NCBI GenBank assembly: GCA_001599595.1
Contig: BCHH01000002.1
Location: forward strand, 3,775,546 to 3,839,545
DNA: 64,000 nt
Source: Beverwykella pulmonaria
Lineage: Eukaryota; Ascomycota; Dothideomycetes; Pleosporales; Melanommataceae
Reading direction: 5' to 3'
This document shows positions 1-64,000 of the stretch, in pieces (within the stretch, counting starts at the first letter, position 1; each line of letters opens with the position of its first letter). The notes beneath the pieces were generated by a model. The model searched no databases, had not been told where the DNA came from, and saw only the letters and a program-made list of their open reading frames with translations. The position numbers and the translations under genes are program-made.

Positions 1-636
1 GCCTTATTCTTTTGTCGGTATATGCGCAAGATGAAGGCTTCCAGTGATGTTGCCACGACCTTCTCGGCGTGCAGGACAACTACCCCAGTCACCGTCTCCG
101 GATTCAACAGCCCCGATAGGAAATCCACGATCAGGATGCGCGATGTGATACTGAATAGGCCGCCTTGCGCGTACAGTTTCTCGCGCGTTCCTACGCTCAT
201 CAGGTCTGTATTCACCAAGCTCAACCCTCTGGCCTGTGGAGCCTGGCTGATAGCTGCATGCTCAGCCAGCGCTTCGCCAATCCAAATATTCTCGCGATCG
301 TCGGCACCAACGAGCAGAATTAGGTTGTTCCCGGCAGCATCGTACGAGTGGAGGAGGTTGGTGACGATGCGGAGCAGGCCGAGCCCGCGGGCGATGAGGA
401 CGAGTTCATCTTCCTCCCGCAATTCCTTGAAGATGTCCTGTTGGAATTCCTGGCATCATCAGCACCATCGATGTCGAAGAAAGCAGTGTAGCACTTACGA
501 GAGGAAGGGAAAGTTTCACCGGGGCTTTCTCATCGCTGGGCATTGGGGATAGTGGTGGTCGACGTCGTTGGAGTGGTGGGGGTGCCTTCCAGACTAGGGT
601 GTCGCGTTTGGTGCGCGAATTCACGCTTTCAGCCAC
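1..636 (-). CDS. XPF/Rad1-type DNA repair endonuclease, N-terminal part (truncated by window edge)
   Basis: N-terminal part of the XPF/Rad1/Mus38 structure-specific endonuclease, which with an ERCC1/Rad10 partner cuts 5' of lesions in nucleotide excision repair and acts in recombination. Exon 1 (636-499) starts at an ATG and gives 46 residues ending KLSLPL; a 49-nt GT-AG intron (498-450) follows in phase 0; exon 2 runs from 449 off the window edge. Exon 2 reads EFQQDIFKELREEDELVLIA, then LLRIVTNLLHSYDAAGNNLI, LVGADDRENIWIGEA, SLVNTDLMSVGTREKLYAQG and SRILIVDFLSGLLNPETVTG, matching the superfamily-2-like N-terminal region of XPF proteins. The catalytic ERKxxxD nuclease and HhH2 domains lie outside the window. 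Family assignment rests on recognising these conserved blocks and is strong; the start is the only good ATG before the intron. Confidence 0.9.
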
Positions 637-1549
637 TCACTATCTCCAGCTACTACTTTACCTCTACCATCCCATTCACACCCACTTCCCACCCAGTCTG
701 ATGACAGGCTCTGCTATACACGATGTGCAACCATACCAGTAACGGGCGGACACACAATTTGTCTAGCAATATTCACCAATTCTTTAAACCTGTCCCTAGG
801 TCCAAGCAACAAGAAGACCGAGCAGAATTGCTTCATGATCGTGTTGCTCCACACCAAGCCTTTCACCCGCCTCCATTCTGACACACACGGCAAGCAATGA
901 CTAGCTCATCGGCAATGAACCATATTGGTGCTTTATTTCCTCCTCTCGACATCACATTACATCACGGGCAGCTCCAAAACGGCGACTTAGTCTAGCCGCA
1001 TTCGATCACCGGAGGAGCATCCTCCGCCTTGTCAACCATCTCCATATTCTCATCCATCTCATACTGCGACGTTCCCCTGTCAATGGAACAACCGGTGATT
1101 CTTCTTCCACGCCACTTCGGCTTTGTTTGTGTCGTTTCATTCGTTTCCCCTCCATACTGTTGTCTTGTTTCTTGTTTCATTAATATGATTTTCACAGTTC
1201 CAATCTCCCAGGTATCACCGTGCATGAGAAATCTCAACAGGGCTCTGCGTAGAGAGCACTGTGCTACTCCTAGAACGCCTATGTTGCATCTTTCGATCAC
1301 AAGGTATAGTCTTCCGGTGGCACCTAATCAATATGGAGATCTTGGTTGTCTAGCCGACGGACACATTGTTCCGTCGAATCTTTTATCTTTTCCTCGATCT
1401 CAATTTCCTCTGCATTGAGTAGTCATACATAGCTGAAGAAATGGCGTAGCCCGCTGAGTATATGAAGCTCCTCTCCTCTGAAATCGTGGACTTCGGTCAG
1501 CTACTGTTGTCCTTCTTCATTGTGATATTCGTATTCTATCTGGCCCATC
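637..1549. other. Intergenic, divergent promoters
   Basis: About 0.9 kb between the divergent XPF-like and GH5 genes. Short open frames on both strands have no protein-like composition. It presumably holds both promoters; no specific site is called. Confidence 0.5.
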
Positions 1550-3039
1550 ATGCATTTTGTTTCTGCGTTGCTCGCCGCGGTCACGGCAGGGCTAGCTGTT
1601 GCTGCTCCGGTGACGAGCAAACGAGCCACGAAGTTTAAGTGTAGGCCTCTTCAGGGAAGAACATGATGTTCAATCCAATCATCTGACACTTACCAGTCTT
1701 CGGCGTCAATGAGAGCGGTCCGGAGTTTGGGAACACAAACTTTCCCGGAGTCAAGGGCAAGGACTATGTTTGGCCTACTCAAAGCACCATTGATGTAAGT
1801 TCTTCCATTTTAGTTCCATTCCGTTCCGTTCCTATCCTATAACTATGACGCTAAAAATTCATAGCAATTCATCAGCAAGGGGTTAGTATGCCTTGGGTGC
1901 AAGGTCAATATTTTGTGACAAAGTGAATGAGGCACCACCCAGGTAGTGCCTCGCGTCTCTACACGAGATACTGATGGAGCACCTATCCCCCCCTGCACTT
2001 TATCTCTTTCTCTTTTTCCCCCTCTACACTGAATTTAAAGAACTACACTGACCTTGACCCCTTACCTCAAGTTTCAACACGTTCCGCATCAATATCATGA
2101 TGGAACGCATTGTCCCCAATAAACTTGATGGTGGACTTGACTCTGCTTACTTCAAAGATCTCGACGATGTAAGAAGCCAATACAAGACTGTCGATGTCTA
2201 GTTCACTCATACTCTGACAGTCTGTCAAATATATCACCAACAAGAAGGCATATGCCATGATTGTTCCACATAATTATGGTCGCTACTACGATAAGATTGT
2301 GACCGACGTCGCTGGCATGCAAAAATTCTGGCAGACACTGGCTACTCCATATAAGGACAATCAGTACGTCATCTTCGACACCAACAACGAGTGTAAGTCT
2401 AAAGATCTCCTCTCACATAGCTTCCTTGGGTCGCTAACTAGTACAGTCCACGACATGGACCAATCCCTTGTCGTGCAACTGAACCAAGCTTCCATAAACG
2501 GGATCCGCGCTGCGGGCGCCACAAAACAATACATTCACGTTGAGGGGAACAACTGGAATGGAGCATGGACGTGGACCTCTAGCCAGAACGGCGCCACCAT
2601 GGGCGCCCTCACCGACCCTAGCAACCTCATCGTATACCAGATGCATCAGTACCTTGATAGCGATGGCAGCGGCACCCATGCCGAGTGTGTCTCTGGCACA
2701 ATTGGCGTGGAGCGTATTAAGGCGGCTACGGAATGGTTGAGGACGAATAAGAAGGTTGGGTTCATTGGGGAGTTTGCAGGCGGCGCGAATGCGCAGTGTC
2801 AGACTGCAATCAAGGGGATGTTGGAATACATGGGACAAAATACTGATGTTTGGCAGGGAGCGCTCTGGTGGGCGGCGGGGCCATGGTGGGCAGGTACGTT
2901 ACTATACATTTCCCTGGCGTTTCGTTTCCATGTCTGGTATGATGCTAATTTTGTCATCACAGACTACATGTACAGCATCGAGCCCACCACTGGAGCGAGC
3001 TGGAACAGCTATATGAGCATTCTGCAGCAATATCAGTAG
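1550..3039 (+). CDS. Secreted GH5 endo-beta-1,4-glucanase (cellulase), seven exons
   Basis: Secreted family 5 glycoside hydrolase of the fungal endoglucanase B type, expected to cleave internal beta-1,4 bonds of cellulose. Exons inferred: 1550-1640, 1697-1794, 1865-1881, 2072-2168, 2221-2392, 2447-2893, 2963-3039; phases agree and give 332 residues. Residues 1-20 form a signal peptide ([20 protein letters not shown]). The mature part begins near [15 protein letters not shown], and [11 protein letters not shown] follows. NNE (acid/base Glu158) lies at the end of exon 5 and GFIGEF (nucleophile Glu267) near the C-terminus; [11 protein letters not shown] and [13 protein letters not shown] are typical of this subfamily. 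There is no carbohydrate-binding module or linker, so it is a catalytic-domain-only enzyme. Exon 3 is only 17 nt, which automatic prediction may miss. The gene is intact; family certain, exact splice sites likely. Confidence 0.93.
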
Positions 3040-3256
3040 GAGCCGTTTGCTGTGAGTATCAAAGTTGGAAATAGATAGCAAGGTGTATCTCGAAACAACA
3101 CGATCGCTACATTTAGCACCCACGTTCCCGTGATGTCGCGAGGATGAGACAAGTAATTATGCACGACCCAAAACAGTGCTTATATAAACTTTACACCCAG
3201 AAGTGAAGAAACAAGAGGTACTATACATAGACATGAATCTATAACCAAACAAATGC

Positions 3257-3823
3257 TCATTTTGTGCTCGACCTGATCTCTGCTCGCCGCTTCTCGGCCT
3301 CGGCTGCTATGGCGGCTTGCTCGTCCCGAAGTTTTTGCATTGCTGCGTCCGCACGCCGAGTCTCCATTGCCTTTAGCTCGGCCCAGACTAAGGAAATGAG
3401 CATGTAACCGATGTGAAGTGGTGAATACAAGAGGAGATGCATACTGGGTTTGTCTGATTTAGAGGCTTCCTTCAGGTTCTTGACGAACGCATCGAAGTCT
3501 GCCTGTTTCTGATCCCGCTCAGCTAGAGACCGCTTTTGTAGGTCGGGATTGTATCTCTGGGTATGGAGGTTAAAAAGTGATATTTCGTGAGGAGGTGAAT
3601 GTGGATGCGCGTGCATGTAGAGCGCTCTGCATGCACGGGAATATGATTATGCATACCTTGAAAATCTCCTCTTCGCTTGGTGACACATACATAACCAGCG
3701 CAGGCCCTCCTATACAAAGTACCGCGCCGCTGCCGAAGGTCAATTCACTGTCTTCAAACATCAAGTGGAGAGAGGCGTGACCAACGCTGCCAATGCCTTC
3801 ACGTAAGTCACAGCCCTGGACAT
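3257..3823 (-). CDS. cbp4: Cbp4-like mitochondrial cytochrome bc1 assembly factor
   Basis: Small mitochondrial inner-membrane protein of the Cbp4 family, needed in yeast for cytochrome b maturation and assembly of complex III. Inferred exons (reverse strand): 3823-3786, 3729-3657, 3556-3445, 3387-3257, giving 117 residues. The N-terminus [20 protein letters not shown] plus GPALVMYV forms a membrane anchor. It is followed by the family hallmark [20 protein letters not shown], then [19 protein letters not shown] and a charged coiled-coil tail ([20 protein letters not shown]). Introns 2 and 3 have good borders. The first intron uses a weak GTTGGT donor, chosen because it alone joins [13 protein letters not shown] in frame to GAVLC; a downstream ATG (MMFEDSEL) would skip this exon but loses the usual start. 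Family assignment is strong, first exon moderate. Confidence 0.82.
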
Positions 3824-5276
3824 CTTGGTAGGCCGAACTGCGTCTCGTCGATGGCGTAGTAAAGCTCCGTGAGTGAGCTGAGTCGGATCAATACCGGGAC
3901 TGGGCGTGGTCGATGGAATTATTAACGAAAGGTGAAGTCCTAGGTTTGAACCGTCATAGATCGTCGCTTGATGGAGATTAGCGCAGATCGGGCATGCGCC
4001 ACGCTGAGTCAGCACTGTGAAGACTTCAGTGTTCAAATTGGGAATTATAACTATCTTTCGAGCCTGCTAGAAGTCACAGAGTTGACTATAATAGATACTT
4101 CCACGGGATTTAGGAAGACCTTGAGAGGTCAATATCAGCATCTCGATTGTAGACTGTACTGGAAAGAATATTGCTCCATCGACTCACTCCTCAAGTCCCG
4201 TCAATGTCGCTTCACCCTGATTCCATCTCTAGCTTTGTGACCGTGTACCTTGTTCACCGTGCATTCGAAGGTAATTCCCTCCTCTGGCTTGCGGCGTCAG
4301 TGGAGAAGATACGAAGATTAGAATTATAGCTGAGTGATGTGACAGTGCACTCGTGTGTGGCGCCCCTCTAGCATCCACGATCAATCGAACCCTGGACTGA
4401 TACGGACTCGTCATGAGTGTCCTCAAGCTACATGGTTATCCTTCTCCCAGTAGCTTCAAGAAGGCACGGCGGCAAGAGCGAGGCGTCGTCATATATGGTG
4501 TCTTTTTCCTCTGCTGCATGAAGGATCAACGCGGCTCTGGCGTGCATCTGATGCGAACACCAATCCATTAGTGGCCTGCATGTCTGAAACCTAACCCTAC
4601 CCCATATCCTGACACCGTCGATTCTTGGGCTGCTGTTTTACTCCTTCATTTGCCCAACCTTACTGCCCCTTTCTGGCATCTTGGTGGAGATAAAGGGCCA
4701 TAACGGCGGCATCCAGGTTCCAGCTTTACGAATTATACAGCCGGGAAGATTAGCGTAGTTATGTTTCTTCTTCTTCCCTGTGCGCGCCACGCCGCAGCGG
4801 CGTTGATTTGCTGAAACCAGTCCTGTCGAAGGTTTGCCGGAGGCTGACCCCAGCGTCCTATTCTGGTGCTCGTACCTCAACCTGTAGCACTTCTCGTACC
4901 CTCGTACCCTACAACCGCCCTCATCATTTCGCCCCCTCCCTGCGGAGCTGCTGGTCACCCGTACCCGTGTACTGTATCCAGCCGTTCATTAACCCTTAGA
5001 CCGGCTTCGTGTGCGTCCTTGGCGTGCGACGCAGCTGACGGGGAAATCCAAAAACCTCGCCCTCGAACCTCCGCACCAGCGCGTCCAAGCTTTATAACTC
5101 ATTCATTCATTATTTGTCCCCACATCCCCACTCTGCCTCTTCAGGCCAAGGCTGCTGTTAGCGCTCCTTTTTCCCTTCTCTAAAAGCGACCGTTTGGCCC
5201 ACCAACACGTCGCAAGGTTTTCGATAATCGCGTTAGTGTCCTCAACGATTCGACGACGTCGCAACTCGCAAGCGCC
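3824..5276. other. Intergenic 1.45 kb
   Basis: Between the Cbp4-like and Skt5-like genes. The last 200 bases are pyrimidine-rich, as fungal 5' leaders often are. Open frames on both strands (up to about 105 codons) show no recognisable domain. Confidence 0.5.
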
Positions 5277-8200
5277 ATGGCGTACCAACAGCAGTACGAT
5301 AATTACCAGCAACCGCGCCTTCAGCAAGGACAGCAACAATATTACAACCAAGTAGCCCCGCCGCAGGGACGGCAGCCAGCGGGCTACAACCAGCAATACA
5401 GCAACGAGCAGTACGATGACTATGGATACGACCAGGGACAGTACGAGCAATGGGACGACGGGTACTACGACCAGCAACAGGGAGGAGGAGCTGGCCAGCA
5501 GCAGTATCAGCAGCAGCATCAGCAGCAGCGTCAACAGACTGGATACGCCGACATGAATGGGCAGATGAGACAGCCGTCGCAGAGTCGCAGGGCGCCCCCG
5601 CAACAACAATACGCGCAAGATCAGATGTACGACGAGCAGGTTTATCAACAGCCACAAGGTCGAGATCCGCGAGCCAGGCCGATGGGACCGAACGGAGGAC
5701 CTCCACAAGGCGGGATGCAGCGCGGCGATTCGCGAGGTCGCGGCGATGGACGAATGCCACAACCCCAGCAGGGACAGCCGGGACTGAGGCCAACGGGTAT
5801 GGCCTCATGGAGAACTCAGCTGGCGCACAAATTACAGCACTAACTTTGCACAGGGAGAGAACGCGCTTTTATGAACCCGATTTCCCCTACTACTCTTCCT
5901 CAAGACAACCCATTCCCCTCGTTCCCCGGACAGAATGCCAAACCTCGGGCGAAGGGCGATTCACTAGACGAAGCTATGGCTATAATGAGTATTGGGCATG
6001 AGAATGATCCCCAGGGACCGCCTCAAGGACTACCGCAGAAAAGGCCGCAAGGACCGCAAGGGGCACCACAAGGCAGAGGCCGCGGAGGCATGCCGCCTCC
6101 ACAGAACCGAGGACCACCGTCGGGGAGTAGAGGTGCATATGCAAATTCAGATATGCAGAGACAAGATTCAGGGCATTTTGAAGGCATTGGACGCGGCCAG
6201 CGTCTTCCACCTAGCCGAGGGCCCCCCGAACAGAGACCACCACCCGCAAATTTCGACGGTCAGCGAGGGCCGCCCCAGCGACCATATAATCCCAATTCTG
6301 TTTCCCCTCCCCCACAACCCTTCGGTCCTGGTACTCAGCGGGCGATGACGATGCCACAGAACATGCCCGGTGCGGCGAACGCAAGAGGTATGAATCTTCA
6401 GCAACAGCCGCAGCAGTGGGCAGAACCAGGCCCCGTAGCTGGCTATCATGGGCCTGAGTCACCTTCCTATATACCCCCTCGACCCACAACCGCTGGCGGA
6501 ACGAAACCAGATAACTATGGCCGCCCGCAACAGTTTGAACAGAGACCTCCCATGCCGTATGCACCCCCTACCCAGCAACAGCAATACCAAGACGATGGCC
6601 GGGTAGATTTAGATAATGTATATGATGATTACTACGGTGGAGAGACTATGGACAGGAAAAGCAAGGCGTCCTCGATAGACATGCCCAACTTCGATGCCAT
6701 TCCTGATACAGGCGGTAGGCATCGCAGAGGCTTCTCGATAGAGAACCATCTATCGCCTACTGAACCTAGTCCGCCTATGCAAGGATTTGCTCCACCGGCT
6801 GGTCCGGAAGCTCAAAATGGTAATTTCCGTCAGCAGTCATTGAAGAGCCGGTCTCAACCAGATTTGCACGGACAGTATGTACGAGGGAACGGGGTCTACG
6901 AAATGGCCGGTGACGCTCCCGCTGTCCCCTCTCTCCCAATGACGAATGGCCAATCCGTCCCCAATGGATTGCCGAATGGTCCTCGGGGTAGAGGAGCGCC
7001 CCCAAGGGGAATGACAATGGATAGCGCACCTATTCGAGGACCTCCCAATCAAGGTTATGGCCCAGGGCAGCCTCAGAATTTTGATCCTAGGTATCGGCAA
7101 AACCCTCCAATGCACAGAGGATACTCGGACGAGACTACATATTCTGAGCCACCGCCAAACACAATGAGAAATGTGCCCCCTATGGTTCCAGGGAACCAAA
7201 TCCATCGTCCGGGAACAGCAGCACCTGCTCCTAGTCGAATGCTAAGCGATCCTGTTCGTCGACCAGGCACCACACAACCACAACCCATGAATCCTGATAC
7301 TCTTCCAGCACACCCAGTTCCGGTAAGACCGGGTCTGATGCAACAGCAACAACAGGATCAAACACCTCCGGCTGCAAGGCCGCCGCCTGTGAGACAGTAC
7401 CACACAGATCCAACCCCCGTTGGATATGAAAACCAGCAAGCGTCTTCTGTAGCACCCCAGAGACCTGTTTCGGTCGTGCATCCAGTCACGCACGATGAAC
7501 TCAATCGCCTTCGAAATACTTGGAAGGCTAACCCCTCGGACAGTGTAACCGGTCTGCTCCTCGCGAAGAAATTAGTGGAGGCCGCAACAGTTCTTGCAGA
7601 TGAAGGTGGAACAGCCGATACAAGGACTCGGAACAAGAATCGGGAAAAGTTCATAATGGAAGCTCACAAGACCGTCAAGAAGCTCGTTTCTGGAGGCTCT
7701 GCCGAAGCTATGTTTTATCTGGCCGATTGCTATGGCCAAGGTCTTCTTGGACTACAAGTTGATACTAAAGAGGCATTTTCTTTGTATCAGTCAGCGGCCA
7801 AAGCAGGCCATGCAGCAAGCGCTTACAGAACAGCCGTATGCTGTGAAATGGGCCATGAAGAAGGCGGCGGAACGAAGAAAGACCCTTTGAAAGCAGTGCA
7901 ATGGTACCGTCGCGCTGCCGCTTTAGGTGATACACCTGCAATGTACAAGGTGGGCATGATTCTTCTGAAGGGTCTTCTTGGGCAACAAAAGAACCTTGGC
8001 GAAGCAATCAACATGCTCAAGCGAGCCGCCGACCGTGCTGACGAGGCCAATCCTCATGCTCTTCACGAGCTCGCACTGTTGTACGAAGCACAGACCGGCA
8101 ACGAAAGGATCATCAGAGACGAGCCATACGCATTTTCGCTTTTCAAGCAGGCCGCCGAACTCGGCTACAAGTTCTCGCAATTCCGAATGGGACAGGCTTA

Positions 8201-8684
8201 CGAGTATGGTCTTCTGGGCTGCCAGATCGACGCAAGGACAAGTCTGGCCTGGTACACGCGAGCGGCGGCGCAAGAGGAGCATCAGAGTGAGCTTGCACTG
8301 TCAGGGTGGTACTTGACCGGCAGTGCAGGCATCCTCGAACAGAGCGATACCGAGGCATACCTTTGGGCGCGCAAGGCCGCGTGTGCGGAGCCTCCTCTCC
8401 CGAAGGCCCTATTTGCAATGGGCTATTTCACAGAAGTGGGCATTGGCTGTCCGAGGAGTTTGGAGGAGGCGAAGAGGTGGTATGGAAGGGCTGCTGGTGA
8501 GTTTCATACATGCCACAACTTGTGCGTTACACGGCATGCTAACTGAGTTTAAGCATATAAATTCCCCAAGGCGCAGGAGCGGCTCGAAGAGTTGAAGAAA
8601 GGTGGTGCAAAGGTGCAGATGAAACGCGAGAGGCTGAGCAGAAGCAACCAAAAAGCGCACGAGGAGAACTGTACGGTCATGTAA
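5277..8684 (+). CDS. Skt5/Chs4-type chitin synthase activator with SEL1 repeats and CAAX box
   Basis: Homologue of Skt5/Chs4, the activator and membrane tether of class IV chitin synthase (Chs3) at septa and the bud neck in yeast. Inferred exons 5277-5796, 5854-8496, 8554-8684; 1,097 residues. The first 650 residues are low-complexity: Gln/Tyr-rich at first (QQQYDNYQQ), then Pro/Gly/Arg-rich, with Ser-rich RKSKASSIDMPNFDAIPDTG. From about residue 715 (ELNRLRNTW) come roughly seven SEL1 repeats such as GSAEAMFYLADCYGQGLLGL and TPAMYKVGMILLKGLLGQQK, ending SLEEAKRWYGRAA. Exon 3 adds YKFPKAQERLEEL and a tail ending CTVM, a CAAX box for farnesylation as in yeast Skt5. The frame changes at 5797 only through a GT-AG intron, so the gene is intact. 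Confidence 0.93.
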
Positions 8685-9636
8685 CGCTTCCTGTCGTGGT
8701 ATAGTTCAATGTCGTTTGGCTGCATCGGTTGGGTCTGGTATTTATGTCCACGGTTCAGCGTTCCTCTGCATTGTTCTGGCGTTTTGCATATCACTTATTG
8801 TAGGGTTTGACACTGGCGTTCAAAATTCTGGTCCTCTATGGCTGTATGAATAGCATAGATTATGTGTGGGTCATGCAGGTGACTGGGAGCTCAGTCCTAT
8901 TTTCGGTTATACTGAGCTGAATGCAAGACATTCCTCTTTCATATGGTGGCCTTTGTGTGAGTTTGTTCATGCTGTTTGTCTGAGCAAGTATATCAGCAGC
9001 CTAGCGATTCGCACGCTACAAAACCTAAAGGTTCATGTTCTCCTACTAGATCTAAGCAAGTTCAAAACTTTGCACCTTAGATGTGAGTCTCCTTTTCCAG
9101 TTCAACGAGGCTGATTGAAGCTGCACCCCTAGTCTCGGAATTCGGTAAACGTACAGCATTATAGGGCATATGTTGAGGATACGAATAAACCCGTTTTGGA
9201 AATTGCAAGCTGAGACATGCGCGCTGACCCGAAAGCCCCAGGCCAAATGTCCAAAACGTGATTCCGATCCCTAAACCGACCATGCTTCTCCTCATAAATA
9301 CCCCTTCGTCCATATGCCAAGAGACCGTTGTCAAAATCCGCAAATCGAGCTTTGTGCATGCATATGCCAAGTGTCATGGGTATACCGTAATTCAGCCCGA
9401 CCATTTTCTTTTTCCGTAAACGCCTCCACCAATTCCAAATCGAAAATCCAATCCAATTTCAAATACAACCAAACCATCATGAGAAAAAACAGAGAGAGAG
9501 TGTGTGTACAGATCAAAAAGAAAACTGTCCATCACTAGTTGACCAACGGAGCGCAGCCCAAGTATTCAGCAAGCATATGTATGTACTGTTCCGAAGCTGA
9601 TGGAGCGAACTGTTGGGATCTACCTAGCAGCTGAGC
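8685..9636. other. Intergenic, convergent 3' ends
   Basis: The tails of the Skt5-like gene and the coiled-coil gene converge here. Several short frames exist on both strands. Nothing is recognisable. Confidence 0.5.
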
Positions 9637-12600
9637 TTAGGCAGCAGGGTGGGTTGCCGGAGGTGGGTGTGAAAATACGTTGGGTTTGTGTGGAAGCGGG
9701 TGAGATGGTCCAGTTGGAGATTGAACACTGAAGCGTCGATTTGGGCCCATGTGCTGCTGCGGAGGCGGGGCTTGAGATGTATTAGAGTGTTGTTGTTGGG
9801 TTGCTCCGGTTGTAGTAAGGATGCTGAAGCGCATGCTTGTGTCTATCTGCTGCTGCTTCTGTTGACGGCATTGCTGCTGCAGGTCCATTGGTTGTAGCTG
9901 CCATTGCTGTATCTTGCGTTGTGTCGACGTTGGATTCATGCTTTGAATCCCCCCTGCCTGGGTGATCTGGGTCATGGAGCCAATTCGCCGAGGACCCTGG
10001 TTACCGGGGAACATCGCCATCTGGGGAGAAGCAGCCTGGTTCGGACCATTGAAGACTTGGCCTGAACTGTGCGTGTGGGCTATGTTATTAGACTGCATGG
10101 TCGGCGATGGTTGGGGCGAAATCAGCGGAGGGCCGAAGCGACCACCTTGTACAACTTGAGTGTTTGACTTCATGATTGCGGTCAGCATGGCAACGCTCTT
10201 GTCGTTGCAACGCTTCTCCGCAAATTTCTTCGAGTTCTCAGTGTTGAGGCCAATGTCTTGCTTCAGTTGTTGAAGCTGCTGTTTGGTAGAGCTTTCGGCG
10301 TTGATGATCTTAGTTTCGAGGTCGAATTTCATGTTGTCGAGCTTCTGCGTTATCATCCTGGGGATGTCATTCTTAAGACTCTCGAAGTTGCGGCGGAGAT
10401 TTCGAGTGTCCAACTCAATATCCTCGCGCTTGATCCGCTCCGTGGTGAACTGGTATCGGAGTTCGCCGACCATGGTGTTGACCTCTGCGTCTGAGACGGG
10501 AACGAAGTCCCCAGGCTCCGTGGTTGCGATGTGGCATGAACCGGTCCCAGGTCTCGCACGTTCGCTTTCGTCGACACGATCCTTAAGCACGTTGAGCTGA
10601 GCTTGTATGCCCTGCTTGACAGCATCAAGCTCTGCTATTGCGGACGCTCCCGCAGCCTTGAATACTTCCGCACACCTTGCAGTACCATCTCTATGAAACG
10701 CCTCCGCCATGCTATCGAGGCTTTGCTGCATGTTGAGTTCGACAGCTTTGATCTTGTTTTCAAAGTTGTCCTGTACGGCCTGCTTAACATCGTCGAGGCG
10801 TTTCTCACTGAGAGAGCCAGAACCTTGGGTATTGGTGGAGAGTAATGAAATGGAATTTTCTACTTCAGTCGCTATTCTGGTCTCCAAGGTCTTGTTTGAC
10901 GCAATTAGATCTTTCAAGGATGTTTGAAGGCGTACAGTGTCCGCCTTTATCTCATTCACGGTATCTGTACGAACGAAGCCTTCCAAACGGCTTTGCAGTT
11001 GCTCATCCATGTCAGGAGCTCGAGGTAGGTCTTCCAGTTTTCGCATGCGTGTATCGAAAGTATCAGCTCTGGTAAATTGTCGGTTCAGATCTGTACGAAA
11101 TTCGTTGTAGTGGCGGTCCATGCGCTGTTCAACGCGCACAAGCTTCTTGTATTGTGTATTTGCAGTGTCGCCAGATATCTCTTTTGGAGCCGATTCGAGT
11201 GCGGAAATCCTTGCATCCATGGCAGCTCTCATTTCATCGAACCGGCGATCGAAGTCTTCTTTGTTCTTCTTGACTTGCTCTTGAAAGGAAGACTCAAGTG
11301 CCGAAAGCTTTGCATCTGTACTGGCTGTTAACCCGCTGAAGCGCCGTTCACATTCGCTCTTATTGTCTTTGAACTGCTGCCTAAGTGCTGCGTTGTTGCT
11401 CACTATACCCCGGTAATTCTTATCCAAGACCTGTACAGCCTTTTCTAATTCATCAAGTCGACCCTTGAGTGCTTCCAAGTTGTTCCGTGTGTTGTCAGTG
11501 GCGACGCCGATTTCTTTGACCTTGGAATACTTCGTGGTAAGGTCGACCAATTTATTGGCAGGGCCGTCTAGGGAGGGATTGATTGGATGTTCTCGACTGG
11601 CCTTCTCCAGACCTTCGCTGGCCCAGTTGATTGTGGCGTCTGTGGTCCTCATTGATTTCTCGTGCATCTTCTCGTATTGTGCCTTCAGCTTGTCAAAGTC
11701 CCGAGAAATCGAGGCAAACTTCCCCATCGGTATTTCTGCATTCATACGGTAAACGCTCTTCTGGAGAGATGCACATTGGAATTGGAAATCTTGCAGTTTT
11801 CTGATCGCGTTCTTCACCTTTGTGACATCATCCATGAGGTGATGAACAACGGACTTACGGGCGCTACCTTCAGCGATGAACCGAATGTCGTCACGGAGTG
11901 GATCCAGTGACGTTTTGATGTTGTTGATGACCTTGGTCTCAATATCGATGAGTCGCTTGTTTACTCGAAGCGTCTCGTCTCCAATCCGCTTCTTCAAGTC
12001 TGCTTTCACTAGTGTCTGTACGTCGACCAACCGACTATGATGCGTGTCCAGATGACCAATTTTGAGTAGCTTCTCCTTCAAAGTCTTATCAAGGCCATCG
12101 ACCTTCTCCCGCAGCCGACAGACGTCGTCAAACAGCTCGGTGTATCGGGTCTCTAACTCATCAATCCTCGGTCCATAGCCAGTCGTTTGTCCAATACCAT
12201 CAAACACCCTGTCAATCATGCTGTCGAGCTGCAATTCTTGTTAACACAGAACAGAGGGCAGCAGAGGGTAGACGCACAGATCGACATGCCTGGACCTTCA
12301 AGGCCTGTATATCATCCCGATCTGCGATGGAGGTCCGGGAATGGTGTGATGCCACATCTGTGAAATCCAGCGCCTGCCGCTTAGCAAAGGTAGTGGTAGT
12401 CTCGGAATCGTCACTCTGTTTTCGTTTCTGTCCTTTCATGCCGACCACAGGACCCATTTCCGCCAGCTCTGATGGAAGCGCCATAGGTTCGGAAGGAAAT
12501 ATTGTACCTTGTGGAGTCGTGAAGGGTAGACAAGTAGAGACGTACGAAATTCCCTTGCAGTAAGCTTTCTGGTTCGTCCTTTGCTGCAACGTGACAAACT

Positions 12601-12810
12601 CTGGCTCTCGCTACCATCCGCGATAGGTGTCCAGTCGAAATCACTGTCGGTATCGTCTGCTATGAGGGCCTGGGCGAGATTGATTGAAGCACAGTTCCTC
12701 TTTGGCCCAGAAGTATCGTCTAAGGTGGAGACGTTATCGTTGCGGGCGGTACTACGGATAACTATAGCTCAAATTTTGTGTTTCTTCGTCGCCGATGGGA
12801 CAGATATCAT
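9637..12810 (-). CDS. Coiled-coil protein with Gln-rich C-terminus; apparent TGA at codon 14
   Basis: Function not recognised. Last exon 12228-9637 gives 863 residues: a long charged coiled-coil region (for example ELFDDVCRLREKVDGLDKTL and KLRSEF-like heptads; RRFDEMRAAMDARISALESA), then a disordered Gln/Pro/Ser-rich tail (MDLQQQCRQQKQQQIDTSMR, HPLPHKPNVFSHPPPA). Upstream, a 49-nt intron (12277-12229, GTGCGT...CAG) joins in frame to an exon carrying KGQKRKQSDDSETTTTFAKR, a probable nuclear localisation signal. A further intron with a GTACGT donor at 12545 (acceptor at 12508 or 12469) leads to an acidic 5' exon (IADDTDSDFDWTP). That exon is open back to a TGA at 12771-12769; the only in-frame ATG beyond is 12810, making the TGA codon 14. 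The gene is therefore either mutated, misread there, or starts later (for example ATG in PMALPSEL). A nuclear structural role is inference only. Confidence 0.7.
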
Positions 12811-13640
12811 GCTGTTGAGCGGATCTTGCAATTGAGTACACTTCACGGCTTCAACGCGAGGTTGGGATGTGTCAGTGAGTGAGGTGACTTGGTGTCGAAA
12901 GAACAAGACCTTAAGAGAGAGGAAAGGAAAGAGCAGGTGAAGGAGAATCGACTGAGGAAAGAACCACAGTCTGCCGCTTCCCCTTGTACCCTGCCAAGCC
13001 CAGAATAGTGGCACAGTGACCAACTTTTAAACACAAAGGCTTCTAACCAGGTCCTGCAATTGGTTCGAGGATCTAGTTCGCGGTTGGCTGCCTACACAGT
13101 TGCTGGGGCGCGCACAAGATCGACCCTCCGCCAAAGACATTCTTGTCAATAGCCGGACACCCTATCGCGTGTCGGATCCTCAGACATGGCAGAACTCCGA
13201 CTTTCGCGTCACCGGGACTTTCGTCATGTCGTTTGATTTGTTGCGGGGAAGCACTGCTGCGCCGTTTGCAAGGGGCCTAGAACGGGAGAGGTTTGCAGTG
13301 CCGCATAGACGCGTCCCACGCTACCATTTGCACGGCCGGAGGGCACGAATAGGAGCGTGCAGGAGACGGGTGGTACGGCACTGTTGGTGGATGGTACAAG
13401 TCTAGGGCCGAATGTTGGGAGATCTGAGCCGTGTATCAACTGTTCACGTGAGCACGCGATGACACTACGGCCTGGCAACCACCTTAGGATTCGAGCTCGC
13501 TGTCCACCCGTATCGCGGGAGATGCCGGATGCCCCTCCGCATGTCAAACCACGGCTCTGCACGCCGCCTTGCCACCAACGTATTCTTTGCTGACGAGTGA
13601 TGTTTGGAAAGCACACAGCCTCGTTATATCCGCCATACCA
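12811..13640. other. Intergenic, left flank of mobile element
   Basis: A pyrimidine-rich leader of the coiled-coil gene lies on the minus strand near 12840-12990. The remainder up to the insertion site has open frames on both strands (13224-13616 minus, 13357-13593 plus) without recognisable motifs. The element at 13649 inserted into this DNA. Confidence 0.4.
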
Positions 13641-13648
13641 CCAACCGT
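13641..13648. repeat. Target site duplication, left copy (CCAACCGT)
   Basis: The 8-mer CCAACCGT directly precedes the element terminus and is repeated exactly right after the other terminus at 22979-22986. This marks a transposition with 8-bp staggered cuts. Confidence 0.9.
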
Positions 13649-13890
13649 TTATCTCATTAATCAGACCCTCGCGGAGAATCCTGACTTCCGGTCTGCCACC
13701 CCTGCAGCACCCTTCTTAGCGCCGCTAGCGCGCCGCTAAGAACTCCTCCAAACTCCTCAGCCAATCACAGGTCTAGAATAAACCCAAGAAACTCCTGCAA
13801 ACTCCTAGGCCAATAAGAGCGCAGGGATGGGACCGGAGCCAGATTCTCCACGAGGGTCTGAGGTAATTTGGTAGTGGCTTGTTAGCAACT
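13649..13890 (+). repeat. Left terminal module of the element (TIR plus foldback)
   Basis: Starts TTATCTCATTAATCAGACC and ends with GGTCTGAGGTAATTTGG followed by GTTAGCAACT. The outer ATTAATCAGACCCTC and inner GAGGGTCTGAGGTAAT segments are inverted relative to each other, so the module can fold back. Inside are two copies, in reverse orientation, of the motif AACTCCTSCAAACTCCT with CCAAT. Confidence 0.85.
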
Positions 13891-14017
13891 CTGATTCTAC
13901 ACTAAAGGGGAAACATACACACTTACACCCTCTATCTCTAACACTAAAACAGCATTTAACCACGCAAAATTAGCACTAAACGATAGCGATTATTTAATAC
14001 TATCTGTTTGATTTGCG

Positions 14018-16883
14018 ATGTCTCTGTCTCCCGCCCTCCTTCACCTCCCTAGCGGCCCCAAACAAGCCTCATCTACTACACTAGCAAGCCCCTTCACAAG
14101 CCCTCCGCCATTATTTTTTGACAACATTAACCTTTCCTCAAGTCCCCTTAGTGTGCTAGAAGATAGTAGTGGTGACTCTGAGTCAAGCGATCCCTTTAGG
14201 GACGTTGCACTGCCTGATGAAGCACTTCTCGCCACCATAGACGAACTAGATGCTAACAAGGACGACACTAAGAGGGACGACACCGCTATCCTGCCTAATA
14301 TATTGCACCCTCCTTCCTAGGACGCGCGCTCCTGTGCGCGCGTTCGCCAGGCGCGCACCTCTAAGGTAAAATTAGACCTTATGGTTAATGCACTGTGACG
14401 TACAAAGTGGACGTTTAAGGAATTCTTAGAGGCGTGGGCTAAGGACAATAATAAGCTGGAGGTGCGCGTTAGTCACAAGAGCTATGGCAGGCAGAAATTG
14501 CGGCGCCAGATTCTGGAAGAAACATTTGAGTTGTTCCGCTCCTGTAGTGTTATATCAGACGTAAACATTACGCGTGCCTGTGCTGGCGAGTTAGATTAGT
14601 TGCGAAAAGAGCCTTTGTTTGGGATGTTTAATGAGCGTGTGGATGCAGAGAGTATTGACTTTAGCGCTGGCATTGAGTCTATACAGCGTGTTGCCCCCAA
14701 ATGGCACGCGCTTCTCTGTTATGTTATAAGCAATCCTTGTGCAGGCTACAGGAGTTACNGGGCNAGGAATGTCNACAGTGCGCTCCACNAGAAGATGTTT
14801 GCGGTTACTAGTATAGTGTGCNATTNAAGGACTAAGATGAGGTCAAACTTTCTNGCGTCTTCTCTTGATCTATACCTTTTAGGTACNAGTACGCACTGTA
14901 AGGTTATAGAGGTGCTTGCTNGATTTNGCTTGTGTTATACATACCACAGCGCAAACAGCCTTATGCGCAAGCTCTCTGCAGAGGCAGAAGTACGTCCTTA
15001 ATTGTAATCTCTACATTCTCTTCTATTAGTATTTGTACGTTGCTAACCTACAGTAGAAACATCTACGCACTCTTGCCTTCCACCCACAAACAAAGAATGT
15101 ATAGGATAATTTAAACGCAAAGGCAGCTGTTCACTACAAGGACGCAGGGCACAAGCAGGGTTGGCTAGATATAACAAACGCGTTAATCTGTATAGACGAG
15201 GAGATGCCAGCGTCTGGATTGGTGCAGTTAATGCATAATCCTACTGTGCCACTTAGCTTGGACGACATAGTATTTAGTGATGGCCTTGTGGGAGGTCAGA
15301 TTGACGTCAACATAACCTATAGTCTCATCTCTAACGCTGTCCGCCAAATCCATCCTGTTGCTGTTAATGCTGTCTTCTCCAGATCTAACAAAGCTAGATA
15401 CCTAGTGTTTCTAACGATAGAGTGCCTTACACCTTAGACAACTAAGTTCTAGCAGTATGCTGCTGTATTTAAGAATAAGGGCACTATTAAGGGGACGTAT
15501 AAGGTGCAGGATGATATTTATCTGTGGCAGCTTGGTCTCTGGGCACCAGATAACCCAACATTGGATAAGCCTGACAACTTTAAGGCGCGCTTATTTCTTG
15601 CACATGGCGACCAACTTACTGCTTATTACATACAAACTACTAAGGCTAAGCAGGTGCGTGCAGCTTGACCATATAACAAGCGGGACTGGCTACTTGGGCT
15701 TCTGGCGTGGTTTCACATACAGATGAATCTCTTGTTTACAATCGTCCGCACCCACTTTAACGCATCTCCGCCGTGCCCTGGCAGCTAACATACTATACTC
15801 CACGACGTTACTATGTGGGGCCGCAGTCAAACCACACGAGATAGTGCAAAGTACCACCTAATAGAGCCTATTGTAGCGCAAGGTTTTACGTCTTGTGTTG
15901 TTGGTCTATTTTACGCCGCAATAAGACGCCAGGGCCTGTTCTGCGCGTTAACTCAGCTCGCTGTCTCTACTAAGTAGTTGGAGGACGTCGCAGAGCTTGT
16001 TTAGTCCCTAACACCTAACCAGTTCCTGGATATTATAGGCAATGTACAACAGGTTGCCTTCACACATTCCGCTTGGGTGTCTAATACACTAGATGTTGAG
16101 TTCTGTACTATGTGCAGGTATCTCTAGGAAGTTAAGATCTTCTTAACAGTGCGTCATGCTGTTAAGTTTGGTGACATTGGTTTACTGCAACGTCTTGTAG
16201 ATCCACTTATTGTGCTGTTCTTTAGTGCAGGACAGCATAATTATGGGCGTGAGATGTTATTTTATAGGTGGAATCTAACAAGTGTAAACACCCCTAAGCT
16301 ACAGAGGAGTATACTTGCAACTAGGCTAGTAAATTAGAAGGGGCTCCTGTCTACCTTTAAGCTAATTGACCTTCACATGGAGCATCTTAATCTTGCGTCT
16401 AAGATTAATATTAAGATAAACAAGAACTCTACCCACGACGCTAAGGAGACATTTAAACACTAGTGTTTGTGCAGCACCTGGCTCTGCTTACTGCGCTCAC
16501 AGTTAGAGGGCTACTTTGGAGAGGACATGTTAGACAAGCACACTTCTAGTATTGCAGTGGCTGACATGTATCTTCTTGCCTGCACACTACTTAATAACGA
16601 CCTCTTAGAGCCTCATAAGTCCGACCAGCTACGCAACTACGCGATGTATAATTTACTCAACATCCAAAAAGAGGGTACTGTTTTGTTAGAGGAGAAGGTT
16701 ACGCAGTTCAACCAACAGCATGTCCGTACCCCTGGCCAAATTCAGTTCTACCCTCTAGCTGCACAAGACAGCTCCAACTTTACTAGTTTTGATAATATCT
16801 AGGACTACGCTGATGCTATATTAGATGAGCTCTATGGTATACTTAACCCTACAGTTTCTATTGAGACTATAGATCTTACCTAA
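14018..16883 (+). pseudogene. DUF6589-type gene of the element, degraded (15 in-frame stops)
   Basis: A two-exon gene, 14018-14989 and 15054-16883, joined by a 64-nt intron with ideal signals (GTACGT donor, TGCTAAC branch, CTACAG acceptor); about 933 codons before the final TAA. The N-terminus is Ser/Pro-rich (MSLSPALLHLPSGPKQ). Family marks, from my knowledge of fungal DUF6589 proteins, are HGDQLTAYYIQ, RDWLLGLLAWFHIQM, SAGQHNYGREMLFYRW and LIDLHMEHLNLASKI. The reading frame has no frameshift, yet 15 premature stops: TAG at 14318, 14597, 15054, 15102, 15435, 15447, 15975, 16002, 16125, 16335, 16461 and 16800, TGA at 14396 and 15666, TAA at 15786. All fit single C-to-T or G-to-A changes of Gln, Trp or Arg codons. 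Several N positions lie at 14759-14938. A transposase role is inference from its position in the element. Confidence 0.8.
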
Positions 16884-16888
16884 TCCTT

Positions 16889-17303
16889 AGCCTCTTATTG
16901 GTCTAGGAGTTTGCAGGAGTTTGTAGCATAGCCAAGTCCTGCGTAGAACAAATGTTGAACCCAAGACTAATAGGCTCTTATTGGCCCAGGAGTTTGCAGG
17001 AGTTTGTAGCATAGCCAAGTCCTGTGCAGAACAAATGTCAAACCTAAGACTAATAGCCTCTTATTAGCCTAGGAGTTTGCAGGAGTTTGTAGCATGGCCA
17101 AGTCCCGCGTAGAACAAATGTTGAACCTGAGACTAATAGCCTCTCACTAGCCCAGGAGTTTGCAGGAGTTTGTAGCATGGCTGAGTCCCGTGCAGAACAA
17201 ATGTTAAACCTAAGACTAATAGCCTCTTATTGGCCTAGGAGTTTGTAGGAGTTTGTAGCATGGCTGAGTCCTGTGCAGAACAAATGTCAAACCTAAGACC
17301 AAT
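16889..17303 (+). repeat. Tandem array, five units of exactly 83 bp
   Basis: Five consecutive 83-bp units, each starting near AGCCTCTTATTGGCC, passing through AGGAGTTTGCAGGAGTTTG, then AGAACAAATGT and ending AAGACTAAT. The array starts six bases after the stop of the DUF6589-type gene. Units differ mainly by transitions. The ATTGG (CCAAT box) and AGGAGTTTGCAGGAGTTT parts match the motif found near both termini and upstream of the minus-strand genes. Confidence 0.95.
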
Positions 17304-17831
17304 AACTCTCCCTTAGCAGTAACTGTAAAAGCTACTGTTAGTGGAAAGGAATTTGCGTACTGCTTTAGCTCTGCCAACTACTAGATAGAGTAGTGACAGG
17401 TTCATAGCCAGCGCCCCGTACAGGCAGCAGGTTCCGTCTTCGCCAGCTATCTGGGCTCAACCAATAGAGCAGCTTATACCAGATCTTACATGGTGCTCGC
17501 CAATAGAGCCGTCTGTAACCATGCGTCTTTGTCAAAAGAAGGTAAAGGGTAGAAACTTTACACAGATCAAGCCACCCTGAACGCCAGACCCTAATAACAA
17601 CAGTTAGAACTTGCTGCGTTGACAGACTCTAAACCACAATACTCTACTCTCCGCTAGCTAGTACGTTAGACAGAAGAGCTGTAGCCCTAACATACACTTA
17701 TGCTCTCCCTATCGCTCAAAGCCACAACTAAGCAAAGAGGAAGGGGTTGTAGCTAAGATGGTGTAACTTCCAAGAGGTGACAAGTCTCAAGGTCGCAAGC
17801 TTCGACGACGTACTAACCGCGAATCAACAAC
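17304..17831. other. Element-internal noncoding spacer
   Basis: Between the tandem array and the 3' end of the minus-strand zinc-finger gene. There is no open frame of note and no further unit of the array. Confidence 0.5.
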
Positions 17832-18640
17832 TCAGCATCTGGGAACCACTCCGGACGAGGGACTAGACGCTGCTGGACGAGGCAGGAGAACCGCAGGAGA
17901 TGAGCGAGGCGGCGCGGGTACTCCTTGTGACTTGCGTGTGGAGAGGGAGCACTTGACAGTGTCCATCCGACAACGCGCGCAGATAGAGCCCGGGTTCTTC
18001 ACCTGCTTTGCTCCGTCACTGCTGTATATCCAACACTCGTACCCGCTGGAACCGTTTCCAGCCTGACAGTGGCTGCAACGCTGATTATTACTCAGCTTCA
18101 CCCCAAGGTCNGTCTCCATGATGCGACNAATATGGTCAAACACCTTCTTCCTATTAGGCTTNGCGGCATGGTACTCCNATTCAGACNGATACNACCACAC
18201 GTTGGAGTGCTNGTGTACGTAGTGGTCACTNGACTTTTTGCCCTGAGGGTCCCAAGTCCAAGCCACGCGATCTTCNGGACNATGTGCAACCTNAGCTCTN
18301 GCAAAGACTGCCNNCNAAGGGTTGCCCACNACAGCAGGCGGAGACGGCAGGGTGGTAGCGTCCTTGCTGTATAAAGGTTAGCATTTGTAGATGTAAGGGA
18401 GAGAGCAACACTTGCTAATTGTCGTTGAAAGACGGGCCATCTATCTCTTTGTTACTAACGCTACCACTGCAACCCAAGTCTACAGATAGTTCTTGGGGGA
18501 ACGCATCTAAGCTGGGAACGCGCACAAGCAGCTCCCCAAATGCCTTATTATTAGATAAGTCAACTTCAAAGGTCGCGCGAGGTGTCTCTCAACAACCACG
18601 CTCAACCTTCTTGGCTGGCCTCTGTCTAATGACTTGAAAC
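17832..18640 (-). pseudogene. Cysteine-rich zinc-finger gene of the element (DUF3716-like), degraded
   Basis: Minus-strand gene inside the element. The 3' exon ends at 17832. It reads EDRVAWTWDPQGKK, then a Cys cluster (CSHCQAGNGSSGYEC ... ICARCRMDTVKC) resembling the CxxC-x(n)-C ... CxxC layout of fungal DUF3716-type fingers, and a Pro/Ser-rich end. Upstream, across a likely intron with CTAAC and TATACAG signals near 18370-18412, a frame shows FEVDLSNNKAFGELLVRVPS and FPQELSVDLGC. In-frame TGA and TAG codons occur at about 18587 and 18419. Many single N bases (18111-18330) obscure codons. The 5' end is not resolved. DNA binding for the element is inference; family naming is tentative. Confidence 0.5.
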
Positions 18641-18930
18641 CTATCCCTCCGCGCACCATATTAGCGCACCTAAACCTTTACAGGCGGGCACGGCTGAGTC
18701 ACACCCCCATGCTGTAAGGCATGGAATTGGATAGTACGGGCAGAAGCAAGGATCTCGTCCTCTGTCTAACAGACGTTAGATCAGTACTAGAGAGCAAAGA
18801 TTGCAGGTAGAGTATTTAAAGGCATCTTTGTAGTATTGTGGTGTTTCTATGCAGAGCAGACAAGCAGGGAGTTCACTATTATATATGGCTATTACGCGGA
18901 GCGCTAGTGTAGACGCTGAGTTGTGGTGAT

Positions 18931-19167
18931 AGTAATAGTAATGTAGGTTCCCTTCATTTGGACTCGCGCTAACTACTTCTAGAGCCTCCCAGAAACTCCT
19001 GCAAACTCCTAGGCCAATAAGAGGCCAGGGATTTAGCATATATAGCAATGCACGAAGACAGAAGGATGGTAGTGATGGTAATAGTGATAGTTCCTTTCAT
19101 CTTGGACACGCGCTAACTACTCCTAGAACCTCCTAGAAACTCCTGCAAACTCCTAGGCCAATAGGAG
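18931..19167 (-). repeat. Direct duplication of a ~93-bp block carrying the CCAAT motif
   Basis: Two diverged copies, about 18931-19023 and 19075-19167 (offset 144), sharing ACGCGCTAACTACTYCTAGA and then AGAAACTCCTGCAAACTCCT followed by AGGCCAATARGAG. They lie upstream of the zinc-finger gene and just past the end of the helicase gene, so they may be promoter modules. Confidence 0.8.
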
Positions 19168-19241
19168 GCTATAGATTATACCNAAGACAATATCTTGCAT
19201 ACGGCATAACGCAAGGAGATGCAATTGTACGGTATAGTTTG

Positions 19242-22118
19242 CTATATCTTAAAGTATCCACGCGCTTTTTCAGTTGGCTTCTGTTCCCAACCTGTACGTG
19301 TAGTAGCAGCAAACAACAGTGGTCTTGTTACGTTTGCGTCTAGCTGCGCTAAAGGCACCCAAGATAGCGTTGCAGGTGGTGTACTAGCAATCTCTCTAGT
19401 AAACCGACGGCGTTTACTCAACCTCACAGGCGTAGCCGTGCTTGCTAGTATCAACATGGACGGTGTAACTAGCAATGCTGTTGGACTGTCGACGTCGCGC
19501 TCAGGAGTAGAGATCACACGGTCTACGATAGTGTCAGGCGAAGCAGCTACAGCAGCCGCGGTTGACATTATTGTACTGGCCAGATTGGCAAACCTCCTTT
19601 TAGCAACCTCCCTGGCCAAGTGGTTGTCTTGATTCTTAATTACAGTTGCGCGGTCTGCCCCCAGCGCAGTTATGGGCCCGTCTAACAAATGCGCCACCAG
19701 ACGCTCCTGTCTACTCGCACCTATAGCGAGTTTATATGCATCATGTTTAGAGCGAGCAGCCACAAGTATATCTGGCATTGCGGACACCAACGCGCTGCCA
19801 TAAGACTCAATCCGCGACCACTCTAAGAGCTGCGGTGCTAGCTCTAGCTATTGTTCCATTAACAGCACAGTATCACTAACTATCTTAGATCCACATGCGG
19901 CGCTTAGAGCATATTGTAGCTTAGTACTTATAAAGGCAGCAGCTGGCACTAGATATCTCCAAAATGTACTTGAACACAGCAACGCCGCCTGGGTAGTGGC
20001 CCACTCCTCAATGTGCACAAAGGCAAAGTACAGCAGCGTACCCTTGCGCGGACGGGATGGTGGTTTGATGGCTGGCGGCAGATCCAACGGCAACGGCAAG
20101 AGTGATGGATTACAGCGAGAGCAACATTCATCTCTAGGAACAGACATTTGTTCACCAGGCGGCAGTTTGTACTCTCCCAGGCAGCGTAAGAACTCCTCCT
20201 GATGGCACACCCCATTCACCATCCTAAACCACACCGCGTCTACCGACTCTTGGGCTGATTGATCTGACTTAGTCCAGGGTTTGCGGCCTTGTAAGTCTCT
20301 GCGAGTGCGCACACATGCGTTGGCATCAGAGGCAACACTCTTAGCCTCGCTCCCATCTACTATTAGAGTTTGACTACCCAAAGGCTCCTAAGTGGATGGC
20401 TCCGCAGCAGTGTCGCCTGGCGTCATGTCACATACTATAGAGGCAGGCGTGTGACTCTCCGCCAACCAACTCTTGTTAAGACGCCGCAATTGATTAGGCA
20501 GCTGATTTTTCATACGCCGCGCTGGATGGGAAAGTGGTGAGGCCGTGGTTGGCAGTGTAGCTACCTGAACCTCAACAGCTAAGTAGCCTTTAAAGTCAAA
20601 CATCCAATACAGGAGAAAGATGTAGGCGGAGCTTCTAGCACTAGCTAATCTACCACCACGACCTAGGCGCTGCCACATGTCTGCGATGCTTATAGTGATT
20701 GGGAAGCGCCAGCACACAACGCGCTGGATGTTAGGAATATTAATGCCCATGCCAAGAGACGTGGTTGCAAACATGACGCGGATCATAGATAATAGGAGCT
20801 TGAATTCAGCGTAGCGCTGTTGTTGATTGAAGTCCAATACATGCGAGGTAAAGACCTCCACAACATTAAGCACGCAGCGCGCGCCATCCAAAGGATCCAA
20901 CGTATACCAACTATGAGCTGGGAGACCTGCTGTCTTAGCAACCAATGCGCGACAACACCAATCTGCGGCAGTCTGGAGGCTCATCCAACTGTTAATGAAG
21001 ACGACAGTCTTAGGCACACCCTCTAGAGTTGCAGACTGGACACCACTGTCTACATCTAACATCGCGCCATTAATAAGGAAGTGCAATGGATCCTAGTCTA
21101 ACATCTTCCCCTTTGGGATGGGGATGACTGCAATTAATACATCTGGGCAATTAATTGATGTCTGGATGACCTCTGTCTTGTACATACTATACCTAAGTGG
21201 CCTAAATCTAGTGGACTTGAGCACCCTTAACTTAGTCTCTTTGTTAACTGTAGCCAAGCAGCCAAACTAGACAATGTCCCAGCGCAATATTGTATGCAGT
21301 TCACCAAGGAGTGTAAACGCAGGCTGGAAGTCCTTCCACTGTTGGACTAGATAACACTCATTAATAGCTACTAGTCCAATCCGCGATTGTAGCTTAGGGC
21401 TCTTTAATGCGGCACAGAAGGACCTACTTAACGCCTGCTCAGGCCCAAGCAGAACATAAGTGTACTTGCCAGCAGCAATACTACCCAACAGGGCCTTTGT
21501 TTTAGTGCGAGTCTTTGCATTTAGGAGACAAGGATTAGTACCTAGTATACTGCGGATGTCGCAAAGCTGTTTGTCGCCTAGCTTGTTAAGTAGGATTAAC
21601 TGCAACGTAATCTTTTGAGTTAACACAGTAAAGGCATGAAAGATAATACTCTTCCCAAACCCAGTCCGTGCAATTAAGAACGTATCACTACATCCAAATA
21701 TAAGCTGCTAGAGCGTTTGAACCTGCTCTAGGCAGGGTCTGCAGGCAGGGGAACCATCAGCCATGCCACATGCTAGTATCCGCGTTAGACACACCGCAAT
21801 AACCTCCTCTTAAAAGTCCACATATTTAAACGCCCTGGCCCGCTCAACAACCATTAGAAGATCCTCTATTTTTATATGTGGAACACTACAAACCCACTCG
21901 CTCAATGTCTAATCTATAAAGAGACGCTCCTCTAGCCTAGGTACACGTGGATTTTGGTGGCGCCAGTGCTAGATAGTACGCTTATCACCTCTACTTGTCT
22001 TCCCACTTTTCCTCCTTGTCAGCGTCACAGTTGTTGTATTCCACGCCGCTTGCGCGGGCGCCTGCCGTGCGCCATGCTGCGTCAACCTGCCGCCTTGTCT
22101 ACCCTTCCAAGGAGCTAT
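19242..22118 (-). pseudogene. RecQ-like superfamily 2 helicase gene of the element, degraded (8 in-frame stops)
   Basis: A single minus-strand frame of 959 codons (22118-19242) with no frameshift. Helicase motifs in order: Walker A ARTGFGKSIIF near 21690-21660; motif II as INECYLVQQW where RecQ proteins have DECH; FINSWMSLQTAADW; motif V MFATTSLGMGINIPNIQRVV; motif VI MWQRLGRGGR. A zinc-ligand-like DECCSRC and an Ala-rich C-terminal part follow. Eight premature stops: seven TAG and one TAA. The DECH-to-NECY change is also two transitions (GAC-to-AAC, CAC-to-TAC), and the expected start is ATA at 22118-22116 (ATG-to-ATA). This pattern fits RIP-like decay of a once-functional helicase. RecQ-like genes are known in fungal subtelomeric repeats (TLH type); here the gene lies inside a bounded transposon. 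Confidence 0.85.
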
Positions 22119-22768
22119 GATTGGCCCAGGAGTTTCTAGGAGTTTCTAGGGCTTATATCTGTGGCCTCTAATTGGCCTAGGAGTTTGTAGGAGTTTTGTA
22201 GTGCAGGTCTAGCTAATAACAAAGTTGAAGAGGGCAGACACAGTTCTGTAAGATAGGAATCTGGTGACGCAATTTTAACCCAACAACACAAGCAGGGAAT
22301 AACACTGGACAGTACGGCGCAATATCCAACTCAGCAAGTGCGATAGGGGTTAGATGGAGGCTGTGCGACAACGTAGTGCGTGGTTGTCGCGTGGTCTGGA
22401 TATGCAGGCGATGGACTAAGGATGTGCGATCTAGCAGCGACAGGTGTAAATGTAACAGAGTAAGCTTAGGAGGCGCTTTAGGACAGGCGTATAACCTAGC
22501 GGAGCAGGTTACAGTGTATTATCTTGGTGTGGGTGGGGTGTATTAAGTCACTGTTAGTCGTGATTCCACAAAACGTGACTTGCGAAAACAAGTCACTACA
22601 CGGCGCCGTGTATCTCTATGTTATACAGACGTTAGTTAGGCATTAAAATGACATCAATCAACGCAGAATTACCTGTTCTATTTTTTGCATCGCGCCTTTA
22701 AATGACCAAGGGCGCAGGCAAACTCATAGGTGGGCTCAAAGTCAAATATTGCAATTGACAAATCTAAG
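22119..22768. other. Element-internal 5' region of the helicase gene with CCAAT motifs
   Basis: Two copies of the subterminal motif (22118-22149, GATTGGCCCAGGAGTTTCTA; 22164-22196, AATTGGCCTAGGAGTTTGTA) sit directly upstream of the helicase start, where a promoter is expected. The rest, to 22768, has no coding signal. Confidence 0.6.
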
Positions 22769-22978
22769 TTGCTAACAAACGACTACCAAATTACCTCAGA
22801 CGCTCCGCAGAGAATTTTCCATTGATTACATAATCGGCCTCTGATTGGCCCTGGAGTTCCCTGGAGTTTCTTAGGTCTCTGATTGGCCTAGGAGTTCCCA
22901 GAAGTTCAAGGCGAGCCTTAGCGAGCCTTAGCGCCGCGCTAGGAAAATCCTCTGTGGAGCGTCTGATTAATGAGATAA
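22769..22978 (-). repeat. Right terminal module of the element (TIR plus foldback)
   Basis: Mirror image of the left module: GTTGCTAACAAACGACTACC, then ATTACCTCAGACGCTCCGCAG ending at the outer GAGCGTCTGATTAATGAGATAA. Inner AGAATTTTCC and outer GGAAAATCCTCT are complementary, so about 28 bp on each side can pair. Two copies of the CCAAT motif (22839-22869, 22876-22907) lie between. Confidence 0.85.
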
Positions 22979-22986
22979 CCAACCGT
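22979..22986. repeat. Target site duplication, right copy (CCAACCGT)
   Basis: Exact repeat of 13641-13648, immediately outside the right terminus. Confidence 0.9.
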
Positions 22987-23876
22987 AGCACAAACACCCC
23001 TAGATTGCTTCCCCGGTCCGTGCGCGCTGCACCTCGTAAGGCGAGACAGTCACACAGCGCCGCGCCCCCACTGTAAATCCAAATGCGGCGACTTGTAGAA
23101 GCTTGCAGATGTCAATATGTGAATGGTCAAGCGGCTGGCGCCACATCTACACCCTCGGCCATGAATGGCCTGAGGCAGGCTTGCGGAGAGGAAGGAAAGG
23201 AAAGGAAATCAAAACATTATGAGTGGTATTTCATAGGTGGCCTGTTGGTTGGAAATAGGAGGTAAAGGGTAAGAGAAATGGGAAAGAACAACGCAGTGCA
23301 GTCCGAAAAGCCCGAAGAGTGTGGGGAGAAGGCTCAGAAAGGAAGATGTGAATGTGCACAAGCGAGACAAGAGGTAGGTACCTTACGAGTGGGATGGTAC
23401 TGGAGAGATGGTGCTGTGCCCACAGACTGCGACCATCCTCTCCGTGTCTTTCACATGAAGAGGTGCACTTCAGGGATAAAGGCGAGTCTGAAGCTTATGA
23501 ACGAGCGGAGTAGGCCGACGATACCCCAAGTCTGCGAAGTGTTGCATATCGCCGGTCCGTAGACTCCACAACGAACTGTTGTTTTTACAAAGTGTCCACT
23601 ACTTCAAACCCGTACGACTGTTATCACCTCTGGGGCGAACTCGCAGGAACGATGGAGCAAATAGAGGCACAACGGCAGTACGATGAAATAACCCATTTCT
23701 GTGAGTAGGACCTCCACACACTGCTTGAACTGTTGCTCTGGTTCTTGTCATACTCCCTAGCGTGACAGCAAGAACTACTCCACAGGCTGGTAAGACGAGA
23801 GAGCATCATCCTGCAGGAGCACAATATGTATTCTATCGTATATCGTCTAACTGATCTACACCTTCTCACCACCAAC
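22987..23876. other. Intergenic, right flank of mobile element
   Basis: About 0.9 kb between the element and the acyl-CoA synthetase gene. It has purine-rich stretches near 23190-23350 and no recognisable gene. Confidence 0.5.
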
Positions 23877-25799
23877 TCAGAGTTTCGCCCCGGTCTCCCT
23901 CTTCGCCAACAACCTCAAATCCTTCCTCAAAATCTTTCCCGCCGGACTCTTCGGAATCGCATCCAGGAAAACAACACCACCTCTCAACTGCTTATGACTC
24001 GCCACCTGTCCCTTGACATACTCCATAATCTTCTCCGCGCTAATCTTCGTCTGATCCGCAACCACATACGCCCTAGGAACCTCGTTATGCCCATCCTCCG
24101 TCAGGACGCCAATGACCGCCGCATCTGCAATCTCCTCATGGTTGATAAGCAGCGCTTCCAGTTCCGCCGGCGCAACTTGCATGCCCTTGTACTTGATGAG
24201 TTCCTTCTTACGGTCTACAATGTAAAACAGCCCGTTGCGGAACTCGGCAATGTCGCCTGTGTGGAACCACTCGCCCGTAAAGGACTCGGCATCTGCAGCG
24301 GGGTTGTTGTAGTATCCCTTGCAGACGACGGGGCCTGTGACGAGGACCTCGCCAGGCTTGCCAACTTCGACGTCCTTCCCGTCGTCGTCGACGATGCGGG
24401 CGAGCATGTTTGGAATAAGCGGCGAAACCGAGCCCGTGTCGTCCGTCATTTCGAAGGGCATAATGGTTGCAGACCCGGTGGTTTCAGACAGCCCCCACGT
24501 CTGCGAGATGAAGCAGTTCGGCCCGCCGAGTTTCGCGGACGCAGCGTGCTGGAGCTCTTTTCCGAGAGGCGCCGCGCCGCTGATGGCGACTTCGAGAGTC
24601 GCGAACTGGTCGGTGACGGCGGGGGATTTGGCGATGAGGAGGTATATGGGGGGCACTGTGAAAAAGAATGTGATGCGGTATTTCTTATTGTAATTCAGGA
24701 ATTCGGGGAAGGAGAAGCGAGGCATCCAGTATACGGGGCCACCCATATAGAAAGGGTTGATGAGGTAGCCTTGAATCCCGGCGATATGCGCCGTGGGTAG
24801 ATGTGCAATGGTTCGATACTCGAAGTTGCGATTCCCAGAGTCGGAGGTGATCCATTGCTTGAACATGTCGCCAGGGATTACAGCTTCTGCAACAAGGTTG
24901 CGATGGGAGAGCTTGACGCCTGCGAGAGCGTTGACATTAGCATTCCGAAGGTAAGAACACAGAAAAAAACCAAGGAAACTCAAACATACCTTTGGGCAAT
25001 CCAGTCGTCCCGCTACTATAAATGAGCGTCACCAGACTATTCTCCAGCGCTTTCGGATCCGTGATTTTTTCCCACGGCAACCTCTGCTTCTCATCAATCA
25101 GATTGCTTCCCAGGCCACTCGCTTCAACGGGCCGGATACTCCACTCCTTCCCCTCAGACATGACAAGCACTCTCCCGCCGCCATGGCTGCCCCACCCCGC
25201 CTCCTCGGCAGCCCTCACAGCAACATCTTTCGTGTCCTCCACACATAGCAAACACTTTGACCCAGCACCCTGTATCTGCTTGCTCAGCTCGCCGGCCGTG
25301 CTCCCGGATGAGGCCGCAGAGAAAACGCCGCCGGCTCCAATGACACCGTAGAACGCAACCGGGAGAAGGTAGTGGCCGGTGGAAATGACAGACACGATGT
25401 CTTTTCCAGCCCCATTGGCGCCGATGTTGAAATATCTTCGAAGAAAGGACGAGGTAGCTTCGGTGAGGTGGCGCGCGCGGGATACGGTGAGTATTAGGGA
25501 CGGATCTGCCGCTGAGATGTGGATCGGGGTATCTTCTTTAGCTAAGGAATGGTCCGTATCTAGAAAGGTTGTATTAGACCCAGAAAGAGATAGTACGGGC
25601 TGATGTCGCGTAATCACGTGCCAGGTAGTACATCTGCATGCCCTGGTGAATGGGTTGCGACTGAGGCGAATGGGACAAGAAGAGAGAATGTTCAGCACTG
25701 ACCAAACAGGAGAGTTAGGACATCGACATCTGGGATAGGATATGTCTGCGCGGCTCTATAAATGATACCTTGAGGCGTCTTCTCCACTATCGTAGCCAT
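23877..25799 (-). CDS. 4-coumarate-CoA ligase-like acyl-CoA synthetase with PTS1
   Basis: AMP-forming acyl-CoA synthetase of the 4CL/luciferase group, which activates a carboxylic acid to an acyl-adenylate and then a CoA thioester; the substrate is not predictable here. Inferred exons (reverse strand): 25799-25703, 25559-24990, 24919-23877; 569 residues. The phosphate-binding loop is YSSGTTGLPKG, split by the second intron. SQTWGLSETTGSATI is the A5 region, EWFHTGDIAEF and YIVDRKKELIKYKG are A7-A8, and SPAGKILRKDLR carries the A10 lysine. The protein ends GAKL; the AKL tail is a peroxisomal targeting signal type 1 variant, so peroxisomal location is likely. Exon 1 is short (MATIVEKTPQGIIYRAAQ...); its 142-nt intron is long for this window but the phase fits. 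No premature stops. Confidence 0.92.
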
Positions 25800-26247
25800 T
25801 CTTCTCGTGAGGGTCTAGACAACACAAGACAAAGGAACTGGAAGGTGCAGACTCGGGAGAAATGAAAAGTTGAAGAGGCAGGGTGACTTCTCCATTCTAT
25901 TCTCGTCTATTTAGTTGGACCCCAAATATGCAGAGCGGGTGAACAAGTCACCGAGGCGTGCAGCTTTGTCCCCTCTTCGAGCTTGGGATCTTGGGGGTTC
26001 TCCAGGCCTCGGCTCACGTGCGTCTAAGTGCCGATCATTTCGGTAACTTTCGGTGTCGAATTTGTCGAGTCAGCGAGAAGATCAAAATCATGCTTCGAAT
26101 GCACAAAAGCTGCGTGAATCTTGTCGTGCATAGCACATCATACCGTCGGAAGGGACTAACTTGACCTTTAACTGTGCTTGTTAGATAGCCGCGCCGCTCT
26201 AGCTTGAGCGATGCGACGGACTAGATCAATTGCCGAAAATTGCCGAT
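25800..26247. other. Intergenic
   Basis: Upstream of the acyl-CoA synthetase gene and downstream of the next minus-strand gene. Nothing recognisable apart from unexceptional short frames. Confidence 0.5.
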
Positions 26248-27525
26248 TCAGTTGCAGATTTTGGATCTCTTATTAGAGGGTTCATGATCAAGCCCTTCGT
26301 CTCCAGGGTCGGCGTGAATGCCATTTTCATCTACAGGATCGGCCTGGTCAATGCTCATAATTCCAGACTCAGCAGTCGACTTGCCACCTTTCTTTCGGTT
26401 GCGCTTTCTCTTCTTGCTCGTAGCATCGCCAGAGGCGGTCGGGACCGCAGGAGTTGGTTGTGCGGGAGTCGATTGCTGAGGCACGTCGACCGACCTCGCT
26501 TCGACACTCTTAATCTTGAGCCACGGCTTCGCTTTCTTGAGTTCTACGAGGTACTCATTGGTGCGCTTTGTGTGCTCGAGCTTGGTCAGAATTTTCCAAT
26601 ACTCGGGCTTGTCGAGCTCTCTCCACTTCTGCCACATGTCCTGGTGCGTAACATTGCCGCTCAGAACCACAAATGCGCAGCTGTTGAAGAGTGTATGTAC
26701 TGCCTGGATAGGAAGCCATTTCTCTTTCATATGCCCATGCGTCTTCAACCAATGTGCCACCCTCGCTGGAGTCTTGCAGAGGTCGCGGGTATGCGGCTCA
26801 ACATAGATGGTGCGCTGGTCCCAGAAGCTCAGGCCGTCCTCGTTGACGACATGGAAGGAGTCCTTGGGAACGAAGCGGAGAGGATAGGTAGACGGGCGAC
26901 GGCGGACGAAGTAGCCGCTCTTTGCCAATTCAAGGGTATCGGTATCTCGCTCCTCAATAGCTTGCCGCAGTAGCAATTGGGTGGCTTTTGGCTTCAAGGT
27001 GGAGATGTTTGGGTGCTCGAGGATGGCCGAGAGGTGAACGACTGCAGAAAAGAAACATGTTAGCAACATGTGTGAGTACTGGGTTAGGGGTAGTTGCAGA
27101 CACACATTTCTCCTCGCCATCCACCACCCTGTAATGTTTCTCAAGCCACGTCGCTCCATCCTTGTCCTGGTGCGCGTAGTCGGTGAAGAGCAGTTCAATT
27201 CCGCAGAGCAGCTTGTCAAGGTATTCTGGTGTGATAGCAGGCGTCGCGAATCTAGGGCCAGAGAAGGCTTTCTTCGAATCAATATGTCCAGATTGCAGAG
27301 GGGGAGGGGGTGATGTACTTGATTTCTTGAGTGCGTCAACAAGTTCGTCAACATGCGGTTCTTTTGCAGATGCTTTTCGAGCTCTTTCAGGTTCCCGAAC
27401 GCCCTTGAGCCGGAGAGCTCGCGGGACGAACATGGGAAAAGGACAAGCACCTCAGAATTGAAGACACGTTGTCCACAAGTCAGTAGATAGGCGAGGATGT
27501 TGAACGCGCCGCGTTGTTGCGACAC
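26248..27525 (-). CDS. Unrecognised protein with basic nuclear-type C-terminus
   Basis: Family not recognised. Inferred exons (reverse strand): 27525-27451, 27403-27106, 27041-26248; 388 residues. The second intron has clear borders (GTGTGT donor, TTGCTAAC branch, CTGCAG). The central part is conserved-looking: TPEYLDKLLCGIELLFTDYA, ISTLKPKATQLLLRQAIEER, SFHVVNEDGLSFWDQRTIYV, ARVAHWLKTHGHMKEKWLPI and MWQKWRELDKPEYWKILTKL. The C-terminus carries KKRKRNRKKGGK and NKRSK, typical nuclear localisation signals, and an acidic stretch. The first exon (MSQQRGAFNILAYLLTCGQR) is less certain: an alternative start is the ATG at 27433 (MFVPRALRLKG), reading through the proposed 47-nt intron. A nuclear or nucleolar role is inference. 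Confidence 0.7.
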   Translation of the reverse strand: MSQQRGAFNILAYLLTCGQRVFNSEVLVLFPCSSRELSGSRAFGNLKELEKHLQKNRMLTNLLTHSRNQVHHPLPLCNLDILIRRKPSLALDSRRLLSHQNTLTSCSAELNCSSPTTRTRTRMERRGLRNITGWWMARRNVCLQLPLTQYSHMLLTCFFSAVVHLSAILEHPNISTLKPKATQLLLRQAIEERDTDTLELAKSGYFVRRRPSTYPLRFVPKDSFHVVNEDGLSFWDQRTIYVEPHTRDLCKTPARVAHWLKTHGHMKEKWLPIQAVHTLFNSCAFVVLSGNVTHQDMWQKWRELDKPEYWKILTKLEHTKRTNEYLVELKKAKPWLKIKSVEARSVDVPQQSTPAQPTPAVPTASGDATSKKRKRNRKKGGKSTAESGIMSIDQADPVDENGIHADPGDEGLDHEPSNKRSKICN

Positions 27526-27690
27526 TGTTGATTCTTAACCGTACATGTTCAACCTCGAAGCTTGTGACAAGGAAGGCCCACCCTTTTAAGGTAGGTCTTG
27601 GCATAGTGCCTTTCCTTCACCCACATCTTGCATCTTTCCAACACAATCCCATCACCCCCGATCTGTCCTCTCAGCACACGCGAATACGCC

Positions 27691-28377
27691 ATGGCGAAAG
27701 AAAAGAACTTCAATCCCGTTCAGGCGGAAAAGAAGGCTGAGAAGCAAAAGCAGATCCGTAAGCAAAAAGCCAACGTCCAAGCCCAACGCAACGAGAAGCT
27801 CGCCCGCCGCAACCCCGCCCGCATCCAGCGCGACATCGACAGCCTCAAGGAAGCCGAGCAGAGCGGAAGTCTTCGACCACATGAGCGCCAGAGACTTTCG
27901 GAGCTGGAGAAGGATCTTGCAGCTGTGAACAAAGCGAGAGCTGCGCTTGGCGACAAGGCGCCCCAGTTCAGGCCGGAGAGGAGAGACGACGAGGGAGACA
28001 GAGGTGGGAGAGGAGGTAGACACCGAGGAGGCGGCGTGCTGGGTAAACGGACACGCGATGGGGGCTGGAAGGGCCGCGACGGAGGCGAGAGCAGCGATAC
28101 CGATGCTGATGTGAAGGATATACCCATGCCGAGAGACACGCCTCCGCCAGTACCGCGACGACCGCACCGGGACTCACAAGCAGAAGAAGCTCCCCCAGAG
28201 CCGAAGAAGGCAATACTCGTCTACGAAGCGGCGCCACAAGTCCGCGATCTACGGAAGGAGGCCGTGAAGTTCATGCCAGCCTCCGTTGCGCAAAAGATGA
28301 AGCTGGCAAAGGGCGAGGGTCGCATGCTAGAGCCAGAGGAGTTTGACAAGCTTGAGAAGGAGGGATACATGAATTAA
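27691..28377 (+). CDS. WBP11-type splicing-associated protein
   Basis: Single-exon gene of 228 residues. The N-terminus MAKEKNFNPVQAEKKAEKQK with repeated Lys/Gln and RRNPARIQRDIDSL matches the Wbp11 domain of spliceosome-associated proteins (human WBP11/NpwBP, fission yeast Saf1), which bind WW-domain proteins and act in pre-mRNA splicing in the nucleus. After the coiled-coil segment come an Arg/Gly-rich part (GDRGGRGGRHRGGG), the Pro-rich RDTPPPVPRRPHRD suited to WW-domain binding, and a short conserved end KKAILVYEAAPQVRDLRKEA with VKFMPASVAQKM. The ATG at 27691 is chosen over an upstream in-frame ATG (27628) because the domain starts there. It is divergent to the preceding gene, with only 165 bp between starts, so a shared promoter is likely. 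Confidence 0.85.
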   Translation: MAKEKNFNPVQAEKKAEKQKQIRKQKANVQAQRNEKLARRNPARIQRDIDSLKEAEQSGSLRPHERQRLSELEKDLAAVNKARAALGDKAPQFRPERRDDEGDRGGRGGRHRGGGVLGKRTRDGGWKGRDGGESSDTDADVKDIPMPRDTPPPVPRRPHRDSQAEEAPPEPKKAILVYEAAPQVRDLRKEAVKFMPASVAQKMKLAKGEGRMLEPEEFDKLEKEGYMN

Positions 28378-28696
28378 CGCTGTTTGCCATTGGCCGATCC
28401 ATCCTGTTGGAATCTTACCAGGAAACAGGACACCTGCACACCCGGCTAGAAGGCAGTACAAAACCCCCTTGAGAGATACAGTAGGGCTGCACAAAGCCGG
28501 CCTGATTTCTCTTGCTGCAAGAATTGCGTGCAGCCAGCATATGTACAGTATGTGATGCCGTTTATCAAGTTATTCCGTCCTTCCTTTTGAAGCCCTACAC
28601 GAAAACAGAACTCAGTCACCCCAGTCAAAATACAATCCGGAAGCCCAGACTAACAGATACAGCAGGATTTTACAGATGATCAGGCAGGTCACGACA
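28378..28696. other. Intergenic, convergent 3' ends
   Basis: Short stretch between the WBP11-type gene and the putative minus-strand gene below. Nothing seen. Confidence 0.4.
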
Positions 28697-29145
28697 TCAC
28701 AGACTCACCATACGTAGTGGAAGCCCGAAGAAGCTGGTACATGCCTTATGGACAGGGTGAACTGCATCATGAGAGGTATTGTTGTGCTGAACAGTACATG
28801 GAAGGCAGTTATAGAATCATCGCTTACAGGAACCATTTCCCCATTTCTGTAGCCATGGATGCCCAATAGAGGTGCACGATACGACAAATAAGTTGGAGAT
28901 GATCGCGCAAAGAAGCAACACCGTGAGGATGATGTACACCAGGGCAGGGATCCGATAAGCGTCATTGCTAAATGACCACCAGAGCTGCCCGAGGTATCAA
29001 GCTGACGACGTTGTACCGACGCCTGAGCATGCGAGGTGGGGAAACTCTTCTCGGAGGCCCACTCGTTGACTTCTTCGAGTCTGGAGACTATCAGTATAGC
29101 AATACAGAGGTGACAGGGAGATAGTGCTCACTCGCCGTCGGACAT
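28697..29145 (-). CDS. Putative small single-pass membrane protein
   Basis: Tentative gene, not recognised. A membrane helix, PALVYIILTVLLLCAIISNL, lies in an open minus-strand stretch at about 28850-28960, followed by SCTSIGHPWLQKWGN. A GTAAGC donor (about 28826) and GATGCAG acceptor (about 28760) would add SFHPVHKACTSFFGLPLRM and a TGA at 28699. Upstream, an ATG at 29145 followed by GACGGCGAGTGAGC (start plus donor) and a CTCCAG acceptor at about 29088 would lead into LEEVNEWASEKSFPTSHAQA. Joining this to the helix needs a very short (32-nt) intron or a different structure. A second start/donor cassette lies 93 bp further upstream. Total near 100 residues. Low confidence throughout. Confidence 0.3.
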
Positions 29146-29246
29146 GCTGATGGTGGAGAAGCCGTCGCCCAAGGTCGCGTCGCTAGTCGTCGCGCGCCTG
29201 GGGTGACAGGAAGACGGTGCTCACCCATTGTCAGACATGCTGATGA
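29109..29246 (-). repeat. Duplicated start/splice-donor cassette, 93-bp spacing
   Basis: Plus-strand copies at 29109-29153 and 29202-29246 share GGTGACAGG, then TGCTCAC and GACATGCTGATG. On the minus strand each gives CATCAGCATGTCYGAC followed by a GTGAGC donor, so the duplication doubles a possible first exon. Confidence 0.7.
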
Positions 29247-31220
29247 TTGGTGGGTTGAATATGTATCTGAACGCGCGGCGGCAGCTTCCCAGGTCGTTTT
29301 GTTCAGGTGATGAGCATGGATGAGCAAGAGCGATGGCGATGAAAATGAGCTACTACATGTTGCCAGCTCCGAGGATAATGGCGGGGGTGCGTCTGGAAGT
29401 ATCTTTATGAGGTTGTAAAAAGCCTACTGGCAGATAGTGTAGTATACCAGGGCTAACAATTTTGCCCTCGGCTTAAAGCTATTTAATATCCTTAGTATTC
29501 TCCACCGACATGATAGCCTGTAGTGCAAGCGGGCGCGATGTATAGATCCGTGAGTCCTCTCTCTGGGGGTAAAAACAGAATCCGGCAAAGGGTCGAAAGT
29601 ATTAATGTCCGCTTGTATTACATTGCTATATCTACCGGGAGGACTTGGCATATCCATTAGCAGTAGAGCCTCCTAGACTAACAATTGCATAACTTGTAAT
29701 GCTCAAGATGCAGCGAAAACGAACACAGAAACAGGTAACCTGGGCTTCTTCTATCCTCTTGTTTGTATCCCTTCCACCGGCTGCCTGTCCTGTTTGCACC
29801 TCACCTGGTCACGATGCTTGCATGTTTCGTCATCGGCTCCTCGCCACGTAGTACTCCTCCACTTGCAAACCTTGAAAAGCCACCCACTTTTCTTCTCAAC
29901 ATCTCGATTTTCTCTTCGACCACATAGATAGCCCCACGGGTTACTCAAAGTTGCGGCCCGATGCTAATACAGCCCACCACGGCAGTGCATCAATTCGTTG
30001 GTCAGATTATCCACGCCTGGAGGAGCGTCGCCACGCTCCTTGGTAGATACAGAATCTCAACTCCAAACCTCAATCAACACCGGCGTGAGGGGTTTCCGCA
30101 TCCTTCTCCGAAGCCGGATGACACCCTCAGGTTGCACTACTTTCTCATCTCTCCCGTTGTCTCAGTGCAACTTAGTATACAAGGCGCAGCCTCAAACGGC
30201 AGGCAACGCAGAGCTTACCTGCCAACCAGTTTGCCATGGTGATGAGCATTTTGCAGGGCTCCGAGTCACCTTGTGAAGTTGAGCGACCAAGATCTCGGCA
30301 AGCGCAAAATCTTAGCTTGTTTTAGCCTAAGGTCTCATCTTGTCCGGCAAAGGGACCAATGGTTCACTGGGGATGCCACTACGCCCGAGCAGGCATATCC
30401 TGTCAGATATTGACCAGGTACTCCTTTGGGCCAATAGTGTTTGTACACACTCAACTCCTTTGTTTCAAACAAAGACAACTGCCAGCGTTGTCTCTACCTT
30501 TCTTGACTCCTGCGGTTCACTCCCACGCTTATTGGGCGTTTATCTCAAGCACCGCAAATTTCGGGCGATAAAGATCCCACTTGTGGCCGTGCAGTGATTG
30601 AGAGCACTTTGAGAGCGTACCTGGCAGCGTACCTGACTCTTTCGTAAAGGAGCATCCTTGTTCAAGAGGTGTCAACAAAACTTATTCTTTCGTCTCAACC
30701 TGGACTTGCTTTCGTGGGCGATAAGACGAACAATCAGTGCTACCACGCGCTCGCAAATCAGTTCACGGCCATGCAGTCATCTCCGAGGTCTCCTATCCCC
30801 ACTTTGAGTTCGCCAGAGACATCTGCTCGCCTGATCCACTGTGCCTCAGCAGCCGAGCGGCCGTGTGCTGGCAGTGCTACAAGGTACCAGGGTTCTATGG
30901 TTCTATAGCCCCCTACGAAAGCTCTATTCATCCTAACAAGGCTGTTTGTTTTTGGTGCTCGTGCGTGTCTCTTGGCTTCGGCACACCGCCAGCTTTACTC
31001 TCTATCATACGTCAATTTCATGGTCTCAATCGAAAACCGGGCTGAATGCCTGCTGCGGCCGAGCTTTCGTTGCCACATAGATGGGGCGTGGAGGTAGATA
31101 TAATGGAGCTGTTTTCTTTTCTCTGATGGCTCTCCCGCCATTGACATCAACTCATATTTTTCATCCTCACATACAAACCTATCACACTCTCCCGTCCCCA
31201 CAGATATTCTCTCCCAAATT
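29247..31220. other. Intergenic ~2 kb upstream of the GH76 gene
   Basis: No convincing gene. Short frames at 29961-30276 and 30669-31045 lack domain features. The last 200 bases before 31221 contain pyrimidine-rich leader sequence. Confidence 0.45.
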
Positions 31221-32309
31221 ATGAAGCTCTCTCATATATCACTCTGCCTTTGTGTTGGAATTGCAGCGGCCAACTATGAAGATAATGCTTTCGCTGCAAT
31301 TAAAACTCTTCAAGACAAGTGGTACGACACAAACACCGGCCTATGGTAAGTCCCCAGATTCAATGCAGTAATTCGGCCCCACCTAACATTTTCCTCAAGG
31401 GGAAACCTATGGTGGCAGTCCGGCAACATGCTAGAAACAATCGCTAAATTCGGGCGCCATGACTCCGACTTCAAGCAAACTGCCATAGACATTGTCGCAA
31501 ACACATACGCCAAGTCTCCCAATCTAGCCGGTAACAATTGGAAGAACGACTACTACGACGACATGGGCTGGTGGGCCATGGGCTGGATTGCTGCTTATGA
31601 TCTCACCAACGACGCCAAGTATCTCAACACAGCCAAGGATATCTTCGAAGACATGACTGGCGGCTGGACGACGCCCTGCGGCGGCGGCATCTGGTGGGAC
31701 AAGGCAAAGACGTCCGTCGCTGCTATTTCCAACGAGCTTTTCCTTTCCGTGGCCGCGCATCTCGCAAACCGTGTTTCCGCTGCCGAGAAAGAGGAGTACT
31801 TGAACTGGGCGCTCGCGGAGTGGCACTGGTTCTGGGAATCCGGGGTAATCAATAGCGAAAATGTGATCAATGACGGGATCGACAAATCGACGTGCAAAAA
31901 CAATGGGAAAACAGTCTTCACCTACAACCAAGGCGTGATCCTCGCTGCCCTCTCCGAAGTCGCCCGCGCAACCGGTGATGGCGGGTTTATCGCTCACGCC
32001 TATGCGATTGCCAACGGTGCAATCACCAAACTCTCCGTCGACGGCATCCTAACTGAACCCGCTGATCATCTCGATATCCAGGGCGCGCAGTTCAAAGGCG
32101 TGTTCGTCCGCGGATTGGCCACACTACAAGCGAATGAGCCACAGCAAGCGTATGCAGACTATCTCAAGAGGAACGCGGATTCAGTTTGGGCGAAGGATAA
32201 GGGTGCGGACGGGGTTATTGGACCGAAATGGCAGGGTGGGCCAGATGGTGCTAATACAGCGAGCCATGCGAGTGGGATCGATGTGCTTGTTGCTGCTGCG
32301 GCTGCTTGA
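31221..32309 (+). CDS. Secreted GH76 alpha-1,6-mannanase
   Basis: Glycoside hydrolase family 76, endo-alpha-1,6-mannanase/mannosidase type, acting on alpha-1,6-mannan of the fungal wall or of other fungi. Exons 31221-31345 and 31400-32309 give 344 residues. The N-terminus MKLSHISLCLCVGIAAA is a signal peptide. GNLWWQSGNMLETIA and the catalytic pair in NDYYDDMGWWAMGW (Asp95-Asp96) are family hallmarks, as are PCGGGIWWDKAK, ISNELFLSVAAHLA, FTYNQGVILAALSEVARATG and KGVFVRGL. It has no Ser/Thr-rich tail or GPI signal (it ends DVLVAAAAA), unlike Dfg5/Dcw1, so it is probably a soluble secreted enzyme rather than a wall cross-linker. The gene is intact and the family call is firm. Confidence 0.93.
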
Positions 32310-35300
32310 GCGCGGTTTGAGGGATCTTTGGAGACGAGTAAAAGTATTGTTGACAGATACAACGACCTCGGGAATTAGGGGATGGTTTCGGGTTTCGGGT
32401 TTCGTTTTCGTTCTTTGGGCGGTTCTTACGATTGATGACTTTGTTTGGTTTATACCCTATACCACTTACGACCTTATGCTGACGGAGGGCTATATCGGAG
32501 AAGTATTTCCTGAGGAGTCGTATCTCGTTTATTTCAGTGTCTTGAATAAATGTAGACGTAGAAATAAATGATAATTTATGTTGTTTGGTAGAGACAGTTC
32601 GGTTAATATGGGAACTTATTTCTACTCTTCTGACAATGCGTCAAATTCGTTTTCTTTTGATACAACTACTAACTAGCTCATACTTTGAACTGATTCTGCC
32701 AGCCCCCTAGTCCAGATGAAACACTACATATTGAGCCAGCATGCGCCTATTCACATGAATTGCTGCTGCTTTTGCTGCACTCTTACATTTCTTTCATAGA
32801 ATTCAACTCTTGCTTACGCCACCTCATACCTCACTAACCATATCCCCGCGGAAGCAGAAAATAGCAGCAATCCACTTACGCTACTATACCCCTCCTATCC
32901 CATTAGCTAATCATCACAGTGAGAATACTACATACGAAGTATAGCCAGCCATCCAAGTATACAATATATCGACATCTCTGTGGTAAGGAATACCAGCACG
33001 TGGCTACGCGCGCGCGTGTAACGCTGTCGGCAGTACGACGTCTTGGCTCAAAAATGGCATACAGGATGTGGTGCAACGAATGACGCTTGAAATTGTTTTT
33101 ACAAGAGAGGGGATTCCCCGCTTTGTGTGTGGTAGGACAGGGCAGCCACGTGGCGGTTCGTACGAGGGAGGGAATATCGATTGATGGAGTTGGGTGAAGT
33201 TGATGGTAAAGCGGGACTTACGATAGAGGTTCGTAAGGTGGAGGTGGAGGGGCGAGTCAGAGAGAGGACTTTGTTGGTTGTGATGCGAGGTAGATGGGAA
33301 TCGCTCCTGGAGAAGGCCGAGTTCTCTAAAATTTGAAAATTTATCAAGGTACCGTTAATGACTCTCGAGCTCTTGTGCGGTAGTCTACTCTGACTATAAC
33401 ATCGCGATCACCGATTGCTCTTCTTTCTTTAGGAAGGTTTCTCAATCCCTTTGTCTCAGGATGAACTTCGGAGAATGAAAGTGCACAAACAATCTCAGCC
33501 TCGGAAGGACTCTTAGCGTTGTGACCAAAGAAATTCAATGAACTGTTCTGAATTCCACCTATCCTTTCCTTTGGATATATCAAAGCTATAGAAGAAGAAG
33601 CTTTCTGGCAGATGAAGTGATGTGAAAGCAATCTTGAATATACCTGGAGCATAGATTGAATACATTTATACTATGAAGTACTTGCTCGACAACTGTATTC
33701 AACGCAGAACTTGCGCTATCACATACGAAATCTCCGCTTCACGAAGGCCTATCTGAAGATCTTATTCTGTGAATGATGGAGTGGGGTTGGGTTTGCAATA
33801 TATATGGAGAAATATCGTATGAATACTTCATTACGGAAGTTGAAATGTAATTTTGATTGTTGGATATCTCGAGCAGTATCTTTTAATATCCCCGAAATTA
33901 ACTTCGAGGTCGAATTTTTTATCAAGTTGTAAAAGTCCGTATACCTTCGGTTCAACACTTCGACTGACCAGTAGACTACTTCCGATCCTCAAACCATTAT
34001 ACTAGAGAAGGAAGATCGAAATCCATCGTACATCTGCCTTACATGCGCTAAGTTCTACCAATCGCCTTAGCTTCCACGGTAGTTATTCGCTTCACCGCAT
34101 CTTTTCCATACCATGGCCCTACTACCTAACCTGAATTAGCGCCCACGTAGAGCTTGAATCGTAACCATGGATTGGAAGGCAGCTCCCCACAATGGCCCTA
34201 TTCGTTTCCCGGGAACTTCCGTTGGGCCTCTGAAGAAGCCGAAGTTTGGGCCGTAGCGTAGTGGATGATATACATCGGTCCCGTGCCATGTACCAGCACC
34301 AAAACCCATATGGAATTGCAGATCTGGCGCCTGGATTTCTTGGAGAGTCGGAAAGTGCTTTTAACTGTTGGAGCTCTAGGCTGCAGCGTGGATTTCGGAG
34401 GCTGGGCCCTCGGTGATCTTCTTGGCCATTCTTTTGTCGGTACCTGTCATGACCAATACCCAGGGCTCTGATCTTCACTATCATTGACGTCATCCCACGT
34501 GCGTACTTCCATACCACCATTTCGATAGTCTGTTCTAGTCCTCTTTCTCCGCTGTCTCCAACCCCAGGAGCGTTAGTTCTAACGTAGGTTAACGATTCGC
34601 GTAGCCACTAAAGATCTGACATGACTCAACTACCGAAACAGTGTACACGTTTCTCGCAACCTTTTCTCCTCAGACTTACAACTCGAGGGTCGTAGCAACT
34701 TACCCTCTTTGGGGACTTCATGCAATGTTCCAAAGCGCATTGCTAGATGACCTTTCCGCTCTCCACAGAAGATAAAAAATTCGTCCTTCAAGTACAGAAA
34801 GCTCTAGATGTGAATTTTACACAACACTGCTGCCTTGCAGTTCATTGCGGCCTTGATTAGTTCGGCCTCCGATTTGATGTCAACGTTCGACACAAGGCCA
34901 CCGTAGTGGTAGGAAGTATCTCGAAGATAGTCACGGCTCCCTTATTTCATCAATTACATCCACCGTGGACCCAGAAATCTGGTCCATCGCACCTCGCCAT
35001 CCTAACTGGACAGTTTTCACGGCATGTCAGCCTCGTCACCAACTACCGAGTCCTTCTCCCGAGCCTCCTGATCTTCAAAACGTCTGTCCATGCTGTCTGC
35101 ACGTTTGATTAAATTACAGACATCATAACCCTGAAGATCCCCAGGACTTCGCCCCCCTTCCCAGCGCCACGCCTCGGGCATCATGACCGGCAGCTTTTGA
35201 TTAAAAGCCAAACAAAACCTGACATCTCCAACTGCAACTCAGAAGTTTCACAAAACGGTCCGACTGTAGAGTATGCACGTCTGTCGATCACATTGGCTAC

Positions 35301-38300
35301 TGGTGCAATCATATCCCAAGCGGGCGCCATGGCGCAGCGTAGCGTAAAGTATCCGTGCAGGCATACGTCGGAGCAGACTCCGTCCCTTCGAGATACAACA
35401 TCAAGACCACTAGTACCGCTTACTTACAGATAGGTAAGGAAGAAGTAGTCTGTGGCTAGCTCAGGTAGGGAATAAAGAACGGTAGGGAGCCGAGATCATA
35501 TTGGCACGGACTATGGGGTGTATGCAGTGGATTACAGATATGAGGAAGTATAAGGTGCTGTAGCCTACATAAAACGAATATTTAAGGCTCGAGATTGTAA
35601 ATTTTGGGACATGGAAGTCGCCAGTCTGGTTTGCGGAAACGGAAGCGAACCATGACAAAGGGCTTTGGGGAACAGCACGCGGAGAACGGCGACGCATGCG
35701 TGAGGCGAAGAAGCACCCAAATTTACATACAGTGGTGAAGTCGCCCTATCGCTCTGCCACACATCCGTGTCCGCCGCTATAATTCGATGTCGTGGACAGC
35801 TAGCTCCGGGTAGGTATAGTCCAAGTCTTGCACGTGGGCTGCCATTCGGAGAATTCACGAGTAATAATATCCCGAGAGTTTGCGACGGAGTATTTGAGTA
35901 GCGATTTTAGTGTCAGTTCGTCGCTCTAGGCATCATGACAAGCCTTACGGTGCATAAGCTTCAAAGCTATGACATGGTATGAGGATGAATCGTTCCAAGC
36001 CCTCCACTTTTGATTCCAAGAATGTGGTCGTCATCCTTTATAGTTCGCAGGAGCTGTGGATATTCATGACATCGGTGCACTTGCGTATACGCGCGGATTA
36101 TGATGGATAAAGGTGTCAAGTAGCCACATAGTAGACCTATAGGGAGCTCGCCGTGGTTGCAAATGTAAGGATCCGATAACGCGTTGTGGTCAGGGGGTGC
36201 GCTTCTCCTGAGAATTCTTCTTCGGGCATGTTAATGCAAATCATGGTGTCGGTGTTACTTTTGAATTCCAGAAAGGCGCCGAGGTTCTGCCTTGTAGACA
36301 CATGGGTAGGAGAACGAATTTGTTAATAGTGTTATCTGAATCATAGTGGTACATGTATCTGATTTTATTGTCCGGGAATGATTGCGCGCACCATCGCTAT
36401 GAATATTTTTTGTTAGCATGAGCGGGTCCAGAAATATCCTTCCACCGTATCCACCAAGGGTGCCCATGGTGATGCAAGTTGTAAACTGGGCAAGTGTGTC
36501 CCGACAAGTGGGGTAGAGGGTGCATTATTCGACTTCGTGGATAACTAATTTAGTGAGCTACGTTAATGCCTGGTAGCTACATATGATGTAGGAAGAAGCC
36601 TTGCCGTAGTTTGTTTAGCCGAAAGTGAAGTGTGACTGGTCCAGATGTGCTCCAAATCCCAAGACACCGTCCGTGACCGCCAGTATCGATTCACATGCAC
36701 ACATGAATTAGACTCTTGGGCAGCGAGACTTGGGAGCGACGAACCACACTAGACTAATTGGGGTCAATTTCCGAGGAGCTATAATCCAGAGCTTCCGTAG
36801 GTTGGTGACGTGGAATATTGGATTTATGAAAGGAGAGGACATGTGAAATGACAGTGAGTCTAAGGAACTACTCCTATGCTGTGTAGTCTGGACCTCTCCT
36901 TTTAGGGTTCAGGGGTTAGCAGGCACTATTTCTGACAGGCCGGACCTGGACATCATCAGCGCATCAGTGTTTGTTTTGAAGAGCTGAAAACCGATCATCG
37001 CCAGACCTATGCCTCCGGAGCGCGAATAATTTCATACTTCGCTTTTCGTCGGCGGGGCGCTATGGTGGGGCTTGGAAAACATGTAGTTCAAAAACAAAAA
37101 ACAAGTGGAGAGCGGGTCAGAAGCGAGGCATACCAAAATTGAAGCGACACGCACATGGTGATGTGAACCACGATTCTACCGAATTCGGAAGTAATCTGAA
37201 ACATTAGTCTACATACCGCTTGTGTGAACCTTAAGGCCGTGGAAAGGGATGTGGTGGCATAGAGGTGGCACCACGAACAAGTTGGTGGTGCTGTTCCATG
37301 CTCGAGAAGGGGTATATGTCGCAACAATATGCCTGCAAAGCCTAATATTGGAACTTCCCTTTGGAGGCATGGTTCACCGATTAAAGAACTCCCAAAATAT
37401 ACGATGTTCTCGAACAACAGAGCAGTTGACGCTGCGACTGCATGTTGAGTCGAAAGGATATCTATCGAACGGCGTCTGACCTCTTTCTGAGGCGGCAAGG
37501 CTTCTTCCGATGCGGATTGTGTTGGACATATATTGTCTTGTACTTTAATGGAGTCCGCATAGTGATTGAGGGCGGGGTTCACTGCCTGTTGGCGAGCGAA
37601 AAGGTTGCCCATTACGGCAGGGAGGATGAATAGCTCGAGAGGCTGTTGGTCTTTGATGAGCTTCATGTGTGTTGTCACCAGACCACTTGCCTGGAAGACG
37701 TATGATGCCAATTCGGGGGTTCCCGAAGTCTTAATTCGACTTCAAGCTATGATTTGGTGGCGGGTGGACTAGAATAGGCGTCTGACGCGCATTGTAAAAG
37801 AGTTGGAAGCAATCTCGAAATGCGGCGTGGTCGGTCGTACGGAGCGCTTGCGAGGTTGACCTGCCAAGAAGCTCGCAGTGGTCGTTGGATGTCAAAGGCC
37901 CTGACTCCTGAGACTGCGTAGTAGGCACGTGCCGAAGTGTGGTGCTGCAGGAGTGACATGCTAGCTAACGTGTTGCTCGTATTGACAAACCACTTTTATT
38001 AAAAAGAATCAGCACTCAGATATCACAATCATGGTGTTTGGCCTCGGCTATACGCAGAATCCGTGGACAGGTGTCAAAATCCACAAGCACGTCCCAGGAG
38101 GCCGTTAATAGGTAGGTATTGAACTGCTCGCCGATATGGCAATGCCGCAGATAATGTGCGTGTTGATGGATAACGATTGGGGGTTCCATAGAATGGGGGT
38201 TCGCTGCGTCTAAAACCCAGGCACGCGCAGCAATGGATGTCTAAATGCGGAAGGTGGCAGTCGATCATGTTTGAGGATTTCGCCAAAAGGGACTTGTTAT

Positions 38301-38640
38301 CCTGGCATATTTTTAGGATGCGAAGTGCTTGTGGCTTGCTTGCTCACAGGCGCACAGTCGCTGAGGCGTTTTCAATGCTCGCATCCCGCATTGGGCTTGT
38401 CCAATCAGCAATTTGCGGAGATAGAGTGAATAAAGTCGGCCATCGGCGGTGGTAGGTCTCTTCTCATTTGTTTCTGCGCCGGTCGCTCGGCAGCTCGCGA
38501 GATTCGTCATACCCCGGCCCGCGAGCTACTTGGTGATGGCACGGCGGAAGGAGGTAGCCTCGTAAGGGTGGCCCCGTAAGGGTAGCCTGTAAGAAGCGTG
38601 AAGGAGGGGTGAATCTCGTGGTCCTCCGTTGAGGAGCGTG
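32310..38640. other. Gene-poor region of 6.3 kb
   Basis: No open frame with recognisable domains. The longest are a minus frame of 132 codons at 34122-34520 and one of 207 codons at 37088-37711 (MASYVFQASGLVTTHMKLIK...), which has moderately protein-like composition and may be a relic of a gene extending to about 37960. Neither is claimed as a gene. No terminal repeats were found. Confidence 0.4.
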
Positions 38641-38645
38641 TAGAA

Positions 38646-38660
38646 GGGGGGGGGGGGGGG
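38646..38660 (+). repeat. Homopolymer run, 15 G
   Basis: Uninterrupted G tract between GTAGAA and AACGAAATAA. Its length may be unreliable in the assembly. Confidence 0.9.
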
Positions 38661-39814
38661 AACGAAATAATTAATTCATGACAAACACCTAATCTTTGAT
38701 TTTAATGAAGCCATGTGAGATTCGGATCGATCGGTCGGCCACGTTTCAGATGTGCTGTGATTTAGCCAAAATGCACCACTCCAGGGCCGCGCTGCAGCCT
38801 CGAATTGGGGAAATTAATTGATGGATAGCAACACCGGTGACCTGGTACCTTTGGAGCCAGTACCGAGTCATCGTGAGCTAGCTCGTACTGCAGGACCATG
38901 GTAGGTGGAGCATTCGAGATAGGACTCGAATGTTGATGACATTGGGGGGAGCTGGCGCAGGAGCAGGACGTGGGATATCTTGGCCAGATTGGCTGCTGCG
39001 AGGGCAGCTCAAAAAGAAATACCTCACCGCAACGTCCAAGATAGCAGGCGAGTGGGAGCGACACAGTGCTCGATGGCGGCGCACATGTCGACATGGCGCA
39101 TCTGGGCTGCGTCTGTTCCATGGTTGGGAGGATTGCCATGTGGACTTTGGGGCAGAGTGGTGGCGGACTGGAAGCCCTGCGTCAACGAGCGTGCAGCGGT
39201 GCCAGAACGGCGACCAAACACAGACCATAGCAGATGCCGTGCTCGGTTGCCATTCCCATCCACCTGCCCAGCGCGATGGTGGACGTCCGTCGACAGATAC
39301 CCACGTGCAAGTGCGGATGCCTAGGAGGGTAGTGGGTAGTGCAGGACGTGGTGCGGAGCACGGTGCGAACGTCAACATGGTGGTCTGCAGCACGTCTCGC
39401 CGGCCACTGCACCGGGTCGCTGCTCCTCCACGCCTGCACCAACCGCTATGGCCGTACCTCTCACCGCGTGCGAGCGGCGCGCTGGCCAGTGAAGGGTGCG
39501 CAGGACGGAGGAGGAGCGCTGTGGTGTCACGCTGCGGCTGCAATGAGGCAAGAGACACTGCAGCACCGCAGCACCGCAGCATCGCGTCTCTGCTCGCGAA
39601 TGACGCTTGCTGGAAATGAAGCTGGCTGCTCGCGGCCGCGGTAGCGAAATGAACGACTGTGGAGAAGGACCGCGCTTGGCGGGCCTGTGTCACAGAGGGG
39701 TGCTGCTGCAGACGCCGGCGCTGTTGCTCCAACCCAAACCCTCCTCAATCCTTCTCCTACCAGCGGCATCCCTGCGCCACTGCCCACGGTCATGGCACTC
39801 ACTTGTGAGCCCGA

Positions 39815-39838
39815 CTGCTGCTGCTGCTGCTGCTGCTG
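39815..39838 (+). repeat. CTG trinucleotide repeat, eight units
   Basis: Eight uninterrupted CTG units followed by TTGTTG-like sequence; a potentially variable microsatellite. Confidence 0.9.
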
Positions 39839-40353
39839 TTGTCAAGCGTTGAGCAGTCGACGCCCCAGCCTCTCGGCGCTGCTATTCGTGCATTTTCTCC
39901 GCTGGCCCAGCATATCAGCCATCACGGCACGCCTGGGTGGCACGCATTCAGCATGAACTCGTCCCTCCCCCAGCGCCATCACCACCATGCCAAATTCCCA
40001 AATCCGTCAGAATCGCAGTGGATGGCGGGCCCTAGTCGCGACCGCGCTCCCCCGTCGTGGTTCGCACGCACAGGGCTCGTCTAAATGAACACCCACTGGC
40101 CCCTGCCACCTGCAGCGCCTGCTGCGCGCTGGCCCCGCCCCTTACAGACGTCGGCCTCGGGAAGAAAACAGAGTTTGGGGGGTTTGGCCTTGGAGGGCGA
40201 TGGCGATGGCGACGGCGCGAGGCTTCAAACTCGCCGTCTTGCGCGCCCACGCCCGATCCGCCTCTGACGCTGCGGCGCCCGTCCGCACAGCCTGTCACCA
40301 GCGCGCAAGACCATCGCCAGTGGCCGCCCGGGCCAGGGGGCTGTCCAAGCGGC

Positions 40354-40398
40354 GACATGGGTGACATGGGTGACATGGGCGACTTGGGCGACATGGGG
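40354..40398 (+). repeat. Minisatellite, five 9-bp units (GACATGGGY)
   Basis: Units GACATGGGT, GACATGGGT, GACATGGGC, GACTTGGGC, GACATGGGG. If translated, one plus frame gives repeated Gly-Asp-Met and a minus frame repeated Met-Ser-Pro. Confidence 0.9.
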
Positions 40399-40954
40399 TA
40401 GCGGCCCTCCGCGCGACGGAGCAGCGAACGTGCGCGGGCGTCCCTTCATCCATCCCGCACATCAGTTAGTTGGCGCCAGCGCGTACCGCCAACACAGCAG
40501 GGTTCTTCAAACCTCCTGCCAGTCCGGCACAAGATCGTCTTGTTGATGCCAAGCCGCCAGGATGGTTGCTCAATTTTGTCGTGCTCCAACGCGGCTGTCC
40601 CGTTGCGGTCGTAGCGTCTACACAGTATTCTCCTTGCCACTTTAATCATCCACACGCCAGCCAAACAGCGCATTGCAAAAATACACTTTCAGTCCCTAAT
40701 TCTTTTCGTTGTTCTGCACGCTTTGCTTTTTGCTTCTCTCGCCTGTTGTTTACGAATGCGCCCGTCCCCAGTTGCCCTGCACGGTGGTGGGAGCACGAGC
40801 TTACATAGGCCCGTGACTGCAGTGCACGAATACCTCACTTCCCTACCCTCACCTCGACAACCTTCGCCATTTCTAGATTCGGGACATAGCCATCCTCTGG
40901 CCCTAGCTGTCGGATTCCCGCGTGCAGAACTGACTGCGCCTAAAACCCCATGGC

Positions 40955-42728
40955 ATGGTTGATCGCCCACAACCGTCCCCGCCAGCAACACCCAACTACA
41001 AACAAGATCGAGTAGTGCGGGCTCAAACGTTTGGGAAACCTCTCCCCCCTAACCATCCAGGTATGTATGCCGTCTCTATTTTCAATGCCGGAGTAGCGAC
41101 CCTGTCTCATTCCTATATTCCAATTCTGACGACAGTCCTAGCTCACCTCAATGCGCTTTTCGTCTCCGCACCTTTACCTTTGAGAAGTGCGACAGCATTC
41201 CGCCTCTTATGGCTATAGGAGTGGATCTCCCTGTGAGAAAACCTGCTTCTAGACTAGACCAGCCGTTGCTTTTGCATCCCGTTCAAAGCAGCGCAATGTC
41301 CTACGATCCCTTACCGCATATATCTGGAGCTGGCTTGCCCTCGACATATCCCGCCAACACGCACAGCTCCGAAGAACGCCTCGAACTTCATTCCACCCTA
41401 CCAGGCCAAGGATTGACTCCTTCGCCTCACCAGCAATCGAACAAGAAGCGACGCTCATCCAAAGCCAAAGGTCCTCCAGAAATCCGGCGGTCGTCCTCAA
41501 CACCACACATGCACAACTTAGCTCTCACGAACTCGGGCGAGTTGTCGCCGACGGACAAACGCCGAAACAAATTAGGGTATCACCGAACCTCCGTCGCGTG
41601 TGGTAAGCATCAGACCTGGCACCTTGCCGTGACTAAAACAAGCTACTAACAAGGAAACTCCAGGACATTGCCGCAGGAGGAAAATAAGATGTCTCGTTGC
41701 GAATGACGACCCCCAAGGCCGCTGCGCAAACTGCATCCGGCTAAAGAAGGAATGCAACTTCTATCCTGTAGAGCAGAATCCAGAAATTCAGCGATCTCAG
41801 ACTGGCTCAACCAAGGAGACGAGTATCGGCGCACCAACCTCCTCAACCACATCTTCACCGCGCCATCCTCCCTCCGTGTCTGGCGAAAAGGCCGAGGACT
41901 TTCGTCCTCCATACTCCGGAGCGACCCCAAGCACCCTTACGTCTAGATATGGAGTTCCGCCTGAGGTAGAGATTGAATCTGATCGCGGACCGCATCCCAG
42001 TGGAAGTAAGCATTTACCGTCGTGTTCGATCAGACTGTTTGCTAAAAACTGCAGTGCACGTACAACATTCTCCATACCCTTTCCCTCATCCGATAGATAC
42101 ACAATGGCCGCCTACCACCGGGTTCCTCCCGTCCTCCTCGGTAGCAGAAAGCTCTCCTTCATCATCAACGTTCTGGCGACCATCTCCTTCCACAGCAAAC
42201 TCAAACTATGGCAGCGAATCTAACGTCTCCGGTGGGCGTACGCCCGCGACAATGAGCGCAACTTCCAACCTATCTTATGGCAGCCATCACGATGGGCAAA
42301 GCTGGGGCCCTCCAAATCTTCAGCCGCCCACAAGATCCATGTCTTATGGGAACATTGAGGGGATTCCTCAACACTACTCCAACCAGGGACTTGGCATTCA
42401 ATCGCACGACTATTCTCGACGAACTTCGCCGTATCCCTATCCCGCATCTTTAGACACCAATCCATCGACTTTGCGCACAACTACACTGGGAAGTAGTGCG
42501 CCCGCTCCCCTCTCCGCTCCAATTCTACCAAACGAGCAGTATGCTTATCCTCCCACTTGGAGTCCATATGGAGGGATGCAGCACCCGCCTCAAGAGATGC
42601 AAATGCAAGGTCGCTCAATGAGTGGACAATGGTACCCCGAAGCTGGACAGTTGGACCAGGTACAGGAAGAAGGAGGGCCACCAATGACGTACAGCCACCA
42701 GATGCCACAATTCTATTCTGGACCTTAA
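40955..42728 (+). CDS. Zn2Cys6 transcription factor
   Basis: Fungal binuclear zinc-cluster regulator. Inferred exons 40955-41060, 41219-41602, 41664-42005, 42097-42728; all borders are GT-AG and phases agree; 487 residues. The DNA-binding cluster is C163-x2-C166-x6-C173-x10-C184-x2-C187-x6-C194 (CGHCRRRKIRC ... CANCIRLKKEC), with intron 2 splitting the cluster just after the first Cys, and the conserved lead GYHRTSVACGHCRRRK. The preceding part is Ser/Pro-rich with a basic stretch (NKKRRSSKAKG). The rest is a disordered Ser/Pro/Gln/Tyr-rich tail (MQHPPQEMQMQGRSMSGQW) that could activate transcription. It has no fungal_trans middle domain, so it is a short regulator of the Moc3-like type. The target pathway is unknown; no adjacent catabolic or biosynthetic cluster points to one. 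Confidence 0.9.
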
Positions 42729-45700
42729 CTCTTGGACCAAGGCACCCGAGGGGTACTTTTTTCTCGACGCTGAATTATTAGCACAATTTCTTCCTTGGAG
42801 TTCGGTAGAACGCATTGGCGGCTTTCCATGGTGGCGGCATTCGCATCAGAGACTTTGGGCAAAAAACTCTTGGGTGACATGGTGCTAAGTCTACGGTGGA
42901 TATGGGGGAAATGGGCTGCGGGTCCAGGTACTATGAAAAGTACTGGAACTGGCCATGGTGGAATGGATACATTGCTTTGATTGCGGCGTCAATCGAAGTG
43001 CTGTAGCAATTTACCATTCTTGCTCTCGCATCACTGAAGGTGGCGTCTCTCATCTGTTTTTAGAACCCGGTCTTTTCTCCCGGTTTCATCATCTCCGGCA
43101 TTTTCGCTTCCTATTCGAATTTTATCGATATTTTCTAGCACTTGCACGGATTTCACCAGGCAAGCTTTCGGCTTTGTTTTGAGTTTGGCATGTATGAATA
43201 GGTTATGGGCCCTTGGGGGCATTTGCTTGGGGGATCATAGGGGGAAAGGCTATGGAAACCGGACCGGATTCACGTTTGTAAGATACAACGCGATATCAGT
43301 CGCGGAAAAAATAATGATTTCGCATTTTCTACTCGGCAATCCAATTTCCAGGCATTCGATGCTGCTCCGCACACTTATTCTTAGTGGCGTCCCCACAGTG
43401 CAACCCACAATCGATCTGGGGGTTCGATACTTGCATTGTTTCGTTCCATATCTGTCCTCGTCATGCCATGCTAATCTGAACATCGCTCAAATAATTGGCA
43501 TCACTGTATGACACCCACTGAACAATTCCCTCAAGTCGAAATGAGAGGGCTGGTCGTCGGCATTAGACTTTTCATGCAACGCCATGCAGGCCATCTTGCG
43601 ATACGTACACATGTCTCCGGAGGTTTTGGGGGTCGACGTGCACCTCCGACATGTCAAACGTTTCTTCAACAGCTCTGCTCCTTGCTGTTGGGCCTTGGAC
43701 GGGTGAGATGGCCATTTAGGAACTAGCGGTCGTACGACGATGCAAACCATCGTTCCAAACAATAGACGACGTGCGCGCGTGCTGCGTGCATGCTTGCTGC
43801 ACGCAGCTGCACCGAACAATATGCACAGAAAAGCCGAGACCGAGCGCTCCCCCTTTGCACTACGATTCGCCGCATCCCGGTTCGCACGCACGCGGAGGAT
43901 GCAAAAGCTTTCTCGGAACTCCAAAAACGCAGCCGAGATGTGTGCGGCCAACTTACGATGCTCCCCACAATTATTTTTGCAGAATCCATGCCTGATGGCT
44001 AAGCCGGCGCAGACTACTAACGCTAATTAAGCAACGACTTTGACAGCGCCGCCGCCCCTTGAGTTGTACCCGACGAATAAGCCTGTAACACATGCTGCAA
44101 CTGCATTCCTCAGGCTACTGCACCTCTCTTTGATCGGGACGAAGCCCCGTCCTCAACGTTGATGTCGTGCCAGGGCCCAGGCTCGGTTAGTTCCGCCGGG
44201 GAAGAAGTGAATCGGGCGATCGCTGGGCACAAAACTCGGGAGAACGACGCAGCACATACCTACCGGGCGGCTTGCGTCTCCCGACCGAGGCAAATTTTTG
44301 TGTGAGAGGCAGTACCGATCGGAAAAATTCCTACTCTGGTGGATCGACGTCGACTCGGGTCAACGAGCCCGGAGTCGGTGCTGCCCGCGTGTATGCTTCC
44401 GGGTGTTGGTCGGCGAGTCATCTGAAACACTTTCCTCGAAGTGGATAGATGGATGGATTTTGGGCCTGCTGGCCATTAATCGCGCTTGACTTTTCCGAAA
44501 GCGAAACCCGAGGGTGAGGTTCGCTGAGGCGCGAGTCATCCATGTTGAGAGTCAAAGGCGCTGCCCATTCATTATTTGGATTTTTTTTTTCCGGTTGGAC
44601 CCGATGATCGCCTCCCAAATAGAGATGCACATAGCTTTGGATTCATCCGACTCCGCGGGGCACTCCTTAAGACGGTGGACCCTGAGAACATACCAAAAGC
44701 AAAGATATAATCGGTTTCGTACAAGAGCAACCATATACACGCTAAGCCAAAGAGAGTTAGCCTTGCCTGGTTCTAGACATCTATCGCTCAACCCTACAAT
44801 CCACAACTCTCACCCGTCTCCACCAACGGGAAGTACCATCTCAACCACCAACAGATCTACAGCCAACCCAGATCCAGTCTCTCTTTTCCCAACCTCTAGC
44901 CTCGCTACCTACTATCCCGCGCTCCCTCCATCTCGCCGTAATGAAACGGCGGACCACTTCTCTAGAGCAGGACAGCATGATCGGATGGTCCGTCCCGGCC
45001 GCGTTTCCTCTCCCCGTCCTCGCTGCTTTTTCCCCTGTCGTTCCGCGTGGCGTGCATGGAGCTGCAGTTTGATGCCAGCCAGCCGTTTTAACGTCGTTTC
45101 CGATGCATGCCACGGCCCTTGAGTTCTCGCTACAGTTCCCTTCCAAGAATACTTCGTTGCGTTTCATCGTAGTTGCTCTTTTTTTCTGTTTCCTCATTTG
45201 TACTATCACTTCCTATTGCATCATATCACATCACATCACATGGCGTCGAGGTTCCGGCTCGTTGCTATCTTGGTTGTTTGCGAGAGGATAAGAATAGTAG
45301 TGCGGTTATCTCGTGTGAGGGACCAACGCTGACGCGATGGTTTGTTTCCTGTCCTGATCTCTCCATTTCTATTATCAGGTTATCAGGGCGGGGCAGCGCG
45401 TGTTGGTTCTCGTTCCGTTCACCGTTCACCCAAGTTATTGCACCAAGCCCTCGTTGAAGCGATGGCACATTTATTTACGTCTCTCTTGAGACCGGAAATA
45501 CCGCGCCATGGACCCTAGGGCGATTCCAAAGAGGGTCAAGAACGGTAAGGGGTTTTAGCGTTGGTGATTTTCCGGGGGATCATCAGCTTCGCTTCGTGGG
45601 GCCGTGGACCGTGGTGCCGAAGGGAGGGCCCAGCAGGTTTGCACATGCAGCCCAACTCTTAGATGCTTTTTTTTTTCTTAGAGCTGCAGGCTATTCGCAT

Positions 45701-46235
45701 GCACATGCAGTCCAACGCTTGGATACCCTACCCACTTTCGATGTTTGGACTCGTTCATCCTTCATGTCGTAGGGCTATTTGCATGCACATGTCGCCGACT
45801 ATGGGATACCCTACCTTTAATGTTTTTATCCATGCCTTTGCAAAACGGTCGATTGCCATGGCCAACAGAATTAGATCAGATCTGCGGTAAGCGACGCACG
45901 TATCAATCAACCTTAAGAGCCGGGCATTAACTAAATTTAGAAAGGCGGTTAATATTCCTTGCCCTGTCTGTTGAAAAGATATGCCCAGCTAACCTTGCGT
46001 TTAAACGCGTTTAGAGAAGAGAAGAGAAGACTCATGTAGGAAAACAAAGAAGTGTATAAGGTAACTATGTGCTGTTCTTAGCAAAGCTGTCTTTCTTTGA
46101 CTTGTTGTCTTCCTCTGCTATCTCCTTTTTCCCTAAGCTTATCCTCTCTGTGTTCCAAAATATATAAACAGCCGCGTTCCAAAGCCTGCCGCACCCCAAA
46201 AACAAGCAAAAAGTACGAATGAAAACAACAGATGA
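42729..46235. other. Gene-poor region of 3.5 kb
   Basis: No convincing coding region. Overlapping frames at 43487-43951 (-) and 44514-45122 (+) lack domain features. Simple-sequence stretches include CATCATATCACATCACATCA near 45219 and a GAAGA repeat near 46015. Confidence 0.45.
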
Positions 46236-46318
46236 AGCCCGACCCGAGATTCGAACTCGCAACCTTGAGATGCACTTTTTGCAAGAGTCTCACGCGCAAC
46301 CAATTGTGCCAGTCAGGG
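46236..46318 (-). tRNA. Candidate tRNA-Lys(CTT) with a ~10-nt intron
   Basis: Minus-strand cloverleaf candidate: acceptor strand CCCTGAC pairing with GTCGGGC, D-arm GGCACAATTGGTTGCGC, anticodon stem TGAGA/TCTCA around CTCTTG-CAAAAAGTGC-A, and T-arm GCGAGTTCGAATCTCGG. Reading CTT at positions 34-36 needs an intron of about 10 nt after position 37, the normal place for nuclear tRNA introns. There are weaknesses: a mismatch at the first acceptor pair, an A-C mismatch in the D-stem and a G-G at the outer T-stem pair. It could therefore be a tRNA relic. Confidence 0.55.
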
Positions 46319-46850
46319 GTGTTCGTTGCTCAGTAATTATAGACATTTAAGCGATTTTTGTGTATTTAAAGGAGGGGAATGAGTTGATTGAGTAGGAATG
46401 GCAGTATATGTGAGTAGCAAGAGGTGAGTTTGATAGCAGAGGGTTTGCTTGGGGCGGTGTGGCGATTTAAAAATTTGGGTTTGATGTAGTGAGTCTAATT
46501 CCGTTTGCATAAAATTCTTCATACTTCGATGTAACTTTTCAATATTTGTTTCTGAAGAGGAGAATTGCAAGAAGAACTTTGTAGATCAACGGCATATTAA
46601 TTACGCGGCTTCTGTGTTTGCAAGTTCCGCCAGCTAGCGAGCATGGACACCACCTGATTGTCCGCGAGGCATCAAGTCATTACATTAATTACCTAGAAGT
46701 ACTTCGAGGCTAGAATGTGGTATGATAATTATTCACTTCCGTCCTACCTACGTACCATTGCACCTATACTAAATCCCCAACTCTAAATAACGGCTGGGGA
46801 AAAAAGATACTATACACCTCAGCAATTGCTCCATTCGCCTCACGGCAACA
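46319..46850. other. Intergenic
   Basis: AT-rich spacer after the tRNA candidate; nothing recognised. Confidence 0.4.
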
Positions 46851-47123
46851 ATGTCAACCTACCAAACTTCCCGCACAATGTGCCCCCTTTCCCCTCAAGC
46901 ACCTACACCCACCGCCCCGTCAGTCCCTCTTCCCGCCACCCATTCCCTTTCGTCCTCCCTTCCGCAACCCGATAGAACTCACCGATTTTCTCCTCATCAA
47001 TACCTCACCCTCACCTACTACGACCTGCTCACCGACTACATCAGCCTCCGGAAATCCGCCGGTGCAGCCGCAACCACAGCTTCTTCTTATAGCGCCCCAA
47101 CTCCATCCTTGCCCTCCTCGTAA
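46851..47123 (+). CDS. Possible small Ser/Thr/Pro-rich protein
   Basis: An open frame of 90 codons starting ATGTCAACCTACC after a plausible leader (ACAATG context). The product is rich in Ser, Thr and Pro, with one less biased segment, HQYLTLTYYDLLTDYISLRK. No known family. It could be a short genuine gene or chance. A following frame, 47203-47601, has unusual Gly/Arg/Glu composition from purine-rich DNA and is not called. Confidence 0.25.
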   Translation: MSTYQTSRTMCPLSPQAPTPTAPSVPLPATHSLSSSLPQPDRTHRFSPHQYLTLTYYDLLTDYISLRKSAGAAATTASSYSAPTPSLPSS

Positions 47124-47996
47124 TTCTAGAAATTGACGTTTTAGAGTTTAGCGTCGGGTCCCGAATCGCGCAACTACTCGCTGGAACGCTAGTGATACAA
47201 GTGTGAGCGTAAGGAAACTCGGCATTGCAGGTTCGACCGCGAATCCGACGCTTGAAAATGGGATCCTGCAGCTAGGGCCCGTGCGCGTGGTGCTGATTCT
47301 GGGGTTGACGGGACTGGGAGAGTTGCCGGTTGGGATGTTCCAGAGGAGAGAGGGTGGGTTTTTGTGGTGGGGGAGTGGACGGAAGGCGTGTGGGGAGCGA
47401 CGGAAAAGATTGGAATGTAGGGGAATCGTGGAAAAGAGGGAAATTGTGGAAAGGAGGGGATTTATGGAAAGGAGAGGACTTGTGGAGACGATGGATTTGC
47501 GGAGAGGAGAGGGATCAGGGGAGTTGGGTGGGGTTGGGAATTCCGGTGTTGGTGGCGAATGGGTCGGTGTTGAGAGGTTCTTGAATGGGGAGGAGAAGTG
47601 AAATGTGGAAGGAATGTAACGTGAATAAGCTCATATGTAGTGAGATTGGATGAAATCGTTACTAGAGAAGAAGGGAGTAACACAATTACAGCGTGTTTGG
47701 AAGAGATGATATGCCTATTTGAAGTGAACAATGAGTAATGTCATCAAAATGAGAGAAAAGCAGTCGTGCGTGGGAAGAATCGTTATCAATTATTAGTCTG
47801 ATAAGTATCAACGACCAAAACTCGTTGGAGCTCAAGGAGAGTTGGGATGCGATATTCTCATATTACTCAATTTATTTCCAGGCATAACGGTCGTATATAT
47901 ATTCCTAAAGCTCTCATACCTTCCCAAACGCCTTCCTCTTCTCTGATTATGTGCCAGTCGATCTATTGCAGTTTTGCATCGAGATGAATCACGAGT
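47124..47996. other. Intergenic, purine-rich
   Basis: GGA/GAG-rich stretch at 47340-47600, then AT-rich DNA up to the 3' end of the fasciclin gene. Nothing else seen. Confidence 0.4.
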
Positions 47997-49446
47997 CTAC
48001 AATTCCATAACTTCGTCTTCGACGAAAGGCTTGAGTCGCTCCTTCAACTCTCCCACGCTCAATTCCTCGCCCTTCCAATACCCCTCCTCTCCAGCCGCAT
48101 TCTTGGGTGGGATGAGGACATTGGAGACAACCTGGATGACGCCGTCAGACGCTACGCCGTCGTGGATCGTTACGGAGGAGAATCCGTTGATCTTGATAGC
48201 GATGAATGGGCCATGTATGACGACATCGACAGCCAGGAACTTGTCATCGAGTGCAGTCGGAAGATCGTAGTGAATGTGAGGTGGCCGGTCGGTCGTTGCC
48301 TCGTCTTGCTCGGAAGTGGCATCGAAGAAGGCGTCCGAGTACAGAGTCTGGTTGACTACAATGTGGTACTTCAAGAGCGCTTTGAGGTACTTCTCGCCGA
48401 ACTTGCTGAACAAGAAAGCGTTGATCTTAGGGCCAAGTTTCTTAAACGCAAAGTTGGACGGTGCGAAAAATGTTCCTCCTTGGTGGGGATAGTCAGTGCT
48501 GTTTATCTTTTCGTAGAGACCCGTCTTGATGAGGGCGAGTTCCAGTGTGCTGAATTCGTTGGGAAGAAGACCGATTATAGTGGCGACACTAGGAGGCGGG
48601 AGGAGGATGGAATCGATTCCGTGGATCACACCATTTGTGCCAAAGATGTTGAAGGCGACGATTCGGGAGTAGAAGTTGATGGTAGGGCCCTTGAGAGTGA
48701 TGCGAACAGTAAGACGTTGCTCGTGGCCGAGTTTCTCGGGCTGATGAACAGAATGGTTAGCAGTGTACAAAGAGTAACATGGAGTCGTACCGCTGGGATA
48801 GATGATGGCTTACCTTGTAGAGTGTGGGGATGGTATAGCTGTGGAGCACACGGCCAGCAGGATAGAACGAGCCGCTGACATGGTACAGGAGCAAGTCTTT
48901 GAGAAACTCCTTGGATGGCTTCTTCCCGTGCTCGGGAATCTTCTCGAAGGCTGCATCCGTTGGTGCAAACACTGTGTAGTTCGCCTTGGTGCTATTGAGG
49001 ATCTCGACCAGATCGTCGTATTCATCAATTAGTTTGGCAAGCTTGGTTGTATACTTGCTCTTGCTGATGAGCTCGTATACAGTGAGGTTGGGCTTCTCGT
49101 GGCCGTGGTGGGGTCCGCGGTGCGGTGGCTTGTGGTGCGGGGGTCCACGGTGTGGAGGGTGATGAGGATGATGCGGGTCCTCTTCATCGTACAAGGTTTC
49201 CTCCAACGGCGAACTCTCGAGCCAGGAATCGACATCGCAGCCAGCTTCATGGATCTTGTGGAAGACGCTGGTGCCTATGCTCTTGATGGCCTCGGTCGTT
49301 GTCCCAAGAGCATCGTCCAGCGCGTTCTTGGTCGAGAGGACGAGTTGCCGTTCAGACTTTTCGATGTTCTGGAAGACATGCTCGTCTGTGATGACGAATG
49401 CCGAGGTCAATGAGATGAACGGCAGGAGGGTTTGTGTGAACCTCAT
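47997..49446 (-). CDS. Secreted protein with two fasciclin (FAS1) domains and a His/Pro-rich linker
   Basis: Exons (reverse strand) 49446-48814 and 48740-47997, joined by a 73-nt intron (GTAAGC donor, TGCTAAC branch, CATCAG acceptor); 458 residues. Residues 1-17 (MRFTQTLLPFISLTSAF) are a signal peptide. After an acidic N-part comes a His/Pro-rich linker near residues 90-120 (DPHHPHHPPHRGPPHHK...GPHHGHEK) that could bind metal. FAS1 domain 1 starts NLTVYELISKSKYTTKLAKL with NYTVFAPTDAAFEKIP and DLLLYHVS; domain 2 has NGVIHGIDSILLPP, FSTLELALIKTGL, GGTFFAPSNFAFKKLGPKIN and LLKYHIVV. It ends EDEVMEL with no GPI signal, so it is soluble or wall-associated. Fasciclin proteins mediate adhesion; the role here is inference. 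Confidence 0.9.
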
Positions 49447-50333
49447 CTTGAACTTGGTACTACAGCTTCTTCCTCACTTCTCGTAGAATGGTCTTGCGGT
49501 ATAACAAAAGATCAACAGAGGTGAGATGAGGGGCTTGACAGTCTCAAAAGGCAAGCATTCGATGACACCTACACTGGAGAGAATGATGTTGTAGAGACGG
49601 ATTGACCGGAAGCTCTCCACTCTTTCAATGAAACACGGACGAAATATGATGCGACACGCCGACCAGGCAGGGTACGGTACGGGTACGCGCGTCGAGCTGT
49701 CAGCCCACAAGCTCGCGATCGATGACGCCAACTGACGAATGAGGGGCGAGTCTTGGCAGCATGTTTGCTCCAGCTACTGAATGTACATTTGGCATGGAGT
49801 ATGCGCAGGAGGAGGAGCATATCCCGCTGTGAGAGATTTTTCGATACCGGGCTTCCATTTTCGAAGACTAGGAAGACTGGGAAGAGATACACGTGATTGG
49901 TCACGTGCCTCGGGCCAGATCAACCTAAGTAACACCAATGCCAAGGCACAGCCCTCTGCTTTTCCAATTTCGTCATCATTCGTTCCCCTCCATCACTCAT
50001 CGCGATCCAAGTATTATTGTGGAACCAGGTAAAAAGACTTCCGCTTTATTCAATTGGCCAGCAGCGTGGAGCTCCAACTTAATGCTGGCCAGATTGAAGC
50101 CAAACAAACTTTCACAAGCTTTTATTAAGCTATTAAGCTTTTTGCACCCCTTGGCTGCATTTGATACGTGCAGAGGAATGCTCCCCGCCGCTGCTTGTTC
50201 ATGCTTGCGTCACTGCCATGAAAATATTCATTTACCTTGATGTCCCCCGGGACATCTGGTAGAAAACCCTAAGACCTTACCAAACTTCTCCCATTCATCC
50301 AAGTGTTCGACGTAACAGAACTTCATCAACACA
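49447..50333. other. Intergenic, divergent promoters
   Basis: Between the fasciclin and glutamate decarboxylase genes, transcribed away from each other. No feature called. Confidence 0.45.
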
Positions 50334-52246
50334 ATGGCTGGACTCGCTAAACACGTCGATCCTGATGAATTAATCAAGACTCTCCATGATCATCCGACTC
50401 ACAAGAGTGGTCACCGTTCTACCCGGGCAGTCAACCACACCACGCCATACTCCAGCCGCTACTCCAGTGCAACTGAGCTCTCCAAGTTCCGTATTCCCCA
50501 CGATGGCGCTCCAGCGGATGTTGTGCACCAGCTGCTCAAAGATGAGCTAGATCTCGATGGAGTAAGTAATGTGCCGTCACATTAGGCAGATCAGATGCTA
50601 TGGAATCCACCACAGCCCGGCGCCAGAACATGGTCGATTGGTTGATGGGCATTCACTGACACCACGCAGCGGCCAAGTCTGAACCTGGCTTCATTTGTCG
50701 GGACATACATGGAACGGGAGGCAGAACAGCTCATGATTGAGAATATTTCGAAGAACCTGTCCGACGCGGACGAGTATCCTGCCATGATGGATATGCACGC
50801 GCGTTGCATCTCAATAATCGCCAACATGTGGGGTGCCCAGAAAGGAGAGAAGGCCATTGGATCTGCCACAACAGGCTCGAGCGAGGCCATACACCTTGGT
50901 GGGCTGGCTATGAAGCGGCGATGGCAGGAGAAGAGACAGGCAGAGGGGAAAGACACGGCGAAACCAAACGTCATCATGGGAGCCAACGCCCAAGTTGCAC
51001 TTGAGAAATTCGCCCGGTACTTCGAGGTAGAGGCTAGAATTCTCCCCGTCTCAGCCAAGAGCTCATATCGTTTGGACCCGGAATTAGTGAAGACGAACAT
51101 TGATGAAAACACGATTGGGGTTTTTGTGATCTTGGGCTCCACCTACACAGGCCATTACGAACCAGTGGAGGAGATTTCCAACATTCTTGACGAATACGAG
51201 AAGAAGACTGGCGTTGATATTCCCATTCACGTAGATGGTGCTTCCGGTGGATTTATTGCACCTTTTACCCATGCCAAAGCCGGGTTCAAGTGGGACTTCA
51301 ATCTACCACGTGTCAAATCAATCAACAGTAAGTCAACTGCGACCAAGACAGGGAAGAAACACTGACTGATGACAACGCGCAGCTTCGGGCCACAAGTTCG
51401 GGCTAGTGTATGCTGGCGTGGGTTGGATTATCTGGAGGGATGAGAGCTATCTCCCAAAGCACCTGATCTTCGAACTCCATTACCTAGGCGGAACGGAAGA
51501 GTCATTTACTCTCAATTTCTCACGTCCCGGCGCACAGATCATTGCCCAATACTACAATCTCATCCACCTTGGTTTCACTGGCTTCCAGAATATTATGGAA
51601 AACGCGCTTGCCAATGCTCGACTGCTCAGTCGTGCGCTGGAAGCTACAGGATGGTATCGCTGTGTGAGCGATATTCACCGAAAGAAGGGAGACTTCACAT
51701 ATGAGAAAGGCGAGAAGCAGTATGAGGAAAGCGACAATTCTTCCGCTTACAATGCTGGCTTGCCTGTAGTGGCGTTCACGTTTTCGGATGATTTCAAGAA
51801 GGACCATCCCCAGGTTAAACAGGAAGCTGTGAGCAACCTGCTTAGGATCAAGCAATATATCATTCCGAGTGAGCATATCCCCACTCCAGTATATTTTCAA
51901 ATGACTGATATATTGTAGACTACCCACTGCCGCCAAATGAAGAGAAGACGGAGATTCTCAGAGTCGTTGTTCGCGAGAGCTTGTCGCTAGACATGATTGA
52001 TAGACTTATTACTGATATTATCAGCGTTACTGAGACTCTCGCCAAGTCCGGTAAGTCACCACTCGGACGCCTTTCAATATTAAGGTCTACAATATACTTA
52101 CCCGTCTCGCAGATGCTACTGCTTTGGCCGCTTGGCAGCCTACCCCTAGTGTAGAGAAACAACACTTGAGCCAAGGGTTGGAGCACAAGAACAAGCACAA
52201 AGCCCGAATTCCGATGGATAAGGGCGTACATCGCACCGTGTGTTAG
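50334..52246 (+). CDS. Glutamate decarboxylase (PLP-dependent)
   Basis: Glutamate decarboxylase, converting L-glutamate to GABA and CO2 in the cytosol, the first step of the GABA shunt. Inferred exons 50334-50561, 50670-51327, 51383-51868, 51919-52050, 52113-52246; 545 residues, within the usual fungal size range. Family marks: RPSLNLASFVGTYME, GSATTGSSEAIHLGGLAMKR (cofactor phosphate region), PIHVDGASGGFIAPF with the Asp that contacts the pyridine ring, and INTSGHKFGLVYAGVGW in which Lys300 forms the Schiff base; the third exon starts within this motif. Then FTLNFSRPGAQIIAQYYNLI, and the C-terminal domain LRVVVRESLSLDMIDRLITD. The tail after AAWQPTPS is variable and ends HRTVC. The frame is intact and all key residues are present. 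Confidence 0.95.
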
Positions 52247-52502
52247 GGCTGTCAGACACGAGGTTAGTCCTACAGCGTGCATCTAGGAGCACAGTTCACT
52301 TGTAGTATTCATACGATCAGCATAGTGTAGTTATTGCACTTCAAAAGTACTATCCATTCATGAAAAGCTCTCTCTATATGGGTTGTCCAATCGCTACTTC
52401 CTAACATGATTCGCTCTTATAAACTTACGTATGATTCTCTCCACCATTGTGTGCAGGAACATCCTCATTAAGCCCTCACACTAAGCTCTCAACCCGGTTA
52501 CG

Positions 52503-54326
52503 TTACGCAGGCGTCTTCCTAATATCCGTCAACCTAACCATCAACGGGCTCTTCTCCCACGTATTGTACGCCCTAAGCCCCTTATACTCATCCTTTGGAT
52601 TCCACAGCGGTGCGCCATCCGCAAACTCGAGATCAAAGTTCCATAGTAGGGCACCGAGAATCAGTCTCAACTCCACATACGTCAAGTTGCGGCCGATACA
52701 GCCGCGCGGACCGGTGGAGAAAGGCTGCGCGGCTTTCTTGACGTCGTTTCCGTAGCGCGATTTCGAGTCTGCCGTGTCGAGAAAGCGCTCAGGGATGAAA
52801 GCGTCTGGGTTGACGAAGTTGGAGGAAGAGTGGGCCGCCGCCCAGGATGCTACGCATACGGATGTCTAGAGGATTTTTTAGCGTCGATGCCGTATATTCG
52901 CGGGTTCATGGGGACGTGGAACTTACGTCCTCGGGAACTTGGTGTCCGTCGATCACCGAGCCACCCTTCGGCACAGTCCTAAGAAGCCCGATAGGAACAG
53001 GCGGGAAGATCCGCAAACCCTCCTCGATGCATGCATTCATGTATGGGAGACTGCCGAGGATGTCCATGTTGAGATCTGCTTCTGTCTTGCATGCGTTACG
53101 GAGCTCGTCCTTTAGTTTCTGGAAAATGACCGGGTTGCGGAGGAGATAATTCGTCAAGCCGCAGAGTTCGGTGGCAGTGGTTTCGCTGCCGGCGACGCTT
53201 TATGCATCCGTCAGTACCAAGTTCCACTAGACATGAATAGAAGGTATGGGCCTACATGAACAGGGCAGCATTCATAATGACCTCATCATCAGAGACCTCA
53301 TTCTTCTTCTCGCGCTGCTTGAGGATGTACCAGATAAAGTCTCTGTGGTCTGTCTTGGTGTTCATCCTGCGCACCGTCTTCTCCGTCGAGTTGCGCAGGT
53401 GCATGGTCCGGCGCTTCTTGATGATGGATGGAACGCACCAGAGAAGGAAGCGCTGGGCGAATGAGCCAGGGCTGGCAAAGCGCCGGGTTGCTTGCTCAAG
53501 GGCACCGGCCTTGATGGATTCGTAGATAAGGACGACCCAGTTTGCGGATTCGCTGCCTTCGCCTGTAAAAGAGTCAGTGATACTTTTTTTCCTTTGATGA
53601 TGGGCATAAGGGGCATAGCAGGCTATGTGGACTTACCATCATTCAAGCACCCGAACGGCTCTCCAAAGCTCAAATCTCCAATGATATCGAAAGTGCAGAA
53701 ATTGAACCAAGAAACCATATTTGCCGCCTCGCCGTTATGCGCCATATTCCTGAGCCTCTGGACAAACAGATTAACATAGCCCTTTAGAATCGGTTCCTGC
53801 TCCAGCAACGCCTGTTTGGAGAACGCATGCGCGAGGGCGCGTCTCTGGCGCGCATGATGCGCATCCGGTGCCATAGTCAAATTCGTAGCTCCAGGAATTG
53901 CCTCTACCGCGCCAACGTGGATAGGGTCTTTGTCCATGTTAGGTAGCCCGACCCGGTGCCCGTAGATGTCGTCCCAGGCTTTTGCCGTATTAAAGGAAAG
54001 TTCATTGGGCATCACTCGCACTACAGGGCCGTATCGGTCGTGAATCGTCTTATAATCGAAGGATATACGGCCTCGCAGGAGAGAGATGCATGATGGGATC
54101 GGAGAGATGCGCCAAAGGAGGGGGCCGGGGTATTTGGCGAGGGGATGGAGGGTGATACGGTAGATGGATTGGATGACGAAGTAGGTTATCAGCTGTGAGG
54201 TTGTGTTAGTGGGAAGGGGTAGGACGGGATGGGGTGGAAGAAGAGAGAGGAAACGGAGAGTTCACACACAGCTACTGGTGCCCATATTGCGAACTGGCTG
54301 AGACGTTCTTCATCTAGGAGACCCAT
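52503..54326 (-). CDS. Cytochrome P450 monooxygenase (CYP65-like)
   Basis: Membrane-bound P450 resembling isotrichodermin C-15 hydroxylase-type (CYP65) enzymes of secondary metabolism. Inferred exons (reverse strand): 54326-54270, 54192-53637, 53562-53256, 53197-52927, 52865-52503; 517 residues. The N-terminal anchor is FAIWAPVALITYFVIQSIYR, then HPLAKYPGP. I-helix VAGSETTATEL, K-helix EEGLRIFPPVP (ExxR), FIPERFLD, and the heme loop FSTGPRGCIGRN with axial Cys453. The C-helix region AHHARQRRALAHAFS is also typical. All splice borders are GT-AG with consistent phases. It faces glutamate decarboxylase tail to tail and shares its upstream region with no other gene start nearby. The substrate is unknown; no polyketide, peptide or terpene synthase is in the window. 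Confidence 0.93.
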
Positions 54327-55089
54327 TGTGAGGACACGAGCGCTACTCAGATTTACACGTCAAGAACGAAGAGTGACAAAGGCAGGACAAGAGATACTTG
54401 AAAGAGAGCACGAGTTTTAACTGTGGGAAAGAAAATGAGCCACATCGCATAGTTATAGCCATCATGAGTGATCACAGGGACCTCGCGCGCTAAAAACGCT
54501 ACAGCACGACTGGAATATCGGCATCGTGAAGCAGCTCTCAACCCGGTCGTGACGGAAATGTTTTGGCGAAATGTTGCCGCTCTGGGTGTGCTGATCTAGA
54601 GAAAAGCACGATGGATCCTCTCAATATTCGATCTGCAATTGACTTGACATGTGCTTTATATATTGGCATAGAAGGTAGACTGCACAGGAGATCACGAAGT
54701 AGGTGGGTTGCGAAAATACAGGTCCAAGCATCAGGTCACGTTGGTGCTTGGAGATAGTGTCGAGGTTTGGGGATCAGTAGCGTAACGAACCCCGCATTCA
54801 TCCCCGCGCTTGGGTAGCTTAGTGACCAGTGAAAGAAAAGCCGATCGAATGCTTGAACCGTAAGCCAGGCTTCGAGTTGCATAGCCGAGTCTCTGCATTT
54901 CGCGCGGGAGGACATTGTACCGAATACCCTCAAAATCATCGTTTGGTTGAGGTTGAAGGTAGGCGGACACTATTGACGCTCGGGAAAAGGGTATAAGTAT
55001 GTGCTGGTGGGTCCAAGGCCACCAATACTACACATTGCATGGACGGCCGCTTGAAAGACATCCCAACTATTCACTATATATTTCTCAGC
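54327..55089. other. Intergenic
   Basis: Upstream of the P450 gene and downstream of the SGNH hydrolase gene. No recognisable element. Confidence 0.45.
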
Positions 55090-56468
55090 TTACACGAGCG
55101 GTGAAATGAAGCCGCCATTCGCCACGGCCTGAATGCCGTCAAACCAGATATCCCCCATGTGCGCATAGCCAGCATCAGATCTACAATCTGTATTAGCAAG
55201 TGCCCTCCAAACCCGTGGGGGTAGTAGTACTCACGGGTGCAGCGCATCAAGCAGTTCATCTGCCCTAACCACACTCTGATCTATCAAAAGAACCTTATGT
55301 CCCTGCTTCACCTGCCTATCGACAACCGCAGGAAGCGCATCATTGAACGTCTTAATCCTCTCCACCAGCCCTTCATCCTTGCCCTGAATAATCTTCGCCA
55401 CAATGATAACAGCATCAGGACACTTCGCATTGACCGCATCAATCAGAGCATTCAAGTGCGTCGGCGCCTGATCATATGGAGTATCCTGATTGAAGGGCAA
55501 ATTCAGATCATTCGTTCCTGCATGTAGCAGCACGATATTCGGCTTCGAATCAAGCACCATTGTGTCTTGTATTTGCTTGATAGCGAACCCAGGGTACCCT
55601 TCGCTCTCGTTGTTCTGCATGTCGCCCGAGTGCTGAGTGCCAACGAATTCGAGAGGAGTGCCGTTTGCGCGCTTCAGGATCTCGGCCCGGTACCCGTTCG
55701 TGCCGTTGTTTGGCGGCTGCCAGCCCCAGGTTATTGAATCGCCGAGCGGCAGGATGCGTAGAGCTGGTAATGGGACATCGCCTGAGGATGTGGGAGGGGC
55801 TACTGGTGTAGATGAGGATGAGGGGGGGGGCCCAATTGATGCTGTGCCCTGAGGCGCTTCACTAGGAATAGGTGTTGCGGTGAACAAGAAATCGGTTGGA
55901 ATAGGGGCGGCCGGGATAGCCTTTGTGGGAACAAGTGCGGGAGGTGTCTCAGTTGAGACTGATGCTGGTGGGGCTTCAGGAGCAGGAGCAGTGGGCGTAA
56001 GTCTGGTTGCAGTAGAGACAAATACGCCTGAAGGAATAAGATTGGGAGGAGGTGGAGCTGGGGCTGACGCTCCTGGAGCAAGAACTGTTGGCATTAGGGC
56101 GGAAGCCGTTGCCATCGCGACCTCGGACGGCATTGGAACCGCGCTGACATGGTGATAATGATGGTGATGGCGATGACGGGAAGGTCGACTCGCGCCGAAT
56201 GGAAGTACTAACATAGCAGATCAGCCATTGTACTCGAGATTTTCACCTTGTAAAGATAGCCCTAGTGAGGTAACAAAAGTCCGTTTGGATTGGGATAGGG
56301 ATATGACAGGATCAATTTCATTTTTTTGGACCTTCATTCAACAGCTCATAAGTGCCGCTTGTTCATTGAACATATTCATTCCGAAAGCGCGTAATTGAGA
56401 AATTGGCACTTACAAATCGCAATTATTGCAACTGGAAAGGCCAGTCTTGCACCAGAAATCTGAACCAT
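55090..56468 (-). CDS. Secreted SGNH/GDSL hydrolase with Pro/Thr-rich N-terminal region
   Basis: SGNH-fold esterase/lipase-like enzyme. Inferred exons (reverse strand): 56468-56414, 56207-55235, 55180-55090; 372 residues. The first exon, separated by a 206-nt intron, supplies MVQISGARLAFPVAIIAI, which with LLPFGASR forms a signal peptide. A His-rich patch (RHRHHHHYHH) and about 120 residues rich in Pro, Thr, Ala and Ser follow, probably an O-glycosylated stalk. The catalytic domain starts PALRILPLGDSITWGW (Ser176, block I), then GTQHSGDM, block III HAGTNDLNL, and block V in exon 3 as LDALHPSDAGYAHMGDIWFD with Asp and His of the triad. Cellulose-binding modules are absent. The likely role is deacetylation or de-esterification of plant polysaccharide; the exact substrate is unknown. 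Confidence 0.9.
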
Positions 56469-57023
56469 TGTCGATCTAAGAAAGAAGAAAATGAAGGTAG
56501 ACAAAATAATAGAAGGCGCGATGGTGTAGAAAGGTGGTCCCCAGAATGGGTCTGGTATGGAATACATACTTGTAGCAACTATGAGGCCCACCAGATAGCA
56601 ATTACCGTTGTGAAGGCCTCCAGTCGTATCCTAGTTTGCCGATGCAATTGCACCGCCACTCACACGGGCCGACGGACATGAAACTTAACAGACTGCAGGC
56701 CTAAAGGATGAGGAAAGTGAGAATTGGGTGTAAGCGAACGCGTTTTACATCAGAAGCACACTCTAAAAAGGATGCAATGTCGCATTAATCGAGACGAAAA
56801 CTATCCGATGGAAAGAAGAGCATCTAAATGAAGTCGTACAGTTGATATAACGCTAACCAAAATTCGGCAGGGTAGATAGGGAGGGCAGAAGACCATCAGC
56901 AATCTGAAAACATACACCGGATCTCGGGCACCTTTCGCTTTTCATTCCTGTGTCGGCAAGCGATTTCCAATAGTTTATTTACAGAGAACATATGTTTGAA
57001 GATAGGCGACCTGTATAACATGC
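56469..57023. other. Intergenic
   Basis: Between the SGNH hydrolase start and the reductase end. Nothing seen. Confidence 0.45.
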
Positions 57024-58302
57024 TCACGGAATGACTTTCGCTTTCCTCATACGGTCGAAAGCAAGCTTCCACGTTTCTGGTGTTTTGATCTCTTCGGTGT
57101 AGCCAGCCTTGTGCGAGGCCCCCATGTCCATCTGCCGGTCGAAGTCGAACATTGTCATGATGAAATACTGCCCTCGATTAGGATTATACGCAAAAATTAA
57201 GCGAATAGGGTCTCACCTGAAATCCTGGGTGCGTGATGTCGCTATCCACAGTTCCCTTCTTCAAGTCATGCTTCTTCTCCAATTCATCCCACTCTTTCTT
57301 ATGCGCCGCAATATAAGCTCCAGGCTGGGGCGAATTCTCTTCCGGACCAGTACCCTTCAACCCAAAGTACTCGCAGATGACAGGCCATTTCCCTTTCCAA
57401 TTATCCTCTTGACCGCCGACGTTGAAGCTTTGTGAAGCAGTCTTTTCTGGGTGCAGAGATGCGTAGATGGAGAAATTGGCGACCATGTCTTGAGGCGACT
57501 CGTTATACTTGTTTACCCAAGACTTGTCTGTGCCGGGAAATGGGCATTTTGCTCCCTCGCCCTCAACTGACCTGTACAATGCGAGATATAACGCGAGAGT
57601 TTGCGCGAGACAATATGCGTTATTGTTTGGGACAAAGCCGATAATGTTATCGGGGCGAACTTCGCACCAGCTCCAGTTCTTGCCTTTTGAGATGCGTTTT
57701 AAACAATCGATCTGGTTGTAGTAGAAGAGCTGAGAGAGGTAGGGCTCGGGAATTGGAGGAAGAGTTTCTTTGAGAGGTAGGTCGTTGGCGAAGGGGAACT
57801 TGTCGAGCATTTGGCACCCATAGATTTTGGTTCCAGATGGGAGGACAACGTAGGATAATTTCGAAGAGAGATGTTCTATCGCTGTCACCGCACGCTCGAG
57901 CATGTCTTCGTTTGTACGGCACTCGCGATCGGCGTCGTCGTCTTGCTTGTATGCTGATCATCCGCTTAGTTTTGTTCATTCGTTCAGTAGTCTTCTCTTG
58001 AGGTCAAGGCACCTACAGTAGAAGTACACTTGCGTCACGCTATCCACGTCGGGGACTTTCTCTTTGATCGTCTTTTCCAGCTCCTCCTGGCTTCCTTTCA
58101 AGAGATCGATCCCGGAAACAATTTGAAGCCTTGGATCGTCGGGCCATAGCGCCATCTCTCTCGTCAATGGCCTATTCACCAGCGCAGAGACTTTGCAGAA
58201 GGTATCCTTGGAAGGGTAGTCATTCAGAATCGCGTTGACGATAGCCCAGCCCGAGATCCCGGACGCACCATATACGAGCGCATGGTTTCCAGTCGGTGCC
58301 AT
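57024..58302 (-). CDS. PRISE-type NAD(P)H-dependent reductase (extended SDR)
   Basis: Member of the progesterone 5-beta-reductase/iridoid synthase-like (PRISE) branch of extended short-chain dehydrogenases, which reduce enones; fungal members often sit in secondary-metabolite clusters. Inferred exons (reverse strand): 58302-58017, 57953-57217, 57167-57024; 388 residues. The dinucleotide fold begins HALVYGASGISGWAI (Gly motif), with LVNRPLTREMALWPDDPRLQ, TQVYFYSYKQDDDADRECRT, NEDMLERAV, YVVLPSGTKIYG, and FYYNQIDCLKRISKGKNWSW leading into EVRPDNIIGFVPNNN. In this family the catalytic Tyr of the usual YxxxK is provided by a FYYxxED-like segment; here it reads FYYNQID, so the E is replaced by I. 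The C-terminal exon ends AFDRMRKAKVIP. Intact gene. Confidence 0.88.
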
Positions 58303-58752
58303 GATGGAGTTGAATGTGGTTTGGAGGGAAATGGATCAACACAAGCTTGAGGGCGAAATACCGCGACGCGTAATGTGGTAGACCCTGGGTTTTGTATTTC
58401 TAGCGTTCCCCTCCACGCAGGAACACTTCCTGACCACCAAATACTATCGCTTTTGGTTCCTATCCATGGTCTAGCGTGACAGCGTTGGTTCGGTGATCTT
58501 GCTACGGAAGATATTATCCAAGTCGGACTGACTAGAAGTCCCCCGCACTTCATCCCACCATGACTCGTCGCACATTGCTCTTGCGGGCTAGGTATCCGAC
58601 TTTTGTCGTATATGAATTTCCGGGGCATGGGGCTCACAGGGCTGAGTAGTACCTTGTTGTGTTGATAAGAATTTGCATCTAGTTACAGAGGGTCGTTGCT
58701 GAATTGACAGTTTTGGTGTTCCCGTACAACGCGAGACAAAGCTACTGCCGAG
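58303..58752. other. Intergenic, divergent promoters
   Basis: A 450-bp shared upstream region of the divergent reductase and SnoaL-like genes, suggesting co-regulation. No specific site called. Confidence 0.5.
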
Positions 58753-59236
58753 ATGACGTCCCAGAGCAACGACGACCCATACACATCAGAATATCCTCCT
58801 GGATGTGATATCGATCCAAACATCAAGGCGTTCATCAGACATTACTATACCCAAGTCGACACTCAAGGAAAGCACGCGGAGTACTCAGAATGCTGGAGCG
58901 AAGACGGCCTCCTCGTGGTGCCGCATGGAAAGGATTTTCGTGGACGAGAAGGTACATCTGCGGTTTCCACCTCGTTCACCATGCTCATCCGTCATAGCAA
59001 TCAAGGAACTGCATAGAGGTATGTGGAATGGCGTTCCGAAGCGCATTCATCGCCCCATGAAAGTCTTCCCTTTCGGCGCAAAAGCCAGCGAAGTCGTGAT
59101 CATTGGGTCAGTTGAGTATTGGAGGGACGATGGATCGTACGTCAAGAAAGATATGGCAGCGCGAGCAAAATATCAGAGAAACTCGAAAACGAATGGCATT
59201 GAAATGTCGAGTTTGCAGGTGTGGTTGACGGGTTGA
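58753..59236 (+). CDS. SnoaL-like (NTF2-fold) small protein
   Basis: Exons 58753-58951 and 58998-59236 with a 46-nt intron give 145 residues, the usual size of a SnoaL-like/NTF2-fold protein. NIKAFIRHYYTQVDTQGKHA begins the first helix, ECWSEDGLLVVPHGKDFRGR is the typical strand region, AIKELHRGMWNGVPKRIHRP follows the intron, and SEVVIIGSVEYWRDDGSYVK with KTNGIEMSSLQVWL completes the sheet. Such proteins in fungi act as small cyclases, isomerases or dehydratases, or are non-catalytic; no specific reaction can be assigned. It is divergent to the PRISE-type reductase. Confidence 0.8.
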
Positions 59237-59925
59237 GACGGACGAAATTCCCTACTAAATATCACGTCGTTCGTACTTTCACCCTTTTGAAGCTAGAGGC
59301 TAATGTTCTTGCAGTGTAATGTCAAAGGGCAATTGTTCGGATATTCACCATCATCGATGAGAAATCTGGGCTCAGAATAGGATCTGCTTAGTCCTATAAT
59401 TCGTACTCATTTCCGTCGGTCGGCTGATGAGGTAGAATTAGCATCGGAGCAACTCGGGGGACTGAGCGCTCTGACTGTAAAACTTGCGCAAGGGTCGCAT
59501 TTCTGCCTCAGTATCTCAAGATTTAACGATAAGGTAAGAAGTGATAATAGGCCTTACCTCAGCGACATGAGATTTATCCGATCTGCGCGGTATCAAGCTT
59601 TTCAGAGCGCCCTGGGACCATAAATAAGCTTCTGTTCGAAATTGAAGCCGAAAGGAGGCTGGAATTGAGTACTTCTTAGCTGCCCCGAATACTTCCGAAT
59701 CACCATCCATTTACAGAAAATCTTGACCCCGTGTGCTCTCACACGGACTACATCGTTTCGCGAGCGTAGCGAGGCGGTGACCGGGGCTGTTGTCTGTCTA
59801 GCATCGACACCGAGACGGCATATCCATTAAATCCTTGTCTCTTCAAAGCAAAGACTCATATAAGTTGCTATGAACCACTAAGTCATTCTTCATCATATCT
59901 TCAACCTCCTAAAACATTTCTCACC
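59237..59925. other. Intergenic
   Basis: Upstream of the alpha/beta hydrolase gene; nothing recognised. Confidence 0.45.
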
Positions 59926-60732
59926 ATGCCCTTTTTCAATCCTATTCCCTCCCTCTCCCTTTTCTACACCCTCCAAGGGTCTCCAACCAGACCCCCAGTC
60001 TTACTCATACACGGATGGACAGCCGATTCACACGACTGGAACTGGCAAATACCCCTCCTCGCGGAAACACATTATGTCATAGCTATGGACCTACGCGGTC
60101 ATGGAAGATCCAATTCGCCGATGGACATCTCATATACAGTACAGGAGCTAGCCAAAGACGCCGCTGCACTGCTCCGACACCTCAAATTTAGCAAAGACGT
60201 CATCGTAATCGGACATTCTATGGGCGCGGTCGCGACGTCAGCTCTTGCAGTCCAGGAACCTGACTTAGTCAAAGCAATTGTCCTGGTAGATCCACTGTAC
60301 TGGGCTCCGGGGGCGGTTTGCGATCAGATCATGTCGTGGGCCAATGCTGCGCCTGATATCTACGTTTGGCTAGGTGAATTCGGAAAGTCGTACGAGGTGC
60401 CGGATACTCCCAAGTGGATGACAACATGGTATGGGCGGCGAGCAGAGGGAACACCGAGTCATGTTATAAGAGAGTGTCTTGCGGGGTTATACGCAGAAGG
60501 AGGACTTGGAAGGGAGGATGTGCATCTGGCGTTGATCGAGGGAAAGAGGAAATGCCCGAGGCTCGCAGTGTACACGAAAGGGGAAGACGCTGAAAAAGAA
60601 CGGGCTCTGGGCATGGGACCACTGGATGAGGTGACGAGTATTGAGGGAGTGGGACATTGGATTCAGCAGATGAAGAGTGAAGTCTTCAATCAAATGCTTG
60701 GGAAATGGCTGGAGAATCTGAAAAAGAGCTAG
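59926..60732 (+). CDS. Alpha/beta hydrolase
   Basis: Single-exon gene of 268 residues with the classic alpha/beta-hydrolase order: oxyanion segment LLIHGWTADSHDWNWQ (residues 27-41), MDLRGHGRSNSP, nucleophile elbow VIGHSMGA (Ser98), VLVDPLYWAPG, and the catalytic His in EGVGHWIQQM (His244). The acid residue is probably an Asp in the LAVYTKGEDAEKE region. The length is that of small cytosolic esterases, epoxide-hydrolase-like or C-C bond hydrolases; the substrate is unknown. There is no signal peptide. It lies next to a SnoaL-like protein, a reductase and a P450, which could act in one pathway. Confidence 0.92.
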   Translation: MPFFNPIPSLSLFYTLQGSPTRPPVLLIHGWTADSHDWNWQIPLLAETHYVIAMDLRGHGRSNSPMDISYTVQELAKDAAALLRHLKFSKDVIVIGHSMGAVATSALAVQEPDLVKAIVLVDPLYWAPGAVCDQIMSWANAAPDIYVWLGEFGKSYEVPDTPKWMTTWYGRRAEGTPSHVIRECLAGLYAEGGLGREDVHLALIEGKRKCPRLAVYTKGEDAEKERALGMGPLDEVTSIEGVGHWIQQMKSEVFNQMLGKWLENLKKS

Positions 60733-61246
60733 AGGAGACGCAGGTGTCATGTAACAATACAAGGACAATCTCCCCTCAGAACTGCAGAGGCAAAGAGTCA
60801 GAACTCGAATTGTTGATCCATGACTCATAACTGCTACTACAGACAACTAGCGCCATTGAAAGTTAGGTCAAAATGTTCATCCGATCGATTTAAATTCCGA
60901 AGATGTTGAAGTCTATGCTATGTTTGAGTGATGGTGAGAGTTGATCTCTGGAGCTGTTGCTCAAATGCAACCCCTTTTATGGAGCTCGTGTTGTGAAAAA
61001 TCGGCCAAAGAAAATGTTGAAAAGTATTCTATAAGAGGGCATAATGCATGTCTCCGCGTTCAAGAAAATTCGTAAGGAAATTCAGACAAGGGGCAAGAAG
61101 CTTAGCTTTGCCCTACGAAGCTCTACTATATCTGCCAGCATGACTTGTACGACCCTTTAGAGATACTCCAGAGACGCCTGTTTTTCTCCTTGGCTGGAAT
61201 GGGCAGTAGTGTTGTCGTTCCAGAGTTACAAGTATAGCAAGGAGTC
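60733..61246. other. Intergenic, convergent 3' ends
   Basis: Between the alpha/beta hydrolase and the DUF3632-like gene; nothing seen. Confidence 0.45.
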
Positions 61247-62137
61247 TCAAGATACTTCCGCCTTTTCCATCGCCTCGACTGCCTCCTTCGCAATATCTCT
61301 TGTCTCTTTACTTAGCTCCTCCATCTGGCTTACTTCTCCAAATCTCTTCTTCCAAAGTGCCCATCTCTCTTTGCTGAACTCAGCCTTCCCCTTCCACAGC
61401 TCTCCACCCCTCGCAGGATTTCCTTGATTCGGGTTTGTCGGCGCCATGTCCTTCTCGAGCTCATATAAATCTTTGCCCAGAGCGATTACCCACATTGCGG
61501 CCGCAGGCACGTGTGAATTGTACTTTTCAATTGTAGTTCCAGGTGTGTGCGCGTCGTTTGGTCCATCATCCTTGTGTGCTCGCTCGAGAGCTTCTCGCAA
61601 CTCCCACAAACCATATAGGGGTTCAAAGCCACCCCAAATTCTTTCTTTGTCGAGTCGGGCTAAGAAGTAGTTGAGGTTGGCCCAAGCGTGGGTTTCTGGC
61701 ACCGAATAGCCTGCACCAACACCAGGGCTATCATTCATGACTTCGCGAGTGGCCATGCCCCAATCTGGAATGCCGTGGAAGTTGTCGATGTCTTCGGCTG
61801 ACGGATTCTTCAACCGCTTGACAAGGCTCAAGAGTTTTGTGTGTCCTTCACTGTCCTTCCAGGGTATTCTCTTGGCGGAGTGAAGGATACTATAAGATAG
61901 GTCTAGGTATGAGACCTCTTTCTTCTCTGAGAGGGTTTTGCTGATGTGGTCAGAGAGTTTCGATACCAGTTCCGTAAGATTCAAGCTTCCGACCAGATAC
62001 TCTTGGATGAGTGGATAGAACGCACTGGTCTTTGATGGACCAAACCAGCCACGTATGTCCTTGATCGCGTCTATCTGCTTCGGCTCCTCCTGTATGGTCG
62101 AAATCGCCTCTTTCACTCCATTGCTTTGAGATGGCAT
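61247..62137 (-). CDS. DUF3632-like protein
   Basis: Single-exon minus-strand gene of 296 residues. FYPLIQEYLVGSLNLTELVS, SYLDLSYSILHSAKRIPW, RIWGGFEPLYGLWELREALE and SHVPAAAMWVIALGKDLYEL, with a final WALWKKRFGEVSQME, match my memory of the fungal DUF3632 family: an alpha-helical protein of unknown function, common near metabolic clusters and heterokaryon-type loci. No catalytic motif, signal peptide or membrane segment. The start MPSQSNGVKEAIST is the first ATG. The function is unknown. Confidence 0.75.
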   Translation of the reverse strand: MPSQSNGVKEAISTIQEEPKQIDAIKDIRGWFGPSKTSAFYPLIQEYLVGSLNLTELVSKLSDHISKTLSEKKEVSYLDLSYSILHSAKRIPWKDSEGHTKLLSLVKRLKNPSAEDIDNFHGIPDWGMATREVMNDSPGVGAGYSVPETHAWANLNYFLARLDKERIWGGFEPLYGLWELREALERAHKDDGPNDAHTPGTTIEKYNSHVPAAAMWVIALGKDLYELEKDMAPTNPNQGNPARGGELWKGKAEFSKERWALWKKRFGEVSQMEELSKETRDIAKEAVEAMEKAEVS

Positions 62138-63635
62138 AACGCTGCTATGGGACTAGTAGGAAGGTAGTGGTAACTCCTGAAAGTATGTGAAATAAGGGTA
62201 GATGGATATGCTTTGACTCAAAGCACGGTGTTATTTGGCGTAGAAAGACTCTTGATGCTCTTTACTTGATTGTGAGCTTTGCTGGTTGTCGATGAGAGGT
62301 GTTTTCTGTAGCAGAAGAAGACGCTAGCTCTATGCGGAAGGCCGCTACGGAATGACGTGTTTGAATTCAAACCACACTTAGCGGGCACGTTTCGATGCAT
62401 ACTCAACAATCTTGGAATGGGCACCTACCTTGGTAAGAAAAACACAAGAGTGCTTGAAATAGACAACGTAAGTGGCTATATTATCTGTCCGCCAAATTGG
62501 GTACGCCGCTAAGTGTGATGCTATACATGACGTATGTATCTTTTGTTACAATGGTGCTCGGGACAAGCCGTGAATGATTCTACAGCGAAGCTACCTAGGT
62601 CTTTGAGGCGGTATGCCTACCTGGCCAGATTGAGGGCAGCCATTCTATAATATATCTGAACCATCACCAGTTCTGCGCGACAGCCTTATGAAGGAGCTTG
62701 TTTTTAGTGAGGAATAGCCGCTCGGCAAAATCCCGCCAACGACATTCCTCACGAAAATCGAAATCCTTCGTAGATGCCGGAATTTAGGCCTAGAGATCCG
62801 ATTCTGCCGGTGGTCATCTCGCTGCAAGACAGTGCAGCTGGATATTTGGGGAATTGTTACCGCAGAGCTACAGGGCTGCCAGGGTACCGCATCTCCACCT
62901 AAAGTCTTGAGTACGAGACGTAATTTCATTTCCCCCTTCTTCTTGCAGCTTACTATCATTTCTACTAAGTGAACGTCTGGACGTGTTGTTTGTGTGAACT
63001 TAAGATGCTATTTCTCTATCTCTCTCTTTCTCTCTTTGGCTTTCACTCTCTTCACAGGTTCCCGCTGTCCCGTTCTCGTTTAGCCGAGTTCGGTCTTTGC
63101 GACGCTCGAATGAAAAGTGACAAGCATGCATGCAGGTCAACCCTCAACGCACACCTTCACCGCCTTGCAGCATAGCGATCCCCCGCAGTCAAGTCTTACG
63201 ACGCAACTTTGACGCACACTGTGTACGGAGTGCTCCGTGACCTGTTTAGGCGAGTCACGCCTTTAGCTTCGGATCGCCTCTTCTGGCACACAAGCCGATT
63301 TACCCTAAACCTCAGGCAGACGAAATATGTCAATCTCTGTGTAGCAAACCCATGTCCAAAGTCACGAGAAATAGAGTTTGACGTTAACCCAATTGCGATA
63401 AGAACTGAAGGCGTAGTGCCAAGATGCAGCGGCAGTACTTCGTCACAATTTCAAGTGGCGGAGGTTGGAACGCATGACGACGCTGAATTGTCTGGCGGCG
63501 TCGCTACCAAAGTTTCGTAGGTATGAGGATTACGATAACTCTTTTTGCAGGGAGCTAAGATTAGGCATGCAGTTATCACTGCAGGTACCTTGAGTTCAGG
63601 AAGTGTCAAAGCCTCGTGTTCAACCGCCACTGCTA
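62138..63635. other. Intergenic, left flank of the second element copy
   Basis: No convincing gene. A CT-rich stretch lies near 63005-63035. Frames at 62645-62959 (-) and 63209-63520 (+) have no recognisable features. Confidence 0.45.
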
Positions 63636-64000
63636 TTATCTCATTAATCAGACGCTCTACAAAGGAATTTTTACAATTACTAATGCAACGAAGAATACGC
63701 CAAGATAACGTCGCTAGCCAATCAGAGTCTTGCGCACAGACCACTTGAAAAAATCCTGTGCAGAGCGTCTGAGGTAATTTGGTAGTCGTTTGTTAGCAAC
63801 TCAGATTTGTCAATCATGAAATTTTGCTTCCTCTTGCTCTCACAGCTCACCCATAGCCTTAGGACAGGTTTTGTCCGATGGAACAGATAGCTAAACATTT
63901 GTTCTATGTACTGTTGACATTTTTACGCAATGCAGAGGCCTTAATATATGCGAGATACAGCGCCGCGTAGGGTGACTTAATTTCACAAGTCTTGTTTTAC
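63636..64000 (+). mobile_element. Terminus of a second copy of the same transposon family (runs off the window)
   Basis: TTATCTCATTAATCAGAC begins at 63636, identical to the ends of the 9.3-kb element. The module closes with GAGCGTCTGAGGTAATTT at 63763-63780 and continues GGTAGTCGTTTGTTAGCAAC to 63800, then CAGATTTGTCAAT as at the right end of the first element. It is 165 bp rather than 210-242 bp and contains one GCCAATCAGAG motif. The preceding 8-mer CACTGCTA (63628-63635) would be its target duplication if the copy is complete. No gene is visible in the 200 bp beyond. Confidence 0.85.

Follow-up and report, generated by a model that had tools for sequence, protein, structure and literature searches.

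The window, by which we mean the whole 64,000-nucleotide stretch of DNA analysed here, contains a 9,330-bp transposon of Beverwykella pulmonaria (13649-22978) that is bounded by inverted termini of 18 bp and flanked on both sides by a perfect 8-bp duplication. The terminus TTATCTCATTAATCAGAC stands at 13649-13666 on the forward strand and at 22961-22978 on the reverse strand with 0 mismatches, and when up to three mismatches are allowed it has 3 matches within the window, as against 0.04 expected from shuffling. Both the inverted termini and the duplication at 13641-13648 and 22979-22986 had been claimed in a first-pass annotation of the sequence, and both are borne out. The following features were located (a period marks an unstranded feature):

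13641..13648, strand. : target-site duplication CCAACCGT, left
13649..13666, strand +: left terminal inverted repeat, perfect over 18 bp and with one mismatch over 22 bp
13839..13866, strand -: second, inward-facing copy of the left terminus 190 bp further in, TTACCTCAGACCCTCGTGGAGAATC..., lacking the ATTAATC stretch
14018..14989, strand +: DUF6589 gene, exon 1, broken by stops
14990..15053, strand +: inferred 64-bp intron, GTACGT...GCTAAC...ACAG, from the sequence, the frame change between ORFs and the alignment with P0053
15054..16883, strand +: DUF6589 gene, exon 2, broken by stops, with the predicted catalytic region and the natural stop (TAA, 16881-16883)
15105..15107, strand +: predicted catalytic Asp 1, D342 of the joined frame (P0053 D377), present in 31/31 proteins that reach the site, of 72
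15609..15611, strand +: predicted catalytic Asp 2, D510, GDQLT motif (P0053 D560), conserved in 72/72
15714..15716, strand +: invariant His of the WFH motif, H545 (P0053 H595), 72/72
16380..16382, strand +: predicted catalytic Glu, E767, EHLN motif (P0053 E821), conserved in 72/72
16878..17313, strand. : tandem array of about five 83-bp units with a CCAAT-type motif in each, from self-matches
17832..18377, strand -: possible zinc-finger ORF, 181 aa, with paired cysteines, open in both full copies
19242..22136, strand -: RecQ-type helicase gene with stops in its frame and an uncertain 5' start
22791..22820, strand +: inward-facing copy of the right terminus, from the sequence and the match of one end of the element to the other
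22961..22978, strand -: right terminal inverted repeat, 18 bp perfect
22979..22986, strand. : target-site duplication CCAACCGT, right
63636..64000, strand +: start of an 883-bp non-autonomous copy that crosses the window end (whole copy G000:C2:3839181-3840063)

Termini, duplications and related copies

The two ends of the element differ beyond their common 18 bases, reading CCTC on the left and GCTC on the right, and the same left-right difference is kept by the 883-bp copies. Approximately 160-190 bp inside each end lies a slightly shortened, inward-facing copy of that end's own terminus. A conserved block, TTTGGTAGTnGnTTGTTAGCAACT, is found inward of each subterminal copy and is also present, closely or exactly, in the 883-bp copies. 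The left terminus and its inward-facing copy (13839..13866) could fold back together. The 9,330-bp element contains 27 Ns, and the rest of the window contains 0.

A search with the terminus across the window's own genome assembly (45.6 Mb, 31 contigs) returned 27 matches with at most two mismatches, as against 0 for a reversed-pattern control. This control for the genome and the shuffling for the window rule out a chance origin of the termini. The 27 matches yield seven inverted pairs, namely two of 9,330 bp, four of 883 bp and one of 683 bp; the remaining 13 matches are unpaired and were excluded from the duplication count. A perfect 8-bp duplication flanks six of the seven pairs (CCAACCGT, GAGGAACG, CACTGCTA, CCCATTAT, TGTGAATG and AGCGAGGA). 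In the seventh, a 683-bp pair on C8 with degenerate ends, the flanks agree at 6 of 8 positions and both differences are transitions. A 9-bp duplication throughout was also considered and rejected: either 9-bp reading fails in four of the six complete copies, and both fail in three.

The second full copy, also 9,330 bp and in the same genome, gives a gap-free alignment with the window copy and is flanked by an 8-bp duplication of its own. The four 883-bp copies are gene-less, each with one 8-bp duplication, and three of them are near-identical, differing at 2-3 of 883 sites. Two checks proposed in the first-pass annotation, a search of the assembly with both termini and an inspection of the duplications at other copies, thus came out in favour of a transposon, with two full-length and four short copies found. 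For a third, the look for empty sites, a search with the joined flanks of the second full copy (40 of 709 candidates scored) gave no match spanning the junction. What it did match were the two flanks themselves, a repeat of the left flank (39 rows) and, more weakly, three partial sequences. Taken as a whole, the copies support a real, once-mobile element with terminal inverted repeats (TIRs).

The two full copies differ at 409 clean positions, all of them transitions, of which 267 are at CpA/TpG, 139 at CpG and 3 at other sites. TpA/ApT is 1.37 and 1.18 in the full copies versus 0.67-0.70 in the window flanks, and (CpA+TpG)/(ApC+GpT) is 1.08 and 1.14 versus 1.25-1.27. Transition-only damage at such dinucleotides is the signature of repeat-induced point mutation (RIP) in fungal repeats, and the damage in the full copies is of this type. 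The joined DUF6589 frame has 16 stops in the window copy and 14 in the second copy, 9 of them common to both and the natural final stop counted, and the helicase frame has 9 and 6, with 3 in common, the final stop of that frame probably being the natural one. Neither gene is intact in either full copy. Because the 883-bp copies are near-identical and both full copies are broken, an intact source must have been lost, be absent from the assembly or have existed in another strain.

Genes of the element

The DUF6589-type gene named in the first-pass annotation is confirmed by matches to Pfam PF20231 at the window locus (E 3.0e-48) and in the sister copy (E 1.8e-50). Its joined frame is 36% identical to the intact relative P0053 over 809 aligned columns, in an alignment that runs across the intron. 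Scoring 7,992-7,996 candidates per protein search gave at least 72 relatives of DUF6589 and at least 13 of the helicase, and the named DUF6589 relatives are from the phyla Ascomycota and Basidiomycota. Elsewhere in the genome, a family search found no DUF6589 beyond the element. In a viral collection, 36 pattern matches to DUF6589 were obtained and 0 were confirmed as relatives, and viral predicted structures gave no significant match to its fold. Pfam lists DUF6589 as a fungal family of unknown function, and a search of a literature library for DUF6589 or PF20231 found no paper about the family, the four that PF20231 returned dealing, to judge by their listing, with other subjects.

Identification of DUF6589 as a known transposase by sequence was rejected. 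Across the 72 proteins, matches at E<=10 were obtained to 23 Pfam models, none of which is a known transposase model, in a scan whose HMMER filters drop most weak matches and which very distant domains may escape, and a profile search of the PDB with DUF6589 gave a single match, to an unrelated nanobody (E 0.21).

The predicted structure, on the other hand, points to a DDE enzyme. In the DDE fold, the first Asp is expected on strand 1, the second Asp after strand 4 and the Glu on a later helix. The predicted model of P0053 has strands at 372-387, 391-406, 555-559 and 587-591, and places D377, D560 and E821 where an RNase-H-like core would have them, in agreement with the fold that the first-pass annotation had suggested looking for. 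When the predicted fold was compared with known structures, DDE enzymes took the top ranks, the best being Hermes (hAT) and the P element; absence of a family from these structure lists does not exclude it. Ahead of the catalytic Glu, the model also predicts a large insertion of helices, a feature of hAT and P transposases as well. Based on the predicted fold and the invariant acidic residues, we propose that DUF6589 is very probably the DDE transposase of the element, which supports the role that had been suggested for it from the letters alone.

The helicase likewise proved to be RecQ-type in both full copies, as had been claimed for the window, with DEAD and Helicase_C domains found in the element. 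A profile of 11 helicase relatives matched the solved structures of WRN, RecQ, RECQ5, RECQ1 and BLM (best E 2.4e-26). The helicase motifs are invariant among these 11 relatives, which suggests selection; motif II reads D-E-C-H in the relatives and N-E-C-Y in the window. Only two near-full-length helicase loci occur in the genome, both inside full elements, together with eight other partial RecQ-like matches. Two DUF6589/helicase pairs among the relatives come from source contigs of equal length (7050 for P0004/P0076 and 12598 for P0020/P0077), where 0.06-0.10 would be expected. This comparison took in 67 of the 72 DUF6589 relatives and 11 of the 13 helicase matches, the five relatives from Basidiomycota and the two helicase matches with the weakest support (named RecQ) being set aside. 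From the identical lengths and source of the contigs alone, it suggests that DUF6589 and the helicase are linked in other sequences.

The third gene of the first-pass annotation, a zinc-finger gene, is the weakest of the three: the 181-aa frame at 17832-18377 is open and has a cysteine pattern, but its match to DUF3716 falls below threshold (E 0.14 for the window frame and 0.1 for that of the sister copy). Comparison with 12 DUF3716 loci of the genome gave no clear relation, the best match (E 0.015) lying in a proline-rich stretch. A zinc-finger gene here is thus possible and weakly supported. With up to four mismatches allowed, the repeated motif ACTCCTnnAAACTCCTnGGCCAAT has 13 occurrences in the element and a single one in the rest of the window, and a 30-base form of it, at up to three mismatches, occurs in eight places, all in the element, versus 0 expected. 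Five copies of the motif make up the 83-bp tandem array, and the two large genes have some in their upstream regions; our guess is that they may be protein-binding sites.

Proposed mechanism

We consider it highly probable that this is a RIP-riddled cut-and-paste TIR transposon moved by DUF6589 acting as an RNase-H-like DDE transposase, with the RecQ-type helicase likely helping. The predicted transposase (triad D342/D510/E767) would bind the paired terminal and inward-facing subterminal copies at the ends, excise the element and insert it into a target cut with an 8-bp stagger. The helicase may unwind the ends or aid gap repair. The 883-bp copies could have been mobilised recently, in trans, by an intact full-length relative not seen in the assembly.

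It is also conceivable that DUF6589 and the helicase are both captured passengers, and that an unrelated transposase recognising the ends moves the element in trans. Four of the six complete copies lack these genes, so the ends can be moved in trans; against this stand the predicted DDE fold with its invariant D, D and E, the confinement of DUF6589 to the element in this genome and the scanned frames of the long element, in which no other transposase-like gene was seen, and we regard this explanation as very improbable. Less easily set aside, although still unlikely, is the possibility that DUF6589 is the transposase and the helicase alone is a passenger without a role in transposition, captured for example from a host or subtelomeric RecQ-like copy. 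The two genes are on opposite strands, the short copies need the ends alone, and the partial RecQ-like matches elsewhere in the genome would agree with such a capture, whereas the two DUF6589/helicase pairs on contigs of the same length and source suggest a long-standing linkage, and the invariance of the helicase motifs suggests selection.

Relation to known transposons

The element could in principle belong, in diverged form, to hAT, P or KDZ, families able to make 8-bp duplications; a relation to hAT or KDZ had been raised in the first-pass annotation. P elements make 8-bp target duplications. The same length is given for hAT in the excerpted text of PMC12730594, which for KDZ reports 8 bp in Zisupton-1_PGr of the fungal Dileera family and 7 bp in Kyakuja. 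Hermes and the P element, moreover, are nearest to DUF6589 by predicted fold, and the invariant His after the second Asp lies, by our placement, where C/DxxH has its His, a motif defined for hAT, P, MuDR, Kolobok and Dada in the portion of PMC9587614 consulted. However, at position -3 to this His 72/72 DUF6589 proteins carry A, S, G or V and never C or D, so that C/DxxH, expected of both Hermes and the P element, occurs in 0/72. The matched Pfam models include none for hAT, P, KDZ or MULE: at E<=10 no hAT dimerisation domain or BED finger was matched in the 72 proteins, where very distant domains may escape, nor any P-type model, nor any KDZ model under filters that drop most weak matches. Unlike hAT and KDZ, this element carries a helicase gene. 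We judge membership in any of these families improbable.

A broader proposal, to which we give somewhat less than an even chance, is that DUF6589 supplies the transposases of a DDE superfamily not described so far, which would be spread over Ascomycota and Basidiomycota, be the sister group of hAT and P and be marked by duplications of 8 bp, WFH replacing C/DxxH and a RecQ helicase built into the transposition machinery. If DUF6589 does act as a DDE transposase, many of the 'hypothetical proteins' of fungi would be transposon genes, and the annotation of fungal mobile elements would gain a class whose ends and duplication length are known.

A real though lesser possibility is that the element belongs to AcademH, with DUF6589 being the Pfam name of the AcademH transposase and 8 bp a lineage variation. 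As far as the excerpts of PMC10799480 go, AcademH encodes a helicase linked with DEAD and Helicase_C domains, both present in this element, and is low-copy in Basidiomycota, Ascomycota and Mucoromycota, a host range that would fit the DUF6589 relatives. The element thus resembles AcademH in its transposon-encoded helicase, fungal hosts and low copy number (excerpts of PMC10799480 and PMC10045372). In the excerpt of PMC10045372, however, AcademH comprises helicase-bearing Academ transposons of animals and fungi with duplications of 9 or 10 bp, as against 8 bp in 6/6 complete copies here. Membership in AcademH would be compatible with the cut-and-paste mechanism proposed above and would affect the name alone.

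The duplications of this element are also not TTAA, the target duplication of Kolobok, and its DUF6589 protein is without the C/DxxH motif, which distinguishes the element from KolobokH. This fungal Kolobok lineage likewise combines a RecQ helicase with a DDE transposase; in the part of PMC9587614 that describes it, the helicase follows the transposase domain on its downstream side, whereas here it is a separate gene on the opposite strand. The first-pass annotation knew of no described superfamily that joins DUF6589 and a RecQ-like gene between TIRs with an 8-bp duplication; a DDE transposase together with a RecQ-like helicase is, however, not without precedent, given KolobokH (RecQ, with another transposase; PMC9587614) and AcademH (a helicase, with other duplication lengths; PMC10045372). 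With a helicase pairing as in AcademH and KolobokH, it becomes testable why such helicases accompany several of the transposases of fungi.

Short gene-less copies

In addition to the two 9,330-bp copies of the element, the window's own genome (G000; contigs are numbered with C) contains four 883-bp copies that lack genes:

G000:C2:3839181-3840063, 883-bp copy, first part inside the window at 63636-64000
G000:C4:2374954-2375836, 883-bp copy
G000:C15:253283-254165, 883-bp copy
G000:C16:429668-430550, 883-bp copy

Because three of these four differ at only 2-3 positions, the transposon family seems to have moved recently, despite the RIP-type mutations that disrupt both long copies.

Features of the long copies

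The motif ACTCCTnnAAACTCCTnGGCCAAT recurs at 13 places in the element, including an 83-bp tandem array (window 16878-17313); some of its other occurrences are found upstream of the two large genes. The element also carries 27 Ns, 26 of which cluster at window 14759-14927 and 18111-18330, with the last at 19183; the rest of the window has none. Such Ns may stem from base calling that was ambiguous between the two long copies. To the left of the second full copy, the flank includes a portion of a high-copy repeat (G000:C2:4762714-4763013), which has 39 other rows at 93-99% identity among the matches listed.

Other sequences in the genome

DUF3716 is a small family here, decayed in part: of the ten matches that exceed the Pfam cut-off, three contain stops. 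Positions 8581-9832 of locus L019 (G000:C7:1623100-1633000) hold a relic with an internal deletion that belongs to a related subfamily; its identity to the element is 75% in the left part and 80% in the right part.
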